This document shows positions 1 through 64,000 of a stretch of DNA of 64,000 nucleotides, one piece after another. Numbering within the stretch: position 1 is the stretch's first letter; the number at the start of each line of letters is the position of its first letter. The translations under genes and the position numbers were made by a program. The notes under the pieces were generated by a model. That model had not been told where the DNA came from. It did not search any database and was given only the letters and a program-made list of their open reading frames with translations. Source of the DNA: Photobacterium angustum (GTDB lineage Bacteria; Pseudomonadota; Gammaproteobacteria; Enterobacterales; Vibrionaceae); NCBI RefSeq assembly GCF_002954615.1, contig NZ_MSCJ01000003.1, forward strand, positions 1,178,001-1,242,000, given 5' to 3'.

Positions 1-199
1 GTTGCTAAAACCACCATTCCAATGATATGCCACGTAATTCCTATTGCTTATTAGTATAGAAATAATCATTGAATTTATGGGGGCAAGTGTAACAAAATGA
101 CATCATGATATTGCGATATTAATACTTGATTGTTCATTAAAATAGATGAAAATCAGTTCGTTAATTTACAACCTATGGTTATTTATTTTGGACATTCAT

Positions 200-922
200 A
201 TGATTGCAGGACACCGTGGTGCTCGCGCTGTTGCACCAGAAAATACATTGATTTCCATGAAAGCTGCCGCTGATGCAGGTGCAAAATGGATTGAGACTGA
301 TACTCAACTTTGTGAAGATTTAGTTCCTGTTATTATCCATGACAAAAGCGTACGTCGATGTACGAATGGTTCAGGGAGTGTTCGCCATAAAACGCTACAG
401 GAATTGAAACAACTTGATGCTGGTAGTTGGTTTTCACCAGAGTTTGCAGGAGAAACCATTCCAACGTTACATGAACTACTCGCTGCTTGTGATGAATATG
501 GCCTTAATCTTAACCTTGAAATAAAGGTACATTACGAAGAAGAAGTGACCTTACAAGTTACCAAAACCATTGAAGCAATAAAAAATTATGGCTTTGATCC
601 AGAACGTCTTATTTTATCCAGTTTTTCTTATAACGCGGTTAATCAGTGCCTAGAGCAATGGCCTGAAGTACGCCGAGGGTTAATTATTGAAGATTGGGTA
701 CCTGATATTGAACGATTAGATGAGAAATTGAAGCTGTATAGTATCCATCTCGATCATCATCTTCTCAACGAAAAACTTGCAAAAGAAATTATCCATGCGG
801 GTAAAGTACTGCAAATTTGGACAATGAATGATCCTAAAAAAGTAGCCAAATTTAATCGATGGGGCGTATCAACAATCATCACTGATGATCCAGCATTGTT
901 AATTTCAGCACTTAACGACTAA
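200..922 (+). CDS. ugpQ: Glycerophosphodiester phosphodiesterase (UgpQ/GlpQ-like, cytosolic)
   Basis: The enzyme hydrolyses glycerophosphodiesters such as glycerophosphocholine to glycerol-3-phosphate and the alcohol. The TIM-barrel family signature is at the N-terminus: GHRGARAVAPENT (residues 4-16), then the metal-binding E-x-D in WIETDTQ and the catalytic HD in VIIHDKSV. EIK in mid-protein and the final WTMND/TDDP strands are also typical. From ATG 200 it is 240 aa, the usual size for cytosolic UgpQ. An in-frame ATG at 146 would add 18 residues (MKISSLIYNLWLFILDIH) that lack family similarity, and there is no better ribosome site there, so 200 is preferred. No signal peptide is seen. It stands alone and is followed by a hairpin terminator. 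The family is certain, the exact substrate is not. Confidence 0.88.
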   Translation: MIAGHRGARAVAPENTLISMKAAADAGAKWIETDTQLCEDLVPVIIHDKSVRRCTNGSGSVRHKTLQELKQLDAGSWFSPEFAGETIPTLHELLAACDEYGLNLNLEIKVHYEEEVTLQVTKTIEAIKNYGFDPERLILSSFSYNAVNQCLEQWPEVRRGLIIEDWVPDIERLDEKLKLYSIHLDHHLLNEKLAKEIIHAGKVLQIWTMNDPKKVAKFNRWGVSTIITDDPALLISALND

Positions 923-934
923 CGCCTTTTCTGT

Positions 935-967
935 ATAAGCGCTTATTTGCAAGCGCTTATCTTTTCG
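935..967 (+). terminator. Rho-independent terminator after the phosphodiesterase gene
   Basis: A perfect 10-bp stem ATAAGCGCTT / AAGCGCTTAT with a 6-nt loop is followed by CTTTT. It lies 13 bp after the stop codon of the phosphodiesterase gene. Confidence 0.75.
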
Positions 968-1207
968 CCTTATTTTAAAGGCAACACCATAATTCAAGCG
1001 ACATTTATGAATTTTTATATTCCAAAATAATACAAATAATTCTAATAGTAATCTGTATAAAATGTTTCAATATATGTAGGTAATATTAATACAATATGAA
1101 TGATATATTGGTAGTGATTATATGTGTTTGAAAATCACTCTATATTATAAATAACCGTAACTGAATAATATTGTCAAAAAATAATCAAAATCGGGAGAAA
1201 ACTCTTC

Positions 1208-2491
1208 ATGTCAGTATATGACACTATATGTATTATGGCGGCAATTGCGGTCTTTATTTCAATCATTAACCATAAAATTGGGCGTTTTCAAACAACAATT
1301 GCTATTACGGGTTGGTCTATCGCTATCTCTCTTATCCTATTAGCATTAACTAGCTTTGGTTATATTTCATTAAATAAAGAAAATGCCTTAATAGAGCTTA
1401 TTCAACATATAAAATTTGAAGACTTCCTATTAAAAGGTGTACTTGGTTTCTTATTATTTGCAGGCGCATTAAATATAGATTTAGACCATTTAAAAGACCA
1501 AAAATTTGAAATTACCTTTCTTGCTCTTGCCAGCACCCTATTTTCTACTTTTTTCATCGGCATCGTATTATGGTTAATCTTTAGCCTTATCGGTATTGAG
1601 CTCAACTTTATTTATTGCTGTTTATTTGGTGCACTTATCTCTCCAACTGATCCAATTGCTGTATTAGCAATTGTGAAAAAATTGAAAGCGCCACAACGTA
1701 TTTCTACTCAAATTGAAGGTGAATCATTATTTAATGATGGCGTCGGTTTGGTTATTTTCGTCACTATTTTTGAAGTTGCTTTTGGAAAAACAGCACCAAC
1801 TGTATCTGGTACTGCACTACTTTTCATTCGTGAAGCCTTAGGTGGTATTGCTTTTGGTGCAGTGTTAGGCGGTATCTTCCATTACCTCATTAAAGGTTCA
1901 AGCGATAATATGATGCGCTTAATCTTAACTATGCTTATTCCTACCTTTGGTTATGTATTAGGTGAACATTTAGAAGTTTCAGCCCCTCTTGCAATGGTTG
2001 TTTCAGGGATCTTAATTGGCAATATCACGCGTAAATACATTTCAGAACAATCAGCAAACCAAATGGCGCATTTATGGGAATTAGTCGATGAGATTTTAAA
2101 TGCCGTATTGTTCCTTCTTATCGGTTTTGTGATGATCACCTTTAGCTTCCACAGCATTGATATCATTGCGGTTATTATTGCGATCCCACTTGTATTATTA
2201 AGTCGTTACCTAAGCATTCGCCTATCTTATATCGGCTTTACACGTTACCGCCAATACAACCCAGAATCTATTAAAATTCTAACATGGGGTGGCTTACGCG
2301 GTGGCTTAGCACTTGCTATGGCGATGGCTATTCCAGCCCATATTTACTTACCATCACATCCCGATGTCAGTGTTAAAGAAATCATTGTATTAATGACTTA
2401 CGCCATTGTGATCTTTTCAATATTGATCCAAGGCTCAACGATTACTCCAATGATTATGAAAGCAAAAGCGGTTGATAATAAACCATTCTAA
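1208..2491 (+). CDS. Na+/H+ antiporter of the CPA1 family (NhaP-like)
   Basis: This inner-membrane cation/proton antiporter exports Na+ (or K+) in exchange for H+, serving pH and salt homeostasis. Its 427 aa are mostly hydrophobic, with about 12 membrane segments. Family motifs seen are FGALISPTDPIAVLAI (about residues 140-155, the TDP of the unwound helix) and EGESLFNDGVGLVIF (about 170-185, carrying the ion-binding ND pair), plus WGGLRGGLALA near residue 360. A clear Shine-Dalgarno GGGAGA precedes ATG 1208 by 8 nt. It is followed after 9 bp by a 31-codon reading frame with its own ribosome site, then a strong terminator, so the two probably form one transcript. Ion specificity cannot be read from the sequence. 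Confidence 0.88.
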   Translation: MSVYDTICIMAAIAVFISIINHKIGRFQTTIAITGWSIAISLILLALTSFGYISLNKENALIELIQHIKFEDFLLKGVLGFLLFAGALNIDLDHLKDQKFEITFLALASTLFSTFFIGIVLWLIFSLIGIELNFIYCCLFGALISPTDPIAVLAIVKKLKAPQRISTQIEGESLFNDGVGLVIFVTIFEVAFGKTAPTVSGTALLFIREALGGIAFGAVLGGIFHYLIKGSSDNMMRLILTMLIPTFGYVLGEHLEVSAPLAMVVSGILIGNITRKYISEQSANQMAHLWELVDEILNAVLFLLIGFVMITFSFHSIDIIAVIIAIPLVLLSRYLSIRLSYIGFTRYRQYNPESIKILTWGGLRGGLALAMAMAIPAHIYLPSHPDVSVKEIIVLMTYAIVIFSILIQGSTITPMIMKAKAVDNKPF

Positions 2492-2500
2492 GGAGAGAAC

Positions 2501-2596
2501 ATGTACTGGATCCATCACCATCACGTTATTATTGCATTTGTTGGTCTAATTGCTGCATTCGGTGCCGGCCTTATTGGGCTTTATAAGCAGAAATAA
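2501..2596 (+). CDS. 31-aa single-span membrane peptide downstream of the antiporter
   Basis: This is a short reading frame starting at ATG 2501 with an excellent ribosome site (AGGAGAG, 3-4 nt before the start). The protein begins MYWIHHHHVIIAF, continues as one hydrophobic helix rich in Gly/Ala (about residues 9-27) and ends YKQK, so it would sit with a basic C-terminal tail. The run of four histidines just before the helix is notable. It starts 9 bp after the antiporter stop and ends 23 bp before a strong terminator, so it must be read from the antiporter transcript. I do not recognise a family. Small one-helix proteins often bind and tune larger transporters, but that role here is inference. 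Confidence 0.6.
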   Translation: MYWIHHHHVIIAFVGLIAAFGAGLIGLYKQK

Positions 2597-2618
2597 GAAC
2601 AGCTAAAATAGAACAAAA

Positions 2619-2670
2619 CCCATAAAAAAGAGATTAAAAACCATTGTGTTTTTATCTCTTTTTTTATGGG
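2619..2670 (+). terminator. Strong terminator hairpin closing the antiporter transcript
   Basis: The long stem pairs CCCATAAAAAAGAGAT on the left with ATCTCTTTTTTTATGGG on the right, allowing one bulge, with A-rich and T-rich flanks. It can act on both strands and lies 23 bp after the small reading frame. Confidence 0.8.
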
Positions 2671-2803
2671 CAACGTTTCATTCAGGCAAGTATTACATTT
2701 GTCGTTATCTATGAATAATTAACTAAATATTTACAGTCAACCATTGTTAATAAAGCCGCTTCCTTTATGATATTTTTAATCACCTTAAATAAGACATATA
2801 TCC

Positions 2804-3709
2804 ATGACCACCAGCAATGAGAGTTTAATTCCATTAGGCGCACGTTTTATGCTCCTTTCTGCCCTAGGTTTTGCCCTAATGTCTTCTACCGTTAAATACG
2901 TTAGTCAAGTAGGCATTCCAGTCTTTGAAATCGTTGCTGCGCGTGCCGTTGTATCACTGATTATTAGTTATTTAGATATTAAACGAAAAGGTATACCTGT
3001 ATGGGGTAATAACAAACCTTTATTGGTTGTTCGTGGGATTATGGGCACAATTGGACTTTCCTGTGTTTACTATGCTGTCACGACTCTACCACTAGCTGAG
3101 GCCACTATTTTACAATATACCAACCCCGTATTTACGGCCTTACTTGCTGTAATATTCTTAAAAGAGCGTGTTCAACTTTCAACCATGGTGTGTATTGTTC
3201 TAAGTGTCATGGGGTTATTTTTCATTGTAAACCCAACAACACTAACAACAGGCGCTTCTCACCTACCGTTATACAGTGTCATGATCGCGTTAATCGGTGC
3301 TTTTGTTAGTGCCATTTCATATATTATTGTAAAAAAACTTAGTAATACTGAAGATAGCTCCGTCATCATTTTTTATTTTCCACTCATTACTTTACCGTTA
3401 TCTCTTATATTAATTGCTGATAACTTCGTTGTACCAGACTTACCAACAACGATTTGCTTAATTTTTGTGGGTATATTTACCCAAGTAGGTCAAGTGGGAT
3501 TAACTAAGGCGATGCAAACACAAGCTGCAGGTAAAGCAACAGCATATTCTTATGTTCAAATTGTCCTATCCATCATCCTTGGTTTTATTATCTTCAAAGA
3601 AGTCCCTTCTATTTGGACCTACATCGGTGGCCTGCTAATTATTTCTGGTGCTGTTGTGAATTTGTTCGGCCACAACATGATGAAAAAAATAAAACGCACC
3701 ACGGTATAA
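2804..3709 (+). CDS. DMT-superfamily (EamA) transporter
   Basis: This is an inner-membrane drug/metabolite transporter of 301 aa with ten predicted membrane helices in two EamA repeats. The first repeat (residues about 10-140) ends in the typical motif LPLAEATILQYTNPVFTALL followed by FLKERV. The second (about 155-290) ends with SYVQIVLSIILGFIIFKEVP and a closing GGLLIISG helix. EamA proteins usually export amino acids or small metabolites; the substrate here cannot be assigned. ATG 2804 is used; a basic C-terminus (MMKKIKRTTV) follows the last helix. It appears to be a single-gene unit. Confidence 0.85.
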   Translation: MTTSNESLIPLGARFMLLSALGFALMSSTVKYVSQVGIPVFEIVAARAVVSLIISYLDIKRKGIPVWGNNKPLLVVRGIMGTIGLSCVYYAVTTLPLAEATILQYTNPVFTALLAVIFLKERVQLSTMVCIVLSVMGLFFIVNPTTLTTGASHLPLYSVMIALIGAFVSAISYIIVKKLSNTEDSSVIIFYFPLITLPLSLILIADNFVVPDLPTTICLIFVGIFTQVGQVGLTKAMQTQAAGKATAYSYVQIVLSIILGFIIFKEVPSIWTYIGGLLIISGAVVNLFGHNMMKKIKRTTV

Positions 3710-3789
3710 GCCATTGTAGAAACATAAAGAATAATGGATTTTAACAATATCTTAATGATAATCTAATGAAAGAATTTTCATGATGATTT

Positions 3790-3808
3790 ACGGTCAAGGA
3801 ATGACCGT
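3790..3808. other. Small inverted repeat upstream of the DUF4336 gene
   Basis: ACGGTCA and TGACCGT are separated by AGGAA. The hairpin lacks a good T-run, so it may be a weak terminator for the upstream transporter gene or an operator for the next gene. Confidence 0.3.
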
Positions 3809-3847
3809 TTACAACATAATCTATCAATGTAGTGCGCAGGAAGCGGT

Positions 3848-4531
3848 ATGATCGAATGTTATAAAAATAGACTTTGGTATCTAGATTTTGCAATGAAAAC
3901 CAACGGCATTGCGGTTGGTTGTAAAATGACTGTGATAAAATTAGACGATGATCGTTTGTTTATTCACTCCCCTGTTGAACTCGATAATGCATTGAAATCA
4001 ACCATAGAGCAACTTGGCAAAATAGTCGCCGTTGTCACTCCCAATAAAAGCTACCATCACTATTTATCAGATTGGTGGCTTGCTTATCCAGACGCCTATT
4101 TCTTTGCTGCTCCAGGATTACAGCAAAAACGCGGAGACCTAACGTTTGACGATGTATTGCGCCAGTACACCCCAGCTTTATGGCAAGGACAACTATTACA
4201 AACCTTAATTAAGGGTAGTGACAATTTTGAAGAAATTGCCTTTTGTGACCCTTTGTCAAAAACATTAATTTTGGGTGATTTACTTGCATGGATGATTGAT
4301 AAGAAACACCCACTAAGTATTGGTTACGGACTTCTAAACGGTTGTTATATTCATCCAGCCATGCCTTTCTATTTACGACTCAGCTTTACCGACCGCGTAA
4401 GATTACGCCAATCAATTCAAGAAATCTTAACATGGCCTTTTGACCGTATCATTTTTGCAAAAGGAAAAGTTATTGAGACAAATGGTAAACAGTTATTCGC
4501 AACCGCTTTCCACTGGCTATTCCACGCCTAG
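3848..4531 (+). CDS. DUF4336 domain protein (metallo-beta-lactamase-like fold)
   Basis: This 227-aa protein has the layout of DUF4336: an N-terminal strand region (RLFIHSPVELDNALKSTIEQ, about residues 37-56), then VVTPNKSYHHYLSDWW (about 60-80), with His residues in the place where metallo-beta-lactamase-like proteins bind metal, and AFCDPLSKTLILGDLLAWM in the second half. No signal peptide is visible. The family has no settled function; it is usually described as a distant relative of the beta-lactamase/glyoxalase II fold. The ATG at 3848 is preceded by AGGAAGCGGT, a good ribosome site. It stands 40 bp upstream of a small membrane protein on the same strand. Confidence 0.7.
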   Translation: MIECYKNRLWYLDFAMKTNGIAVGCKMTVIKLDDDRLFIHSPVELDNALKSTIEQLGKIVAVVTPNKSYHHYLSDWWLAYPDAYFFAAPGLQQKRGDLTFDDVLRQYTPALWQGQLLQTLIKGSDNFEEIAFCDPLSKTLILGDLLAWMIDKKHPLSIGYGLLNGCYIHPAMPFYLRLSFTDRVRLRQSIQEILTWPFDRIIFAKGKVIETNGKQLFATAFHWLFHA

Positions 4532-4672
4532 CAGAATAATGCTTATTTATTCATCTATCTCACAGCGATTGTGAGCAAGATCAATAAATACATTCATCCT
4601 AAAGCGCATAGTATTCTGATTATTATCGCCAGCTTATCACTTTTCCAGATAAGTTTGATTCGGAACCATACT

Positions 4673-4948
4673 ATGAATCCAATAAGAATTTATATTCGCG
4701 ACATTTTAGGCTTGGGTGTTGTCGGTATGTTTATCTTAGCAATGCTTGGGGTTATTTTTGCGGCAGTAGGAGCCATTCACTATTTGACCGGGGCAACAGA
4801 TTTAGTTGCTAAAGATCTTCATCTTGCGATGACCCACATTGTTTTTTTAGTCCCAGCATTGTTACTAGGTTATGCTATCAACCGACCAAAATGGATAGCG
4901 GAAACAACACAGTTTCGCTTAGATAAAGCCAAGAAAGAGTCTGAATAA
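4673..4948 (+). CDS. Small hypothetical inner-membrane protein, two helices
   Basis: The protein has 91 aa from ATG 4673, beginning MNPIRIYIRDILGLG. Two hydrophobic segments (about residues 12-35 and 50-68) are joined by a loop HYLTGATDLVAKDLHLAM, and a charged tail ends KAKKESE. I do not recognise the family. The frame is open back to a GTG at 4571, but that codon sits inside a small hairpin (CTCACA / TGTGAG, 4559-4575), and the extra 34 residues add a third, less convincing hydrophobic stretch. The shorter form is therefore preferred, though its ribosome site is weak. It ends just before a long-loop inverted repeat. Confidence 0.5.
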   Translation: MNPIRIYIRDILGLGVVGMFILAMLGVIFAAVGAIHYLTGATDLVAKDLHLAMTHIVFLVPALLLGYAINRPKWIAETTQFRLDKAKKESE

Positions 4949-4958
4949 GCATTTAACA

Positions 4959-5031
4959 GAAAGAGCCTGACATCTAATTGTCAACATACATTGATATTGT
5001 TACTTTTTATCTTTGTTTGTGAGGCTCTTTT
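4959..5031 (+). terminator. Long-loop inverted repeat AAAGAGCCT / AGGCTCTTTT
   Basis: The left arm (about 4960-4968) and right arm (5021-5030) pair over at least nine bases and continue with GAC/GTG. The right arm ends in a T-run. It could terminate the upstream small membrane protein gene or act as an attenuator for the peptidase gene, since the right arm overlaps the likely start of that gene. Confidence 0.45.
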
Positions 5032-6106
5032 GCTAAACGCTAAAACTCACTCTATTTCAACGTTATTACCAGAACTGATACAGCTTGAAACGTTAATCGA
5101 AAGATTAAGCCAACACAAATCCCCTGTTCCATTTCACTGTGACATATTAGCCCATATCCCTTGTAATGATCATTTCCCCCAACACCATCGAAATAGCTTG
5201 CCACTTTATGCTATTCATCTAGGTACGCCTGACCCTAGTGCGCCATTAATGCTATTTGTAGGCGGTGTTCATGGTTTAGAACGGATTGGCACTCAAGTAC
5301 TGCTGTCATATCTGCATACGATTATCGAGCGCATGACATGGGATACCACGCTACATCACCTTTTACAGCGGATTCAAATCGTTTTTATTCCTTTAGTAAA
5401 CCCTGTAGGAATGGCGAAAAATTACCGTTCAAATGGTAATCACGTTGATTTAATGCGAAATGCACCTCTAAACAGTCAAGAAAAAACAGCTTTATTAATT
5501 GGTGGACATCGCTTATCTCCTCGTATCCCTTGGTTTAGAGGAAACAACAGTCAACAAATGGAATTAGAAGCTGAAGCACTCACTCAATATGTTATGGACT
5601 TAACAACATCTCGACCTTTAACACTTTCGTTAGATTGCCATTCAGGCTTTGGTTTAAAAGACAGAATTTGGTTTCCTTATGCCCATAGTGCAAAACAAGC
5701 CTTTCCTTATATTGGTGATGTTTACCACCTCCGTCATACATTTATGACGACTTACCCTAATCAAAATTATATTTTTGAGCCTCAGGCTTTGCATTATCTC
5801 TGTCATGGTGATTTATGGGATCACATCACCCTACAATGTTTAAGACAACAACAAGTTATATTACCGCTAACATTAGAAATGGGATCTTGGCGTTGGATAA
5901 AGAAAAATCCACTTCAAATTCGACAAGCATTGGGAATTTTCAACCCAATGAAACCTCAACGCATACAACGCGTATTACAAAAACACATTGTACTGATGGA
6001 TTTCATGATCAATGCGGCAGCCAACTATCAAGCATGGTTCAATCACACAGATAATCCTCATTACAAACAACAAGCATTATCACGCTGGTACAAAAAACAA
6101 CAATAA
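5030..6106 (+). CDS. M14-family zinc metallopeptidase / succinylglutamate-desuccinylase-like
   Basis: This is a predicted zinc carboxypeptidase or amide hydrolase. The zinc ligands fit the M14 pattern: H and E in GGVHGLERIG, and the later H in LDCHSGFG. LVNPVGMAKNYRSNG supplies the substrate-carboxylate Arg/Asn region and LTLEMGSW the catalytic Glu. The family is usually 300-400 aa; from TTG 5030 it has 358 aa. The frame is open from TTG 4991, but the first residues there (LLLFIFVCEA) fall inside an inverted repeat, whereas TTG 5030 has GTGAGG 6 nt upstream, so it is preferred. There is no clear signal peptide, so a cytosolic role is likely. The alpha/beta hydrolase gene follows after 19 bp and is probably co-transcribed. 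Confidence 0.78.
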   Translation: MLNAKTHSISTLLPELIQLETLIERLSQHKSPVPFHCDILAHIPCNDHFPQHHRNSLPLYAIHLGTPDPSAPLMLFVGGVHGLERIGTQVLLSYLHTIIERMTWDTTLHHLLQRIQIVFIPLVNPVGMAKNYRSNGNHVDLMRNAPLNSQEKTALLIGGHRLSPRIPWFRGNNSQQMELEAEALTQYVMDLTTSRPLTLSLDCHSGFGLKDRIWFPYAHSAKQAFPYIGDVYHLRHTFMTTYPNQNYIFEPQALHYLCHGDLWDHITLQCLRQQQVILPLTLEMGSWRWIKKNPLQIRQALGIFNPMKPQRIQRVLQKHIVLMDFMINAAANYQAWFNHTDNPHYKQQALSRWYKKQQ

Positions 6107-6125
6107 ACCACTTGCGGCTTAAAAT

Positions 6126-6878
6126 ATGACAAAAAAACACACCATTATATTATTGCGAGGATTATTTCGAGACCAATTTCATTGGGGGGACTTTAGGCAA
6201 ACCCTAAAATCGAACTTTCCCTGTTCGAATATTGTTTGTCTTGATATTGCGGGCAATGGCGCTCGTAATAACGAAAAAACACCATCGAGCCTTGAAGGTA
6301 TTGCTCAAGATCTCCACCAACATTTCCATGCTTTACAGCCAGATCATCAAGCCGATATTATTGCAATTTCTATGGGAGGGATGATTGCTTTAAAGTGGAT
6401 GACATTATTTCCAAATGATATTCGTAAAGCGATATTGATTAATACCAGTACCCAAAGCCTTTCTCCCTTTCATCAACGTTTACGTTGGCAGCGCTATATC
6501 GATATTTTCCAAATTTTATGGTTACCAAACTTAAAACAAGAAGAAAAAATCATTCATTTAACATCAAATAAACAATGGGATAGCGTTGAGCTTATTGCTT
6601 TATCTCATCGCTGGGCTAACTGGAAAGAACAACATCCCATTTCATGTCTCAATATGTTAAACCAACTTAATGCTAGTCGTGAGTTTGTCTTACCGAATAA
6701 GTTATCTCAGCCAATTAGCTTACTTACAAGCGAGCAAGACAAGCTCGTAAATTACCAGTGCAGTATCGATTTAGCTAACTATTGGAATTTGCCGGTGTAT
6801 GTTCACCCCACCGCAGGTCACGATATACCGCTTGATGACGCACAATGGGTATGCGAACACGCTAAACGTTTATTTTAA
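6126..6878 (+). CDS. Alpha/beta-fold hydrolase
   Basis: This 250-aa protein is a serine hydrolase of unknown substrate. The nucleophile elbow is ISMGGM (Ser near residue 81), the acid is the Asp in TSEQDKLV (about 201) and the His lies in AGHDIPLDD (about 226). The N-terminus has the oxyanion-region motif LLRGLFRDQFHWGDF in place of the common HGxxG. It lies 19 bp after the M14 peptidase, so a shared transcript is likely. It could be an esterase or a lipase-like enzyme. Confidence 0.78.
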   Translation: MTKKHTIILLRGLFRDQFHWGDFRQTLKSNFPCSNIVCLDIAGNGARNNEKTPSSLEGIAQDLHQHFHALQPDHQADIIAISMGGMIALKWMTLFPNDIRKAILINTSTQSLSPFHQRLRWQRYIDIFQILWLPNLKQEEKIIHLTSNKQWDSVELIALSHRWANWKEQHPISCLNMLNQLNASREFVLPNKLSQPISLLTSEQDKLVNYQCSIDLANYWNLPVYVHPTAGHDIPLDDAQWVCEHAKRLF

Positions 6879-6918
6879 TATCACAGGTTTTGTCTTATAA
6901 CTTATTATTTCATCAAAA

Positions 6919-7782
6919 CTATTTAGAAAATAGCTCTCGTATTAACTCAATCATTGCACGCGTTTTTTCAGGGATAAAACGGCGGGACGGATAAACCAAT
7001 GTCATCGTTATATCTATCTGAAATATATCAGGAAGGACTGGAATTAATTCACCGCTGGCAATCTTATCTTCAAATAACACGACTGGCAGTATAGCGATTC
7101 CTCTACCTGATTTTGTTAGCCTATTAATTAAGCTAAAGTCCTCTGAGACTAATCGCACATTCATCCTATCTGGCAATAGCGATGAATTATATCGACTCAA
7201 TAATATCGGATGTTGATAAAGTTCTTCCATCGTTGTTGGTAACGTGTGATTTTCTAAATATTTTAAAGAACAATAGAGATGACTCGAAGAAGTTAACAAT
7301 GATTGCTGAACATAGTTTTCATTAAATACATCAACACTCTTAGGCAACAGCTGAAGATCGACATTTTCTCTTTTTAAGTCAATACTTTCGTGGCGATGAA
7401 CAACATCTAATGTTACGTCTGGAAATTGCTCTGTATATCGGTCCAAGATTTCAAGAAAAACCGAAGATGAAATAAAAGCAGCAGGAATCGCTATTTTAAG
7501 CACACCACTATATGCCTGTTGCTGGTTTTTAATTAAATTCACGGCTTGCTCGACATCAGTTAATGGCTGATTAATATATTGGTAAAACAATCGCCCATTC
7601 TCTGTTAATTCAATTTGTCGTGTTGTTCTAATCAATAACTGACAACCAAGTTCTTTTTCAAGTTGCTGTATTCTTCTACTAATTTTAGAACGTTGTAACG
7701 AATGTGCTTTTGCCGCAACGCTAATACCACCATGCCTGACCGTTAACATAAACAAATAAATATCGTCTAACGATGCCTTCAT
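6919..7782 (-). CDS. LysR-family transcriptional regulator (divergent from the export pair)
   Basis: This 287-aa regulator has an N-terminal winged helix-turn-helix (residues about 5-65: FMLTVRHGGISVAAKAHSLQRSKISRRIQQLEKELGCQ contains the recognition helix, ending in the usual LLIRTTR) and a C-terminal effector domain (about 90-285). It is transcribed away from the HlyD/DUF2955 pair across a 119-bp gap, the standard layout for a LysR protein controlling its neighbours. The effector is unknown. ATG 7782 is preceded by a modest GGGAT site. Confidence 0.88.
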   Translation of the reverse strand: MKASLDDIYLFMLTVRHGGISVAAKAHSLQRSKISRRIQQLEKELGCQLLIRTTRQIELTENGRLFYQYINQPLTDVEQAVNLIKNQQQAYSGVLKIAIPAAFISSSVFLEILDRYTEQFPDVTLDVVHRHESIDLKRENVDLQLLPKSVDVFNENYVQQSLLTSSSHLYCSLKYLENHTLPTTMEELYQHPILLSRYNSSLLPDRMNVRLVSEDFSLINRLTKSGRGIAILPVVLFEDKIASGELIPVLPDIFQIDITMTLVYPSRRFIPEKTRAMIELIRELFSK

Positions 7783-7860
7783 AATCCCAATTTACCATTG
7801 TCCTAAAAATAGAGCGCAAGTGTAATATTTATTAGTCTATTTAATCAAATGAACTCTCTT

Positions 7861-7884
7861 TATAATAATGTGATAAAGATCACT
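7861..7884 (+). promoter_or_regulatory. -10 element and overlapping CRP-like palindrome before the HlyD gene
   Basis: TATAAT at 7861-7866 is a perfect -10 sequence. TGTGA-N6-TCACT at 7869-7884 matches nine of ten positions of the E. coli CRP half-sites TGTGA/TCACA. If that -10 is used, the site overlaps the transcription start, which would suggest repression rather than activation. The ATG is at 7902. Confidence 0.45.
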
Positions 7885-7901
7885 ATAAAAAGAGACACAC
7901 T

Positions 7902-8969
7902 ATGGCAAATGCCGACACAACATTTCGTCGCTGGATGAAAGGATTAATCATCCTATTCTTACTCTTCATGGGTTATATCATTGTTGCAGACAGGCATATT
8001 CCACTTACAACAGAAAGCCGTGTGCGTGGCTATGTCGTTCAAATTGCTCCAGAAGTCTCTGGCAATATCACCTCAGTTTCGATCACTAACAATCAGAAAG
8101 TAAAAAAAGGTGAGGTGTTATTAACTATAGACCCATCTAAGTATGAGCTTGCCGTTGATCGCGCAAAATTGGCATTACAACAATCTTATGAGCAAGAAAA
8201 ATCTTTATTAGCACAAATTGAGGCAGCAAAAGCGAATGTTGCCACCAGCCAAGCCAATTATGACAACGCAAGAAATGAATATGGTCGTATAAATAAACTG
8301 GCGCAGAAGAAATTAGTCTCTGCGTCTATGCGTGATTCAGCATTCGCGAAAGATCGTAGTGCATTATCGACATTACATGCATCACAACAGCAACTGTTAG
8401 CCGTTAAAGCTAAATTAGGTAATAACGTTAGTGAAAGCACACCTGTAATGTCCGCAAAAAATGCATTAAAACAAGCTGAGCTTGATTTAGCACATACTAA
8501 AATTATTGCACCTAGTAACGGCGTCATTACTAATCTACAAGTTGATGTAGGTACAATGGCTACAGCAAACAAACCTATGCTTACATTTATTCCAACAAGT
8601 TCTATGTGGGTTTCAGCTGATTATCGTGAAAAGTCTACAGCATTAATTAATAAAGACTCTGTTGCCTATGTCACCTACGATGCATTACCCGGTCAAGTTT
8701 TCAATTTCCATATCGCTAATCGAGACTTTGGTGTCGCCGCAGCACAAGAAACACCAAACGGTCAATTAAGTGCCGTTGAGGTTAATAACCGCTGGGTACG
8801 TGACGCACAGCGTGTGCGCGTTAATTTAACTAGTGACACACCTTTACCACATCAATTATTTATTGGCTCACGTGCTACTGTTGTTATTTATTCAGATAAC
8901 AGCTTGTTATGGCAAACCTTAGCTAGCATTCAAATTCGTCTCGCTAGTTGGCTACACTACATCTACTAA
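7902..8969 (+). CDS. HlyD-family membrane fusion protein (EmrA/AaeA-like)
   Basis: This 355-aa periplasmic adaptor anchors in the inner membrane by one N-terminal helix (about residues 14-30). After the anchor come a first lipoyl-like half (VRGYVVQIAPEVSGNITSV), a long alpha-helical hairpin rich in Ala/Gln/Lys (about 85-185), the second lipoyl half (APSNGVITNLQVDVGTMA) and a beta-barrel domain. Proteins of this type link an inner-membrane pump to an outer-membrane channel. The downstream partner is a DUF2955 membrane protein, so this is probably an aromatic-compound or toxin efflux pair of the AaeAB kind. Export substrates are not evident. Confidence 0.85.
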   Translation: MANADTTFRRWMKGLIILFLLFMGYIIVADRHIPLTTESRVRGYVVQIAPEVSGNITSVSITNNQKVKKGEVLLTIDPSKYELAVDRAKLALQQSYEQEKSLLAQIEAAKANVATSQANYDNARNEYGRINKLAQKKLVSASMRDSAFAKDRSALSTLHASQQQLLAVKAKLGNNVSESTPVMSAKNALKQAELDLAHTKIIAPSNGVITNLQVDVGTMATANKPMLTFIPTSSMWVSADYREKSTALINKDSVAYVTYDALPGQVFNFHIANRDFGVAAAQETPNGQLSAVEVNNRWVRDAQRVRVNLTSDTPLPHQLFIGSRATVVIYSDNSLLWQTLASIQIRLASWLHYIY

Positions 8970-8976
8970 CCGCTGA

Positions 8977-9000
8977 GCGATCAATATTATGGTTGATCGC
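8977..9000 (+). other. Intergenic hairpin between the HlyD and DUF2955 genes
   Basis: GCGATCAA and TTGATCGC form a perfect 8-bp stem with an 8-nt loop and no good T-run. It may stabilise or process the shared mRNA, or reduce read-through to the second gene. Confidence 0.45.
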
Positions 9001-9031
9001 CCTTTCTTATCGCTTAATAAAGGAGCTAATA

Positions 9032-10042
9032 ATGAAAACAATGCGGATCTGGTTTGGATGCGTTTTAGGGCTAGCTATTAGTATGATTTTTGGTTGGTCT
9101 TATGGTTTTTTCGCTGCTTTACTGCCAATAATGGTATTAATGAAGGCAGAACGCTGGAATTTATCATTGCTTGTGCAACTGATTTTAGGGATTATCTGGG
9201 TTACAGTTCAAGTGACTTTTATTTCAGGCTTCTTACAACCCTACCCTGTTTTAATGACTATCGCTGTTGGTATTATGCTAATGGCAAAATGCAAAGCGAT
9301 GATAAACCCTAAAACTTATTTATTTGGGTTCACTGGTTTGTTAGTTGGTTCAATCGCGCTTAACTTTGCTAGTTATACCGGATTTGATCTTGAAGAATTC
9401 AATATTACCTTGTGGATGAGTGGATTAATAACTGCACCTATTTGTGCCCTTGCGTATTTTCTTTTCCCTGAACCTAAAACAGAACAAACAGCACCTAGTA
9501 TAAATAATGACACACAGCGTGTTGATCATATCGGAATGATCCGCCAAACAGCACTGGGCTGGTTAGTGGCAATGGTTGCTTTTCTTTTGTTCCAATTCGG
9601 TGATTTAAGTGACTCATTATCAGCACAAGCATCTATTTTCATTGTGCTCGCACCAATGACATTAATTGGTTCAATGGCTGTCGCTAAAATACGTATTACA
9701 GGGACATTTTTGGGGTGTTTAGCGGGTATGATTATCCAGTTAGGGCTTTATTCATGGGTTAATAACGGCATATTATTTCTGATGGCTTATGCGATAGCTG
9801 CAGGCTTTTTCTGTCACTGGATTGCACAAGGTACCATAAAATCAAGTATTGCTTTTTCTGCGATGTCGGCCTTAACCGTACCGCTTACAACATCATTAAT
9901 ACCAGAACAAAAAGATGCCTTTTTCTCTATTTTATATCGCTTCAGCTCAATTTTCATCGCGGTGGTTGCGACTTCAATCGTAATTTGGATCACACACCAT
10001 TTTTTAATTAGGGTCATCAAAGCCCCTAATGAACAATTTTAA
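9032..10042 (+). CDS. DUF2955 inner-membrane protein (aromatic-acid-exporter-like)
   Basis: The protein has 336 aa with two blocks of about five membrane helices separated by a soluble loop (about residues 150-175, EPKTEQTAPSINND). This resembles half-size relatives of the AaeB/FUSC exporters, assigned to DUF2955. ATG 9032 is chosen because AGGAG lies 6 nt upstream (9021-9025). The frame extends upstream to 8948 but would overlap the HlyD gene and cross the hairpin. It is probably co-transcribed with the HlyD gene and controlled by the divergent LysR regulator. The substrate is unknown. Confidence 0.75.
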   Translation: MKTMRIWFGCVLGLAISMIFGWSYGFFAALLPIMVLMKAERWNLSLLVQLILGIIWVTVQVTFISGFLQPYPVLMTIAVGIMLMAKCKAMINPKTYLFGFTGLLVGSIALNFASYTGFDLEEFNITLWMSGLITAPICALAYFLFPEPKTEQTAPSINNDTQRVDHIGMIRQTALGWLVAMVAFLLFQFGDLSDSLSAQASIFIVLAPMTLIGSMAVAKIRITGTFLGCLAGMIIQLGLYSWVNNGILFLMAYAIAAGFFCHWIAQGTIKSSIAFSAMSALTVPLTTSLIPEQKDAFFSILYRFSSIFIAVVATSIVIWITHHFLIRVIKAPNEQF

Positions 10043-10059
10043 ACTATTTTACATATTAT

Positions 10060-10084
10060 AAAGGCTAAATTAATTAGCCTTTAC
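10060..10084 (+). terminator. Hairpin after the DUF2955 gene
   Basis: AAAGGCTAA and TTAGCCTTT form a perfect 9-bp stem with a 5-nt loop. It lies 17 bp after the stop codon. The T-run is short. Confidence 0.6.
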
Positions 10085-10122
10085 TTAATCACTAATAATA
10101 TTAATAAATATAAATTATTATA

Positions 10123-10416
10123 TTATTTACAGTAAACACGAGCTTCGCGAGGAGTGTAAATACCAAAAGTAATAGTACTTAAAAAGCCGTTAAAAAATGT
10201 TTGTTGTACTTCTACTTTTTCAATATTTTCCGCGCCACCACATATTTTGGCCGCATCGATTGTTTTCTTTTGACCAATACCTGAAACAAAAAACGGTTGT
10301 GATTTTTCGATTGTAGGTTGATTTAAAGTAGGTTGTTCACCCATTGTAAATGTTTGTTTTGCACAGCCCGTTACCATTACTGCAGCAAAGATAACCGCTA
10401 AAGTTATTTTTTTCAT
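10123..10416 (-). CDS. Bor/Iss-like outer-membrane lipoprotein
   Basis: This is a 97-aa lipoprotein with signal peptide MKKITLAVIFAAVMVTGC (lipobox VTGC, Cys at residue 18). The mature part carries the Bor-family pattern TIDAAKICGG..., a KVEVQQTF strand and the C-terminal ending TFGIYTPREARVYC. In lambdoid phages Bor confers serum resistance; marine homologues are chromosomal and of unknown role. The start is fixed by AGGAGTG 8 nt upstream of ATG 10416; the frame continues upstream but without a signal peptide in register. No phage genes are nearby. Confidence 0.75.
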   Translation of the reverse strand: MKKITLAVIFAAVMVTGCAKQTFTMGEQPTLNQPTIEKSQPFFVSGIGQKKTIDAAKICGGAENIEKVEVQQTFFNGFLSTITFGIYTPREARVYCK

Positions 10417-10570
10417 TACTATTTTCACTCCTTTATATAAACGGAGTGAATATAATTGCAAAACAACATACTGTAAACGAATATCAAACAAACGCAGTGT
10501 GAATGAATAATTATCAAACAATGTTCAATTATTTTAAGTAGAATTATAAATAACTAGAAAATAAAGATAA

Positions 10571-11662
10571 TTAAGCTAAATCATCTTTAGTAACACTCAC
10601 ACCTTTAATTTGCGCATAGACTTTATCGCCAATATTTAACGCTAATTCATCCGCCGCCCAAGCGGTAATATTGGCCCATAAGTGAGTTTCACCAACGCGT
10701 AATTTCACTTCAACACGTTCATTTTCAGCATAATGAATTTTGTCAATTCTTGCAGCTAAGATATTACGAATACTGGTTTGAGTAGGTTGTTCGCGAGCAA
10801 TAGATACATCATTTGAAAAAATACGTACCCTCACCCATTCACCACGTTGCTGATGTAAACGGCTGACCCATAAGAATGAATCATGGCTTAGCATCACCTG
10901 CGTTAATGCATATTTAGGATGATTATAATTAATACGAGCACTTAATAATGAACTTTGCTCTTTAACGGGCAACCAAGGGCGCATTTCAGGTGAACTCCAT
11001 ACTGAATTCACATGCCCTGAAATTAACACCTTACCTTGGTTAAGCATCACCATAGAATCGGCAAGACGTAAAATCTCATCAAGGCTATGGGTTACATAAA
11101 TAATTGGTGTATTCACACTCTTGGCTAAACACTCAAGGTAAGGCATTAACTCTTGTTTCCGCGGCATATCTAGCGATGCTAATGGCTCATCCATCAGCAA
11201 CATGTCAGGTTTAGTTAATAACGCACGTCCAATCGCGACACGCTGTTTTTCGCCACCAGATAATGATGACGGATAACGGTTTAGTAACGCTTCAATACCA
11301 AGCAAGCGGACAATATCATCAAAATGCTGGGGATCAGGACTCTTAACGCCGTAATTTAAATTGCCTCTAACACTGTAATGTGGAAATAAACGCGCATCTT
11401 GAAATACATAACCAATTTTTCGTTTATCTGGCGAAAGAAATATTCGCTCTTCATTACTGTAAAGGGTTCTATCGCCAAGCTTAATAATCCCACTATCTGG
11501 CTTAGTTAAACCCGATAGAACATTCACTAACGAAGTTTTACCTGCTCCTGAACGACCAAAGATCGCTGTGATCCCTTTCATGGGTACATCGAGATCAACG
11601 TCTAGCGATAAATCACCAAGCTGCTGTTTAAATTTAATTTTTAAGCGTTTATTAGTTGTCAT
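10571..11662 (-). CDS. modC: Molybdate ABC transporter ATP-binding protein ModC
   Basis: This ATPase drives molybdate uptake. Walker A is GRSGAGKTS (about residues 36-44), the ABC signature is LSGGEKQRV (about 132) and Walker B is LLMDEPLA (about 154). The C-terminal 75 residues form the Mop oxyanion-binding domain (ILAARIDKIHYAENE through AQIKGVSVTKDD), which distinguishes ModC from other ABC ATPases. A GTG at 11665 and an ATG at 11662 are both possible; the ATG overlaps the modB stop (TGATG), giving translational coupling. Length about 363 aa, normal for the family (E. coli 352). Confidence 0.93.
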   Translation of the reverse strand: MTTNKRLKIKFKQQLGDLSLDVDLDVPMKGITAIFGRSGAGKTSLVNVLSGLTKPDSGIIKLGDRTLYSNEERIFLSPDKRKIGYVFQDARLFPHYSVRGNLNYGVKSPDPQHFDDIVRLLGIEALLNRYPSSLSGGEKQRVAIGRALLTKPDMLLMDEPLASLDMPRKQELMPYLECLAKSVNTPIIYVTHSLDEILRLADSMVMLNQGKVLISGHVNSVWSSPEMRPWLPVKEQSSLLSARINYNHPKYALTQVMLSHDSFLWVSRLHQQRGEWVRVRIFSNDVSIAREQPTQTSIRNILAARIDKIHYAENERVEVKLRVGETHLWANITAWAADELALNIGDKVYAQIKGVSVTKDDLA

Positions 11663-12360
11663 CACATCACTTCCAAACGTTTTCTAGCAAGGCGTGTTAG
11701 CCATTCAGAAGCAAATAATGAAGACAAGGCAATCACAATCGCAACCACACATAAACGGGCCGCTTCACTCTCCGCTCCTGGGGTTTCAATAAAGGAATAC
11801 ATTGCCAATGGAATAGTTTGAGTTTGACCAGGAATATTAGAAACAAAGGTAATCGTTGCACCAAACTCACCAAGAGCACGAGCAAAGGCTAAAATTGTGC
11901 CTGTTAAAATACCTGGGATCGTTAAAGGTAACGTAATGGTGACAAATACGCGTAGTGGTGATGCGCCTAATGTACGAGCGGCTTGTTCCAGCTTTTTATC
12001 AACCCCTTCTAAAGCAAGGCGAATAGAGCGCACCATTAATGGAAAAGATACCACAGCCACCGCTAAAGCTGCCCCTCGCCAACTAAAGCTAAAACTAAAA
12101 CCAAACCACTCATAAAGCCATTTTCCTATAGCGCCTTGCCTTCCCATTGAAATTAACAATAAATAACCAATCACAACAGGAGGTAAAACAAGGGGTAAAT
12201 GAATGAAACCATCTAATAATGATTTACCCCAAAAATTTCGACGAGCCAATAACCAAGCACAAGCAATACCCAAAGGAAGGCTAAATAGCACAGCAACACT
12301 TGAAATTTTAAGGCTTAATAATAACGCTTGTAATTCATAATCAGTGAGCAAAGCGAACAA
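11662..12360 (-). CDS. modB: Molybdate ABC transporter permease ModB
   Basis: This 232-aa inner-membrane permease has about five helices. The cytosolic EAA loop that contacts ModC is seen as EQAARTLGASPLRVFVTITLP (about residues 120-140). Downstream comes GTILAFARALGEFGATITFV, typical of the molybdate/sulfate permease group. It is coupled to modC by overlapping stop and start codons and separated from modA by 221 bp that contain a terminator hairpin. Confidence 0.92.
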   Translation of the reverse strand: MFALLTDYELQALLLSLKISSVAVLFSLPLGIACAWLLARRNFWGKSLLDGFIHLPLVLPPVVIGYLLLISMGRQGAIGKWLYEWFGFSFSFSWRGAALAVAVVSFPLMVRSIRLALEGVDKKLEQAARTLGASPLRVFVTITLPLTIPGILTGTILAFARALGEFGATITFVSNIPGQTQTIPLAMYSFIETPGAESEAARLCVVAIVIALSSLFASEWLTRLARKRLEVM

Positions 12361-12496
12361 TCCTGTGTTTCAATCTAAACCCATGCTCTTTTCTGCATGA
12401 GATTCGTAATAATAGCGATAGCATAAGTAATCATTACATCATAGTCAGTAACGATGTGTATAAAACTTCGTAGTTGCTCTATAAATAAACAAAAAA

Positions 12497-12519
12497 GCAC
12501 TGAGCAAAGTGCTCAGTGC
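12497..12519 (-). terminator. Terminator/attenuator between modA and modB
   Basis: GCACTGAGCA pairs with TGCTCAGTGC around a very short loop. On the minus strand it is followed by six T residues, so it ends transcripts leaving modA. It probably makes modA more abundant than modBC, as is common for binding proteins. Confidence 0.75.
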
Positions 12520-12581
12520 CTAGTTTTATCTATAACGTCTTTTAATCATAATATGATTAATTTATTGCCTAACTTATTGTC

Positions 12582-13352
12582 TTAATTAACAGAGCCAAAA
12601 CCATATTGTTTAAAAATAGCTTTGGCTTCGTCATGCTGTAAGTATTCATAAAACGCTTTTGCCGCAGGCGTTGCATTACCTTTGACTAATGCCATTGGAT
12701 ACGTAATTGGCTTATGTGAATCGGCAGGGAAAGTCGCAACGATTTTTACCTTTTTAGAAATCTCTGCATCGGTTTTATATACAATTCCAAGTTTCGCTTC
12801 GCCGCGTTCAACTAACACTAATGCCGAACGTACGTTATTCGCCATTGCCAATAAGGGCTCTGCTTGCTGCCATAATTTTAGATATTCTAACGATTGCTTA
12901 GCGTAACGTCCTGCTGGAACATTTGCCGGATTACCCACCGCTAAACGTGTACCGTCTAAGGCTTTAGATAAATCCCAACTTGCTGTCAGCTTGATATTAT
13001 TTTGTGGATAATCAGTAGGCGCAACCATCACTAAACTATTTTTTAGAACATCGACACGGCTATTATCAATTACCGCACCCTGCTGCTCTACATAATCCAT
13101 CCACTTTTCGTTAGCCGATAAATAAATATTTGCTGGTGCACCAAGCGCAACTTGCCGTGCTAGTGCTGAAGAAGAAGCAAATGAAAGCGTGGTTTTAACC
13201 CCTGTCTCCTTCTGATATTTTGCTGCAATGTCATTCAACGCATTGGTTAATGACGAAGCCGCAAATACCGTGATGTTACTATCAGCAGCAAAAGAAGAAA
13301 AAGAGAGTGTTGAGAGTAACGCTGCTGTTGCGAAAGCTAATTTACGTGTCAT
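12582..13352 (-). CDS. modA: Molybdate-binding periplasmic protein ModA
   Basis: This 256-aa secreted binding protein captures molybdate for ModBC. The signal peptide MTRKLAFATAALLSTLSFSSFA is followed by the mature start DSNITVFAASSLTNALNDIA, whose ASS contacts the oxyanion, and by FASSSALARQVALGAPANIY. The C-terminal GIVYKTDAEI region is also characteristic. AGGAG lies 7 nt before ATG 13352. The ModE-type palindrome starts 20 bp upstream of the start codon. Confidence 0.93.
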   Translation of the reverse strand: MTRKLAFATAALLSTLSFSSFAADSNITVFAASSLTNALNDIAAKYQKETGVKTTLSFASSSALARQVALGAPANIYLSANEKWMDYVEQQGAVIDNSRVDVLKNSLVMVAPTDYPQNNIKLTASWDLSKALDGTRLAVGNPANVPAGRYAKQSLEYLKLWQQAEPLLAMANNVRSALVLVERGEAKLGIVYKTDAEISKKVKIVATFPADSHKPITYPMALVKGNATPAAKAFYEYLQHDEAKAIFKQYGFGSVN

Positions 13353-13668
13353 GACGATGCTCCTAATATTTCGATATATAGTAAACTACATATCGGTTAA
13401 TACAAGTATTATCTGTGTTATTGATTCTTAGTTTTAAACTAAAATATAGCCACGTTAAACATCACTTTTTATTGTGAAATGAAAAGTAATTAATCCTCTA
13501 ACCCATCAATAGCAAACGATTACACGTTATAAATTATTTCTATTAAGTATATAAAGCCCTACTTATAGCGATAAAGATCACAAATAAAAGCAATAAATGA
13601 AAATGTTATTTTCAATAAAAAATTACCCAGTATTATCTGCGAAAAATACCTTCCTTCGGTGATACTCG
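13353..13668. other. Divergent promoter region between modA and the exported amidohydrolase
   Basis: This 316-bp gap holds the ModE box at its left end and a CRP-like site at 13567-13582 (AGCGA-N6-TCACA, eight of ten half-site positions) ahead of the amidohydrolase. No reading frame or RNA gene is recognised. Confidence 0.5.
13372..13395 (-). promoter_or_regulatory. ModE-type operator before modA
   Basis: The arms CGATATATAGT and ACTACATATCG are inverted repeats with one mismatch around an AA centre. This matches the known form of the E. coli ModE box (a palindrome of CGnTATATA halves). Molybdate-bound ModE would repress modABC here when molybdate is plentiful. modE itself is not in this window. 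Confidence 0.7.
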
Positions 13669-15075
13669 ATGTTAAAGAAAACGTTACTTGCTGCATCATT
13701 AGCAACTTTATCTCTTTCAAGCGCTTCTGCTTTTGCTATCGAAAATGTTGATCTATTAATCAAGAATGGCCAAATACTAACCATGGATCGTGAAAAAACG
13801 ATTTTTGATAACGGTTTAATTGCAATTAAAGATAATAAGATTGTCGCTGTTACTGATGGCTCAGATATTAATGAGTATAAATCAGTAAAAACAATCGATG
13901 CTGATGGCGATATTGTGATGCCCGGTCTTATTAATACCCACACCCACGCATCGATGACTGTTTTCCGCTCATTAGCAGATGATGTACCAGATCGTCTTCA
14001 CCGTTACATTTTCCCATTAGAGAAAAAGCTGGTATCACGTGAAATGGTACGTATTGGGGCTCAGTTGGGTAACGTTGAAATGGTTAAAGGTGGCGTAACA
14101 ACTTACGCTGACATGTATTACTTTGAAGACGAAGTTGCTAAAACCGTAGATCAAATTGGTATGCGTGCAATTTTAGGTGAAACCATTATTCAATTCCCTG
14201 TAGCAAGTGCTAAAACACCGGAAGATGGCATTAAATATGCGGAAAAACTGATTAACGAATATAAAGATCATCCACGTATCACAATGGCATTTGCGCCACA
14301 TGGCCCATACACAAATTCAACAGAAACTCTGCAAACTATTGCCAAACTTTCGATGAAATACGATGTTCCAGTGATGATGCACTTGGCTGAATCTGATCGT
14401 GAGCGCGAGGTTATTGCAAAACGTTCTGGTGGCCTATCTCCTGTAAAATACATGGAGTCTATTGGCGCACTAAACGAGAACTTAGTCGCAGCACACGTTA
14501 TTGATGCAAACGAAGAAGATATCGCTATCTTGAAAAAGTACGATGTGGGTATTGCACATAATATGAGTGCAAACATTAAATCAGCAAAAGGTGTATCACC
14601 AGCATTACAAATGTTTAATGACGGCTTACGTATAGGCTTAGGCACTGATGGTCCAATGTCAGGTAATACGCTAAGTACTATCGATGAGTTTAACCAAGTT
14701 GCAAAAGTACATAAGTTAGTCAATAAAGATCGTGCAGCCATGCCACCTAAAAATGTAATTGAAATGGCAACGATCGGTGCTGCTCGTGCACTCCATATGG
14801 AAGATAAAGTTGGCTCTTTAGAAGTCGGTAAGTTGGCTGATGTAATTGTTATTGATACCAAAGCGCCAAATATGGTGCCTGTCTATAATCCATATTCAGC
14901 ACTGGTTTACTCTGCTTATGCAACGAACGTAAAGCATACGATTGTTGACGGTAAAGTGATTATGGAAAACAGAAATGTACTGACTGTTAATGAAGATAAC
15001 ATTCGTAAAGAAGCGCTGCAGTTTGCAGATAAAGTGCGTCAAACCGTTATTGAAAGCGGTGAAATCGTACAGTAA
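13669..15075 (+). CDS. Exported amidohydrolase of the TRZ/ATZ - MTA/SAH deaminase group
   Basis: This metal-dependent hydrolase of 468 aa carries a clear signal peptide (MLKKTLLAASLATLSLSSASAFA), so the enzyme should work in the periplasm or outside the cell. Metal ligands are the HTHAS motif (about residues 90-94), the His in MHLAESDRERE (about 241), the later His in AAHVIDANE and the Asp in GLGTDGPMSGN. The family deaminates or dechlorinates purine- or triazine-like rings, for example methylthioadenosine and S-adenosylhomocysteine. Most family members are cytosolic, which makes the export signal unusual. It is followed by a hairpin and faces the acetyltransferase gene. Confidence 0.8.
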   Translation: MLKKTLLAASLATLSLSSASAFAIENVDLLIKNGQILTMDREKTIFDNGLIAIKDNKIVAVTDGSDINEYKSVKTIDADGDIVMPGLINTHTHASMTVFRSLADDVPDRLHRYIFPLEKKLVSREMVRIGAQLGNVEMVKGGVTTYADMYYFEDEVAKTVDQIGMRAILGETIIQFPVASAKTPEDGIKYAEKLINEYKDHPRITMAFAPHGPYTNSTETLQTIAKLSMKYDVPVMMHLAESDREREVIAKRSGGLSPVKYMESIGALNENLVAAHVIDANEEDIAILKKYDVGIAHNMSANIKSAKGVSPALQMFNDGLRIGLGTDGPMSGNTLSTIDEFNQVAKVHKLVNKDRAAMPPKNVIEMATIGAARALHMEDKVGSLEVGKLADVIVIDTKAPNMVPVYNPYSALVYSAYATNVKHTIVDGKVIMENRNVLTVNEDNIRKEALQFADKVRQTVIESGEIVQ

Positions 15076-15098
15076 TTAACATCTTTTATCTCATCTTA

Positions 15099-15120
15099 TA
15101 GGGCAGTATCAACTGCCCTA
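15099..15120. terminator. Hairpin between the convergent amidohydrolase and CatB genes
   Basis: TAGGGCAGT and ACTGCCCTA pair perfectly over nine bases around ATCA. It lies between two converging genes and could serve both, although the T-run is poor. Confidence 0.55.
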
Positions 15121-15144
15121 TTGCAATCCTCAGTATAAAAGTGG

Positions 15145-15795
15145 CTAACGCTTAATATTTTCAAGATAGTATCCATAAAGCTGCTCGACATCAGCGCTAC
15201 ACATAACTTGCATCGCTTGTTTCAGTTGCTGCTCTGACCAATTCCACCACTGCATTTCAGTCAACATCTCAATTTGCTTTGCCGTGAATCGCTGTTTTAC
15301 CACATGATTATTCGCTACAACTACGCTATAAGGCTCAACATCTTTAGTGATCACCGCCCTTGATCCAATTACAGCACCATTACCAATTTTTACTCCAGGC
15401 ATGATCATCGCTTCAGAGCCAATCCATACATCATTGCCAATCACGGTATCGCCTGCTCGCTTAAAACCACTTGGCACATCTTCACCAAAATCATTACCAA
15501 AGGGAAAGGTTGAAATCCAATCGATACGATGTCCTTGGTTGCCCGCCATCATAAAAGTCGCGCCAGAAGCAATAGAGCAAAATTTACCAATGAACAGCTT
15601 ATCCACTTCGCCAAACATACCGCTTTGCCAAACCTCTTTGGTTGGCTTATCTCCAAGCAAATAGCGTACTGCTTGATCTTCAAAAGATTTATCGTGGTAA
15701 TAACCAGAATAGTAACTGTAGTCACCAACTTCTATGTTGGGGTTACTAATAGTGTCTTTTAATTTTTGGCTTTCAAGCCATGTATCAAACTGCAT
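15145..15795 (-). CDS. CatB-type xenobiotic O-acetyltransferase (left-handed beta-helix)
   Basis: This 216-aa hexapeptide-repeat acetyltransferase resembles chloramphenicol/streptogramin acetyltransferases. Characteristic parts are IEVGDYSYYSGYY near the N-terminus, KFCSIASGATFMMAGNQGHRIDWIST with the catalytic-type His, and the hexapeptide coils VIGNDVWIGSEAMIMPGVKIGNGAVIGS. The WWNW segment in the C-terminal region is also shared by the family. AGGACG precedes ATG 15795. Typical CatB proteins are about 210 aa. Whether it inactivates chloramphenicol is not known; many marine bacteria carry silent chromosomal versions. Confidence 0.8.
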   Translation of the reverse strand: MQFDTWLESQKLKDTISNPNIEVGDYSYYSGYYHDKSFEDQAVRYLLGDKPTKEVWQSGMFGEVDKLFIGKFCSIASGATFMMAGNQGHRIDWISTFPFGNDFGEDVPSGFKRAGDTVIGNDVWIGSEAMIMPGVKIGNGAVIGSRAVITKDVEPYSVVVANNHVVKQRFTAKQIEMLTEMQWWNWSEQQLKQAMQVMCSADVEQLYGYYLENIKR

Positions 15796-15882
15796 ATTAA
15801 ACGTCCTATTGATTTATTGCAGTCAGTCTAATTGTTCTTTATTCTTACCAGAAGTGACCATTAAGAGATTAATAATTACCAT

Positions 15883-16794
15883 ATGGAAATAAAGTGGCTA
15901 AGTTACGTACCCATTTATTTGGCGTTATGTGAAGAAAAAAGCATTGCAAAAGCAGCGCTAAGATTGAATTGCTCAAGCGCACATATCAGTCGACAGTTGC
16001 GCCAACTCGAAGCACTACTCGATACTCAGCTTATACAGCGAACAACTCGCAAATTTAACCTCACCTATGATGGGCTTGAATTTTATAAGCAAGTAAAAGT
16101 ACTGTTTGCTCATGCTGAAGCCATAAACGAAGGATTAGATGTCACTAATTCGGTTTATGGCAAACTTCGTATCGCAGCGTCTGCTTCTTTTGGCTCGATG
16201 CTATTAAGTGAACATCTTGCCGATTTCAATTTGAGTCATCCAAACATTGAATTAGAAGTCGCTTTTACTGAAACCCCATTAGATCTAATAGAGCAAGGTT
16301 TTGATGTCGCCATTTATTTCACTGAGACGCCACCAGAAGGCTATGTAGGTCATTATATCCGCCACCTTCAATGCCAACCCTTTGCTCATGAAAGCTACTT
16401 AACAAACAATCCAGCGATTACTCATCCATTAGATTTGCTCGATCATCACCACATTATTTATAGAAATAGCGAATTCACGCTCGACAAATGGTGCTTTATT
16501 AATCAAACAACACAAGAAAAGACAAATATTATCCTTAAACCTTCGATGAGTTTTAGCCTAGTCACCGTCATGACCGAGGCTATGATCAAAGGCTGTGGTA
16601 TTGCTATGCTTGATGAAATGGCGCTCAGTCACTTAGATAGTGATAAACGAACACATATTATTAATATCTTACCTGATTGGTTTACACCTAATCGTTTGCC
16701 TTTATATATCCTTTATCCTAAACGTAAACATCTTGCCCAACGTACAAGTCTATTTGTTAATTTTATTCGTCAAAAATTTGATAAAACAAATTAG
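15883..16794 (+). CDS. LysR-family transcriptional regulator
   Basis: This 303-aa regulator has the DNA-binding domain at residues about 5-65 (SIAKAALRLNCSSAHISRQLRQLE followed by LIQRTTR) and the effector-binding domain after residue 90 (LRIAASASFGSMLLSEHLADF). It is divergent from the CatB-type acetyltransferase gene across 87 bp and lies 317 bp before the iron-sulfur/FAD oxidoreductase. It may control either gene. The effector is unknown. Confidence 0.87.
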   Translation: MEIKWLSYVPIYLALCEEKSIAKAALRLNCSSAHISRQLRQLEALLDTQLIQRTTRKFNLTYDGLEFYKQVKVLFAHAEAINEGLDVTNSVYGKLRIAASASFGSMLLSEHLADFNLSHPNIELEVAFTETPLDLIEQGFDVAIYFTETPPEGYVGHYIRHLQCQPFAHESYLTNNPAITHPLDLLDHHHIIYRNSEFTLDKWCFINQTTQEKTNIILKPSMSFSLVTVMTEAMIKGCGIAMLDEMALSHLDSDKRTHIINILPDWFTPNRLPLYILYPKRKHLAQRTSLFVNFIRQKFDKTN

Positions 16795-17111
16795 AATTAA
16801 AAATAGATTGAAAGAAATAAAAAGAAGAATACGGCCTTTAAAATACTAATATTGGCCTGACAACGCTTAATTACCCATATTCTATTCGTAAAGGGCATAG
16901 GATATAATTAAGAAGATTTGTATAGTGATTATAAAAAGTGAATACAATAGCTGCTCAATGCTGTTGCTTCGCAATACACCTGAGTGATAAATAACTTTTA
17001 CCCTACTTATTTATCTTTTCAAAAATATATTCAATTTTCTCACATAATCATTAACTGCAAATAACCAAGCAATCTTGCTGCCCAGTAAATAAATAACAAT
17101 AGAGGCAATTA
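16795..17111. other. Gap upstream of the Fe-S/FAD oxidoreductase
   Basis: This 317-bp AT-rich stretch shows no convincing reading frame or strong hairpin. It presumably holds the promoter of the oxidoreductase gene, whose ribosome site GAGG lies 9 nt before ATG 17112. Confidence 0.4.
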
Positions 17112-18998
17112 ATGGTTACTATTAATATTGATGGCAATAGCTATCAAGTCGACAAAGATCAAAACTTATTAGAAGCAGCAAAACAATGCGGCATTGAGAT
17201 CCCATCACTCTGCGACATAGACACATTCGCAGATGAGTGTGCACTTTGTGATATTGAAATCGTAGGTAAGGGGATTGTGAAAGCGTGCAAAGTTAAACCT
17301 ACTGATGGAATGGTCGTCACTACCTCATCGCAATTACTGTCAAATATTCGAAAGTGCAATTTAGAGCGAATTTTACAACGCGCAAATACCAACTGCAGCG
17401 TACCGCCTTGTCAGATCGCCTGTCCTGCAAACGTTGATATCCAATCCTATTTATACTTTATCGCTCACAATGAACACTTAAAAGCCATTGAAGTGATAAA
17501 GAAAACATTGCCTATGCCGCTTTCTATTGGTCGAGTTTGTCCTGCTTTCTGTGAAGCAAAATGCCAGCGTAACTTAGTCGATGAACCACTCGCGATCCGT
17601 CAATTGAAACGTTACGCCGCTGACATTGACCTTGAAAAAATAAATAGCTATGCGCCAATCAAAAAAGACGATAAAGGTAAACGTATTGCTATTGTGGGTG
17701 CAGGACCTGGTGGTTTAAGTTGTGGTTATTTCCTTAGCAACGAAGGTTACAACGTCACTGTATATGAAGCGATGCCACAAGCCGGTGGATGGCTACGTTA
17801 CGGTATTCCTGAGTATCGTTTACCTAAAGATATTCTAGATAAAGAAATCGATATTATGTGTTGTAACGGCATGAATATCGAAACCAATAAAAAGTTAGGT
17901 GAAGACTTTACCCTCTCTTCGCTTAGTGAGGAATTTGATGCTGTTTGTTTAGCGATTGGTGCATCACAAGCCAGTGAGATGAAGTATACCGGTAGTGATT
18001 TAGCAGGCTGTTATCTTGGTGTTGATTTCTTAAAAGATCAGACACTCGATAAACAATATACTATTGGTAAAAAAGTCGCGGTCATTGGCGGTGGTAACAC
18101 TGCAATTGACTGCGCCCGCTCTGCATTACGTTTAGGCGCAGATACCACACTTATTTATCGCCGTACGCGTGATGAAATGCCAGCTGAAATCTATGAAATT
18201 GAAGAAGCAGAGCATGAAGGTGTTAAATTTCACTTTCTAACGAACCCTGCTGAAAATATTGCAGATGACAATGGTCATGTTTGTCAGATAAAACTTGAAA
18301 AAATGGCATTGGGCGAACCTGATGCCTCTGGTCGTTGCTCACCAAAAGCAACCGGCGAATATTTTGTTGAAGACTTTGATACCGTTATCGCTGCTGTCTC
18401 GCAAAAAACCGATACCAGCTTTATTGCTAACGAAGACATCGAACTTTCATTTAGTCGCTGGAACACCATCAATGTTGATGAAACAACGATGCACTCTGGG
18501 GTTAAAAATATCTTCGGTATTGGTGATTTTCGTCGAGGGCCGGCAACAGCGATTGAAGCGATTGCTGATGGGCGAAAAGCGGCAAAAGGGATTGATGAGT
18601 TCTTTGGTGGCACCATGGAAAAACTCTATACCGAGTCATTCCGATCTCGCAATGTTGAAAGAAGTCATCTTATTCAGCCTGAACATATTGAAAAGTTAAA
18701 GCGTGTTATGGCAAGTATTGCCACTGGAGATAATGCTAAGCAAACCGAACAGATGTTAAATCACGCCCTCGCTAAAGTGTTACGCGCTAAAATGCCAGAG
18801 CTAACACTGGCACAGCGTCATTTGAGCTTCAATGAAGTTGAAACTGGGCTATCACAGCAAGCCGCTATTGATGAAGCTAACCGTTGTTTAAGTTGTGGTT
18901 GTGATGAAGGCAACGACTGTAAACTTCGTCACTATGCAACAGATTATAAAGTTGATCGTAAATTGTTTATCAACCGAGCCGTACCTTTAGCGAACTAA
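17112..18998 (+). CDS. Fe-S/FAD oxidoreductase, glutamate-synthase-small-subunit-like with N-terminal ferredoxin domain
   Basis: The protein has 628 aa in three parts. Residues 1-75 form a 2Fe-2S ferredoxin-like domain with cysteines at 34, 43, 46 and 59. Residues about 90-170 carry the Cys-rich Fe-S domain (CSVPPCQIACP and GRVCPAFCEAKC) of glutamate synthase beta subunits. Residues about 190-510 form an FAD- and NAD(P)H-binding pyridine nucleotide-disulfide module (VGAGPGG and IGGGNTA). A last cluster CLSCGCDEGNDC lies near the C-terminus. Related proteins are electron-input subunits of NAD(P)-linked formate dehydrogenases or hydrogenases, yet no catalytic partner gene is adjacent. It likely shuttles electrons between NAD(P)H and an unknown acceptor. 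Confidence 0.8.
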   Translation: MVTINIDGNSYQVDKDQNLLEAAKQCGIEIPSLCDIDTFADECALCDIEIVGKGIVKACKVKPTDGMVVTTSSQLLSNIRKCNLERILQRANTNCSVPPCQIACPANVDIQSYLYFIAHNEHLKAIEVIKKTLPMPLSIGRVCPAFCEAKCQRNLVDEPLAIRQLKRYAADIDLEKINSYAPIKKDDKGKRIAIVGAGPGGLSCGYFLSNEGYNVTVYEAMPQAGGWLRYGIPEYRLPKDILDKEIDIMCCNGMNIETNKKLGEDFTLSSLSEEFDAVCLAIGASQASEMKYTGSDLAGCYLGVDFLKDQTLDKQYTIGKKVAVIGGGNTAIDCARSALRLGADTTLIYRRTRDEMPAEIYEIEEAEHEGVKFHFLTNPAENIADDNGHVCQIKLEKMALGEPDASGRCSPKATGEYFVEDFDTVIAAVSQKTDTSFIANEDIELSFSRWNTINVDETTMHSGVKNIFGIGDFRRGPATAIEAIADGRKAAKGIDEFFGGTMEKLYTESFRSRNVERSHLIQPEHIEKLKRVMASIATGDNAKQTEQMLNHALAKVLRAKMPELTLAQRHLSFNEVETGLSQQAAIDEANRCLSCGCDEGNDCKLRHYATDYKVDRKLFINRAVPLAN

Positions 18999-19048
18999 AA
19001 AATCACGGTCAACAATGACGTTCTATATCGTCTTTGTTGACCGATTTT
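18998..19048. terminator. Bidirectional terminator between the oxidoreductase and choV
   Basis: CGGTCAACAA(TGACG) pairs with (CGTC)TTGTTGACCG, flanked by AAAAAATC on the left and GATTTT on the right. It lies between convergent genes and can serve both. Confidence 0.75.
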
Positions 19049-19050
19049 CA

Positions 19051-20232
19051 TTAGGACGCTAGCTGAAAATCACCTAGCAGCGCGTTATAAACATCTTTGT
19101 TATGTAACACCCCAACTAATTGGTTATTTTCAACCATGAGTAATGGTTTGTTATTCAGTCGCTTCAGCTCAATGGCATCTCGCATACTAATATCAGGGCT
19201 GACCATCACTATAGTGGTGTCATTTATATGGCTTGGAATAGCATCTGTAATTTGCCATGAAAGACAATCAAGATTACCTTCATTCACGATAGACAACGTA
19301 TCCTCATTCTGAGCGATCCAAAGCTCATCGGCATCACACACTTTATAAGTATTTCCTTGTTGCTCTAACGCAGTTAATGGCGTCATTAATGAGCGTCCTT
19401 TCAATACATTTAACGGATTAGTATGTGCGACAAAATCACGAACATAATCTGTTTTCGGATTGAGCACGATTTCTTCAGGTTTCCCGTGTTGAATCAGCTC
19501 CCCTGACTCCATAATCGCGATATTATTACCGATTTTAAGTGCTTCATCTAAATCATGACTGACAAACAAAATCGTCTTATTTAGCTTACTTTGCAGTGCT
19601 AATAATTCATCTTGTAACTGTGCACGGATTAATGGATCAAGCGCTGAAAAAGGCTCATCCATCAGTAAAATATCGGTATCCATAACAAATGCACGTGCAA
19701 GTCCCACCCGTTGCTGCATCCCGCCCGATAACTCTGATGGGTATTTATCTTCCCATTCAGCCAGCCCCACCATTTCTAACTGCTCTCTAGCGCGCTGATG
19801 GCGCTCTTTCTTCGGAACATTTTGCATTTCAAGACCAAAAGCAACGTTATCTAACACGGTTAGCCATGGCATTAAGGCAAATTTTTGAAATACCATTGAG
19901 ACGCGATGAGTACGAAGATGCTGTAACTGGGCTTTTGAGCAGTTCGCTAAATCTACGGTTTGGTCACCATCTTTAATCAATAGTTCGCCACGACTTATAT
20001 CATTCAACCCATTAACTGCGCGTAATAGACTTGATTTCCCCGAACCAGACAACCCCATTAGTACACAAATCTCGCCTTCTTTGATTTGCAGGCTAACGTT
20101 ATTTACTCCAACCACTTGGTTTGTTTCATCAATAATTTGTTGACGGCTTTTTCCTTGATCTAATAACGCTAAGGCTTGTTGCTGTTTATCGCCAAACACC
20201 ACATCCAGATTGTTAATCGTTATTGCATTCAT
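19051..20232 (-). CDS. choV: Choline/glycine betaine ABC transporter ATP-binding protein
   Basis: This ATPase powers import of quaternary amines. The 393-aa protein starts with the ProV-type lead LDVVFGDKQQQALALLDQGKS, then Walker A GLSGSGKSS (about residues 60-68), signature LSGGMQQRVG (about 163) and Walker B ILLMDEPFSALDP (about 185). A C-terminal CBS-like part ends VENNQLVGVLHNKDVY. ATG 20232 is favoured over GTG 20238 because GGAG in the end of choW is 8 nt upstream. It is the last gene of the bet operon and is also called proV in Vibrio literature. Osmotic regulation through the CBS-like tail is possible. Confidence 0.88.
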   Translation of the reverse strand: MNAITINNLDVVFGDKQQQALALLDQGKSRQQIIDETNQVVGVNNVSLQIKEGEICVLMGLSGSGKSSLLRAVNGLNDISRGELLIKDGDQTVDLANCSKAQLQHLRTHRVSMVFQKFALMPWLTVLDNVAFGLEMQNVPKKERHQRAREQLEMVGLAEWEDKYPSELSGGMQQRVGLARAFVMDTDILLMDEPFSALDPLIRAQLQDELLALQSKLNKTILFVSHDLDEALKIGNNIAIMESGELIQHGKPEEIVLNPKTDYVRDFVAHTNPLNVLKGRSLMTPLTALEQQGNTYKVCDADELWIAQNEDTLSIVNEGNLDCLSWQITDAIPSHINDTTIVMVSPDISMRDAIELKRLNNKPLLMVENNQLVGVLHNKDVYNALLGDFQLAS

Positions 20233-20234
20233 GA

Positions 20235-21077
20235 TCACAGCTCCTTCTGTGCTGGGGTTTTACATAATCGGTCTAAAATGATCGCAACCAATACAATCGC
20301 AAGTCCTGCTTCGAATCCTTGTGAAATATTCACGGTATTTAGCGCACGTACAACAGGCTTTCCTAATCCATCCGCGCCGACTAACGCGGCGATAACCACC
20401 ATGGATAAAGACAACATAATACATTGGGTGATACCCGCCATAATACTTGGCATCGCCGCTGGTAACTCGACTTTTAACAGTAACTTCATCCGACTTGCAC
20501 CAAACGCTTTACCTGCTTCAATTAAATCTTCAGGCACTTTCGTGATACCTAAATACGTGAGTCGTATTGGCGCTGCAATGGCAAAAATAATGGTAGAGAT
20601 AAGTCCAGGCACAATACCTAGTCCAAACAAAACCAGCGTTGGAATTAAATAAACAAACGTTGGCACCGTTTGCATTAAATCTAAAATAGGACGCATCAAG
20701 GTATACAACCATGGACGATGCGCAGACATGATCCCGATTGGGACACCAATAAGCACTGAAATACTTGTAGCAGCAAAGACCAACACAAAGGTTTCTAGCA
20801 TTTCCTGCCAGTAGCCTAAATTTAAAATAACTAATAATGCTGCAACAACGAAAACCACTAATGAAATTTTACGGTGTAAGTACCATGCTAACGCCGCGGT
20901 GATTAAAATAGGCAGTGCTGGCGGCATCCACTTAAATACATCAACTAAAAATAGAATTACGGTTTCTAAGAAAAATGAAATGGCGTCAAATAACCCTGCA
21001 GCATTGATAGTTAACCAATCAACACCTGCTTCCATCCATTGACCCAAAGGGATTTTATTATCCGTAATGAAATTCAC
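20235..21077 (-). CDS. choW: Choline/glycine betaine ABC transporter permease
   Basis: This 280-aa ProW-type permease has about six membrane helices. The EAA loop that docks on the ATPase is EAGKAFGASRMKLLLKVELP (about residues 180-200), followed by PSIMAGITQCIMLSLSMVVIAALVG. The start is GTG 21077, with AAGG upstream. Its stop (TGA 20235-20237) is 2 bp from the choV ATG, and its last codons contain the choV ribosome site, so the two are translationally coupled. Confidence 0.87.
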   Translation of the reverse strand: MNFITDNKIPLGQWMEAGVDWLTINAAGLFDAISFFLETVILFLVDVFKWMPPALPILITAALAWYLHRKISLVVFVVAALLVILNLGYWQEMLETFVLVFAATSISVLIGVPIGIMSAHRPWLYTLMRPILDLMQTVPTFVYLIPTLVLFGLGIVPGLISTIIFAIAAPIRLTYLGITKVPEDLIEAGKAFGASRMKLLLKVELPAAMPSIMAGITQCIMLSLSMVVIAALVGADGLGKPVVRALNTVNISQGFEAGLAIVLVAIILDRLCKTPAQKEL

Positions 21078-21208
21078 ACTTTTGCCTTTTATTTGATAAG
21101 ACGATGCTTACCACCTTATTTTTATGAAGTTTTACAATAGCTAATATCAAAGAAGTATCTGCGCTAATAAACAAGAAGTGATTATTAACGCAGTATTTTA
21201 AGAAAGGA

Positions 21209-22144
21209 TTAAGATTGCTTTAAGTAATCCAACACCGCAGTGGTGGCCACTTTACCTTCGCGAGTTTTAACGTCTTTTAGCCATGCTTCCACTTGCTGTG
21301 GATTTTCACTCAGCCATTGACGCGCTGCTTTTTCAGGTTGAACCTTTTGATTAAGGATCGCTTCCATTAAGCTATTTTCCATTTCTAAGCTAAATGAAAG
21401 ATTTTTCAGAAGTTGTCCAACGTTTGGACACTCGGTTAAATAGTTACTGCGAACATTGGTGTAGACATTGGCACCACCATAGTTAGGTCCAAAAAAGTCA
21501 TCACCACCAGCAAGGTATTCCATTTCAACGTTGCTATTCATTGGGTGTGGTGCCCAACCTAAATAAACAATCCACTGATCACGGCGTACAGATCGAGATA
21601 CTTGCGAAACCATCCCAGCTTCACTTGATTCCACTAAACTAAAATCTTTTAAACCAAACGCATTCGTATCAATCATTGATTGAATCAAACGGTTACCATC
21701 ATTACCAGGTTCAATACCGTAAATACGGCCTTTAAATTTATCCGCATGTTTTGCCAAATCTGCAAAGCTCTTCACACCTGCGTCATAAACATACTTAGGT
21801 ACAGCTAACGTATATTTTGCACCTTCTAAATTCGCTTTTACTGTTTCAACCGTTTTGGCTTCACGATATTTCGCAATATCGCCTTCCATGGTCGGCATCC
21901 AATTACCTAAAAAGACATCAATATCACCATTCGCCATTGATGAGTACGTCACGGGTACTGACAGTAAATCAGTTTTCGTACTGTAACCCATTCCTTTTAA
22001 AAGCTCAGAAGTTACCGCTGTGGTTGCTGTAATATCCGTCCAGCCCACATCAGCAAAACGTACCGTATCACACTGGTTAGCATAACTATTAAAAGCAACT
22101 GAGCTTAACGCTAAGGCAAGAAGTGTTTTTTTAGTAACAGACAT
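21209..22144 (-). CDS. choX: Choline-binding periplasmic protein
   Basis: The protein has 311 aa with signal peptide MSVTKKTLLALALSSVAFNSYA. The mature part matches the OpuAC/ProX-ChoX group: QCDTVRFADVGWTDITATT, DVFLGNWMPTME and WIVYLGWAPHPMN, whose tryptophans and tyrosines form the aromatic box that holds the trimethylammonium group. It delivers choline (or betaine) to ChoWV. AAGGA precedes ATG 22144. It lies 54 bp downstream of betA within the operon; whether it prefers choline or betaine cannot be told from sequence alone, but linkage to betBA favours choline. Confidence 0.87.
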   Translation of the reverse strand: MSVTKKTLLALALSSVAFNSYANQCDTVRFADVGWTDITATTAVTSELLKGMGYSTKTDLLSVPVTYSSMANGDIDVFLGNWMPTMEGDIAKYREAKTVETVKANLEGAKYTLAVPKYVYDAGVKSFADLAKHADKFKGRIYGIEPGNDGNRLIQSMIDTNAFGLKDFSLVESSEAGMVSQVSRSVRRDQWIVYLGWAPHPMNSNVEMEYLAGGDDFFGPNYGGANVYTNVRSNYLTECPNVGQLLKNLSFSLEMENSLMEAILNQKVQPEKAARQWLSENPQQVEAWLKDVKTREGKVATTAVLDYLKQS

Positions 22145-22198
22145 AATTATTCCTTTGTCTTTTTATTTATCAGTATTAAGTACGTATATCCCACGTAC

Positions 22199-23899
22199 TT
22201 ATTGTGAATTGTTTCGTTGGGTCGTTTCCCAATCAGGGGCAATCCATACAGGTACATTGCCTGCAGGAAGCGGGGTTCTCTGTAAAATAAAATCAGCGGC
22301 TCGCTCAGCAATCATGATTGTTGGCGCATTAAGGTTACCGTTCGGAATCGTCGGAAATATAGAAGAATCAACAACACGAAGGTTTTCAATACCGCGAACG
22401 CGACACTGTGGATCTAGTACTGCCATCACATCGTTATCATCGCCCATTTTACAGGTACAAGATGGATGATAAGCGCTCTCTACATTTTCTTTTACCCACT
22501 GATCAATAGCCTGATCAGATGTGACATCTGCTCCCGGTTGAATTTCATCACCACGGTATTGATCCAATGCTGATTGCGCCATAATTTCACGAGTCAAACG
22601 AATACAGTCGCGCCAATCCTGCTTATCTTGTTCGGTAGAGATGTAATTAAATTCAATTTTAGGTTTCGCGTGTGGATCATTAGAAACAACTTCTACCGAC
22701 CCTCTGCTTTGTGGCTTATTAGGCCCCACATGCACTTGGAAACCATGACCATCAAATGCAGCACGGCCATCGTAGCGCATCGCTGCAGGTAGGAAGTGAT
22801 ATTGAATATTTGGCCACTTTAACCCTTTACGCGAACGAATAAAGGCACAAGATTCAAAATGGTTAGTCGCACCTAAACCTGTACGAGTTAGTAGCCATTG
22901 CGCGCCAATTTTACCTTTGCTGACTAAATCTAATTTACTGTTTAAGGTAATGGCTTCATTACAATGGTATTGGAAGTAAACTTCTAAGTGATCTTGTAAA
23001 TTAGCCCCCACCCCAGGAAGTTCGTGCACAAGGTTAATCTTCGCGTTCTCCAATACTGCAGCAGGTCCAATGCCAGACAATTGTAATAACTGGACTGAAC
23101 CAATGGATCCAGCACTAGATATCACTTCTTTTGTTGCAAATACTTGAGATAGCTTACCTGACTGTTCAAATTCAACACCTACCGCTTTTTTACCTTCTAA
23201 AAGGACTTTTCGAGCCACAATGCCTTTTTTCAACGTCAGGTTTGAGCGTTTTAATGCTCGACGTAAATAAGCGTTAGATGTCGATGCACGCACACCTTTA
23301 TCGACTGTCATATGCATGGCACCAAACCCTTCTTGTTGGTAACCATTGTAATCATCCGTTTCGGGATAACCGGCTTCTTTACCTGCATCAATAAAGGCTT
23401 GGTAAAGTGGATTGAGTGCCATGTCATTACCATTACACGTCCCAACAGGACCTTTGCTACCACGGTAAGCGTTACCACCTTTTATCCATGTTTCAGCACG
23501 ACGAAAATACGGTAAACAAGCTTGGTAATTCCAGCCTGTTGCGCCTTCTTGTTCCCATTCGTCATAATCACATGCATGCCCACGTACATACACCATGCCG
23601 TTGATAGATGAACTACCGCCTAGTACTTTGCCTCGTGGACAATGTAATTTACGCCCGTCTAAGCCTTGTTCTGCTTGAGTTTCAAACTGCCATGCATATT
23701 TGTCACTGTTCATTGGGTATGACAATGCCGTTGGCATTTGAATAAAAATACTGCGATCACTACCGCCAGCTTCTAGCAATAACACATCATATTCACCGCT
23801 TTCACTTAAACGGTCAGCTAATACACACCCTGCCGAACCCGCTCCAACAATAATGTAGTCATAGTGTTGGGGGTTATTTTGCTGCTTATTTTGATCCAT
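22199..23899 (-). CDS. betA: Choline dehydrogenase BetA
   Basis: This membrane-associated FAD enzyme oxidises choline to betaine aldehyde. The GMC family dinucleotide motif is [19 protein letters not shown] near residue 12, and GMC signature 1 follows as [21 protein letters not shown]. The C-terminal active-site region with [12 protein letters not shown] (His) and [18 protein letters not shown] completes the family pattern. ATG 23899 gives 566 aa (E. coli 556) and has GGAG 9 nt upstream; an upstream ATG at 23914 adds five residues and has no such site. It follows betB after 18 bp. Confidence 0.94.
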
Positions 23900-23917
23900 C
23901 AAAATCGACTCCATCCG

Positions 23918-25378
23918 TTAAGCATAAGGACTTTGGTAATCGCCCAATTCAATAAGTACACTTTTGGTTTGGGTATAATGTTGTAAGGTTTCTATTCCGT
24001 TTTCGCGTCCAATCCCTGATTGCTTATAACCACCCACAGGCATTTGCGCAGGAGAATCCCCCCATGTATTAACCCAACAGATCCCTGCTTGTAATTGATG
24101 AATAACACGGTGGGCTTTCGCTAAGTTTTGAGTAAACACACCCGCAGCTAAACCATAGTGAGTATTATTGGCGCGAGCGATAACATCGGTTTCATCGCTA
24201 AACTTAATTACCGACATCACAGGCCCAAAAATTTCATTTTGAACATGAGACATAGATTCATCGCAATCAATAAAAACGGTAGGTTGAACGAAATTACCTT
24301 GTGCTAAACCATTATCAGTACATTGGTATCCACCGGTCAGCAAGGTGGCACCACTTTGTTTAGCGGCATCAATGGCTGATAACACTTTTGATAGGTGTGA
24401 TGTTGAAATCAGTGCGCCAATTTGAGTCTCCATATTCATCGGATCACCAACGATTAATAACTCAGTTCGACGCTTAAGTTGCTCTACAAAGGTGTCATAA
24501 ATAGCCTTATGAACATAAACACGTGTACCATGTGTACATACTTCACCTTGGGTATAGAAGTTAGCCACCATTGCCGCAGAAACAGCATGATCGACATTAG
24601 CGTCATCAAAAATGATCATTGGCGATTTGCCACCTAATTCCATCGTGACCGACTTTAAGGTTTGAGCACTATCAGCCATTACCGCTTTACCTGTGCCGGT
24701 TTCACCTGTAAATGACACTTTAGCGATCTCAGGGTGTGCCGTTAGCATCTGCCCTACTCGGTAATCACCTTGTACAACGTTAAATACGCCATCAGGTAGA
24801 CCTGCTTCAGTAAAAATCTCAGCAAGCTTTAGAACCGAAAGTGGTGTTTCTTCTGATGGCTTGAAAATCATGGCATTACCAGCTGCAAGCGCAGGCGCTG
24901 ATTTCCACATCGCAATTTGGATCGGATAATTCCACGCACCAATACCTGCACAAATGCCCAATGGTTCTCGACGCGTATAAAAGAACTGATTTTCACTTAA
25001 AGGTTGCTGCTCACCTTGAAGCCCAGGTGCTAATCCTGCAAAGTATTCAATAACATCGGCACCCGTTTCTATATCAACCGCTATCGCTTCTTGTAACGGT
25101 TTACCAGTATCTGTGACTTCCAATACCGCTAATTCGTCATTGCGCTCTCGCAGTAGCGCCACAGCACGTAATAAAATACGGCTACGCTCAGTTGCCGTCA
25201 TAGCCGACCATATAGCAAACCCTTTTTTAGCTGCACTAATCGCTAATTCAAGATCCGCTTGAGAGGCTTGCCCAATGGTTGCTATCGGTTGACCATTAGC
25301 TGGGTTAATCGTTGTAAATTGAATATCAGACGATGCAGCAACATAGTTACCATCGATATATAGTGATTTCATATCCAT
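23918..25378 (-). CDS. betB: Betaine aldehyde dehydrogenase BetB
   Basis: This enzyme converts betaine aldehyde to glycine betaine with NAD(P)+, the second step of choline oxidation. The 486-aa protein has the general-base Glu in [10 protein letters not shown] (about residue 249), the catalytic Cys in [12 protein letters not shown] (about 286) and the cofactor motif [11 protein letters not shown]. Length matches E. coli BetB (490). The gene starts 16 bp after betI and is followed by betA. Confidence 0.94.
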
Positions 25379-25394
25379 TTGAAACTCTTAGAAA

Positions 25395-25991
25395 TTATAA
25401 TTTTGAATAAAAAGCCAGTTGCTTTTCTAAATAATCATTAATGATCATGCGAGCATTATTCGCATCAATACCTTTTGGATTTAATGTCCCACGTAACCAG
25501 ATACCATCAATTAATGAAGCTATACCATGGGCAACTAATTCAGCTTGAGAAGATGGTAGTAGCCCTTTAAGCTCAATCTTTAAATGCGATAGCAAACGTT
25601 TTTCATTAACTTGCTGTAGACGACCCAACTGTGCGTCATGCATAGCGTAAGACCAAAATGCTAACCATGTTTTCGCTACTTTATTTTCTGCTTGGTAACC
25701 ATCAAAATTGCTCATGATAATGGCATTAATTCGAGCTTGATGATTATTGCGGGGTATCTGGCTTAATGACGTTGTAACGCTCATTGATAAACGACGTAAA
25801 ATTTCACGCATAGTCTCTTCTAATAAACCATGCTTACCACCAAAATAGTGATTGATAATCCCCGTTGATACTCCTGCTTCTTTACTGATCAACGAGATAC
25901 TTGCTGCATGTAAGCCAACTCGTTCAATGACTGCCATAGTGGCATTTACAAGCTGTGGTTTACGAATATCAGGCATTCCAACCTTTGGCAT
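25395..25991 (-). CDS. betI: TetR-family choline-responsive repressor BetI
   Basis: This repressor of the bet genes is relieved by choline. The 198-aa protein begins [19 protein letters not shown], the conserved BetI N-terminus, followed by the helix-turn-helix [29 protein letters not shown]. The C-terminal ligand domain includes [15 protein letters not shown], typical of BetI. GGGAG precedes ATG 25991. It is first in the operon, so it controls its own synthesis; the candidate operator lies about 20 bp upstream of the start codon. Confidence 0.93.
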
Positions 25992-26359
25992 AATGCTCCC
26001 ATTTATTTTTTATTGAACGATCAATTAAGTATAAATTGTGACATATTTTTAACATTAAATCAAAATAAAACCAAAATCACAGTTTAAAAAACCATCAAAC
26101 CAAAGGAAATTGCTAGATTATCAACACAATGACAAAAGCGAAAAAATGTTAACAACGAGACTGTGAGTTATGTAGTGATACATAACGAGTAGAATAACCG
26201 AGACATATTAGGAACAATTATTAAACATTGAGAAATCATATGTAACGAAAGAAATGAAATATTAGTAAGGTGAGCTATATAGCATAAACTCAATTTGTTT
26301 TTTTTATTTAGTTATTTTGGTTTATAGTATTCAAGCTAATAACTAGAAGTTTATAGATA
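25992..26359. other. Divergent control region between betI and cqsS
   Basis: This 368-bp stretch holds the candidate BetI operator and a perfect inverted repeat GTTATGTA-GTGA-TACATAAC at 26167-26186. It is AT-rich and carries no reading frame. In Vibrio harveyi the equivalent operon is controlled by the quorum-sensing regulator LuxR and by osmolarity, so further operators are expected here, but I cannot assign them. Confidence 0.5.
26012..26025 (-). promoter_or_regulatory. Candidate BetI operator
   Basis: ATTGA-ACGA-TCAAT is a palindrome with perfect 5-bp arms, about 20 bp before the betI start codon. Its place and form fit an autoregulatory BetI site. The match to published BetI boxes was made from memory and not by alignment. 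Confidence 0.5.
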
Positions 26360-28387
26360 ATGAGTATAAAAAATAGAATTAATAATGTTTACCGTTACTT
26401 TGAGCCTAATTTAATCATTATTGGCTATCTTGGTAGCATTGGTTTTCCACTATACTTCTTCGTTTGGCATTATCTTTTCCCTCAACCTTATGAGAACTTT
26501 TTACTCAGGCTATTTTGTGGCGCTTTATTTATTCCATTCGTTTTAAAAGATCATCTTCCTTATTGGTTTTTACGTTATAAGGCGATTCATTTCATTGCCA
26601 CAATCACCATTGGCTTACCTTTCTTTTTCAGCTATATGCTGATTATGAATGATTGGTCTATTCCATGGATCATGTCTTTCATGGCTGCGCTGTTTCTATC
26701 AATATTATTGATTTACGATGCTTACATTATCAGCGCTATCTCCATTATTGGTATAACGTTGGGGGCATTTTTTTCGTATGGCTTCCATCCGATAAACAGT
26801 GAGAATTTTCATTGGGGTTATATTGCAGTCATTAGCTTCTCATATGTGACAGGCATTGCTTCACATTATAGAAATCACATTCATTACGAAGATCAATTAC
26901 TTTTTGCTCGCAGCTTTAGTGCTGGTATTGCCCATGAAATGAGAAACCCTTTCAGCTCACTTTACTCATCCATGGAACTCATGCTTGATATTCTTCGCCA
27001 AAAAAGTGATAACAAAGAAGGTAATGTTAATGAGCTAAAATCTATAATTAGAAGTAATATGACCGTTATTAATAATAGTAATGAAACAATTAACTTACTA
27101 TTAAGCTCTATTAATGAACACGCTATTTCGAAAAATACATTTCAAGAATATTCTATTGTCAATATTATTAAAAGTTCAGTAGACAGTTTTGGCTATCAAT
27201 CATCAAAAGATAGAAGTTTAGTTTCAGTTAATTTTAATAAAGATACAAATTATTTTGGTAGTGATATTTTATTTCGCTATGTGATTTTCAATCTTATGAA
27301 AAATGCTTTTTATTATAAAGAAAAAAGTAATTTCAATATTAATATCAATATCGACATTAATACAAACAATAATATTATAAAAGTAAGAGACACTGGTATT
27401 GGTATTCCAAAGAATAATATTGATGCTATATTTGACGATTTTTTCACACATGGTAAAAAAAATAGTTCAGGTTTAGGTTTGCCTTTTTGTAAAAAAGTGA
27501 TCACAGCATTTGGTGGGGTGATCACCTGTCAATCTAAGTTAGGTGAATGGACTGAATTTACTATCCTTTTACCTAAAATCGATTCAAAATCAGTTAATAA
27601 GCTAAAATATGAGTTAATGTCTAAAAAACGCCTATTATACATAGGTGATAACAACAGTGATGTTTTTGAACTTCAGAAAAACTCATTTTCTCATGGCTAT
27701 AATTTTAACACGGTTAGCCCATTTAAATTAATTGACATACCTTTTGATCAAGTAGATATGATTATTATTAACCTTGATAGTTACAGTGAACATGATTATT
27801 ACTTCTCTAAGTTACAAGATAAACTCGCATTATTAACAACAAAAGTCTTATATCTACACCGTACACCTAAAGCATTAAATTTAATATTAAATGAAAAAAT
27901 TAACTATAAACTAATCAATGCTAATAACATTGATAATAATTTCACCGATCATATCTGTCGATTCTTTTTTATTCATTTTAATAATCAAAAAAATACACCA
28001 CGCTCAACAACAGATACAAAAAGTATTCTACTTGTAGACGATAATATGTCATTACGTATGTATACCGGAATACTCCTCCAACGTAGTGGGTTTCATGTTA
28101 TTCATGCAGAGAACGGTGTTAATGCTCTAAAAAACCTTGAACTAAGCAATGTTGATCTTATTATGATGGATTTAGAAATGCCTTTAATGGGTGGCTTAGA
28201 AGCAACACAACAAATTCGTTCTAATAAAAGGTATGAATCGCATAAAAATACCCCCATTATTTGTTTCTCTGCATCACTTGATGAAAAGCAACAACAAGAA
28301 CTTAGTAAAGTTGGTATGAATGGTTTTATTTTTAAGCCAGCAACTAAAGAGCAAATTTTCGCCAGTATTGAACGCTTTATTAACTAG
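26360..28387 (+). CDS. cqsS: CAI-1 autoinducer sensor hybrid kinase CqsS
   Basis: CqsS senses alpha-hydroxyketone autoinducers and passes phosphate to LuxU. The 675-aa protein has an N-terminal six-helix membrane domain (about residues 18-170), the H-box AHEMRNP with His192, N-box Asn315 in NLMKNAFYY, G-boxes DTGIGIP and GLGLPFCK, and a C-terminal receiver (about 553-675) with LVDD and phosphoacceptor Asp604 in MMDLEMP. V. cholerae CqsS has the same order and nearly the same length, with His194 as phosphorylation site. The adjacent convergent cqsA supports the call. A region between 415 and 545 looks like a degenerate receiver. Confidence 0.92.
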   Translation: MSIKNRINNVYRYFEPNLIIIGYLGSIGFPLYFFVWHYLFPQPYENFLLRLFCGALFIPFVLKDHLPYWFLRYKAIHFIATITIGLPFFFSYMLIMNDWSIPWIMSFMAALFLSILLIYDAYIISAISIIGITLGAFFSYGFHPINSENFHWGYIAVISFSYVTGIASHYRNHIHYEDQLLFARSFSAGIAHEMRNPFSSLYSSMELMLDILRQKSDNKEGNVNELKSIIRSNMTVINNSNETINLLLSSINEHAISKNTFQEYSIVNIIKSSVDSFGYQSSKDRSLVSVNFNKDTNYFGSDILFRYVIFNLMKNAFYYKEKSNFNININIDINTNNNIIKVRDTGIGIPKNNIDAIFDDFFTHGKKNSSGLGLPFCKKVITAFGGVITCQSKLGEWTEFTILLPKIDSKSVNKLKYELMSKKRLLYIGDNNSDVFELQKNSFSHGYNFNTVSPFKLIDIPFDQVDMIIINLDSYSEHDYYFSKLQDKLALLTTKVLYLHRTPKALNLILNEKINYKLINANNIDNNFTDHICRFFFIHFNNQKNTPRSTTDTKSILLVDDNMSLRMYTGILLQRSGFHVIHAENGVNALKNLELSNVDLIMMDLEMPLMGGLEATQQIRSNKRYESHKNTPIICFSASLDEKQQQELSKVGMNGFIFKPATKEQIFASIERFIN

Positions 28388-28393
28388 AATTCA

Positions 28394-28438
28394 CTTACCC
28401 ACTATCGTTTACGTAAACGTAAAGCAATAATGGGTAAG
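28394..28438. terminator. Bidirectional hairpin between convergent cqsS and cqsA
   Basis: CTTACCCA and TGGGTAAG form the base of a long imperfect stem that continues inward to TTTACGT / ACGTAAA. It fills the 62-bp gap between the two stop codons and is flanked by AATTTATT on one side. Confidence 0.6.
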
Positions 28439-28449
28439 AATTTATTCGA

Positions 28450-29620
28450 TTACTTCAACGATAGCTCCTCTCGCATCTCTCGACATACAGTAAGTAACGT
28501 CGATATTTGCTCGTCACTAACATCACTATTTAAAGAAAAACGGATCACATTTTTATTTTTAGGGGTCGCTGGTGAACAGAACACAGAACCAAATACATCT
28601 CGAGATTCTAAGTAATCACGGATCACTTCTGTATCTTCATCATTACCACTTTCAAGCGCAATAATTTGTGACTGGCTCTTAATCTTATAGCCAAGGTTAA
28701 CTAAACCACTACGTAATTTCTCAGACTGAATAAACAGCTGGCTACGCTTATCATCTGCATCTTTAATGACATCCAATGTCGCTTTTAATATTTCTAGCTC
28801 ATGATTCAACAGCGCAGAACTGAAAATTGCAGGAAACGCAGTAAATGGGAACGACTTCGCTACATCTTTACTGCATAAAATCGCTCCTGCTCGGTAAGCG
28901 AATGCTTTTGCTAAACTCGCCGTTAAGAAATCAACTTGATCGGTTAAGCCTAATTCAGCGACTAATCCTGCACCATTTTTACCGTGTGTGCCTAGTGAGT
29001 GAGATTCATCTACCAATAAGGCACAACCATAACGATTGGCTATTTCAACTAAATCATGCAATGGTGCAACTGTACCGATTGTACTGTACACCGAATCGAC
29101 CATGATTAACCCAGGACCTTCACGTTTAATTTGCTTTTCAAGATGACGCATATTGTTATGCAGAAATGTCTGAATATTTCCCTCTGCACGTTTTGCTCCA
29201 TCCCATAACGACATATGAGCAAAGAAATCAATATAGATCGGTGTACCTTGAGGGATCAGGGTTTGAATTAATCCGACATTTGCCGCCCAACCCGACTGGG
29301 ACAGCACACATTTTTCAAAACCTGTTAACGCAGCTAATTGTTCTTCAAATGTATCGCCATTTTCAGCTTGATGCTGAAAGACCGCAGACATCACTACTTC
29401 ATGTTTATGATCTGTGATGGCTTTTAAGTGCTTCTGACGAATATGTTGATGCCCTGTGATAGCGAGATAATCATTACTTTGTAATGTTATTGAAGTATCC
29501 GAAGGCGTTTTACCTAATACTAAATGCTTTTTATTTTTTCGTGAGTAAATATCTGCCTCTAGATGTGCATCAATTTTTTTTTATGAAGTTTGGAAGTGAT
29601 TTTACGTTAATATTTTTCAT
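28450..29620 (-). pseudogene. cqsA: CAI-1 autoinducer synthase CqsA, frameshifted at an A9 tract
   Basis: CqsA is a PLP enzyme that condenses an acyl-CoA with an amino donor to make alpha-aminoketones, precursors of CAI-1. From 29581 down to 28450 one frame gives the family sequence: KKHLVLGK, LQSNDYLAI, LSQSGWAANVG, DFFAHMSLWDGA, LVDESHSLGTHG with the PLP Asp, the Lys in TASLAKAFAYRAGA, and the family ending. ATG 29620 starts the expected N-terminus MKNINVKSLPNFIKK but in another frame, ending at TGA 29570-29572. The frames meet at nine A residues (29574-29582, minus strand). Eight A's would give one 389-aa protein, the V. cholerae length; eleven would give 390. As read the gene is broken, unless slippage restores the frame. 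Confidence 0.88.
29574..29582 (-). repeat. Poly-A9 slippage tract in cqsA
   Basis: Nine A residues on the coding strand (T9 on the plus strand) lie after codon 12 of cqsA. The run sits exactly at the frame change. Homopolymers of eight or more A's are known slippage sites for RNA polymerase and hot spots for replication indels. Confidence 0.85.
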
Positions 29621-29829
29621 TTTTATTACTCTTTCTTTGTTAATAGGAGTAACAATATTAACAATAATATCTTCCTCATTCTAAATAATAATATTGTTAA
29701 TCATTTTTTTCAGAAACAATTAACATTTATTTCAATTAAATAATTATTTAATTTTACAAGTGGTCATATTTTAATAAGGCTGTTTTATCTGTAAAATATC
29801 ACTTTATTATTTACAAATTAGTTAATAAA

Positions 29830-30477
29830 ATGACATACAACGCTGCTATTTTCGACATGGATGGTTTATTACTTGATACAGAGCGTGTCTGTATGGAGAT
29901 ATTTAAACAAACCTGTAAAGACTTTAACCTTCCCTACCTTGAACAGACCTACTTAAATATCATTGGACGTAATGAGGCTGGCGTTGAAGATCTATTACGA
30001 GTCAGTTATGGCGAAACCATGGACTACCCTGTATTTCGCAAGCAATGGAAGCAGGCTTACTTAAACATTGTTGAAAATGAAGCTATTCCTGTAAAAGATG
30101 GTGTTATTACGCTACTTAATTGGTTACAAACACAAAATATACCTATGGTTGTAGCAACCTCCACCAATCGGCAATTAGCATTAAAAAAATTAGCTATGGC
30201 TGGCTTAAGTGACTATTTTTCAGCGGTGACAGCTGGTGATGAAGTGACAAATGGCAAACCCGATCCTGAGATTTACTTGCTCGCAGCAAAGCGTTTAAAC
30301 GTGAACCCTAGTACGTGTATTGCTTTTGAAGATTCAAATAATGGTGTTAAAGCTGCAGTTTCAGCTGGCATGGAAACATTTCAGGTAATTGATTTAGTGC
30401 AGCCCAGTGATGAAGTTAAAGCATTAGGCCATGGGATATATACATCAATGAATGAAGTACTTGCAAAACTTAAGTAG
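29830..30477 (+). CDS. HAD-superfamily phosphatase/phosphomutase-like hydrolase
   Basis: This 215-aa enzyme belongs to HAD subfamily IA, similar to beta-phosphoglucomutases and sugar-phosphate phosphatases. Motif I is FDMDGLLLDTE (nucleophile Asp9, acid Asp11), motif II is VVATSTN (about residue 110), motif III is the Lys in GKPDPEIY (about 148) and motif IV is FEDSNNG (about 170). The helical cap lies between residues 15 and 85. It likely dephosphorylates a small phosphorylated sugar or nucleotide. ATG 29830 has a weak ribosome site. Confidence 0.85.
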   Translation: MTYNAAIFDMDGLLLDTERVCMEIFKQTCKDFNLPYLEQTYLNIIGRNEAGVEDLLRVSYGETMDYPVFRKQWKQAYLNIVENEAIPVKDGVITLLNWLQTQNIPMVVATSTNRQLALKKLAMAGLSDYFSAVTAGDEVTNGKPDPEIYLLAAKRLNVNPSTCIAFEDSNNGVKAAVSAGMETFQVIDLVQPSDEVKALGHGIYTSMNEVLAKLK

Positions 30478-30500
30478 TAACTCATCATTGATATATACAT

Positions 30501-30529
30501 GGGCAAACACAATACATCTGTGATTGCCC
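30501..30529. terminator. Hairpin between the convergent HAD and hydroquinone reductase genes
   Basis: GGGCAAACACA pairs with TGTGATTGCCC (one internal mismatch) around a 7-nt loop. It lies between two stop codons and may serve both genes. Confidence 0.55.
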
Positions 30530-30550
30530 TGTTACTATATTTATCAATAC

Positions 30551-31540
30551 CTATGACTCAATGCCCACTTTTTCACGACAATGTGGCTTTGAAAAGTCTA
30601 ATTCAGGCCCTTTGGGAATGATACGCGTAGGGTTAATGTTTTCATGGCTCCCATAGTAATGGGCTTTGATATAATCAATATCAACCGTTTCAGCAATACC
30701 AGGAACTTGGTATAAATCGCGCAAATACCCCCAAATATTTGGGTAATCGGCTAAGCGTTTAAGATTGCATTTAAAATGCCCAACATATACTGCATCAAAT
30801 CGGACTAATGTGGTAAACAAACGCCAATCTGCTTCTGTGATTTTATCACCAAGTAAGTATCGATTTTCCGTTAACCGCGCTTCAATCGTATCTAACGCAT
30901 TAAACAGTGCCACAACGGCTTCATCATAAGCTTCTTGAGTAGTCGCAAAACCAGCGCGATATACTCCATTATTTATATTCACATAGACAAAATCATTTAA
31001 AGCATCAATTTCTGTTTGTAGTACCTCTGGGTAAAAATCAAGGCTATTTGCGCCAACGTTATCAAAGGCGCTATTAAACATACGAATAATTTCTGCTGAT
31101 TCATTGGTTACTATGGTTTGATTTTGTTTATCCCATAGCACAGGTACTGTAACTCGCCCTGTATAGTGAGGATCAGCATAGGTGTAAATTTGATGCATAA
31201 ATTCTGCATTAATGATGGGATCGGCAACAACACCGTCACCCGATGCGAAATTCCATCCGTCCTCTCCCATGAAAGCATTAACTACAGACATTGAAATCAT
31301 GGGCTCTAACCCTTTTAATTTACGATAAATGATAGCTCGATGCGCCCAAGGGCAAGCAAGGGAAACGTATAAGTGATAACGATGAGGTTCAGCTTTAAAA
31401 CCCGCTTCTCCAGAAGGCCCCGCTTGACCATCTTTCGTTACCCAATGGCGAAAGCTTGAAGCTTTTCGTTCAAACTTGCCTCCCGTCGATTTAGTGTCGT
31501 ACCAATCAGTGTGCCATTTCCCATCCACTAATAATCCCAT
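30551..31540 (-). CDS. yqjG: Glutathionyl-hydroquinone reductase (YqjG/Xi-class GST)
   Basis: This enzyme reduces glutathionyl-hydroquinones, removing glutathione with release of hydroquinone. The 329-aa protein has the Xi-class start SFRHWVTKDG and the catalytic Cys in SLACPWAHRAIIYRKLKGLE (about residue 61). The GST C-terminal helical domain includes LLGDKITEADWRLFTTLVRFDAVY, the family's hallmark, and it ends with NPTRIIPKGPELD. Its length matches E. coli YqjG (328). It stands alone and is a detoxification/redox enzyme of the cytosol. Confidence 0.9.
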   Translation of the reverse strand: MGLLVDGKWHTDWYDTKSTGGKFERKASSFRHWVTKDGQAGPSGEAGFKAEPHRYHLYVSLACPWAHRAIIYRKLKGLEPMISMSVVNAFMGEDGWNFASGDGVVADPIINAEFMHQIYTYADPHYTGRVTVPVLWDKQNQTIVTNESAEIIRMFNSAFDNVGANSLDFYPEVLQTEIDALNDFVYVNINNGVYRAGFATTQEAYDEAVVALFNALDTIEARLTENRYLLGDKITEADWRLFTTLVRFDAVYVGHFKCNLKRLADYPNIWGYLRDLYQVPGIAETVDIDYIKAHYYGSHENINPTRIIPKGPELDFSKPHCREKVGIES

Positions 31541-31803
31541 ACTTCCCTCTCATCAATGTTCGTTCTTATTAATCAACCTAATATATAAACGTCTATTTTC
31601 AAACTTTAACGATTCACTTAGGGTGATTGATCAATCTGATTAGCGTACTGCTCTATTTCTTTACAAAACATTGAGGTATATAACAATAATAAATAGTAAA
31701 AATAATTACTTACGTCTTTATCGCATCTTGAAGTTACATCGCTGGGTATTGTTGTGATAATTTGCTGACATCGCGCATTTAAAAATACATACAAAGGCAG
31801 ATT

Positions 31804-32547
31804 ATGTTTAAAAAATTAAAAGCCTCATTAGGTATTGGTTCTGCAAAAGTAGATACTATTTTGCATAATCCTTCACTTTATCAGGGAGAGATATTACAAG
31901 GAAATGTGCACATTAAAGGTGGAGATGTAGAACAAGTCATTGATGCTATTTCATTAAAGCTCTGTACTGAAATGAAAGTAGAACTAGAAAATGGCCACAG
32001 CTATCAAACCTTTGTGTTAGGAACGATAAAAGTTAATCAACCTTTTACGATTCATGCCAGTGAGGAGAAGTCACTACCTTTTGAATTTAAACTGCATGAT
32101 GAAACACCTATCACCCAACTTAACACTCAAAATAACCAATCGAAAGTATGGTTAGAAACAACGTTAGATATTGATTTCGCCATTGATCCTTCTGATCGTG
32201 ATTTTATCGAGGTAAAACCTCTTCCAGCTATCGCTAGTGTCATTGCGAAAATTGAGAATGCAGGCTTTAATTTAATGAAAGCTGATGTGGAAAAAGGTTT
32301 TCTACAAGGCGGGCACTTTGCTTCACAATCGGGCTGTTATCAAGAAATCGAATTTCGTAATAGCGGATTTTTTAGCAATAAAGAAATTGAATTATCTTTT
32401 ATTTTAGATGGCGCTGTCATTCACTGTCTTGCTGAAATAGATCGTTCTATGTCTACCCGAGGCGATCAATACACCTCATTCAGTATTAATAGAAATGCAT
32501 CAGCCTCAGACATTAGTTATCAATTAGATGCGCTATTAAGAATGTAG
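31804..32547 (+). CDS. Spo0M-family (SpoOM) arrestin-like protein
   Basis: This 247-aa cytosolic protein has the family start MFKKLKASLGIGSAKVDTIL and the beta-sandwich motif GEILQGNVHIKGGDVEQVIDAISLKL (shown here in part), followed by LPFEFKLHDETPIT. A second sandwich follows after residue 130 with IEFRNSGFFSNKEIELSFI. In Bacillus Spo0M affects sporulation and cytoskeleton; in gammaproteobacteria the role is unknown. ATG 31804 follows AGGCAG. A short region after the stop shows a remnant that resembles part of this gene. Confidence 0.85.
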   Translation: MFKKLKASLGIGSAKVDTILHNPSLYQGEILQGNVHIKGGDVEQVIDAISLKLCTEMKVELENGHSYQTFVLGTIKVNQPFTIHASEEKSLPFEFKLHDETPITQLNTQNNQSKVWLETTLDIDFAIDPSDRDFIEVKPLPAIASVIAKIENAGFNLMKADVEKGFLQGGHFASQSGCYQEIEFRNSGFFSNKEIELSFILDGAVIHCLAEIDRSMSTRGDQYTSFSINRNASASDISYQLDALLRM

Positions 32548-32563
32548 ATTAAGTATGATGTAG

Positions 32564-32647
32564 GAAAGTACAAGCAGCCTTGTTATCAAAGGGGATGTTG
32601 AAGAAGTTGAGGCTATCTTTGACGTAAACGACTCATTAAATATTTAA
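32564..32647 (+). pseudogene. Possible fragment of a second Spo0M-like reading frame
   Basis: An open stretch of 27 codons, bounded by stop codons at 32561 and 32645, reads in part VIKGDVEEVEAIFDV. This resembles IKGGDVEQVIDAI in the neighbouring Spo0M protein. It has no start codon and may be a decayed partial duplication. The match is short and could be chance. Confidence 0.25.
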
Positions 32648-32705
32648 TTTATCGTTAGCTCCCCTTAAATACTGTTTATCGCTAAAAGTTATTAAATTTA
32701 GTTAA

Positions 32706-33281
32706 TTACGCTACTTTTTTAGCAAGCTTAGCTACCCGCTGATTCCATTTCGATTTTTTATCTTCAGTCGCATTAATTATTGGGCCAATATAGGTCTTAG
32801 ATACTTTTTCAAAGCCACTAAAACCTAAAATAGTACGCTTCATTTGCTTGTAAATAGGATCACCATAAATCCAACGATAATAAAATGGTGGTGAGTCCAT
32901 CGTAACTATCAGCTCGGCTGTTCTCCCTTTTAATAATCGCTGTGGTGTTAAGCTTTTAGCTTTAAATTTAAAAGCAAAATTGGGAAGAAATGTTCTATCA
33001 ATTAACCCTTTTAATTTTGCAGGCATCCCTCCCCACCACAGAGGAAAAATAAATACTACGTGGTCAGCCCATAGAAGTGATGATTGGAAATGCTGTAGAT
33101 CAGGCTCTAGCGGTTGTACTGCTTCATAGCCACTTACTAAATTGATATCAAAATCCATCTTACTTAAATTTAACAGCCTAACATCATTTTTCTCGCTAGC
33201 TGTGATATAGCTCTGTGCTAGTTCATGACAATAACTCTTAGCCTTTGGATTTCCATTAATAACTAATACTTTCTTACACAT
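32706..33281 (-). CDS. NAD(P)H-dependent quinone/flavodoxin-like oxidoreductase
   Basis: This 191-aa FMN or FAD protein has the flavodoxin-like fold of the KefF/MdaB/NQO group. The first strand and phosphate loop are KVLVINGNPKAKSYCHEL (residues about 4-21), the central region is ADHVVFIFPLWWGGMPAKLKGLIDR (about 73-97), which fits the family flavin-binding loop, and ELIVTMDSPPFYYRW follows. It reduces quinones or similar electrophiles by two electrons. GGGAGAGG lies 6 nt before ATG 33281. It lies 52 bp downstream of a MerR-type regulator gene and behind a MerR-type promoter. Confidence 0.85.
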   Translation of the reverse strand: MCKKVLVINGNPKAKSYCHELAQSYITASEKNDVRLLNLSKMDFDINLVSGYEAVQPLEPDLQHFQSSLLWADHVVFIFPLWWGGMPAKLKGLIDRTFLPNFAFKFKAKSLTPQRLLKGRTAELIVTMDSPPFYYRWIYGDPIYKQMKRTILGFSGFEKVSKTYIGPIINATEDKKSKWNQRVAKLAKKVA

Positions 33282-33305
33282 AGATGCCTCTCCCTTTTTG
33301 AGCTC

Positions 33306-33337
33306 AGCTTACACCTTGCCCTATAGGGAAGAGTCAA
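33306..33337 (-). promoter_or_regulatory. MerR-type promoter-operator of the oxidoreductase
   Basis: On the minus strand, -35 TTGACT (33337-33332) and -10 TAAGCT (33311-33306) are 20 bp apart. This overlong spacing is typical of MerR-controlled promoters. The spacer holds a dyad centred on the perfect palindrome CCCTATAGGG (33319-33328), with further CTT/AAG arms. The -35 overlaps the stop codon of the MerR gene. Confidence 0.65.
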
Positions 33338-33684
33338 TTAGTTTCTAAACACTTTTTAATATTGTCTTGGTATGTTTGGATCATCGATTGCTGCTGGTGC
33401 AATAGGTTAATTTGTTCTTCAATTGCTTTACTTTTCTGATCAAGAAATGTGCTTACAACATGCCAACTTAGCACTGTTTTATCTCCTAGCAGCCTCTTAA
33501 ATTCCGCAAGACTAACCCCGATAGATTGTGCATCTTTAATCAAAATAACGGTTCTAACATGGTTATCATCATAAATACGATAACTCCCCTTTCGTACTAC
33601 TGTTCCCAACAAGCCTAACGACTCATATAAGCGTATGGCTTTGGCCGACGCTCCTGTTAATTTAGACACTTCACCGATATACAT
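33334..33684 (-). CDS. MerR-family transcriptional regulator
   Basis: The protein has 116 aa. The winged helix-turn-helix begins at residue 1 (MYIGEVSKLTGASAKAIRLYES, with wing RKGSYRIYDDNHV), and a coiled-coil dimerisation helix occupies about residues 80-110. No Cys-rich metal loop follows, so metal sensing is not indicated. The small size and linkage to a quinone reductase suggest it senses a redox-active or electrophilic compound. Its operator is the dyad in the following gap. It is 42 bp downstream of the GFA gene. Confidence 0.88.
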   Translation of the reverse strand: MYIGEVSKLTGASAKAIRLYESLGLLGTVVRKGSYRIYDDNHVRTVILIKDAQSIGVSLAEFKRLLGDKTVLSWHVVSTFLDQKSKAIEEQINLLHQQQSMIQTYQDNIKKCLETN

Positions 33685-33726
33685 CAGTTATCTCCTTGTT
33701 AATTGTCTTCCTTGTTTATCTATACG

Positions 33727-34131
33727 TTATTTAACAGGGCCTTTCTCAAACTGTATTAAGTTATCGGTTATGTCATTCCATGGTGCTTTAGATGCCGTGA
33801 AAATATGAAAACTCGGCTTATGCGTTGGAATATCATCTAAAATCCCTAAACGAATATTATGCTTGCCTGTTTTTAGTTTCTTTGAAAACAAACTTGAACC
33901 ACAGATTCGACAAAAAGCGAGTTCCGTTTCTTCACTTTTTTGAAATATCGACACAGCATCTTCACCTGCTTTAAAGCGAAATTTCTCTGAGCTTAATCCT
34001 CCCACCGATGAGTAATCTGACCCCGTAAATTTACGACATTCAGAACAATGACAATTCCCCATATACTCAAAATCATCAGGCACTTCTATCTGCACCTTGC
34101 CACATAAACAGGAACCATTTAGTTTTTTCAT
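33727..34131 (-). CDS. GFA-family (glutathione-dependent formaldehyde-activating) protein
   Basis: This 134-aa zinc protein of the GFA/CENP-V fold carries the zinc cysteines in GSCLCGKVQIE and NCHCSECRKFTGS (about residues 7-39) and AFCRICGSSLF (about 92-102). Family members are linked to glutathione and formaldehyde chemistry, but most remain uncharacterised. It precedes the MerR and oxidoreductase genes on the same strand, 42 bp away, so a joint stress unit is possible. Confidence 0.85.
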   Translation of the reverse strand: MKKLNGSCLCGKVQIEVPDDFEYMGNCHCSECRKFTGSDYSSVGGLSSEKFRFKAGEDAVSIFQKSEETELAFCRICGSSLFSKKLKTGKHNIRLGILDDIPTHKPSFHIFTASKAPWNDITDNLIQFEKGPVK

Positions 34132-34209
34132 TTCATCTTTCCCACTAAAACCAACGACATAACCCTAGTATTTAAATAAGCCAATTACAATAAGGAATCT
34201 CATATTCTT

Positions 34210-34246
34210 AAAAAGAAAAAAGCCGACGTATTTAACGTCGGCTTAA
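34210..34246 (-). terminator. Terminator of the pqiABC operon
   Basis: AAGCCGACG and CGTCGGCTT form a perfect 9-bp stem around a 7-nt loop. On the minus strand it is followed by TTTTTCTTTTT, a good T-run. It lies about 25 bp after the pqiC stop. Confidence 0.85.
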
Positions 34247-34268
34247 TATTTTCTATACTATTTAAAAA

Positions 34269-34841
34269 CTACTTGATAGAGCGTGCTAACTGAGTCGTTA
34301 ACTCATCCACACCTTTAGACAGTGCTTCCACTTGTGCTGAATAACCATCTTTTGCTAAAGGTACACGGAATGAAAATGGATGTACGGTTTGTAAATCGCC
34401 ATTACCATTAATCAATAACCATTCACCTGCCACTTCAGCAACACCGCTGTAGACACCATTAAACTGGTTAATACGCACTTGTAAGCGTGGTATACCTGCA
34501 GTAGACAATGTTGGTGTTAGCTGCGTTGCCCAAAACTGAGTTTGTTTTTGGCGTAAATCAAATGTGATTCGGCGTGTTAACTGTGTACTCAGAGATTCAC
34601 CCCAAAGGTTTTGCTGCGCTTCAACAATTTCAGTGGGGCTGGTTTGGTACACTAAACCAGTACCAGCAAGATGTGCCGCAACGTCAACAGGGCGCACAAT
34701 TAACAATGATTTATTACTAATGTTATGCGCAGTATTTGCACTGGTCGGCATCGGTAACATATATGTTTTTAGGGTTGGTTCTGTTGAACTACATCCAGTT
34801 CCAGCAAGCGCTACCGCTGCAATTAATAACCACTTTTTCAT
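34269..34841 (-). CDS. pqiC: PqiC outer-membrane lipoprotein
   Basis: This 190-aa lipoprotein (YmbA/PqiC, DUF330) has signal peptide MKKWLLIAAVALAGTGC (lipobox GTGC, Cys17). The mature part contains TYMLPMP and the family features VRPVDVAAHLAGTGLVYQTS, LWGESL and LQVRINQFNGVYSG. PqiC anchors the PqiB tunnel at the outer membrane. It overlaps the pqiB stop by one base (TAATG), and the last pqiB codons supply a GGAGG ribosome site. Confidence 0.88.
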   Translation of the reverse strand: MKKWLLIAAVALAGTGCSSTEPTLKTYMLPMPTSANTAHNISNKSLLIVRPVDVAAHLAGTGLVYQTSPTEIVEAQQNLWGESLSTQLTRRITFDLRQKQTQFWATQLTPTLSTAGIPRLQVRINQFNGVYSGVAEVAGEWLLINGNGDLQTVHPFSFRVPLAKDGYSAQVEALSKGVDELTTQLARSIK

Positions 34842-36484
34842 TATTTACGGCCTCCAACTGGAATAGGATCTTTCGCTTTCTCATCACCAAACACTAATGA
34901 ATTTGGCTTTTCATTTAATTGACGAAGTACTGGTTGTAGTTCCGTCATGACTTGCTCAAATTGCGATAATGCACCTTGTAAATTTTGGTACGCTGCTGCA
35001 TTTGGGCTAAAGCCATTTAGAGTGTTTTGGATCTCTTTCAAACTCGCTTTGATATCAGACGGTAATGTCTGAGTATCTTTTTGCTTAAGAATACGATCAA
35101 GATCTTGTGTAACACGCGCTGCTGAATTCATTGTTTTCTCAGATGCCTTTAGAGTCGCAGTCATTGAATTCAATGTATCTTCTACAGGAAGCTTATTAAA
35201 TTTATTGAGTAAATTAGTTAGCTGCTTCTGCACTTCAGCAAGATCACCCGCTTTAGTTGGAAAGACTTCATAACCATCATATTTAGCCAGTTTTTCAGGT
35301 TTCTCACCTTTATAAACATCAGTGCCAATGTATAGCGCACCTGTTAATAAATTACCGGTTTTCAATGTTGCACGAAGTCCGTTCTTAAACTCTTTTTCAA
35401 GGTTTACACGTAAACTATCCAACGTACCTTCATCTGAATGGTTATATACTCGACCTAAATCGATACGTACCAATACAGGGATTTCTTCGCTTGTAAAACC
35501 TTCTTCACTGTTTGGTAAACGCAATGGCACTTTCTGTACTGTACCAATTTGAATACCGCGATATTCAATCGGTGCGCCCGCTTTCAAACCACGAATGGAT
35601 TCTTTAAATAGCATGACAAAATTTAAGCGCTTATCGTACATTTTCTCGTGATAATCTTGCTCGCTATCGAATAAACGGTAATGTTTCAATTGTTTATTCT
35701 GTACCACACCTTGCTCATCAGATGGTGTTTGGAATGTTACACCACCAGTAATTAACGATTCCAATGATCCAATCTTGACGTTAAAACCTTCAGCACTCAT
35801 TTGTACATTCATACCCGATTGCATAATGAACTTGCTGGTTGTGCGTACTAATCGATTATAAGGTTCAAAAATAAACAATTGGTAATTTGCTAGTTTACTA
35901 TTGATATCAAAGCTCGTTTTCTCAACGCGACCAACAGTAAAGCCGTCATATAAGACAGGATCACCAACACTCAATTTACCGGCTTCATGACTTGTCAGTA
36001 CAACACGTAACCCTTTCGCATCAGCAGGTGCAACAGGTGGTACTTCTAACGCTTCAAAATGATATTTATCATCTTTACCTTGGCCTGGTTGCATTTCAAT
36101 ATATGCACCAGAAAGAAGCGTATCTAAACCAGACACTCCCTCTTTGCCAATTCGAGGCTTAACAACCCAGAACTTAGTATCATTTTTCAACATACGCTCT
36201 GTATCGTTATCCATCTGCGCTGTCACTGTTATATAGCTATAGTCTTTACTTAGCTGAACTTTTGTAACAACACCGACTTTCACATTTAGAGATTTAATCG
36301 CGGTTTTACCCACTTCAATGCCTGAAGCATTAGGAAGGCGAATCGTTATTTCAGGCCCTTTACTATTAAGATATTGAACAAACATCCAAATACCAATAGC
36401 CAGAGCCACAACTGGAATGATCCAGATTGCAGATATTTGCTTCAGATTTTGTACTTTAGCCTCATTTGGCTGGTTATCACTCAT
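34841..36484 (-). CDS. pqiB: PqiB intermembrane lipid-transport protein (MCE tunnel)
   Basis: This periplasm-spanning protein has 547 aa, one N-terminal inner-membrane helix (about residues 17-36) and three MCE domains, each starting with the family pattern: PEITIRLPNASGIEVGKTAIK (about 49-69), VVLTSHEAGKLSVGDPVLYDG (about 161-181) and FVMLFKESIRGLKAGAPIEY (about 289-308). A long coiled-coil C-terminal tail (about 420-530) forms the tunnel toward PqiC. PqiABC maintains envelope lipid balance and paraquat-stress response in E. coli. Length equals E. coli PqiB (546). Confidence 0.93.
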   Translation of the reverse strand: MSDNQPNEAKVQNLKQISAIWIIPVVALAIGIWMFVQYLNSKGPEITIRLPNASGIEVGKTAIKSLNVKVGVVTKVQLSKDYSYITVTAQMDNDTERMLKNDTKFWVVKPRIGKEGVSGLDTLLSGAYIEMQPGQGKDDKYHFEALEVPPVAPADAKGLRVVLTSHEAGKLSVGDPVLYDGFTVGRVEKTSFDINSKLANYQLFIFEPYNRLVRTTSKFIMQSGMNVQMSAEGFNVKIGSLESLITGGVTFQTPSDEQGVVQNKQLKHYRLFDSEQDYHEKMYDKRLNFVMLFKESIRGLKAGAPIEYRGIQIGTVQKVPLRLPNSEEGFTSEEIPVLVRIDLGRVYNHSDEGTLDSLRVNLEKEFKNGLRATLKTGNLLTGALYIGTDVYKGEKPEKLAKYDGYEVFPTKAGDLAEVQKQLTNLLNKFNKLPVEDTLNSMTATLKASEKTMNSAARVTQDLDRILKQKDTQTLPSDIKASLKEIQNTLNGFSPNAAAYQNLQGALSQFEQVMTELQPVLRQLNEKPNSLVFGDEKAKDPIPVGGRK

Positions 36485-36514
36485 TTTCTGTTTCTCGTTA
36501 ATACTGGCTAGTGA

Positions 36515-37852
36515 CTACTGATTAGATTCAGTAGTGTTTAACTCTGAACCATGATTAATTTTACTTTTTTCACCCCAAAACACCCGAGGATCGAAGTTCA
36601 TTGCCGATAACATGGTAAACACCACCACTGTTGCAAAGCAGATTGCAGCAGGTCCAGGTGAAATAGCCATTAAGTTTTTCAACTGCACTAGTGCAACTAA
36701 TATCGCGACGACAAAAATATCAACCATAGACCAGCGACCGATAAATTCTGTCATACGATAGATTTTCAAACGTTTTACAGACTCTCGTGTTGAGTCATTC
36801 GGTTTTTTACCTGCGCAGTAATAAAGCCACGCTAACGCAAACATTTTTGCCATAGGAATGAAGATACTAGCAATAAAAATCACCAAAGCGATTGGCCAAG
36901 ACCCCATTTTCCACAACATCACCACACCACCCATGATAGTGGAACCTTCGGTTTGTCCTAGGCTTACGGTATACATCATAGGATACAAATTTGCCGGAAT
37001 ATAAAAAATAATCGAAGCAATTAAGTAAGCCCATGAATACTGCAATGAATGCGATGGATTGAAGCTATGAAGCTTGCTTTCACAGCGAATACATTTGGCA
37101 TGATGGCTATCTGGCAGAGGGTTTATTTGGTTACAAACATGGCATCCCACATGATTATTCGATAAATGTGTATCACCATCATGAACCCCCTCTAGGTGTT
37201 TCATTGCAAAGAACTGATCCCATAACCATGTTCGATCAACTAATGAAACACATTTTACAACCAAAACGCTGTAAATACAGAATGCCCAGAATGAGTATCC
37301 CATCCCAATATGCGCTAACGCTGAAATTTTAACCAAACTCACTAGTACGCCAATGAGAAAAACATCCACCATTAGCCAAGGTTGAATCTTAAATAAGATA
37401 CGACACAACAGCTTTATGGTTTTAGGATTCCCACTTACATACCCAATACGTTTAACATGCGCTGCACGGTAATAGAGGTACATTACCAACATGATGTAGA
37501 CCGCAGGAAAAACCAATACAGTTAACATCAACAATAATGCAAGAAAGCTATTTTCAAAATGTTGCAATGTTTCTGCTGCATTAAGCAGCATGATTTGTTG
37601 CCCCATTCCATTCACGCTAAATGAGAGAAAAGGGAAAGAAAGGCTGAGTATCAACATAATCAAACATGCAAGACCGTACGCTAAAGGGCGATGAAACGGC
37701 ATGATGATTCTTTTAGCTAAGGTATGCCCACAGCGAGGACAATCCGCCTTTTGTCCATCTTTGATATCTGGGATATCAACTACCAATCCGCATTCTTCGC
37801 AAGCGATCATCAATTCTGATGGAGTTTGTTGCTGTGGCGTTCGTGTTGTCAT
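36515..37852 (-). CDS. pqiA: PqiA membrane protein (Cys-rich, two four-helix halves)
   Basis: This inner-membrane partner of PqiB has about eight helices in two halves. Each half begins with a zinc-ribbon-like cysteine motif: CEECGLVVDIPDIKDGQKADCPRCG near residue 15 (spaced CxxC ... CxxC) and CHVCNQINPLPDSHHAKCIRC near residue 230. It likely moves lipids to or from the PqiB tunnel. From ATG 37852 it has 445 aa (MTTRTPQQQ...), close to E. coli (417). The frame extends to an ATG at 37909; neither start has a strong ribosome site. pqiB starts 30 bp downstream. Confidence 0.88.
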   Translation of the reverse strand: MTTRTPQQQTPSELMIACEECGLVVDIPDIKDGQKADCPRCGHTLAKRIIMPFHRPLAYGLACLIMLILSLSFPFLSFSVNGMGQQIMLLNAAETLQHFENSFLALLLMLTVLVFPAVYIMLVMYLYYRAAHVKRIGYVSGNPKTIKLLCRILFKIQPWLMVDVFLIGVLVSLVKISALAHIGMGYSFWAFCIYSVLVVKCVSLVDRTWLWDQFFAMKHLEGVHDGDTHLSNNHVGCHVCNQINPLPDSHHAKCIRCESKLHSFNPSHSLQYSWAYLIASIIFYIPANLYPMMYTVSLGQTEGSTIMGGVVMLWKMGSWPIALVIFIASIFIPMAKMFALAWLYYCAGKKPNDSTRESVKRLKIYRMTEFIGRWSMVDIFVVAILVALVQLKNLMAISPGPAAICFATVVVFTMLSAMNFDPRVFWGEKSKINHGSELNTTESNQ

Positions 37853-38131
37853 CGTTAATTTCTTTTTATCGCTATTCTTACTGAAATCGTATTGTGCTGT
37901 TGAATACATTTAATAAAGTTAAAACAGCGAGAGACAGTAAGAGTCGTGTTGCTTAGACAAAACCTAAACATACTAAATATAAACAGGCGCGTATTGTCTG
38001 TCTTCATTGCATTTAGAGCAAGAAACTTTAAGTTAGGAAAGTAAAAAAAGCCTTATTTTTAATGCAAATACAGATTTAAAACATCGTATTATAACAAGAA
38101 AATAATTGATATACGCAATATTTATGCGGAT

Positions 38132-38473
38132 TTAACTCAAATACAATTTTTCAGTATTTTTTGCACAGATAACATCATTTAAATGAATACCCTTAATGTC
38201 ATGAGTCCACCATGTTACTGTTACTTTCCCCCACTCTAAAACAAGGGTCGGATGATGAAATTCTTCTTCTGCTAATTGCGAGACTTTATTGCTAAACTCC
38301 CACGCTTGTTTGTAATTACTGAATTTAAATGTACGAGTTATACGATTTACACCGTTAGGACTAATAATTTGCCATTCAGGTAATGCCTCCATGTATTCAG
38401 CTAAAACTTCATCACTTAATTTTGGTGAACCTGAATGGCATGCTTCACATTTCAATTTATCTAAACTCGTCAT
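38132..38473 (-). CDS. phhB: Pterin-4a-carbinolamine dehydratase PhhB
   Basis: This enzyme regenerates the tetrahydropterin cofactor of phenylalanine hydroxylase by dehydrating the carbinolamine. The 113-aa protein contains the active-site motif EEFHHPTLVLEWGKVTVTWWTHDIKGIH (only partly needed: HHP, and H in THD). ATG 38473 is preferred because AAGGAA precedes it; the frame is open to 38506 but that would overlap phhA. It lies 13 bp after phhA on the same transcript. Confidence 0.92.
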   Translation of the reverse strand: MTSLDKLKCEACHSGSPKLSDEVLAEYMEALPEWQIISPNGVNRITRTFKFSNYKQAWEFSNKVSQLAEEEFHHPTLVLEWGKVTVTWWTHDIKGIHLNDVICAKNTEKLYLS

Positions 38474-38486
38474 TGATGGTTTCCTT

Positions 38487-39287
38487 TTAGGTAAAGATGG
38501 CAGCACGTAATCCTTTTCGCTGTGCTTCTGCTACCAACCCGAAAATATCTTGATTAGTAACTTGGTAAAGTTGCTCCATACTTTCCAGTACAAAATATTT
38601 AGGTTGTAATATGTCGATTCTATATGGCGTCCTCATTACTTCTATAGGATCGAACGCAACACGTTGCGGTATAGTACTGGCTGTCGCGTAATGTGTTTCT
38701 TGTGGCGATGATAAAATACCACCGCCATAGACTTGGTATTTACCATTTTGGTTTAGCAAACCAAATTCAACCGTAAACCAGTATAGCCTAGCTAAATAAA
38801 CTCTTTCCTCATGCGTCGCTTTTACACCGAGTTTTCCATAAAAATGCGTAAATTGTGCAAAATATGGATTGGTTAGCATTGCGCAATGTCCAAATACTTC
38901 ATGAAAAAAATCAGGCTCTTGCAAATAATCTATATCAGCCTTTGTACGAATAAAGGTGGCAACCGGAAATTGTTTGCGTGCGAGTAAAGAAAAGAAATGA
39001 TCAAAACTTATTAAGGCAGGCACAGCAACACATTGCCAACCCGTGGTATCAAGTAATACTCGGTTTATTTCTTTTAATTGAGGGATATGATCGCGAGGTA
39101 AATCTAATTCAGCTAAACCCGCTAAATACTCATCACATGCCTTGCCTTGCACGCAATGAAGTTGGCGAGTTATAAGATGATGCCAAATGGCATTTTCTTC
39201 TTCAGTCCAAGTAATAACCCCATTACGATCAACAGGCTTTGAGACATAGCAATGCCTTGTCGGATTACTACTCTGATTCTTTTGCAT
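38487..39287 (-). CDS. phhA: Phenylalanine 4-monooxygenase PhhA
   Basis: This iron- and pterin-dependent enzyme turns phenylalanine into tyrosine. The 266-aa single-domain bacterial form contains the iron ligands in FFHEVFGHCAML (H-x4-H) and the Glu in YWFTVEFGLL. PDFFHE and GGGILSSPQE are also typical. ATG 39287 is the first gene of the phhAB unit, divergent from hmgA. Length fits bacterial PhhA (about 260 aa). It starts the pathway completed by HmgA, fumarylacetoacetase and MaiA. Confidence 0.94.
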   Translation of the reverse strand: MQKNQSSNPTRHCYVSKPVDRNGVITWTEEENAIWHHLITRQLHCVQGKACDEYLAGLAELDLPRDHIPQLKEINRVLLDTTGWQCVAVPALISFDHFFSLLARKQFPVATFIRTKADIDYLQEPDFFHEVFGHCAMLTNPYFAQFTHFYGKLGVKATHEERVYLARLYWFTVEFGLLNQNGKYQVYGGGILSSPQETHYATASTIPQRVAFDPIEVMRTPYRIDILQPKYFVLESMEQLYQVTNQDIFGLVAEAQRKGLRAAIFT

Positions 39288-39449
39288 AATAGCCTCCGTT
39301 TTAGACTAACCACCAACCGACACTATTATTTTTATTATTAACTCTATAAATATTAGAAGTGATCCTCGTTATCAGCCATTTTTATCACTAAAAAACAGAC
39401 TTTAATGCCTAATTTGACTAACACTTAACCGGATTGATGATGCAAAAAA

Positions 39450-39467
39450 TGTAAACAAGAATGAACA
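39450..39467. promoter_or_regulatory. Candidate TyrR/PhhR-like box between phhA and hmgA
   Basis: TGTAAA-N6-TGAACA resembles the TyrR box TGTAAA-N6-TTTACA, with the left arm perfect and four of six positions right in the second arm. It lies in the divergent gap. PhhR/TyrR proteins are the usual activators of these genes, but the match is weak. Confidence 0.35.
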
Positions 39468-39557
39468 TCTTTAATTCTGCATCTTATCAATAATATTGCG
39501 ATTTCTGCACTTTCAACCACAGTTAAGTGATAGCAATAGTAAATAATGAGGCAAGGA

Positions 39558-40694
39558 ATGCATAAATGGTTTCAGTTTCCGATTATTGAAGGGCTATCAA
39601 GCAAACAAGCACATTGTGACTTACCCGAGGACAGTTTCGAACGTGAATGCGGTCGAGAAGGTTTTTTTGGCCCAGCAACGCACATGTACCATAAACATCC
39701 TCCTACAAGTTGGGTGTCATGGTGTGGCGAGCATAAACCAAGAGCTTTTGACGCTTTAGCTTTGCCCCAGGTCGGTAATACGCCTTGGGATGCACCATTA
39801 TTACTATCAAATAGCGATACCAAACTGCGTGTATGGCAAACCAATAAAAGTATGGATCATCTAGTGCGAAATGGTGACGGTGACGAATTATTGTTTGTTC
39901 ATCAAGGTAGTGGAGATTTGTATTGCGATTATGGTCATCTGCCTTTTAATGAAGGGGATTACCTTGTGCTTCCTCGCTCTACAACATGGCGAATTGAAAC
40001 GCCCAACACGGTTACTTTGTTGATGATTGAAGCAACCAATAACAGTTTTAAAAGTGTTGATCATGGGATTGTCGGTGAACATGCCCTCTTTGATCCCGCA
40101 ATACTTGAATACCCTAAAATCAATGCTGCATTTAAAGCACAACAAACAGAAGATAATTGGCAGGTATTCTTAAAAGCGCGTAACCAGATTAATACAATTA
40201 GTTACCCGTTTAATCCCTTAGATAGCATTGGCTGGAAAGGTAATCTAACGGTACTAAAACTTAATTGGCGTGACATTCGTCCACTCATGAGCCATCGATA
40301 TCACCTTCCACCATCAGCACATTCTACCTTTGTCAGTGATAATTTTATTGTATGTACCTTTGTACCTCGTCCCGTTGAAAGCGATCCTAACGCTTTAAAA
40401 GTGCCTTTTTTTCACAGTAACAATGATTATGATGAAGTAATTTTTTATCACCGTGGCGATTTTTTCAGCCGAGACAATATTAAACCCGGCATGATCACGT
40501 TTCATCCTTGTGGATTTCCACATGGTCCACACCCTAACGCTTTAATAAAAAGCCAACAAGCACCTAAAACATTTATCGATGAAGTAGCAGTAATGATAGA
40601 TACTCGAAACCCTCTCGATATTTCACCCAATGTTAGTGAGGTTGAATTACATAATTATGTGGCGTCATGGCAACGTCATCAACATCCTGAATAA
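39558..40694 (+). CDS. hmgA: Homogentisate 1,2-dioxygenase HmgA
   Basis: HmgA opens the homogentisate ring to maleylacetoacetate using Fe(II) and O2. The protein has two cupin-like parts: the first ends LLFVHQGSGDLYCDYGHLPFNEGDYLVLPR (about residues 115-145), the second contains FFHSNNDYDEVIFYHRGDFFSRD and GMITFHPCGFPHGPHP with His/Glu metal ligands. ATG 39558 (MHKWFQFP...) is chosen over 39546 because GAGGCAAGGA lies directly upstream. Length 378 aa, the shorter bacterial type. It heads the downstream catabolic operon. Confidence 0.9.
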   Translation: MHKWFQFPIIEGLSSKQAHCDLPEDSFERECGREGFFGPATHMYHKHPPTSWVSWCGEHKPRAFDALALPQVGNTPWDAPLLLSNSDTKLRVWQTNKSMDHLVRNGDGDELLFVHQGSGDLYCDYGHLPFNEGDYLVLPRSTTWRIETPNTVTLLMIEATNNSFKSVDHGIVGEHALFDPAILEYPKINAAFKAQQTEDNWQVFLKARNQINTISYPFNPLDSIGWKGNLTVLKLNWRDIRPLMSHRYHLPPSAHSTFVSDNFIVCTFVPRPVESDPNALKVPFFHSNNDYDEVIFYHRGDFFSRDNIKPGMITFHPCGFPHGPHPNALIKSQQAPKTFIDEVAVMIDTRNPLDISPNVSEVELHNYVASWQRHQHPE

Positions 40695-40717
40695 CAATAA
40701 AAGTAAGGATAACAACA

Positions 40718-41704
40718 ATGAAACTTGCTTCATTACAACAAAGTAGAGATGGAAAGCTCATTGTCGTTTCTCGCGATCTTAAATGGGCGGTATCAGCTCA
40801 ACATATTGCACCTACCATGCAATATGCACTGGACCATTGGACTGACGTCGAACCCATTCTTAATGATCTTTATCACGCACTAAATAGAAAAGTGCTTGAG
40901 CATAGTTTTGTTTTTCAGCCAATGCACTGTGCATCTCCCCTACCACGCGCTTTTCAATGGGCAGATGGTAGTGCCTACGTTAATCATGTTGAGTTGGTGC
41001 GCAAAGCAAGAGGTGCAGAGATGCCAAAAAGTTTTTGGCAAGACCCTTTAATATATCAAGGTATGTCAGATAAGTTTTTAAACCCTACACAGCCCATCGA
41101 AGTTGAAGATCTTAATTGGGGAGTTGATTTTGAAGCTGAAATAGCCGTTATTACAGATGATGTCCCTATGGCGACAAGCGTAAAAAATGCTGAGAAACAC
41201 ATTAAATTGTTAATGCTTGTTAACGATGTGTCGCTAAGAAATTTAATCCCAACAGAGCTGGCTAAAGGCTTTGGTTTTTTTCAATCTAAACCTTCATCGT
41301 CTTTTTCTCCTGTCGCGGTGACACCTGATGAGTTAGGCGAGTCATGGAAAGAGAACAAGGTCAATAATCGACTTTATGTTCACTTAAATCAGCAGCTATT
41401 TGGTAACCCCAACGCAGGTGTTGATATGACATTTAACTTTGCCCAATTAATTCATCATGCAGCCAAAAGTCGTCCATTAACCGCTGGCACTATCATAGGT
41501 TCAGGAACAGTTTCTAACGTAGATAGGTTATCTGGCTCTTGTTGTATTGCTGAAAAACGAATGCTGGAAATTATAGAACAAGGCGAGCCTCAAACTCCCT
41601 TCATGCAATACGGTGATAGCGTAAAAATAGAAATGTTTGATGCTGATAAACATTCTATTTTTGGGGCTATTGAACAAGCCGTTATTCCCTTTATTAAACA
41701 TTAA
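40718..41704 (+). CDS. fahA: Fumarylacetoacetase (FAH family)
   Basis: This enzyme cleaves fumarylacetoacetate to fumarate and acetoacetate. The 328-aa protein has the FAH core: FQWADGSAYVNHVELVRKARG (about residues 71-91), DLNWGVDFEAEIAVITDDVP with the metal-binding Glu/Asp pair, MLVNDVSLRNLIP, GFFQSKPSSSFSPVAVTPDE and AGTIIGSGTVSN. It lies 23 bp after hmgA and 36 bp before maiA, so a shared transcript is near certain. The order hmgA-fah-maiA is the classical one. Confidence 0.92.
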   Translation: MKLASLQQSRDGKLIVVSRDLKWAVSAQHIAPTMQYALDHWTDVEPILNDLYHALNRKVLEHSFVFQPMHCASPLPRAFQWADGSAYVNHVELVRKARGAEMPKSFWQDPLIYQGMSDKFLNPTQPIEVEDLNWGVDFEAEIAVITDDVPMATSVKNAEKHIKLLMLVNDVSLRNLIPTELAKGFGFFQSKPSSSFSPVAVTPDELGESWKENKVNNRLYVHLNQQLFGNPNAGVDMTFNFAQLIHHAAKSRPLTAGTIIGSGTVSNVDRLSGSCCIAEKRMLEIIEQGEPQTPFMQYGDSVKIEMFDADKHSIFGAIEQAVIPFIKH

Positions 41705-41740
41705 CTTCAAGTACATTCATTACTCACAGAGAGCTGAATT

Positions 41741-42370
41741 ATGGCATTTACCCTATATGATTACTTTCGCTCATCAGCCTCATATCGAGTAAGAATTGCC
41801 TTAAACATTAAGCAGTTAGATTATACCTGTGTGCCGATCTCGCTACTTGATGATCAACAAAACAGTCACCACTACAAAAACATTAATGCTACGGGCTTAT
41901 TACCTACACTTGAACATAACCAATGTTACATATATCAATCTCTCGCTATTATCGAATATCTTGAGCAATGTTATCCAACACCAAGTTTACTGCCTTGTAA
42001 CACCATAGAAAGTGCGCAATGCCGAGCCTTTGCGTTATCCATTGCCTGTGATATCCATCCGTTAAATAACTTACGTGTACTCAGATATTTAGAACGAAAA
42101 TTAACTGTTACAGCAGAACAAAAAAAACAATGGTATCACCACTGGATAGATCAAGGTTTTACTGCACTGGAACAGCAGCTTGCCAGTAACAATAACCCTG
42201 AAAAGTTCTGTTTTGGACTTGCCCCAACCTTAGCCGATATATTTTTGATCCCTCAAGTGTATAACGCCCGACGTTTTAATATTGATTTATCAAAATTTCC
42301 AATCATTAACGCCATAGAAAAACACTGTAACCAGCTTGAGCCTTTCATCAAAGCAGCACCTAATCTTTAA
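41741..42370 (+). CDS. maiA: Maleylacetoacetate isomerase MaiA (zeta-class GST)
   Basis: This 209-aa glutathione-dependent enzyme converts maleylacetoacetate to fumarylacetoacetate. The zeta-class signature is intact near the N-terminus: YDYFRSSASYRVRIALNIK (SSxSxRVR). TGLLPTLEHN and YQSLAIIEYLEQ follow. The C-terminal domain contains LAPTLADIFLIPQVYNARRF, typical of MaiA. It is the third gene of the hmgA operon, 36 bp after the fumarylacetoacetase gene and 47 bp before the acetoacetyl-CoA synthetase gene. Confidence 0.93.
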   Translation: MAFTLYDYFRSSASYRVRIALNIKQLDYTCVPISLLDDQQNSHHYKNINATGLLPTLEHNQCYIYQSLAIIEYLEQCYPTPSLLPCNTIESAQCRAFALSIACDIHPLNNLRVLRYLERKLTVTAEQKKQWYHHWIDQGFTALEQQLASNNNPEKFCFGLAPTLADIFLIPQVYNARRFNIDLSKFPIINAIEKHCNQLEPFIKAAPNL

Positions 42371-42417
42371 TTCTTCAGCAAAAATAGAGTATTTTAAGAA
42401 GGACGGAGAACATACTA

Positions 42418-44448
42418 ATGACTGATGATTATAAGCAATGTCTCTGGAAGCCAAGTCGAAAACGCATTCAAAATAGTTTGCTGTATCAATTTATGGTGCA
42501 GATCAGCGAACAACACAAACGTCTATTTCATGATTATACGCAATTGCATCGCTGGTCTATAAAACATAGTGACCAATTCTGGCAACAGCTATGGCAATTT
42601 TGCAATGTAATTGGCAACCAAGGTGAAAACATTGTCTATTGTCCAACACACAGCCCTATTCCCAATAAAGATCAACGCTGGTTTCCTGATGCCACGCTCA
42701 ATTTCGCCGAAAATTTACTTGCTTACAGCACGAAGCTAAGCCAACAAGATGCAATTGTTTTTTATAACGAACACAGTTTTAAAGATACAGATAAGCAACA
42801 TGCCCAACAGCGACTATCTTGGCAACAACTCCACCAGCAAGTAGCAATAGTCGCACAGTATTTACAACAACAAGGGGTACAAAAAGGCGATGTGGTTGCC
42901 GCTTACATGCCTAATATTCCGCAAACAGTTATTGCTATGCTAGCGACCACCTCTTTAGGTGCGGTATGGACATCCACTTCTCCTGATTTCGGAACTGAAA
43001 GTGTTGTTGAACGCTTTAGTCAGACCCGACCTAAAGTTATTTTTACTACCGATGGCTATATTTATAACAACAAAACAATAACCAGTTTAACCACATTGGC
43101 AGAGGCTTTATCTTCCCTTCCTAGTGTCAAAAAATTAATTGTTTATCCTTATATAAACCAAAATCCTATCGATAAACTACTGTTACAAAGTCCTTCCTTA
43201 CCTTCTCATATCACCGTGAGTACATGGCAAGAAATGGAAGATGTTATTCATTACCCTGATTTAACATTTACTTCTACGCCCTTTGATCATCCGCTGTATA
43301 TATTGTATTCATCAGGTACTACGGGGAAACCCAAGTGTATTATTCACTCTGTCGGTGGAACCCTATTAAATCACCTGAAAGAGCACCAATTACACTGCAA
43401 TATTAAACCTTCCGATCCCATTTTTTATTTTACGACTTGCGGTTGGATGATGTGGAACTGGTTAGTAAGTGGCTTGGCATCAGGCGCAACACTCGTATTA
43501 TATGATGGATCGCCTTTATCCCCAGATCCTTATCAATTGTGGAAAATGGCAGACAAAGAAAACCTACGCTTATTTGGCACTTCCGCCAAATATTTAGAGA
43601 CTATAGAAAAAATGCAAGTCACACCTAAGAATAACGTGACATTGTCACAACTTGCTGTCATTTGCTCTACAGGTTCAGTACTCGCGCCTGAGCAATTTGA
43701 CTATGTCTATAAGTACATCAAACAAGATATTCAGCTCTCATCAATTGCAGGCGGTACAGATATATGTGGTTGCTTTGCCATTGGCAATCCAATCGGTGCT
43801 GTGTGGCGTGGGGAATGCCAAGTAAAAGCCTTAGCGATGGACGTTAATGTATTTAATCAGGCAGGAGAAGCTATTTTTGATACATGCGGTGAACTTGTCT
43901 GTTGCAACAGTTTTCCTAATCAACCCATCGCATTTAGCCAAGATCCAAAGGGCGAAAAATATTTTCAGGCTTACTGGAATACCTACCCCAACACTTGGCA
44001 CCATGGCGATTATGTCAGTGTGTCTCATCACGGCGGACTCACCTTCTATGGGCGCTCTGATTCAATATTAAATCCCGGTGGTATTCGCATTGGCACCGCT
44101 GAAATTTATCGTCAAGTCAATCCGTTTCATGAAGTCATCGATTCTGTTGTTGTTGGACAGCAGCACCAAAACGATGTTCGAATCGTTCTCTTTGTTCAAT
44201 TACAACAAGATTTAACGCTCGATAATATCTTAATCAATCGTATCAACACGCAACTGCGCAATCAGTGCTCTCCCCATCATGTCCCCGCAAAAATTTTACA
44301 AGTTTCTGCAATTCCCAGAACTAAATCAGGGAAAATAGCAGAAAAAGCAGTGAGAGATGCCATCCACCAACGAAATGTTGTAAACACAAGTGCTATCGCC
44401 AACCCAGAAAGTTTAGAGCAGTATAAAAATAGATCAGACTTAGCGTGA
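42418..44448 (+). CDS. Acetoacetate--CoA ligase (acetoacetyl-CoA synthetase)
   Basis: This 676-aa AMP-binding enzyme activates acetoacetate with ATP and CoA. The P-loop-like motif is LYSSGTTGKPKCIIHS (about residues 300-315), the adenylate motif is LFGTSAKYLETI and GSVLAPEQFDY, and the C-terminal hinge is FYGRSDSILNPGGIRIG with the catalytic Lys near the end in PRTKSGKIAEKAV. The N-terminal WFPDATLNFAENLL is diagnostic of acetoacetyl-CoA synthetases rather than acetyl-CoA synthetases. It follows maiA, so it disposes of the acetoacetate made by the tyrosine pathway. Confidence 0.9.
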   Translation: MTDDYKQCLWKPSRKRIQNSLLYQFMVQISEQHKRLFHDYTQLHRWSIKHSDQFWQQLWQFCNVIGNQGENIVYCPTHSPIPNKDQRWFPDATLNFAENLLAYSTKLSQQDAIVFYNEHSFKDTDKQHAQQRLSWQQLHQQVAIVAQYLQQQGVQKGDVVAAYMPNIPQTVIAMLATTSLGAVWTSTSPDFGTESVVERFSQTRPKVIFTTDGYIYNNKTITSLTTLAEALSSLPSVKKLIVYPYINQNPIDKLLLQSPSLPSHITVSTWQEMEDVIHYPDLTFTSTPFDHPLYILYSSGTTGKPKCIIHSVGGTLLNHLKEHQLHCNIKPSDPIFYFTTCGWMMWNWLVSGLASGATLVLYDGSPLSPDPYQLWKMADKENLRLFGTSAKYLETIEKMQVTPKNNVTLSQLAVICSTGSVLAPEQFDYVYKYIKQDIQLSSIAGGTDICGCFAIGNPIGAVWRGECQVKALAMDVNVFNQAGEAIFDTCGELVCCNSFPNQPIAFSQDPKGEKYFQAYWNTYPNTWHHGDYVSVSHHGGLTFYGRSDSILNPGGIRIGTAEIYRQVNPFHEVIDSVVVGQQHQNDVRIVLFVQLQQDLTLDNILINRINTQLRNQCSPHHVPAKILQVSAIPRTKSGKIAEKAVRDAIHQRNVVNTSAIANPESLEQYKNRSDLA

Positions 44449-44480
44449 TAATACGCACAAGAAATAGGTAAGTTAATCTT

Positions 44481-45284
44481 CTACTCTTCTAACACAGCAT
44501 TGATTGCTTCTTTAATTTCATCACTAGAAAAGCCTTTGCTTGATAGATAACCATAAGCTTTGCTCTTTTCTTTAAAATCGGTGAGATCATAGCGTTTCTT
44601 AGCTAATGCTTGTTGGCAGTTGTAGTAGAAATCTATTTCGCCTGATTCAATAAGTTCATCAAGTACGGTATCGAGTTCTGAGATATCAACATGCTTCATT
44701 TTTAGCTCTTGCGCGATTAATGAGCGCCCTTTTAGCTTTTTGGCAAGTTTAATCACTTCAGCTTCAAGGTTGGCATTCTTGCCTTTGATTTGCGCTTTGG
44801 TTAGTAAGGTATCTGAGGCGCTATGCTCTGAAATACCACGAGAAATATCCTCCATACTAAAGCCACGTTTTAGTAAATCATTGACGACTTTCTCTGCCGA
44901 TGTGGTTGAGAAGTCTTTAAAACGTGCCAAGCGTGTGTTAATCATCGATTGCTCACAGATGTCCATGCGTTGCATAGTTTCTGTGATTGCTTGCTCTATG
45001 GTGAGTTCATCGATGCCTTTGGTTTTAAGCTTTTGCTGGATATATTTGCGCCCATATTGGCTATTAAAGGCCAACTCACAGAAGTGTAATGAAAATGCAT
45101 AGTCGCTTTTGAGGTAACCATAGCTTTTCATTTGTTCAATTACGGTTTCGACCCACTCTTTATTTTCTGTTTTTGCTTCAAGTTTTTTGCGTAACTCAAA
45201 TTCTGAGTGATCACGTAAGTTCAAGTGGTAAATCGCACTATTAATGACGTTTTGGATAGTAGAAGCAGGATAAGGTTTTTTCAT
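44481..45284 (-). CDS. RecX-like protein with extra three-helix repeats
   Basis: RecX proteins bind RecA filaments and inhibit recombination. This 267-aa protein has a standard RecX unit at residues about 15-145: IYHLNLRDHSEFELRKKLEA, then YGYLKSDYAFSLHF and YGRKYIQQKLKTKGIDELTI. It continues with a second set of repeats (about 170-267: RSLIAQELKMKHVDISELD and KSKAYGYLSSKGFSSDEIKEAI). Normal RecX is about 150 aa. recA is not adjacent and no LexA box was noted. The ribosome site is weak. Function by family is recombination control, but the enlarged form is uncharacterised as far as I know. Confidence 0.72.
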   Translation of the reverse strand: MKKPYPASTIQNVINSAIYHLNLRDHSEFELRKKLEAKTENKEWVETVIEQMKSYGYLKSDYAFSLHFCELAFNSQYGRKYIQQKLKTKGIDELTIEQAITETMQRMDICEQSMINTRLARFKDFSTTSAEKVVNDLLKRGFSMEDISRGISEHSASDTLLTKAQIKGKNANLEAEVIKLAKKLKGRSLIAQELKMKHVDISELDTVLDELIESGEIDFYYNCQQALAKKRYDLTDFKEKSKAYGYLSSKGFSSDEIKEAINAVLEE

Positions 45285-45342
45285 ACGGTATCGGATGTGG
45301 CTAAAAGTTATCGTAATAATAACAGTTTATAATGCTTAAACG

Positions 45343-45374
45343 AAAAAAGAGGCACTCATTGAGCGCCTCTTTGT
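45343..45374 (-). terminator. Terminator of katG
   Basis: AAAGAGGC and GCCTCTTT form the stem, with inner pairs CTC/GAG, around ATT. On the minus strand it is followed by a run of T residues. It lies about 60 bp after the katG stop. Confidence 0.8.
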
Positions 45375-45432
45375 ATTTGTTGTTAAGTTTCTATTTCATA
45401 CTATTAGCTAGTATTGAGACTTTGCGTTTTGA

Positions 45433-47628
<2,196 letters not shown>

Positions 47629-47834
47629 TCATTATTTTAATTAGTATTATTGTCATTAATTTTTCAGCTCTATCCAATATAGCTTTTAAGCATTAAATGA
47701 CAATTAAATAGGTTCGTTAAATTTGAAATTTAAAATTGGATATAATTCTTTTTAAGCATTTAACACTCAAAAAATTAACAGGAATTCTTCATCTTTAACG
47801 AGAATATTAAACTGCACCAAAACAAAATTTTAGA

Positions 47835-47850
47835 TTTGATTTAAATCAAA
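47835..47850. promoter_or_regulatory. Perfect FNR-type site upstream of katG
   Basis: TTTGATTTAAATCAAA is a 16-bp perfect palindrome that contains TTGAT-N4-ATCAA, the exact FNR consensus. Reading toward katG, TTTAAT (47811-47806, five of six -10 positions) places the site centre about 42 bp before the expected transcription start, the class II activator position. Confidence 0.55.
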
Positions 47851-48042
47851 AAAAAATTATTTACGAAACACAATCTCGTTCGATGGCGTAAATTTAAATC
47901 AATTGAATGATGGTGGCTAATACTATAAATCTATTGATTCAATAGGCGGTAATTATCAAGAGATGAGAAACACAATAATGTTATTCCTAAAAAGAATTAG
48001 GCTTTTGTGTGGGACTTTTAATCTTGTAAGTCATAATTAAAA

Positions 48043-48076
48043 AAAGTGATAGCCTGAAAGGATATCACTTTTTTAT
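48043..48076. terminator. Bidirectional terminator after the sensor kinase gene
   Basis: AAAAAAGTGATA and TATCACTTTTTT pair perfectly around CCTGAAAGGA-type loop sequence. A and T runs flank both sides. It lies 14 bp after the kinase stop. Confidence 0.8.
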
Positions 48077-48089
48077 TTTTATCTTGAGA

Positions 48090-49496
48090 CTACTTTTTTA
48101 TTGTTTCTATAGCTGGTAACAATAACGATATTTTTAAACCTCCATCATCTGAACGACCCGCTTCTACTTGTCCTCCAGTGACTTGCATCGCTTCTTTTAC
48201 AATGGCGAGCCCTAAACCATAACCCCCAGATTGTTTATCTCGTGCACCCTCTATGCGCGTGAACGGATCAAAAATATGTTTTAAATGTTGTTCAGGTATC
48301 CCATCACCATCATCTGAAACCGATACCACAACATAAGACTTATCCGACTTCGTTCTTATACTGGTATGAATTGTAATATTTGCTTCACTTCCAGCATATT
48401 TAATCGCGTTACCTATTAAATTCTTAATTGATCGTACTAGTAATCGCGCATCGGTCTGAACCATTGGTAGTGTTCTATCAATATCTTTAATTATCGATTG
48501 ACCATGCGCTTTAAGCTGCAGGCATTGATCAACCGTTGACTCACAGAACGTTTGAACGTCGACAGGAATAAGCTTGATATTCGCTTTCGCATTATCAAAT
48601 TGACTGAATTCAAGGATCTCTGTGACAAGTTCATTCATCTCCTCTGATTCTTGCTCTAACCGATCCACTAAATGCAAATGCTCAGATGAAGTACGCTTTC
48701 GAATTAAATGTAATGATAAACTATGCCTAGCCAAAGGGGTTCGAAGTTCATGAGAAACATCACGAATTAAACGCCGTTGTTTCTCTGTTAATAATTGTAT
48801 TTGATTAGCCATATTGTCGAAATCAGTCGCTAATTCATTAAACTCTTTTACTTTGTCTCCCATAACATGAGCGACACGCACTGAGAAGTCACCATTCGCT
48901 AAGGTACGACTCGCTTGTCTTAAAGTGTCTAATGGTCGCTGCAAATAGCGTGCGATAATTAACGAAAACATTAAGGTGATCAGAATAGCAATCACTACCT
49001 GTATTAAGCCAAAGTACAAAGAAAAATTTTTAGCTGGATGCAATTCATGAGGTAACTGAACCACCAATTTATTACCATTTTTTAGAGGTATCGTAAAAAT
49101 GGGTTGATTTACACGAGAATCTAAAATTGAATTTAATGGTCGAGCAAATTTCAGTTTAAACTTAAAATGGGGATGCATTATTCGGGTGCTTATCTCTTTG
49201 TTATCACTGTTAAGAGCAAAAGCATAATATTTTTGTTTACTCTCCCACTGAGCAAGTCGCTGAGGGTCACCGTTTTCAGTAAGCAAAGGCTCTACATCTG
49301 TCGCCATCTTCATAATATCTTGTTGTACATGTTGAGGCACATGCAGCAAAGTTTTAACTAGGGCTATTTCAGCTAAATTCTGAAGCCCTAATATGACCAG
49401 TAGCCCTACGGTAAAATAAGAAAAAAGTCGGAAAACTAAGCTTTGCTTATGCAAAGGAAGTCGATGCTTTCCTTGTATCACATTAGAAACACTCAA
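48090..49496 (-). CDS. Two-component sensor histidine kinase (CpxA/RstB-like)
   Basis: This 468-aa inner-membrane kinase has helices at about residues 25-48 and 160-182 that bracket a 110-residue periplasmic sensor, then a HAMP linker (RYLQRPLDTLRQASRTLANGD), the H-box VSHELRTPLARHSL with His249, an N-box (IGNAIKYAG), and G-boxes SDDGDGIPE and GYGLGLAIVKE. The PLAR after the H-box is seen in CpxA-type kinases. Its likely partner regulator is encoded at 50406-51071 on the same strand, separated by an opposite lipoprotein gene. The signal is unknown. Confidence 0.87.
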   Translation of the reverse strand: MSVSNVIQGKHRLPLHKQSLVFRLFSYFTVGLLVILGLQNLAEIALVKTLLHVPQHVQQDIMKMATDVEPLLTENGDPQRLAQWESKQKYYAFALNSDNKEISTRIMHPHFKFKLKFARPLNSILDSRVNQPIFTIPLKNGNKLVVQLPHELHPAKNFSLYFGLIQVVIAILITLMFSLIIARYLQRPLDTLRQASRTLANGDFSVRVAHVMGDKVKEFNELATDFDNMANQIQLLTEKQRRLIRDVSHELRTPLARHSLSLHLIRKRTSSEHLHLVDRLEQESEEMNELVTEILEFSQFDNAKANIKLIPVDVQTFCESTVDQCLQLKAHGQSIIKDIDRTLPMVQTDARLLVRSIKNLIGNAIKYAGSEANITIHTSIRTKSDKSYVVVSVSDDGDGIPEQHLKHIFDPFTRIEGARDKQSGGYGLGLAIVKEAMQVTGGQVEAGRSDDGGLKISLLLPAIETIKK

Positions 49497-49694
49497 TTGT
49501 TTATACTCCTAAACACTTGCTTCTCTTTTTATCTATAATAACTAGCAATTCAGCCTATCCTAGTCACAAAATATGCGCCTGAGATAGACGATACTGTAGT
49601 TTTACATGACAATAGTTATAGCGTTTATTTTTAGCATTCTTACTAATTTAAAATTATGCTTCTCACTCTATTCATCACAGCAAAAGGAAGTTCT

Positions 49695-50330
49695 ATGATG
49701 AAGACCATTATTAGTTTACTGACATTATTATTAGTCGGTTGTTCATCAGGTTTACAAGTCTCTGTTCCTGATTCAGTTTATGAGAATAATCAAGCCACAG
49801 GTTATCTTGTCGGTACTCTGGGTGCTAATACCGAATGGCCGAAAACAGGTAAAAATCTGATCACAACGATTAACATTCGCCCTCTAAACACCAACACTCC
49901 TAGTATTGCGGATAGTAATATTATTACGATCACCAATAACAATGAAGATGGGCATTTTGAAAATCCAACAATTAGCGGCCATTTGTTTAATATTGAGTTA
50001 CCCGTTGGACAATACGAAATTTTCAGTATTCAACTAGAAGGCTCAGATGGTAATAAAACGCTGATCTCAAAAAACAACAGCAAAATGGATATTACATTTT
50101 CTATTAGTGCTAACCAAGCCAGTTATATTGGACAATTTCTTGCCGTTAGCCGTATAGCGAAAAGTGAACTTTGGAATCTTGAGTATCCAAGTGGGTATGG
50201 CTATTTACAGCATAGCTACGATCAACAACGTGATGAAACATTATTTTCTCAACAGTACCCAAAACAACAAGCGACTCCTTTTAACCTTGAATTACTCACT
50301 TTTACTGATAATCGTGTATTAAAGAATTGA
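49695..50330 (+). CDS. Predicted lipoprotein between kinase and response regulator genes
   Basis: The 211-aa protein has a lipoprotein signal MMKTIISLLTLLLVGC (lipobox LVGC, Cys16). The mature part looks like a beta-rich domain (LITTINIRPLNTNT ... YEIFSIQLEGSDGNKTLISK, about residues 50-140). I do not recognise a family. ATG 49695 is selected because AAGGAAG precedes it; the frame is open from 49656. It lies on the opposite strand between a kinase and its likely regulator, and may be a target or a sensor partner of that system (inference). Confidence 0.7.
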   Translation: MMKTIISLLTLLLVGCSSGLQVSVPDSVYENNQATGYLVGTLGANTEWPKTGKNLITTINIRPLNTNTPSIADSNIITITNNNEDGHFENPTISGHLFNIELPVGQYEIFSIQLEGSDGNKTLISKNNSKMDITFSISANQASYIGQFLAVSRIAKSELWNLEYPSGYGYLQHSYDQQRDETLFSQQYPKQQATPFNLELLTFTDNRVLKN

Positions 50331-50352
50331 TGGTTCTCTATTATCTAGACCG

Positions 50353-50387
50353 AAAAAATAAGACGATCATTGATCGTCTTATTTTTT
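50353..50387. terminator. Bidirectional terminator between lipoprotein and response-regulator genes
   Basis: AAAAAATAAGACGATCA and TGATCGTCTTATTTTTT pair perfectly around a minimal loop, with A and T runs at the ends. It lies between two convergent stop codons. Confidence 0.9.
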
Positions 50388-50405
50388 ATCTTTGAAACAA
50401 GCACA

Positions 50406-51071
50406 TTACTCCGAAACACACGAAGAATAGCTGTACCCTCGCCCACGTATTGTTTTGATGTGCTGTTTAGACATTCCTGCTAATACCATTTTTCGACGAA
50501 TATTACTGATATGCATATCAAGATTACGATCAAACGGGCTAAGTTCTTTCTTTAAAACGTCTTTTTGTAATGTGGCTTTTGAGACGACAATATCATTATG
50601 CTTAATTAGGTATTTAAGCAGATCGAGCTCGGTACCAGTTAAAGGTAGGCGAGAAAGCTGACTTTCTAATTCAACCGATGATGAGGGCAAAGAATGGCGC
50701 TGGCGCTCTAAACCGACTCTTCGTAAGATTGTCGAAATACGTACTAGTAATTCTTCAACTTTAAATGGTTTAACCAAGAATTGATCCGCGCCAGCCTGTA
50801 AACCATCAAGCATCGTTGTTTCATCTCCTAATGCTGTAAGCATAAGGATTGGTGTTGCAAAACGCTGACAAATACGACGAGCAACCTGCATACCATCAAG
50901 TGTGGGTAACATTACATCAAGCAGTATCAGATCGACACCCGTTGATTGAAGATATGTTAACGCTGATTCACCACAATGAACGCAACTAACTTCATGACCT
51001 TCATCTTCAAGAACTTCTGTTAATAACGCACACAATTGAACGTCATCATCAACTACTAATATCTTCGACAC
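50406..51071 (-). CDS. OmpR-family response regulator (CpxR-like)
   Basis: The 221-aa regulator has a receiver domain with acidic pocket VDDD (about residues 7-10), phosphoacceptor Asp52 (LLDVMLP) and Lys in LVKPF, followed by a winged-helix DNA-binding domain (about 125-221, LTGTELDLLKYL and IKTIRGRGYSYS). GTG 51071 is chosen because AGGTG lies 7 nt upstream; a GTG at 51089 has no such site. The partner kinase is probably the one at 48090-49496. Confidence 0.88.
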   Translation of the reverse strand: MSKILVVDDDVQLCALLTEVLEDEGHEVSCVHCGESALTYLQSTGVDLILLDVMLPTLDGMQVARRICQRFATPILMLTALGDETTMLDGLQAGADQFLVKPFKVEELLVRISTILRRVGLERQRHSLPSSSVELESQLSRLPLTGTELDLLKYLIKHNDIVVSKATLQKDVLKKELSPFDRNLDMHISNIRRKMVLAGMSKQHIKTIRGRGYSYSSCVSE

Positions 51072-51180
51072 AATACGACACCTAAACACAATGAAACTGC
51101 ATATTAATCACCTGTTAAACAGATAACAATAGCTAATACATCTATCCTGTTAAGATAAATTAAGAATTTACCGCTAAAAC

Positions 51181-51217
51181 AAAAAAGCGATGATCTATCT
51201 CTAGATCGTCGCTTTTT
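51181..51217. terminator. Terminator of the chemoreceptor/binding-protein unit
   Basis: AAAAAGCGA-GATCTA pairs with TAGATC-TCGCTTTTT (one mismatch) around TCTC. It lies 16 bp after the binding-protein stop and can work on both strands. Confidence 0.85.
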
Positions 51218-51232
51218 AAAAAGCTTATCTGG

Positions 51233-52579
51233 TTATTCTTGGCAAATTAAGCTCGCAACTTTTGCTTCTCTTTGTGGCACATACCATGAGTCTAATCCCG
51301 CTTGCACTAACTGTGTAGCTTGTTCTGGTGTCATTGTACCATTTAAGACAGCAACGCTAGTTTGATCGACTTGAGCCTCAAAACTCTGTTTACCTCGAGA
51401 TAAAATCTGCGCAGCACTTCGAATAGTCGAATCGCACTCATTACGCCAGCCCATCATTTCTTTCGCTATCGGGTTTTCAACCTCGAAGAAATGGTTAGAT
51501 AATGAGAAGAAACCAGGAATAGAGTTAGTCAATAATTCAGCATACTCCGCCGTTGTCATCCATTCTAATAACGCTTTTGCTGCTGGATTATTTTGAGCCT
51601 TGGTATTTAACCCCATACCAATATCAGTATGATCACTGAAATAACATTCATCGCCGCCATTTTCTACCGGAGGAGGAAATACGCCAAAATCTAGCTGGCC
51701 TGTAAAGGTGCTGATATCCCAAGAGCCAGCAGGATAAATAGCCGCCTTCCCTGTTTTGAACAATTCAATGGAATCGGCATATTTACGTGTCTGATAACCA
51801 TTGCCTAAAAACTTACTCCAATTCGCTAATTCCTGAAATACTTGTCGGTATTTTGGTGAGTCAAAACGCTCAGTGCCGTTAATCAACCCTAATCGTCCAT
51901 CTTCGCCTTTCCAGTAATTAGGCCCTATATTTTGAAAGCCCATCGTACTGGCTTCCCATTTATCATTCGTTCCTATTGCTAAAGGCACATATTGGCCACT
52001 GTTTTTAATCATATTCAACACATGATTAAACTCAGCCGTTGTTTTAGGCACACTCAAATCGAGTTTTTTAAATGCATCTTTATTATAGAAAAAACCGTGG
52101 ATAACAGATGCCATAGGTAAACAGAAGGTCTGTGCACCTGAATCAGTTTGCCAAGGGCTTAATGCAAAGCTCGGGAAGTTCTCCATCCCAGCCATTTCTG
52201 TAATATCGCTAAGGTGCCCCTGCGTAAACAGCTTTAACGAACCATCAAATGGACGACAAGCAATTAAGTCGCCAGCACTACCCTTCTCAAGGTTAGTATT
52301 CAAATCATCAAGAAATGAGGTCAACCCTTCTGGTGAGCGATAGGTAATTTTAATATTCGGGTAATGCTTATTAAATGCTGGAATGATTTTATCTTTCCAA
52401 ATCGCATCATCTTGTCGCCAAGAATCAACCAATACAGTACCTTTTAATGAGGAATCATACTGTTGTGCGCTCACCGATAGTGGTGAAAAACCAGCTAACG
52501 CGATACCGCTAACAACAAGGCTGCGACATAAGGTTGATTGAACCTTTGTATAAAAAGGGGAAGCCATTATCTGTTTCAT
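51233..52579 (-). CDS. Extracellular solute-binding protein (family 1, sugar type)
   Basis: This 448-aa secreted protein has an export signal (about residues 1-38, VVSGIALAGFSPLSVSA at its end). The mature protein shows the family 1 pattern: GTVLVDSWRQDDAIWKDKIIPAFNKHYPNIKITYR, FLDDLNTNLEKGSAGDLIACRPF and the domain-closing FKTGKAAIYPAGSWDIS. Such proteins usually bind oligosaccharides or polyols. There is no permease or ATPase gene nearby; instead it directly follows a chemoreceptor gene, whose final codons carry its ribosome site (AAGGT). It may deliver ligand to that receptor. The ligand is unknown. Confidence 0.85.
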   Translation of the reverse strand: MKQIMASPFYTKVQSTLCRSLVVSGIALAGFSPLSVSAQQYDSSLKGTVLVDSWRQDDAIWKDKIIPAFNKHYPNIKITYRSPEGLTSFLDDLNTNLEKGSAGDLIACRPFDGSLKLFTQGHLSDITEMAGMENFPSFALSPWQTDSGAQTFCLPMASVIHGFFYNKDAFKKLDLSVPKTTAEFNHVLNMIKNSGQYVPLAIGTNDKWEASTMGFQNIGPNYWKGEDGRLGLINGTERFDSPKYRQVFQELANWSKFLGNGYQTRKYADSIELFKTGKAAIYPAGSWDISTFTGQLDFGVFPPPVENGGDECYFSDHTDIGMGLNTKAQNNPAAKALLEWMTTAEYAELLTNSIPGFFSLSNHFFEVENPIAKEMMGWRNECDSTIRSAAQILSRGKQSFEAQVDQTSVAVLNGTMTPEQATQLVQAGLDSWYVPQREAKVASLICQE

Positions 52580-52581
52580 AT

Positions 52582-54561
52582 TTATACCTTAAATCGTTCA
52601 ATCAATTGACGTTGTTCCGCAGCTAGTTTCGATAGCGATTCACTACTATTTGCAGACTCGCGTGCTTCTGATTCTGCGTTATAAGCAACACTCGCAATCC
52701 CGTTAATATGCTCAGCGACATCTTGGCTCACTGAGATTTGCTCTTCGGTTGCATGAGCAACTTGCTCTGCCATTTCGAGAATAACACGCATACGATCTGC
52801 TATCGTTTGTAATGTTTCATCAGTTAAGCGTGTCTGTTCAACACATTGCTCAGTTTGTTTATGACTTCGTGCCATGACCTTAGTTACCATTTCAGCGCTG
52901 TGCTGAAGGTTATCGATCATCTCATTTATTTCTTCTGTTGATTGTTGGGTGCGATTTGCTAAAGCGCGCACTTCATCAGCAACCACAGCAAAACCGCGCC
53001 CTTGCTCACCTGCACGTGCCGCCTCAATCGCCGCGTTAAGAGCCAATAAATTCGTTTGTTCAGCAATGCCACGGATAACATCTAATATACTGCCAATATT
53101 CACCGTAAAGCTTTCTAGTTTGCGGGTTATATCAACCGCTTCAGTAATATCGACCGATAGCTGCTCTGTGATGTTTCGACTATTAAAAACTAAGTCTCGC
53201 CCTTGTTGTGCGGCCTGATTTACTTCATTTACTTCACTCACAGTCAGATCTGATGAACGTGAAATCTCTTTCGCACTGACTTCTAATTCAGAAATGGCAG
53301 CGGCTACTTGATCGGTACGTTGTTTTTGATCTTCAACACGGCTCATCGCTTGTTCACTCGTAACAGCAGTTTTATTTGCCTCTGTTACTAGCTGTAATGA
53401 ACCATCGTTAATTTTTGTGAGAATTTCAGCCATACTTTCAGATAATTGGTCGATAGAGCGAGAAAGTGCACCAAATTCACACTGAGATTGGTAATTAGTA
53501 CGTTGGGTCATGTCACCCGCAGTCATCTTACGTAATACTGCATTAATTCGTGCTAATGGTGTGTGGATGCTTTTTGCCGTAGTAAAAGCAATAATTAAAG
53601 CAATAACACCTGAAATCAAACAGGCAATAATAATACTGTATGTCGCTTGGTTGGCTGCAGCATCAGCAGCATTTCGACTATTAGATGCATTGCTACTCGC
53701 ATACTGCATATAGTCATTAAGTGCTGTTTGAGTAATCACAACTTGCTGATTAGACTGTTGATTCAAAGCTGACAGTTGACTTTCTAGCTGGTTATTTTCA
53801 GCCATAACCGCCAGTAACCCTGTTTTACCCAATGCTAAATCATGGACGCGTTGTAAATTACGCGCATAACGCGCTTTAACATCTTCAGGCACATTAATGC
53901 GCTCTAAACCTTGTTTTGCTAATTCAATATCTTTAGCAAGTACTTGGCTTAGTTTTTCAAAGTTAGTGTTTTTATTAGCACGACGAACATTTTTTAAATC
54001 ACGGCTAATACCGCTGGTAATAAGTTCTGCTCGATTGCTTAAAGAACGTTTTACACTCGCACGTTGGAGTAATAAATTCGCTGCCCATTGATAAGTATCT
54101 TCTAATCGAAGAAATGATAAATTAAGCTCTGTTAATCGGTCATTAACAGCAACCCATTGATTATGCGTGTTAATTGTTTTTTGTGATAAATCAAAAAACT
54201 TATCAGCAGCAGAAAGTGCCGTTGATAGTTTTAGTTTCGCTTCCTCATCAACAGCATATTTTAATGCTTGTTGTTTCGCGGTGTTAAATTCAGCTTGAGC
54301 CTGTGATACCGCCTCTTTTCGTTCGTTTAATAAGTTCGAGGATTGAGTCGTACGGTAATCAACAACTGATAGCTGATTTTCACGTAAGCTCGCGAGTAAT
54401 TGACTTGCCGATGTAACCATAGGTGTTGACACCTCAGTTACATCGGTAAGGCGATCATGGATTCGACTAGTATTGATATAGCTAATACTTCCTACTACGG
54501 CAATAAGAATAAACATTATTATAAAGCCGACAATGGTGCGCTGTACTATTGATAATGACAT
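52582..54561 (-). CDS. Methyl-accepting chemotaxis protein (HBM-like sensor)
   Basis: The 659-aa transmembrane chemoreceptor has helices at about residues 10-30 and 308-328. The periplasmic part between them is all-helical, about 275 residues, with the two-lobed look of HBM sensor domains. A HAMP domain (about 330-385) and a signalling domain follow, containing the CheA/CheW contact hairpin [22 protein letters not shown]. The gene is 2 bp upstream of a solute-binding protein gene on the same transcript. Together they could detect a sugar through a bound periplasmic protein, as in the maltose/Tar example. No pentapeptide CheR tail is seen at the C-terminus. Confidence 0.9.
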
Positions 54562-54901
54562 AACATGCTTCTATTTATGATTAAATCACGCCGCAGCTGA
54601 TTAAATAAGATAAGTACGAATATACTTATTTCGCGGTTCTAAATAAAAAGTTAACAACAGAATCAATATCAAGATCACACTTTATTATTTAAATAGTGAT
54701 AAAGGTATTTATTATTTTTAAAAAAATTCCGTTCAAATTCCAATTTGGTATTAAATGACAGTATTTTTAAATTTAAAAATAACTAATGCGATGTACCTCA
54801 TATAAATACTTTTAATTTGTCCTTATCGCACTTAATTAAACTTGGCGTATATGCAACAATGTACTTTTATAATTCAAAGATTGATGATAAGAGATAATTT
54901 C
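54562..54901. other. AT-rich divergent region between the chemoreceptor and lipoate-ligase-like genes
   Basis: This 340-bp gap holds two perfect inverted repeats: ATAAGTA-N6-TACTTAT at 54610-54629 and the 20-bp palindrome TATTTTTAAATTTAAAAATA at 54762-54781. Either could be an operator or, for the second, a nucleoid-protein site. No gene is seen. Confidence 0.5.
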
Positions 54902-55894
54902 ATGAAACTGTCTATCTATTATTCAGAATCAACAGATCCAAGCTTCAATCAAGCGATTGAAGAAACCTTACTGAAACAAGCAAATGACCACAATATTATT
55001 GCTTTTTTATGGCAAAATCAGCGCTCTGTTAATATAGGGAAAGATCAGAACCCTTGGCGTGTATGTAAGCCAAAACTACTTCGTAGTGAAAATATTAATA
55101 TTGTAAGGCGTCATACAATTGGCGGTGCTATCTATCAAGATTTGACACACACAAATATTGCGTTAATCGGCCCGACTCATTATTTAACACAATGCATAAT
55201 TAAAAAAATACTAATGGGTACATTTGAACCATTAAAAATAGAGATAACAGTATCTGATAATCTTGAATGTTTAGTTGAAAATAAAAAAGTTTCTAATACT
55301 GCGCTATCAGTCTCTAAAGATTATTTATTTTTCCATACTACCTTAAGAGTAAATACTTCTCTTAGTGATATATCAAAGTACATGAATAGTCGTTATTCTA
55401 TTCTCAATCATCAAAACCTTGAACGATCTTATACCACTATTAACCAACATATTCGTCCATTAGAGCATAATGAATTATGTCATTACATTAGTGATAGTAT
55501 TCAAAAAACACTAAAGCTTGATGTTGAAAATACAGTTATTTTAAATAACCAGCACCCAGATTGGATCGAATTTAGTACAAATTTTTATCGTCTAAAAAGT
55601 TGGGATTGGAATTATGGTCAATCACCTAGTTTTATTGAATCGTTAGAGAATGGCTTTTCATGGGGACAGATAGAACTAAAATTAAATGTTGATGCTGGAG
55701 TGATCACCAAAGTCTACTATGATGCGCCTATCCAGTACCACAATATGATGAATGACTTAAGCCAAGCGGCGATTGGTTATCCATTTAATGCCAAATCTGT
55801 TATATCCATTGTTTGTGGCTTATTGCTCACGCATTCAGAGTATTATGATGAACTGATGGCACTTTCTGAATGGCTACAACAAGAAATTGCATAA
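54902..55894 (+). CDS. Divergent lipoate-protein-ligase-like protein (LplA family)
   Basis: The 330-aa protein matches the biotin/lipoate ligase fold. LplA motifs are degenerate but visible: QNQRSVNIGKDQNPW, IVRRHTIGGAIYQDLTHTNIAL for the RRxSGGGAVxHD region, VENKKVSNTALS for the catalytic Lys region and LFFHTTLRVNTSLSDISKYMN. The C-terminal domain (about residues 225-330, WDWNYGQSP) resembles that of E. coli LplA (338 aa). The GGG of the canonical loop is reduced to IGG. ATG 54902 is used with AGAG upstream. It likely attaches lipoate, or a related acyl group, to a carrier protein, but activity is uncertain. Confidence 0.72.
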   Translation: MKLSIYYSESTDPSFNQAIEETLLKQANDHNIIAFLWQNQRSVNIGKDQNPWRVCKPKLLRSENINIVRRHTIGGAIYQDLTHTNIALIGPTHYLTQCIIKKILMGTFEPLKIEITVSDNLECLVENKKVSNTALSVSKDYLFFHTTLRVNTSLSDISKYMNSRYSILNHQNLERSYTTINQHIRPLEHNELCHYISDSIQKTLKLDVENTVILNNQHPDWIEFSTNFYRLKSWDWNYGQSPSFIESLENGFSWGQIELKLNVDAGVITKVYYDAPIQYHNMMNDLSQAAIGYPFNAKSVISIVCGLLLTHSEYYDELMALSEWLQQEIA

Positions 55895-56049
55895 TACTAA
55901 AGATGCTAACTTTTAAGGAAAAATTTAGTTTTATGTCTATATATTGAACTAAATCAATTGGGCATCAATTACGCAATTTTTATCATTAACAACTTCTTGA
56001 CTTTAGCAGAGGCGGCACCAAATCTAGCCTATCTGCTTTTCCCACAGAG

Positions 56050-56072
56050 TTATACACAGCTTCTGTGGATAA
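56050..56072. promoter_or_regulatory. Inverted pair of DnaA boxes
   Basis: One perfect consensus DnaA box (TTATCCACA, minus strand) and one with a single change (TTATACACA, plus strand) face each other five bases apart. They may bind DnaA as a titration or regulatory site. There is no other sign of a replication origin in the window. Confidence 0.5.
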
Positions 56073-56325
56073 TAGGGACTATTCGTTTCTCCTTACGATA
56101 CTTATTCCAAGGGAATCTTTATAACAATAATGACCGATAAAAATAACAATTAAACATTAAAAATCATAAGGTTAAATAAGGAAAACAAAAATATTAATTC
56201 TTAATAGTTATTAATTTCACTTTATTTATGACATAAAAATACTGTGAATAAATCGTTTTAATTACTCATAATTCAACACAACTTTTGATAAATTTATGCT
56301 ATATAACTACATAAATATCATTCAT

Positions 56326-56354
56326 AAAAAAACCACCAGCTTGTACTGGTGGTT
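56326..56354 (-). terminator. Terminator of the first serine protease gene
   Basis: AACCACCAG and CTGGTGGTT pair over nine bases around CTTGTA. On the minus strand a run of seven T residues follows. It lies about 24 bp after the stop. Confidence 0.85.
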
Positions 56355-56377
56355 GATATAAATTAAGAGTGAATAAG

Positions 56378-57619
56378 TTAACTTTTTTTGCGCCTTACAA
56401 AAGACATTACTCCAAGTAAAGCAAGCGATAAAACACCAATATGGCCACCACTTCCACCATCATCTTCAGTGATATTACAGTTATTGGCAGAAATACTGTC
56501 ATTACAATTCATTTCTGCGTCTGCTTTTTCTTTGGCTAAAAATTCAGGCAATGTGATCGCTTGTTCTGGTACAACAGCAACAGATTCATTAATCCAGTTA
56601 TAATATGTTCCCACTCTTGCATAAAACGTTGGTCGTGTTAATGAACCACATTGAGGCTCACCTGCTGAACCGCCACTTACAATACCAATTTGTACCCAGT
56701 TACTATTATTATCTTGAGTTAATAGTGGCCCGCCGCTATCACCAAAACAAGCATCAGGGCCTATCAAGTCAGGACCTTCAAGTTTACGCGCTGGCAATGT
56801 ACAAAGTTTTGTTGTATTTGATGGGCTATCAATAAAAATACCGGCTGGATCTTGAGACTCAAAACGTTCATAACATTTATCAATTGGAAAACTTGCTAAC
56901 ATTGTTTCTAGCAAGGTATCTGAAGTATCACCTTCAAAAGCTAAGCTATTTTCTTCCGCCGTCTCTTCATCTTCTGGCGTTGATATTGCTTCTGTTACGC
57001 CCCACCCTTGGACTTTGACATTTTCAGGAAGATTTTTCTCGTTCCACTCTGCCTTTAATTTATCATCAAGCTCCACGGCTAAGCTGGTTGACGCTAGCGT
57101 AACTTTACCAACACCATCAAAATCACGGTTTACACGTATAAGAGCGACATCATTATCTAATGCAGTATTAATAATCTCGGTTTCAAGATCAACGCCGTTA
57201 TCTGTTGACACTTGAAGTAAAATAAGAGGGTTATAATCAGGATGAACAACAACATGAGTCGCTGAATAAATATCTTTAATATTTGCTGATGCATTATCCA
57301 CAAGGCCTGTGGTAACTGTTATATCGGATGGTGCTGCCACTGCCAACCCTGATGCTCCAGCTCCTCCACCACCAACAACGCAGTGAGCTGCAGTGAGTAA
57401 CCAACGATCATTTAAAACGGTTGCACCACAAAAATGTGATTCATTCGCTTTATTCATACGTAGCGACGCCATGAAATTATCTTCAGTTGCAACCGCGACT
57501 TCATCACCACCAATAATATAAGGGAGGAGTTTTTGCTGTTCTGCTTGAGCGTAGACAGAACTACTTACCCCTAAAGCAATGAATATACTCAAAGAATGAG
57601 CTAATTTGTTCACCATCAT
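56378..57619 (-). CDS. Secreted trypsin-like serine protease with GlyGly-CTERM tail
   Basis: The 413-aa protein has signal peptide MMVNKLAHSLSIFIALGVSSSVYA. The mature S1-family domain starts at IIGGDEVA (activation site), with catalytic His79 in LTAAHC, Asp in NDVALIRV (about residue 160) and Ser in CFGDSGGPL (about 300). The C-terminus has DDGGSGGHIG, a hydrophobic helix and FVRRKKS: the GlyGly-CTERM sorting signal processed by rhombosortase for type II secretion and surface release. AAGGAT precedes the start. A paralogue lies 162 bp upstream on the same strand. Confidence 0.92.
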   Translation of the reverse strand: MMVNKLAHSLSIFIALGVSSSVYAQAEQQKLLPYIIGGDEVAVATEDNFMASLRMNKANESHFCGATVLNDRWLLTAAHCVVGGGGAGASGLAVAAPSDITVTTGLVDNASANIKDIYSATHVVVHPDYNPLILLQVSTDNGVDLETEIINTALDNDVALIRVNRDFDGVGKVTLASTSLAVELDDKLKAEWNEKNLPENVKVQGWGVTEAISTPEDEETAEENSLAFEGDTSDTLLETMLASFPIDKCYERFESQDPAGIFIDSPSNTTKLCTLPARKLEGPDLIGPDACFGDSGGPLLTQDNNSNWVQIGIVSGGSAGEPQCGSLTRPTFYARVGTYYNWINESVAVVPEQAITLPEFLAKEKADAEMNCNDSISANNCNITEDDGGSGGHIGVLSLALLGVMSFVRRKKS

Positions 57620-57687
57620 TAAATCCTTTTAAAATACAGCTAATTTAATGATACCGAATACTCTACATTGCTTGCTTAGAAAGATAA

Positions 57688-57771
57688 ACGAGTTGCGACA
57701 GGCTTCTTTTTTCTATGTAACTTGTTCTAGCAAACATAAAAAATATTAAATCAAGCCCACAGCAACTCGTT
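57688..57771. other. Long inverted repeat between the two protease genes
   Basis: AACGAGTTGC (57688-57697) and GCAACTCGTT (57762-57771) pair perfectly over ten bases, and inner AAGCC/GGCTT segments extend the stem. The loop is about 40-60 nt. It could be a terminator/processing stem for the upstream protease transcript. It does not look like a known repeat family to me. Confidence 0.5.
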
Positions 57772-57781
57772 ACATTAGTTA

Positions 57782-58789
57782 TTAGCTACGCTTTCTTCGT
57801 AACCAGCCCATTCCCAGTAATGACATCACTAAACCTGCACCAACAGAACCGCCACCACCACCATTATCGGTATTATCTTTAGGTATTGGTGTTTTCTCTG
57901 CAATTACGTTATTAATCCAGTCATCGTAAGCACCTACACGGGTATAAACATCAGGAGAGTCAGTTCCACATGGTGGTTGACCAAAGCTGGTAATTCCTAA
58001 TTGAACAGTTTCTCCTGCAGTACTTTGATAATAAAGAGGCCCCCCACTATCTCCAAAACATACGCCCATAAGATCATCCTTCTCAAATGTGCACATCTTT
58101 AATGTATCTGCAGGGCTAGAGAACCAATTTTCACCCGGTGATTGGAAATAACATTGGCTCATTGGTAAATAACTGAGATTTACTTCCATCAAAACTTCAG
58201 ATCCACCTTCATTATTCGTTGCTGTACGCCCCCACCCTTGAGCCAGTAACTTACCATCTTCTTCACTTAACGCAGTTTCAATTTCAAAGGCTTCTTGCTC
58301 TGTAGGTAAAGAAACAATCTTCGCCGTGTCTATGTCTCGAGATACAGCTATTAAAGCAATATCGTAAGCAAATTTAGTGTTATTTTTACTATCAAGGCTA
58401 CCATCCTCATTTTTTAAAGGTTCGGGTAAATAATCTGGATGCACAATCACTTCAACAGCCTGATAAGTATTGTTCGGCTCAAAATCAGAACGCCCTGTTA
58501 CACCTGCATAAATTTTAATATCTTCTGTAGGTATCGTTTGCAATGAGGCATTTTGCGGACCCGTTCTTATACAGTGTGCTGCGGTTAATACCCAACGTTT
58601 AGCAATTAAACTTCCAGTACATTCCCAAGTCCCAGCTTGAATAAACACAGTTGATAATTCTTCAGGATTTGTCTGAACTTCATTACCACCAATAATATAT
58701 GCACTAATATCACTTTCTGATGCCGTTGCAGAAAGAGGAAAAGACACTATTCCGGCAATAGCTAGCCCTAACGTTGTAATTTTATTCAT
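57782..58789 (-). CDS. Secreted trypsin-like serine protease with GlyGly-CTERM tail (second copy)
   Basis: The 335-aa protein has signal peptide MNKITTLGLAIAGIVSFPLSATA. The S1 domain starts IIGGNEVQT, with catalytic His72 in LTAAHC, Asp in YDIALIAVSRD (about residue 146) and Ser in CFGDSGGPLYY (about 250). The tail NGGGGGSVGAGLVMSLLGMGWLRRKRS carries the GlyGly-CTERM signal (shown as the Gly run, helix and RRKRS). It is shorter than its neighbour but clearly paralogous. AAGGC lies before ATG 58789. Confidence 0.92.
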   Translation of the reverse strand: MNKITTLGLAIAGIVSFPLSATASESDISAYIIGGNEVQTNPEELSTVFIQAGTWECTGSLIAKRWVLTAAHCIRTGPQNASLQTIPTEDIKIYAGVTGRSDFEPNNTYQAVEVIVHPDYLPEPLKNEDGSLDSKNNTKFAYDIALIAVSRDIDTAKIVSLPTEQEAFEIETALSEEDGKLLAQGWGRTATNNEGGSEVLMEVNLSYLPMSQCYFQSPGENWFSSPADTLKMCTFEKDDLMGVCFGDSGGPLYYQSTAGETVQLGITSFGQPPCGTDSPDVYTRVGAYDDWINNVIAEKTPIPKDNTDNGGGGGSVGAGLVMSLLGMGWLRRKRS

Positions 58790-59203
58790 ACAAGCCTTCT
58801 TAATTATTTTCCTTTTTAATTAGGCTTATAAAGTAACAAATTATTATTAGCCAAGCAGAAGAGAGAAGTAAAAAAGTGACACCACTCATAACCTAAATAA
58901 GAATAACTACTAATTACAACGGCAATTTTAACCATTATGACCATAAAATAAATACAACATCGTAAACATAACTTTGATTTTGGTAAAAAGGTTAAAAAGG
59001 TTAAAAAGGTTAAAAAGGTTAAAAAGGTTAAAAAGGTTAATTATTTTTTGGTTGGCTTCTAGATAAATTCTTATGACTTTTTTCTTTCTTTGGACACTAA
59101 ACAGTCTGATGTACTATATATTTCGTGATCTCGCGCTTGTTTTCTTCCCTTATGATTATTTGATGTGCATAATGTGCCCACAATAACTCTATGGACAATT
59201 CCC
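58790..59203. other. Divergent gap between the protease and phnA genes
   Basis: This 414-bp stretch contains the 9-bp tandem repeat array and otherwise AT-rich DNA. No reading frame with a ribosome site was found apart from an in-frame extension of phnA back to GTG 59165, judged unlikely. Confidence 0.5.
58982..59040. repeat. 9-bp tandem repeat (GGTTAAAAA)n
   Basis: Five perfect copies of GGTTAAAAA (58990-59034) are flanked by an 8-bp variant GGTAAAAA on the left and a partial GGTTAA on the right. The array lies in the divergent gap upstream of the second protease and of the phnA gene. Confidence 0.9.
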
Positions 59204-59776
59204 ATGACTATCGAACAAGCTTTAAAAGATCGTAGCGAATCAAAATGTGAACTATGTTCTTCTGAAAATAACCTAGCTGTATACGCAGTTCCAGCGTCTG
59301 AAGATAAGAGCGCGGGCTGTAGTGTATACCTTTGTGATACTTGCCGTGGTCAGCTTGAAGATCCAGAGACAACAGATGAAAACCACTGGCGTTGCCTAAA
59401 CGACTCTATGTGGAGTCAGGTTCCAGCTGTACAAGTAATGGCTTACCGTCAACTTAAGCGTCTATCTTCAAAAACTGACTGGGCAATGGACCTAGTTGAC
59501 ATGATGTACCTAGAAGATGATGTTAAAGAGTGGGCAGATAAAGGTCTTGTTGAAGAAGAACAAGCTTCTATTCCAACGCTTGATGCAAACGGTGCTAAAC
59601 TGCAAGCTGGTGACAACGTAACAATTATCAAAGACCTTCCAGTTAAAGGTTCTAGTATGGTAATTAAGCGTGGTACGCCTGTACGTAACATCAGCCTAAC
59701 TGATAACCCTCTTCATATCCAAGGTCGTGCAGACGGCGTTCAAATGGTTATCATTGCGGCATACACTAAGAAATAA
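59204..59776 (+). CDS. PhnA-domain protein (YjdM-like)
   Basis: This 190-aa cytosolic protein has an N-terminal zinc-ribbon CELCSSENNL ... CDTC (about residues 13-45) and the C-terminal PhnA domain (about 115-190): DANGAKLQAGDNVTIIKDLPVKGSS, then VIKRGTPVRNISLTDNPLHIQGR. PhnA was named for phosphonate use, but in E. coli it is not required for that and its true role is unclear. ATG 59204 is used. Codon use is richer in preferred codons than neighbours, so it may be well expressed. Confidence 0.88.
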   Translation: MTIEQALKDRSESKCELCSSENNLAVYAVPASEDKSAGCSVYLCDTCRGQLEDPETTDENHWRCLNDSMWSQVPAVQVMAYRQLKRLSSKTDWAMDLVDMMYLEDDVKEWADKGLVEEEQASIPTLDANGAKLQAGDNVTIIKDLPVKGSSMVIKRGTPVRNISLTDNPLHIQGRADGVQMVIIAAYTKK

Positions 59777-59805
59777 TTTTTAGTTTTGCTGAACATAGAT
59801 AAAAG

Positions 59806-59841
59806 AAAGCCCTTAGCGTTCTCATCGTTAAGGGCTTTTTA
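59806..59841 (+). terminator. Terminator of the phnA gene
   Basis: AAGCCCTTA(G)CG pairs with CG(T)TAAGGGCTT around TTCTCAT, followed by TTTTT. It lies 30 bp after the stop. Confidence 0.85.
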
Positions 59842-59873
59842 TTATGTCGTTATTTATATCCAACAAAGATCTT

Positions 59874-60314
59874 TTATTTAGATTTCTTGATTACAACCGT
59901 ATTGGCTAATTTATCATGCCAGCCTTGTTTTCGTTTATCCCAGCCAACGGCAAGCAACCCTATTCCTAAAGGGATTGCTGATACAAAATAACCTAAATAA
60001 CGAATAATAAATTGCTTAACCGTAGGTTTATTTCCTGTTCTTGCATCAACAATGATTGAATGTATTGCCATTTTCCCTGGCGTTGCTGATTTGTAAAACC
60101 AAAAAAGCATCACGCCAATAAATGGCAGACCATAATTAACGAGTAAGCTAGCAGGATCAAAAATAGCGCTCGACCCAGTCGAGAAGAAATCACCGTATAA
60201 ACTGTACAATAATGGTGCAGTGACTAATGAAACAACTAAGGTATCAACAATCGTCGCGACAACACGTTGCCAAAAGCCTACATAAATTACGTTATTGCTA
60301 CTACAATCAGTCAT
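59874..60314 (-). CDS. RDD-family membrane protein
   Basis: The protein has about 146 aa and three membrane helices. The RDD signature is in the first helix (FWQRVVATIVDTLVVSLV: Arg then Asp) and GVMLFWFYKSATPGKMAIH follows. The family has no fixed function; some members are ion antiporters. ATG 60314 overlaps the end of the upstream aldehyde dehydrogenase gene by 8 bp (stop at 60307), so the two are translationally coupled. TTG 60323 is an alternative. Confidence 0.8.
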   Translation of the reverse strand: MTDCSSNNVIYVGFWQRVVATIVDTLVVSLVTAPLLYSLYGDFFSTGSSAIFDPASLLVNYGLPFIGVMLFWFYKSATPGKMAIHSIIVDARTGNKPTVKQFIIRYLGYFVSAIPLGIGLLAVGWDKRKQGWHDKLANTVVIKKSK

Positions 60315-61740
60315 ACTTTCCAAACTTACGATTAATAATAAAGTTAATCATTCGTTTACCTAATGATGAATACGGTGAATATAATAGCTTCAATGATGAC
60401 AATGAAGCTTGATACATTACAGGACGCATCTTTGATAAACGTTCAAAGCCTTCTTTGCCATGATAATGACCTATCCCACTATGGCCTGAGCCACCAAAGG
60501 GTAAATCATCTTGCGCTACATGTAACATTACATCATTAATTGTGACACCACCTGAACGTGTTTCATTAATAACCTTTTGTTGTAAATCTTTATTGTTAGA
60601 AAATAGATATAAAGCCAGTGGCCTATCACCTTTATTTATTGATGATATAGCCAGCTCTATCGATTGATAGCCAATGATAGGTAAAATAGGGCCAAAAATC
60701 TCACGCTGCATCACTTGCATAGTATCATCTACACCAGTTATAAGATGAAGTGGGAATTTACGCGAGTTCACATCTGGAGAAGAATTGGGGATCAAATTAT
60801 AAATATCGGCCCCTTTCGCTTTTGCATCTTCTAAAGTCGTCACTAATCGTTCAAAGGACTGACTATCAATAATTGATGTGTAATCTTGGTGGTTAATATC
60901 AACAAAGCGCTTAGTAATAATCTTTTTTGCTTTTGTTACAACTTCTGGTAACAAAGCCTCAGGAACATATAGGTAATCTGGCGCTACACACGTTTGGCCA
61001 CTATTATAAGTTTTTCCGCCTAAAATTCGCTCTAATGCCTTATTGAGATCATAATCATCAGCAATAATAGCAGGAGATTTCCCCCCAAGTTCTAGCGTTA
61101 CTGGAACAAGGTTTTTAGCCGCATTTGCCATTACGGCTTTACCGGTTGAACTTGAGCCTGTAAAGACTAAATGATCAAACGGTAGTGCTGAAAATACTTT
61201 ACCTGTGTTGCCTTCTTCTGCAATAAAGCGAATCTTTTCTAACGAAAATGTATCTGTAAATAGCTGTTGTAACAATCGACAGAGCTCTGGGGAATTTTCA
61301 GACATCTTCACCATCACTGAATTACCCGCAGCTATCGCGGCAACTAATGGTGCAATAGCTAAAAATAAGGGATAGTTCCACGGCACTATAATACCTACCA
61401 CGCCAACAGGTTGAGGTATCACTCTATTTTTAGCGGGTTGAAACCACATCGAGGTATGACGTTTTTGTACTCTCATCCAACGAGACAGATTTTTTTGTGT
61501 ATGTTTAATACACTCAATGCTGGTAAATATTTCAAGCAATGCTGTTTCTGAAGCAGAGCGCTGACCAAAGTCCTGTGCAATCGCATGACAAATAGCATGT
61601 TGATTCTGCGTAATTAATAACGATATCTTATCTAAATCTGATAATCTTTCTTGTAATTCAGGCATAGGACATTGTAAAAACGCCTGTTTTTGTTGTGTTA
61701 TATATTGATCTAACAGCTCATCCATCCGTATTACTCTCAT
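60307..61740 (-). CDS. Coniferyl-aldehyde-dehydrogenase-like aldehyde dehydrogenase
   Basis: This 477-aa class 3-type aldehyde dehydrogenase has the general base Glu in VTLELGGKSP (about residue 225), the catalytic Cys in NSGQTCVAPDYLYVP (about 259) and the cofactor motif FTGSSSTGKAV. The C-terminal hydrophobic stretch with LPFGGSGHSGIGHYHGKEGFE is typical of CalB/fatty aldehyde dehydrogenases. It likely oxidises aromatic or fatty aldehydes. ATG 61740 or 61725 could be the start; neither has a strong ribosome site. It is coupled to the RDD gene. Confidence 0.85.
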   Translation of the reverse strand: MRVIRMDELLDQYITQQKQAFLQCPMPELQERLSDLDKISLLITQNQHAICHAIAQDFGQRSASETALLEIFTSIECIKHTQKNLSRWMRVQKRHTSMWFQPAKNRVIPQPVGVVGIIVPWNYPLFLAIAPLVAAIAAGNSVMVKMSENSPELCRLLQQLFTDTFSLEKIRFIAEEGNTGKVFSALPFDHLVFTGSSSTGKAVMANAAKNLVPVTLELGGKSPAIIADDYDLNKALERILGGKTYNSGQTCVAPDYLYVPEALLPEVVTKAKKIITKRFVDINHQDYTSIIDSQSFERLVTTLEDAKAKGADIYNLIPNSSPDVNSRKFPLHLITGVDDTMQVMQREIFGPILPIIGYQSIELAISSINKGDRPLALYLFSNNKDLQQKVINETRSGGVTINDVMLHVAQDDLPFGGSGHSGIGHYHGKEGFERLSKMRPVMYQASLSSLKLLYSPYSSLGKRMINFIINRKFGKYD

Positions 61741-61933
61741 CCAGAATCAAACTAAAATAAGGTAAAGAAACGTTACATTTTTTGTAAGCGTATCGTAAAC
61801 ACAGATCTTTATACTCCATTCCATTAGCTTATGGGAACGAATAAATACAATACGTTACTTTGTTAGATATACGCACTATGCGGTATTTTAGACTACCCTC
61901 AATAACAAAAGGGATGAGTAGAAGGTTTTAGAT

Positions 61934-62605
61934 ATGTCAGTACCTATTTTATATACACTAAGACAATGCCCTTATGCTATCAGAGCAAGATTAAGCCTGA
62001 CACTTGCTGAACTTGATTTCGAACAACGTGATATTGATTTAAGGCAAAAGCCTGCCGAAATGTTAGACATAACACAGAAAGGAACCGTACCTTTACTTGT
62101 ATTAGAAAATGGCGATTATATTGATGAAAGTTTAGAAATTATGATCTGGGCTTTGAACAAAAATGACCCTCACAATTTACTATTGAGTCATACTCCTCAC
62201 TTCTTTCCTGAAATGCTCAGCCTTATCGCAAGAAATGATCATAAATACATTTCAGCATTAGATCACTATAAAGCCGATGCTCGCTACCATAATCCAGAAG
62301 TACCAATATATCGTAAACTGTGTGAATCATTTCTAACCGATCTCGAAAACCGTCTGTCTAACCATCAGTATTTAATGACAGATACATTGAGCCTAGCTGA
62401 TTACGCGATATTACCTTTTATAAGACAATTTTCGCATATTGAACGTCAATGGTTTAGACAAGCCGGTTATCCAAATATAAAGCAATGGTTAAGTAGTCTT
62501 TATCAAGACCCTATTTTTTCAAAAGCAATGAAAAAGTATCCATTATGGGATAATAGAAGAAGCACAGTTACTAATAAATACAATGACTTAACCATGACAA
62601 ATTAG
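61934..62605 (+). CDS. Glutathione S-transferase family protein
   Basis: The 223-aa protein has the thioredoxin-like N-domain with motif LRQCPYAIRARLSLTLAEL (Cys near residue 12) and the DESLEIMIW glutathione-contact Ser (about 67), then a helical C-domain with LADYAILPFIRQFSHIE. It resembles YfcF/omega-type single-domain GSTs of bacteria and may act as a glutathione-dependent reductase. It stands alone before the phospholipase gene. Confidence 0.85.
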   Translation: MSVPILYTLRQCPYAIRARLSLTLAELDFEQRDIDLRQKPAEMLDITQKGTVPLLVLENGDYIDESLEIMIWALNKNDPHNLLLSHTPHFFPEMLSLIARNDHKYISALDHYKADARYHNPEVPIYRKLCESFLTDLENRLSNHQYLMTDTLSLADYAILPFIRQFSHIERQWFRQAGYPNIKQWLSSLYQDPIFSKAMKKYPLWDNRRSTVTNKYNDLTMTN

Positions 62606-62747
62606 TGAATTAGCTATGAATTTTGCGTAGCGAATGTCAGCGCTATGTTAATAACTAAACTAACAACAATAGCTTAATAGTTCTGAAATATTCCTTATTC
62701 AAATTAGCTGAAGGTTGATTAAACCTCATTTTTAATAAGGAATTTTT

Positions 62748-64000
62748 ATGGTAAACGATAGTCGTCGCTCATTTATAAAAAAGTCTGCCGTTGTTAGTGC
62801 AGGCGCTGCTGCAATTAGTACAACCCCAAATGTGTTTGCAAGTATTGAAAAGGCACTTTCAATTCCTGCAAACCGCAAGCATGGCAGTATCAAAGATGTT
62901 GAGCATGTCGTTATTTTAATGCAAGAAAACCGTTCCTTTGATCATTACTTTGGCACAATGCCGGGGGTTCGAGGCTTCGCTGACCGTTTTCCATTAAGAC
63001 AACCTAACGGTGATTTTGTTTGGAATCAGCACAACCCAAATCCAGATGAAGTAAGTACTTTCAAAAAGACCTTATTACCTTGGTATTTTAATACTAGCAA
63101 AAATATCGGATACGAATTTTTTGCAGGTACTCCTCATCTGTTTAATAATGCACAATATGCCAATGCACACGGTAAAATGGACCAATGGCTACCGAATAAA
63201 ACCGATAGGACGATGGGATATTTCACTGAAAAAGAGGTCCCTTTTCAGTTTGCTCTCGCTAACGCTTTTACCTTATGTGATGCATACTATTGCTCAACAC
63301 AAACAGGCACTAATCCTAATCGTGTTGTCCATTGGTCAGGTACAAATGATGCTCACGCAAAGAAAAATGGCCCTGTCATCAATAATAATCATGAAAATTT
63401 TTATACACCAGATGAAATAGAAAACGGATATAAATGGACAACCTATCCTGAACGATTACAACAAGCAGGTATATCGTGGCGTCTAGTGCAGAATATTAAC
63501 AATAACTACACAGATAACCCGCTTGCTGGTTTTAAAACCTTTAGAGATGCACACCATAATAATCCATCAGCACCTTTCTATTTAAATGGTATCGGAACAG
63601 AAACACAACCTTCCATCGAAACATTCCGAGAGCTTTATAATAGTGAGGAAGGTTTACCCAAGGTCACTTGGATTGTTACTGAAAATGATTTGTCTGAGCA
63701 TCCAGGTTGTTCAACTCCAACCTTAGGTGCTGCTTACACATCTGAAGTCTTAGATATACTCACTTCAGATCCTAGTACTTGGGCTAAAACGGTGTTTATT
63801 GTTAATTTCGATGAGAATGATGGCTTATTTGACCATATGCCACCACCGTCTGTTCCTCACAAAACACCAGATAACAAGGTATACGGTAAGTCGAACATCA
63901 GTACCCATAATGAGTATTATTATGATACCGATTATTCAAAAACTGAGGAAAATGTTGATAATTTTGTAAGCAATGCTTCACATGGATTAGGACCACGTGT
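62748..64000 (+). CDS. Phosphocholine-type phospholipase C (Tat-exported), 3' end outside window
   Basis: ATG 62748 has AAGGAA 6 nt upstream. The frame stays open to the right edge (417 codons visible; full enzymes are about 650-700 aa). The N-terminus NDSRRSFIKKSAVVSAGA is a twin-arginine signal (SRRxFIK). The catalytic core starts HVVILMQENRSFDHYFGTMPG, the signature of the phosphoesterase/PLC family, followed by TQTGTNPNRVVHWSG and VNFDENDGLFDH. The enzyme should be exported folded and hydrolyse phosphatidylcholine or sphingomyelin to phosphocholine. Homology to haemolytic or non-haemolytic PLC cannot be separated here. Confidence 0.88.
   Translation, partial: MVNDSRRSFIKKSAVVSAGAAAISTTPNVFASIEKALSIPANRKHGSIKDVEHVVILMQENRSFDHYFGTMPGVRGFADRFPLRQPNGDFVWNQHNPNPDEVSTFKKTLLPWYFNTSKNIGYEFFAGTPHLFNNAQYANAHGKMDQWLPNKTDRTMGYFTEKEVPFQFALANAFTLCDAYYCSTQTGTNPNRVVHWSGTNDAHAKKNGPVINNNHENFYTPDEIENGYKWTTYPERLQQAGISWRLVQNINNNYTDNPLAGFKTFRDAHHNNPSAPFYLNGIGTETQPSIETFRELYNSEEGLPKVTWIVTENDLSEHPGCSTPTLGAAYTSEVLDILTSDPSTWAKTVFIVNFDENDGLFDHMPPPSVPHKTPDNKVYGKSNISTHNEYYYDTDYSKTEENVDNFVSNASHGLGPR

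What the first reader, a model, noticed from the sequence alone, without database searches (positions are those of the whole stretch)
28450..29620. cqsA (CAI-1 synthase) is split by a single-base-type frameshift at an A9 tract
The two halves of cqsA lie in different frames that meet at nine A residues (29574-29582). The 5' part (MKNINVKSLPNFIKK...) matches the CqsA N-terminus; the 3' part carries the whole catalytic domain. Eight A's would restore a 389-aa protein, the length of V. cholerae CqsA; eleven would restore 390 aa. This could be a phase-variable switch for quorum-sensing signal production, transcriptional slippage that makes a fixed share of active mRNA, a real loss mutation in a strain that still senses CAI-1 through intact cqsS, or a sequencing error.
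Basis: partly seen in the sequence, partly recalled or inferred. Interest (0 to 1): 0.85.

Follow-up and report, generated by a model that had tools for sequence, protein, structure and literature searches.

The report
Conserved frame break gates quorum-signal gene
In many marine Photobacterium species the gene that makes a bacterial chemical signal is split across two reading frames at a run of eight or nine A's; the split itself appears to be known already, but the comparison made here suggests it is kept by evolution and bypassed by slipping of the copying enzyme rather than of the ribosome.

Summary
In detail: cqsA (minus strand, 28450-29620) is broken at A9 (29574-29582), its parts in different frames. 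It is neither a sequencing error nor a local loss. Of 52 genomes of the genus, 21 have cqsA; in 19 the same tract (A9 in 15, A8 in 4) splits the gene at the same place, and 2 are in frame without it. The 19 group together, their downstream frame is open and under purifying selection, and all 21 cqsA genomes keep an open cqsS. The frame relation is +1 in 16 and +2 in 3; none of the 19 is in frame. The A run is held by codon choice. Best reading: a conserved recoding site, most likely RNA polymerase slippage (inferred; no RNA data).

From recall, its abstract reports the conserved photobacterial cqsA frameshift and CAI-1 made under limiting growth, presumably by ribosome slippage. The core is therefore already known; the frame-relation and codon evidence, which favour polymerase over ribosome, may be new.

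The parts
29570..29620 (-). upstream ORF: 16 codons plus stop, N-terminus of CqsA with the LPxFI motif
   Evidence: an equivalent ORF is seen in 18 of 19 tract-bearing species (the 19th, L089, ends at a contig edge)
29574..29582 (-). A9 tract, the proposed slippage site
   Evidence: same place in 19 of 21 cqsA genes of the genus, A9 in 15 and A8 followed by G in 4
28450..29580 (-). downstream frame, 376 codons plus stop: the rest of CqsA including the catalytic domain
   Evidence: open and under purifying selection in all 19
26360..28387 (+). intact 675-aa hybrid sensor kinase, convergent with cqsA; the CAI-1 receptor CqsS by position and co-occurrence (name inferred)
   Evidence: kinase families; no CqsS model among the 25 shown of 135; found in all 21 cqsA genomes

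Best explanation
This is a conserved recoding site in cqsA of a large Photobacterium group, not a dead gene. RNA polymerase slips on the A8/A9 tract and makes transcripts of several tract lengths. Ribosomes start at the upstream ATG; on the unslipped majority they stop soon after the tract, while on a minority of slipped transcripts the two frames join and CqsA is made. CqsA level, and so CAI-1-type signal output, is held low or made conditional while the receptor CqsS stays intact. Shown here: conservation of the break, of the A run and of the downstream protein, and retention of cqsS. Inferred: that read-through happens at transcription, its efficiency, and its regulation. Recalled from Ke et al. 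2014 (not held here): that P. angustum does make CAI-1 under limiting growth.
For: Break at the same tract in 19 of 21 genus copies, 2 in frame without a tract. No stop after the tract in any of the 19. The 61 codons between tract and MSA[VI]F have dN/dS of at most 0.42 in the 16 of 18 comparisons with L001 where dS is finite. A-run constraint: the codon before the Lys pair is ATA in 16 of 16 Ile and GTA in 3 of 3 Val, both Lys codons AAA in 19 of 19, while ATA is 16% of Ile and GTA 28% of Val codons in long ORFs of the window; in the same genes 0 of 15 invariant Ile columns are all ATA, 0 of 9 Val all GTA, 1 of 6 Lys all AAA. Frame relation +1 in 16 and +2 in 3, the +2 rows lying among the +1 rows: a spread of transcript lengths serves both, one fixed ribosomal shift does not. 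No consensus stem in the 80 nt downstream and no Shine-Dalgarno-like motif in the 20 nt before the tract. A runs of 9 or more are scarce in other sampled genes (1 seen, about 6.7 expected). Precedents: efficient slippage in vivo on runs of 9 A or T (PMC5009743 section 43) and tssM1 with A11 at about 20-25% (PMC4256274 discussion). A review states that P. angustum employs alpha-hydroxyketone quorum sensing, citing Ke et al. 2014 (PMC5289986 passage).
Against: No RNA, protein or signal data of my own. Ke et al. 2014, as I recall the abstract, presume ribosome slippage. In E. coli reporters the host polymerase showed no deletion on the poly(A) runs examined and little insertion (PMC6260861 section 19); transcriptome-wide about 80% of insertions are single bases, homopolymer deletions are rare, and no transcription error restoring a Buchnera frame was seen (PMC5574713 passages). 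The 16 species with the +1 relation need the less favoured length classes. Four species have only A8. In 12 of 19 an in-frame GTG or TTG lies between the tract and the MSA[VI]F start, so part of that stretch could be reached there by other starts. By a crude pattern the upstream ATG has a Shine-Dalgarno-like motif in 10 of 18 rows and in none of the six P. angustum-like rows, the window included. Two in-frame metagenome proteins exist.
Confidence: 0.6

Rival explanations
1. Programmed or conditional ribosomal frameshifting: Lys-tRNA slips on the A run and the ribosome changes frame, perhaps under starvation.
For: A-rich slippery codons; in L101 the upstream frame reads AAA AAG just before a stop, a good -1 context (motif preference recalled). 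Ke et al. 2014 favour ribosome slippage under limiting growth (recalled abstract; title only seen).
Against: In 16 of 19 species the relation is +1, which a -1 shift does not reach, and the relation differs between lineages. No consensus stem or Shine-Dalgarno-like stimulator. The stop after the tract is not fixed in place: it comes later in L093, L099 and L100.
Confidence: 0.18
2. Phase variation: the tract changes length in DNA, switching cqsA on in a minority of cells or strains.
For: P0006 and P0007 are natural in-frame proteins from metagenome assemblies, P0006 close to P0008, which starts after the tract.
Against: 0 of 19 species genomes in frame; at an in-frame chance of 1/3 each this has probability about 0.0005 (my arithmetic). 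Both out-of-frame relations are occupied. Of the 14 top cluster representatives 11 start after the tract and one (P0009) just before it in the downstream frame; some of these could be cut by contig ends, and cluster members were not seen.
Confidence: 0.13
3. cqsA is a pseudogene: sender lost, receiver kept.
For: One genome (G026) has cqsS with no cqsA beside it and no match at E of 1e-60 or better, so receiver-only strains exist.
Against: Downstream frame intact and under purifying selection in 19 species, with synonymous sites near saturation between subgroups.
Confidence: 0.04
4. Translation starts in the downstream frame, at a rare ATT after the tract or at a later GTG/TTG/ATG, with no frameshift.
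For: Database entries P0001, P0002 and P0013 appear to begin at ATT codons; 12 of 19 species have an in-frame GTG or TTG before MSA[VI]F.
Against: The first codon after the tract is GTT in L088 and L089, GTA in L101, ATA in L093 and AAG in L099 and L100, and 7 of 19 species, the window included, have no earlier GTG/TTG, so no start is shared; a late start drops the LPxFI and HLVLGK parts that align to V. cholerae CqsA.
Confidence: 0.03

Closest known systems
Photobacterium angustum CqsA/CqsS frameshift (Ke, Miller, Ng, Bassler 2014, Mol Microbiol 91:821; title seen in reference lists; paper not held; content recalled from its abstract)
   Same: The same gene and the same conserved frameshift with intact cqsS; CAI-1 made under some limiting growth conditions
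   Different: As I recall it presumes ribosome slippage; the two frame relations, codon-level constraint and in-frame metagenome proteins found here may be additions
Thermus thermophilus dnaX transcriptional slippage (PMC5009743, section 43 read)
   Same: A/T run of 9 in a gene with transcripts of mixed length
   Different: There slippage is shown by experiment and gives two working products (recalled); here the unslipped product is a stub
Citrobacter rodentium tssM1 A11 transcriptional frameshifting (PMC4256274, abstract and discussion read)
   Same: Poly-A tract before a premature stop; full protein from slipped transcripts
   Different: Late in the gene, longer tract, both forms required, experimentally shown
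Aliivibrio salmonicida luxN frameshift in a 6-bp homopolymer (PMC2627896, passages read)
   Same: A quorum-sensing gene broken at a homopolymer, programmed frameshifting suggested
   Different: A receptor in one decaying genome; no conservation claimed
V. cholerae CqsA (PDB 3hqt, 2wk7)
   Same: Same family; aligns to nearly all of P0006, a natural in-frame relative
   Different: Continuous gene (its protein was crystallised)

Membership tests
CqsA (alpha-hydroxyketone autoinducer synthase) | passes the curated family cut-off | tested here: met
   NF005526 514 bits, cut-off 428, from the downstream piece alone
CqsA (alpha-hydroxyketone autoinducer synthase) | neighbouring receptor gene | tested here: met
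   convergent in the window; receptor N-terminus in all 21 cqsA genomes with open frames of 676-720 codons; same contig in 20 of 21, not G019 (coordinates)
CqsA (alpha-hydroxyketone autoinducer synthase) | makes CAI-1-type signal | not testable with these tools
   only a review sentence and recall of Ke et al. 2014
programmed transcriptional slippage genes | homopolymer at the frame junction, conserved | tested here: met
   19 of 21 cqsA genes of the genus
programmed transcriptional slippage genes | downstream frame under protein-level selection | tested here: met
programmed transcriptional slippage genes | transcripts of altered tract length | not testable with these tools
   no RNA data held
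programmed -1 ribosomal frameshifting | downstream frame is the -1 frame | tested here: not met
   met in 3 species (+2 relation), not in the other 16
programmed -1 ribosomal frameshifting | stimulatory stem or upstream Shine-Dalgarno-like element | tested here: not met
   (80 nt downstream, 20 nt upstream only)
phase-variable gene | both states among natural sequences | tested here: inconclusive
   0 of 19 species genomes in frame; 2 of the 14 top cluster representatives in frame

The most novel reading that the evidence does not exclude
The output of a quorum-signal synthase is set by RNA polymerase slippage, not by the ribosome: a built-in low and possibly stress- or nucleotide-responsive volume control, kept by selection against the tract-length mutations that would join the frames, and robust enough that lineages changed the frame relation without losing the break.
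Probability: 0.35. Interest if true: 0.75.

Novelty: already known. Interest (0 to 1): 0.42.

Why it matters
The conserved frameshift and its conditional bypass seem to be in print (Ke et al. 2014, by recall). What is still open is how it is bypassed and why it is kept. The finding that the frame relation differs between lineages while the A run is held points to RNA polymerase and makes that directly testable by sequencing RNA. If true, it would be a natural case of a communication signal throttled by transcription errors, kept by selection. Some database entries for this gene carry doubtful starts as a result.

Tried and rejected
Sequencing error: rejected, same break in assemblies of 19 species. 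Second cqsA copy: none. Downstream RNA structure or Shine-Dalgarno-like stimulator: none found. A first consensus fold used wrong coordinates for the minus-strand loci and is discarded. Structure prediction was not run, since solved CqsA structures exist.

Literature: the ten word searches (listings) showed no paper on this frameshift, and I had first written it up as unreported. Because of that, novelty goes to already known, interest is lowered from 0.76 to 0.42, the ribosomal rival is raised and slippage slightly lowered. Passages seen in PMC5009743 and PMC3711429 do not name cqsA or Photobacterium; PMC3285556 does not name Photobacterium; PMC9200695 lists cqsA and cqsS as present in P. leiognathi and P. 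phosphoreum, with no frame break in the passages seen.

Limits: upstream ORF lengths count from the last in-frame ATG; one search gives them from the first (16 to 37 codons). The tree used downstream pieces of 25 rows, 19 with the tract and 6 in-frame rows chosen from many; it warns of long branches, and the order of the +2 rows has moderate support. The run count rests on 380 kb from one contig plus the window, and counts only unbroken ORFs. Fold shuffles were mononucleotide. In one search the best 120 of 3540 proteins were listed; I read P0001-P0021 and P0096; P0020, which starts after the tract region, could not be placed.

Full report
What is there. The coding strand of cqsA reads from ATG at 29620 for 16 codons, through A9 at 29574-29582, to TGA at 29572-29570; the rest of the protein lies in another frame, open from 29580 to 28450. 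The downstream piece is a CqsA by curated cut-off; the genome has no other copy. The window is G000:C3:1178001-1242000 of a 4.89-Mb genome, a Photobacterium close to P. angustum: its 314-aa piece is 99% identical to that of ATCC 25915.

It spans a clade. Among the named loci (best 80 of 83) the Photobacterium loci L004-L015 and L021 show the A run with a stop in the downstream frame just before it, L016 an A9 one base off; in the Vibrio, Grimontia and Enterovibrio loci I saw no break at this site by eye. In all 52 held genomes of the genus cqsA is found in 21 at E of 1e-60 or better. In 19 of the 21 the two parts are in different frames at the tract; 2 (L102, L103) have no tract and one continuous frame. 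By matching coordinates, the 19 include P. angustum, P. lucens, P. piscicola, P. phosphoreum, P. iliopiscarium, P. carnosum, P. malacitanum, P. kishitanii, P. lipolyticum and P. aquimaris. The tract is A9 in 15 and A8 followed by G in 4. The upstream ATG was seen in 18; L089 ends at a contig edge. In a tree of 25 rows the 19 fall on one side of a branch with support 100/99.

The downstream frame is selected as protein. It runs 369-378 codons after the tract with no stop in any of the 19. Against L001 the 61 codons between the tract and MSA[VI]F give dN/dS of at most 0.42 in the 16 of 18 comparisons where dS is finite; L099 and L101 are saturated; this stretch is somewhat less constrained than the rest. 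In 7 of 19, the window included, no ATG, GTG or TTG lies in it; in 12 one does, at differing places, so the claim that only read-through can supply it holds strictly for the 7. It includes HLVLGK and LQSNDYL, which align to V. cholerae CqsA (query P0006). All 21 cqsA genomes keep an open cqsS; G026 has cqsS without a cqsA.

The A run itself is held. The codon before the Lys pair is ATA in 16 of 16 Ile and GTA in 3 of 3 Val, both Lys codons AAA in 19 of 19, while nearby Leu, Pro and Phe codons vary. In loci not titled Photobacterium the matching codon was ATA in 5 of 59 where the motif was found (66 scanned). Within the same genes 0 of 15 invariant Ile columns are always ATA, 0 of 9 Val always GTA, 1 of 6 Lys always AAA. 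In 289 sampled ORFs of this genome A runs of 9 or more number 1 against about 6.7 in synonymous shuffles. Against too much weight on the run alone: 6 of 66 cqsA loci of other taxa have an in-frame A8 or A9 in this part of the gene, L069 at nearly the same place.

Which mechanism. The downstream frame is +1 relative to the upstream frame in 16 species and +2 in 3 (L099, L100, L101); in the tree the +2 rows sit with nine +1 rows (support 95/88), apart from the seven P. angustum-like +1 rows, so the relation changed at least once while the break was kept. A fixed ribosomal shift fits one relation; polymerase slippage, which gives a spread of lengths (PMC5009743 section 43), fits both. No consensus stem or nearby Shine-Dalgarno-like element was found. 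The weak point is direction: in E. coli, deletion on poly(A) was not detected and most insertions are of one base (PMC6260861 section 19; PMC5574713 passages), so in the +1 majority productive transcripts may be few. Photobacterium polymerase has, to my knowledge, not been measured.

Why not a switch or a corpse. Length change should be the commonest mutation at such a tract (recalled), and some such changes join the frames; yet 0 of 19 species genomes are in frame. Of the 14 top protein-cluster representatives, 11 start after the tract, one just before it in the downstream frame, and 2 (P0006, P0007; one source) read through in frame. In-frame DNA therefore arises but is not fixed in the species sampled. 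I take this as a sign that constant CqsA output is disfavoured; a rare DNA-level on-state is not excluded.

What is known. Ke, Miller, Ng and Bassler 2014 (Mol Microbiol 91:821, PMC3959898) studied CqsA/CqsS of P. angustum; I saw the title in three reference lists and a review sentence that P. angustum employs alpha-hydroxyketone quorum sensing. The paper is not held. From recall its abstract states that many photobacterial cqsA genes carry a conserved frameshift with cqsS intact, and that P. angustum overcomes it under particular limiting growth conditions, presumably by ribosome slippage. The core of the finding is therefore known. Possible additions here are the 19-of-21 count, the two frame relations, the codon-level hold on the A run, the in-frame metagenome proteins, and the resulting case for the polymerase; I could not check whether that paper already has them.

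Noticed in passing
G026:C4, L104:4820-6875: A Photobacterium genome (6% contamination estimate) keeps a 685-aa cqsS with no cqsA next to it, a receiver-only state.
   Followed up: partly
window 27455-27462: cqsS itself holds an in-frame A8 run on its coding strand; slippage there would truncate the receptor.
   Followed up: no
window 47848-47856: The only other A/T run of nine in the window lies between ORFs, 5' of a katG-like ORF (named by eye).
   Followed up: no
P0001, P0002, P0013: Database entries for this gene appear to begin at ATT codons, as if annotation pipelines worked around the frame break.
   Followed up: partly
L069:3814-3821 (A8 at -187 from the match): A MAG labelled Rickettsiales has a cqsA-like gene with an A8 run at nearly the same place, in frame.
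   Followed up: no
window 23918-25991: A betI-betB pair (choline to glycine betaine) is divergent from cqsS.
   Followed up: no
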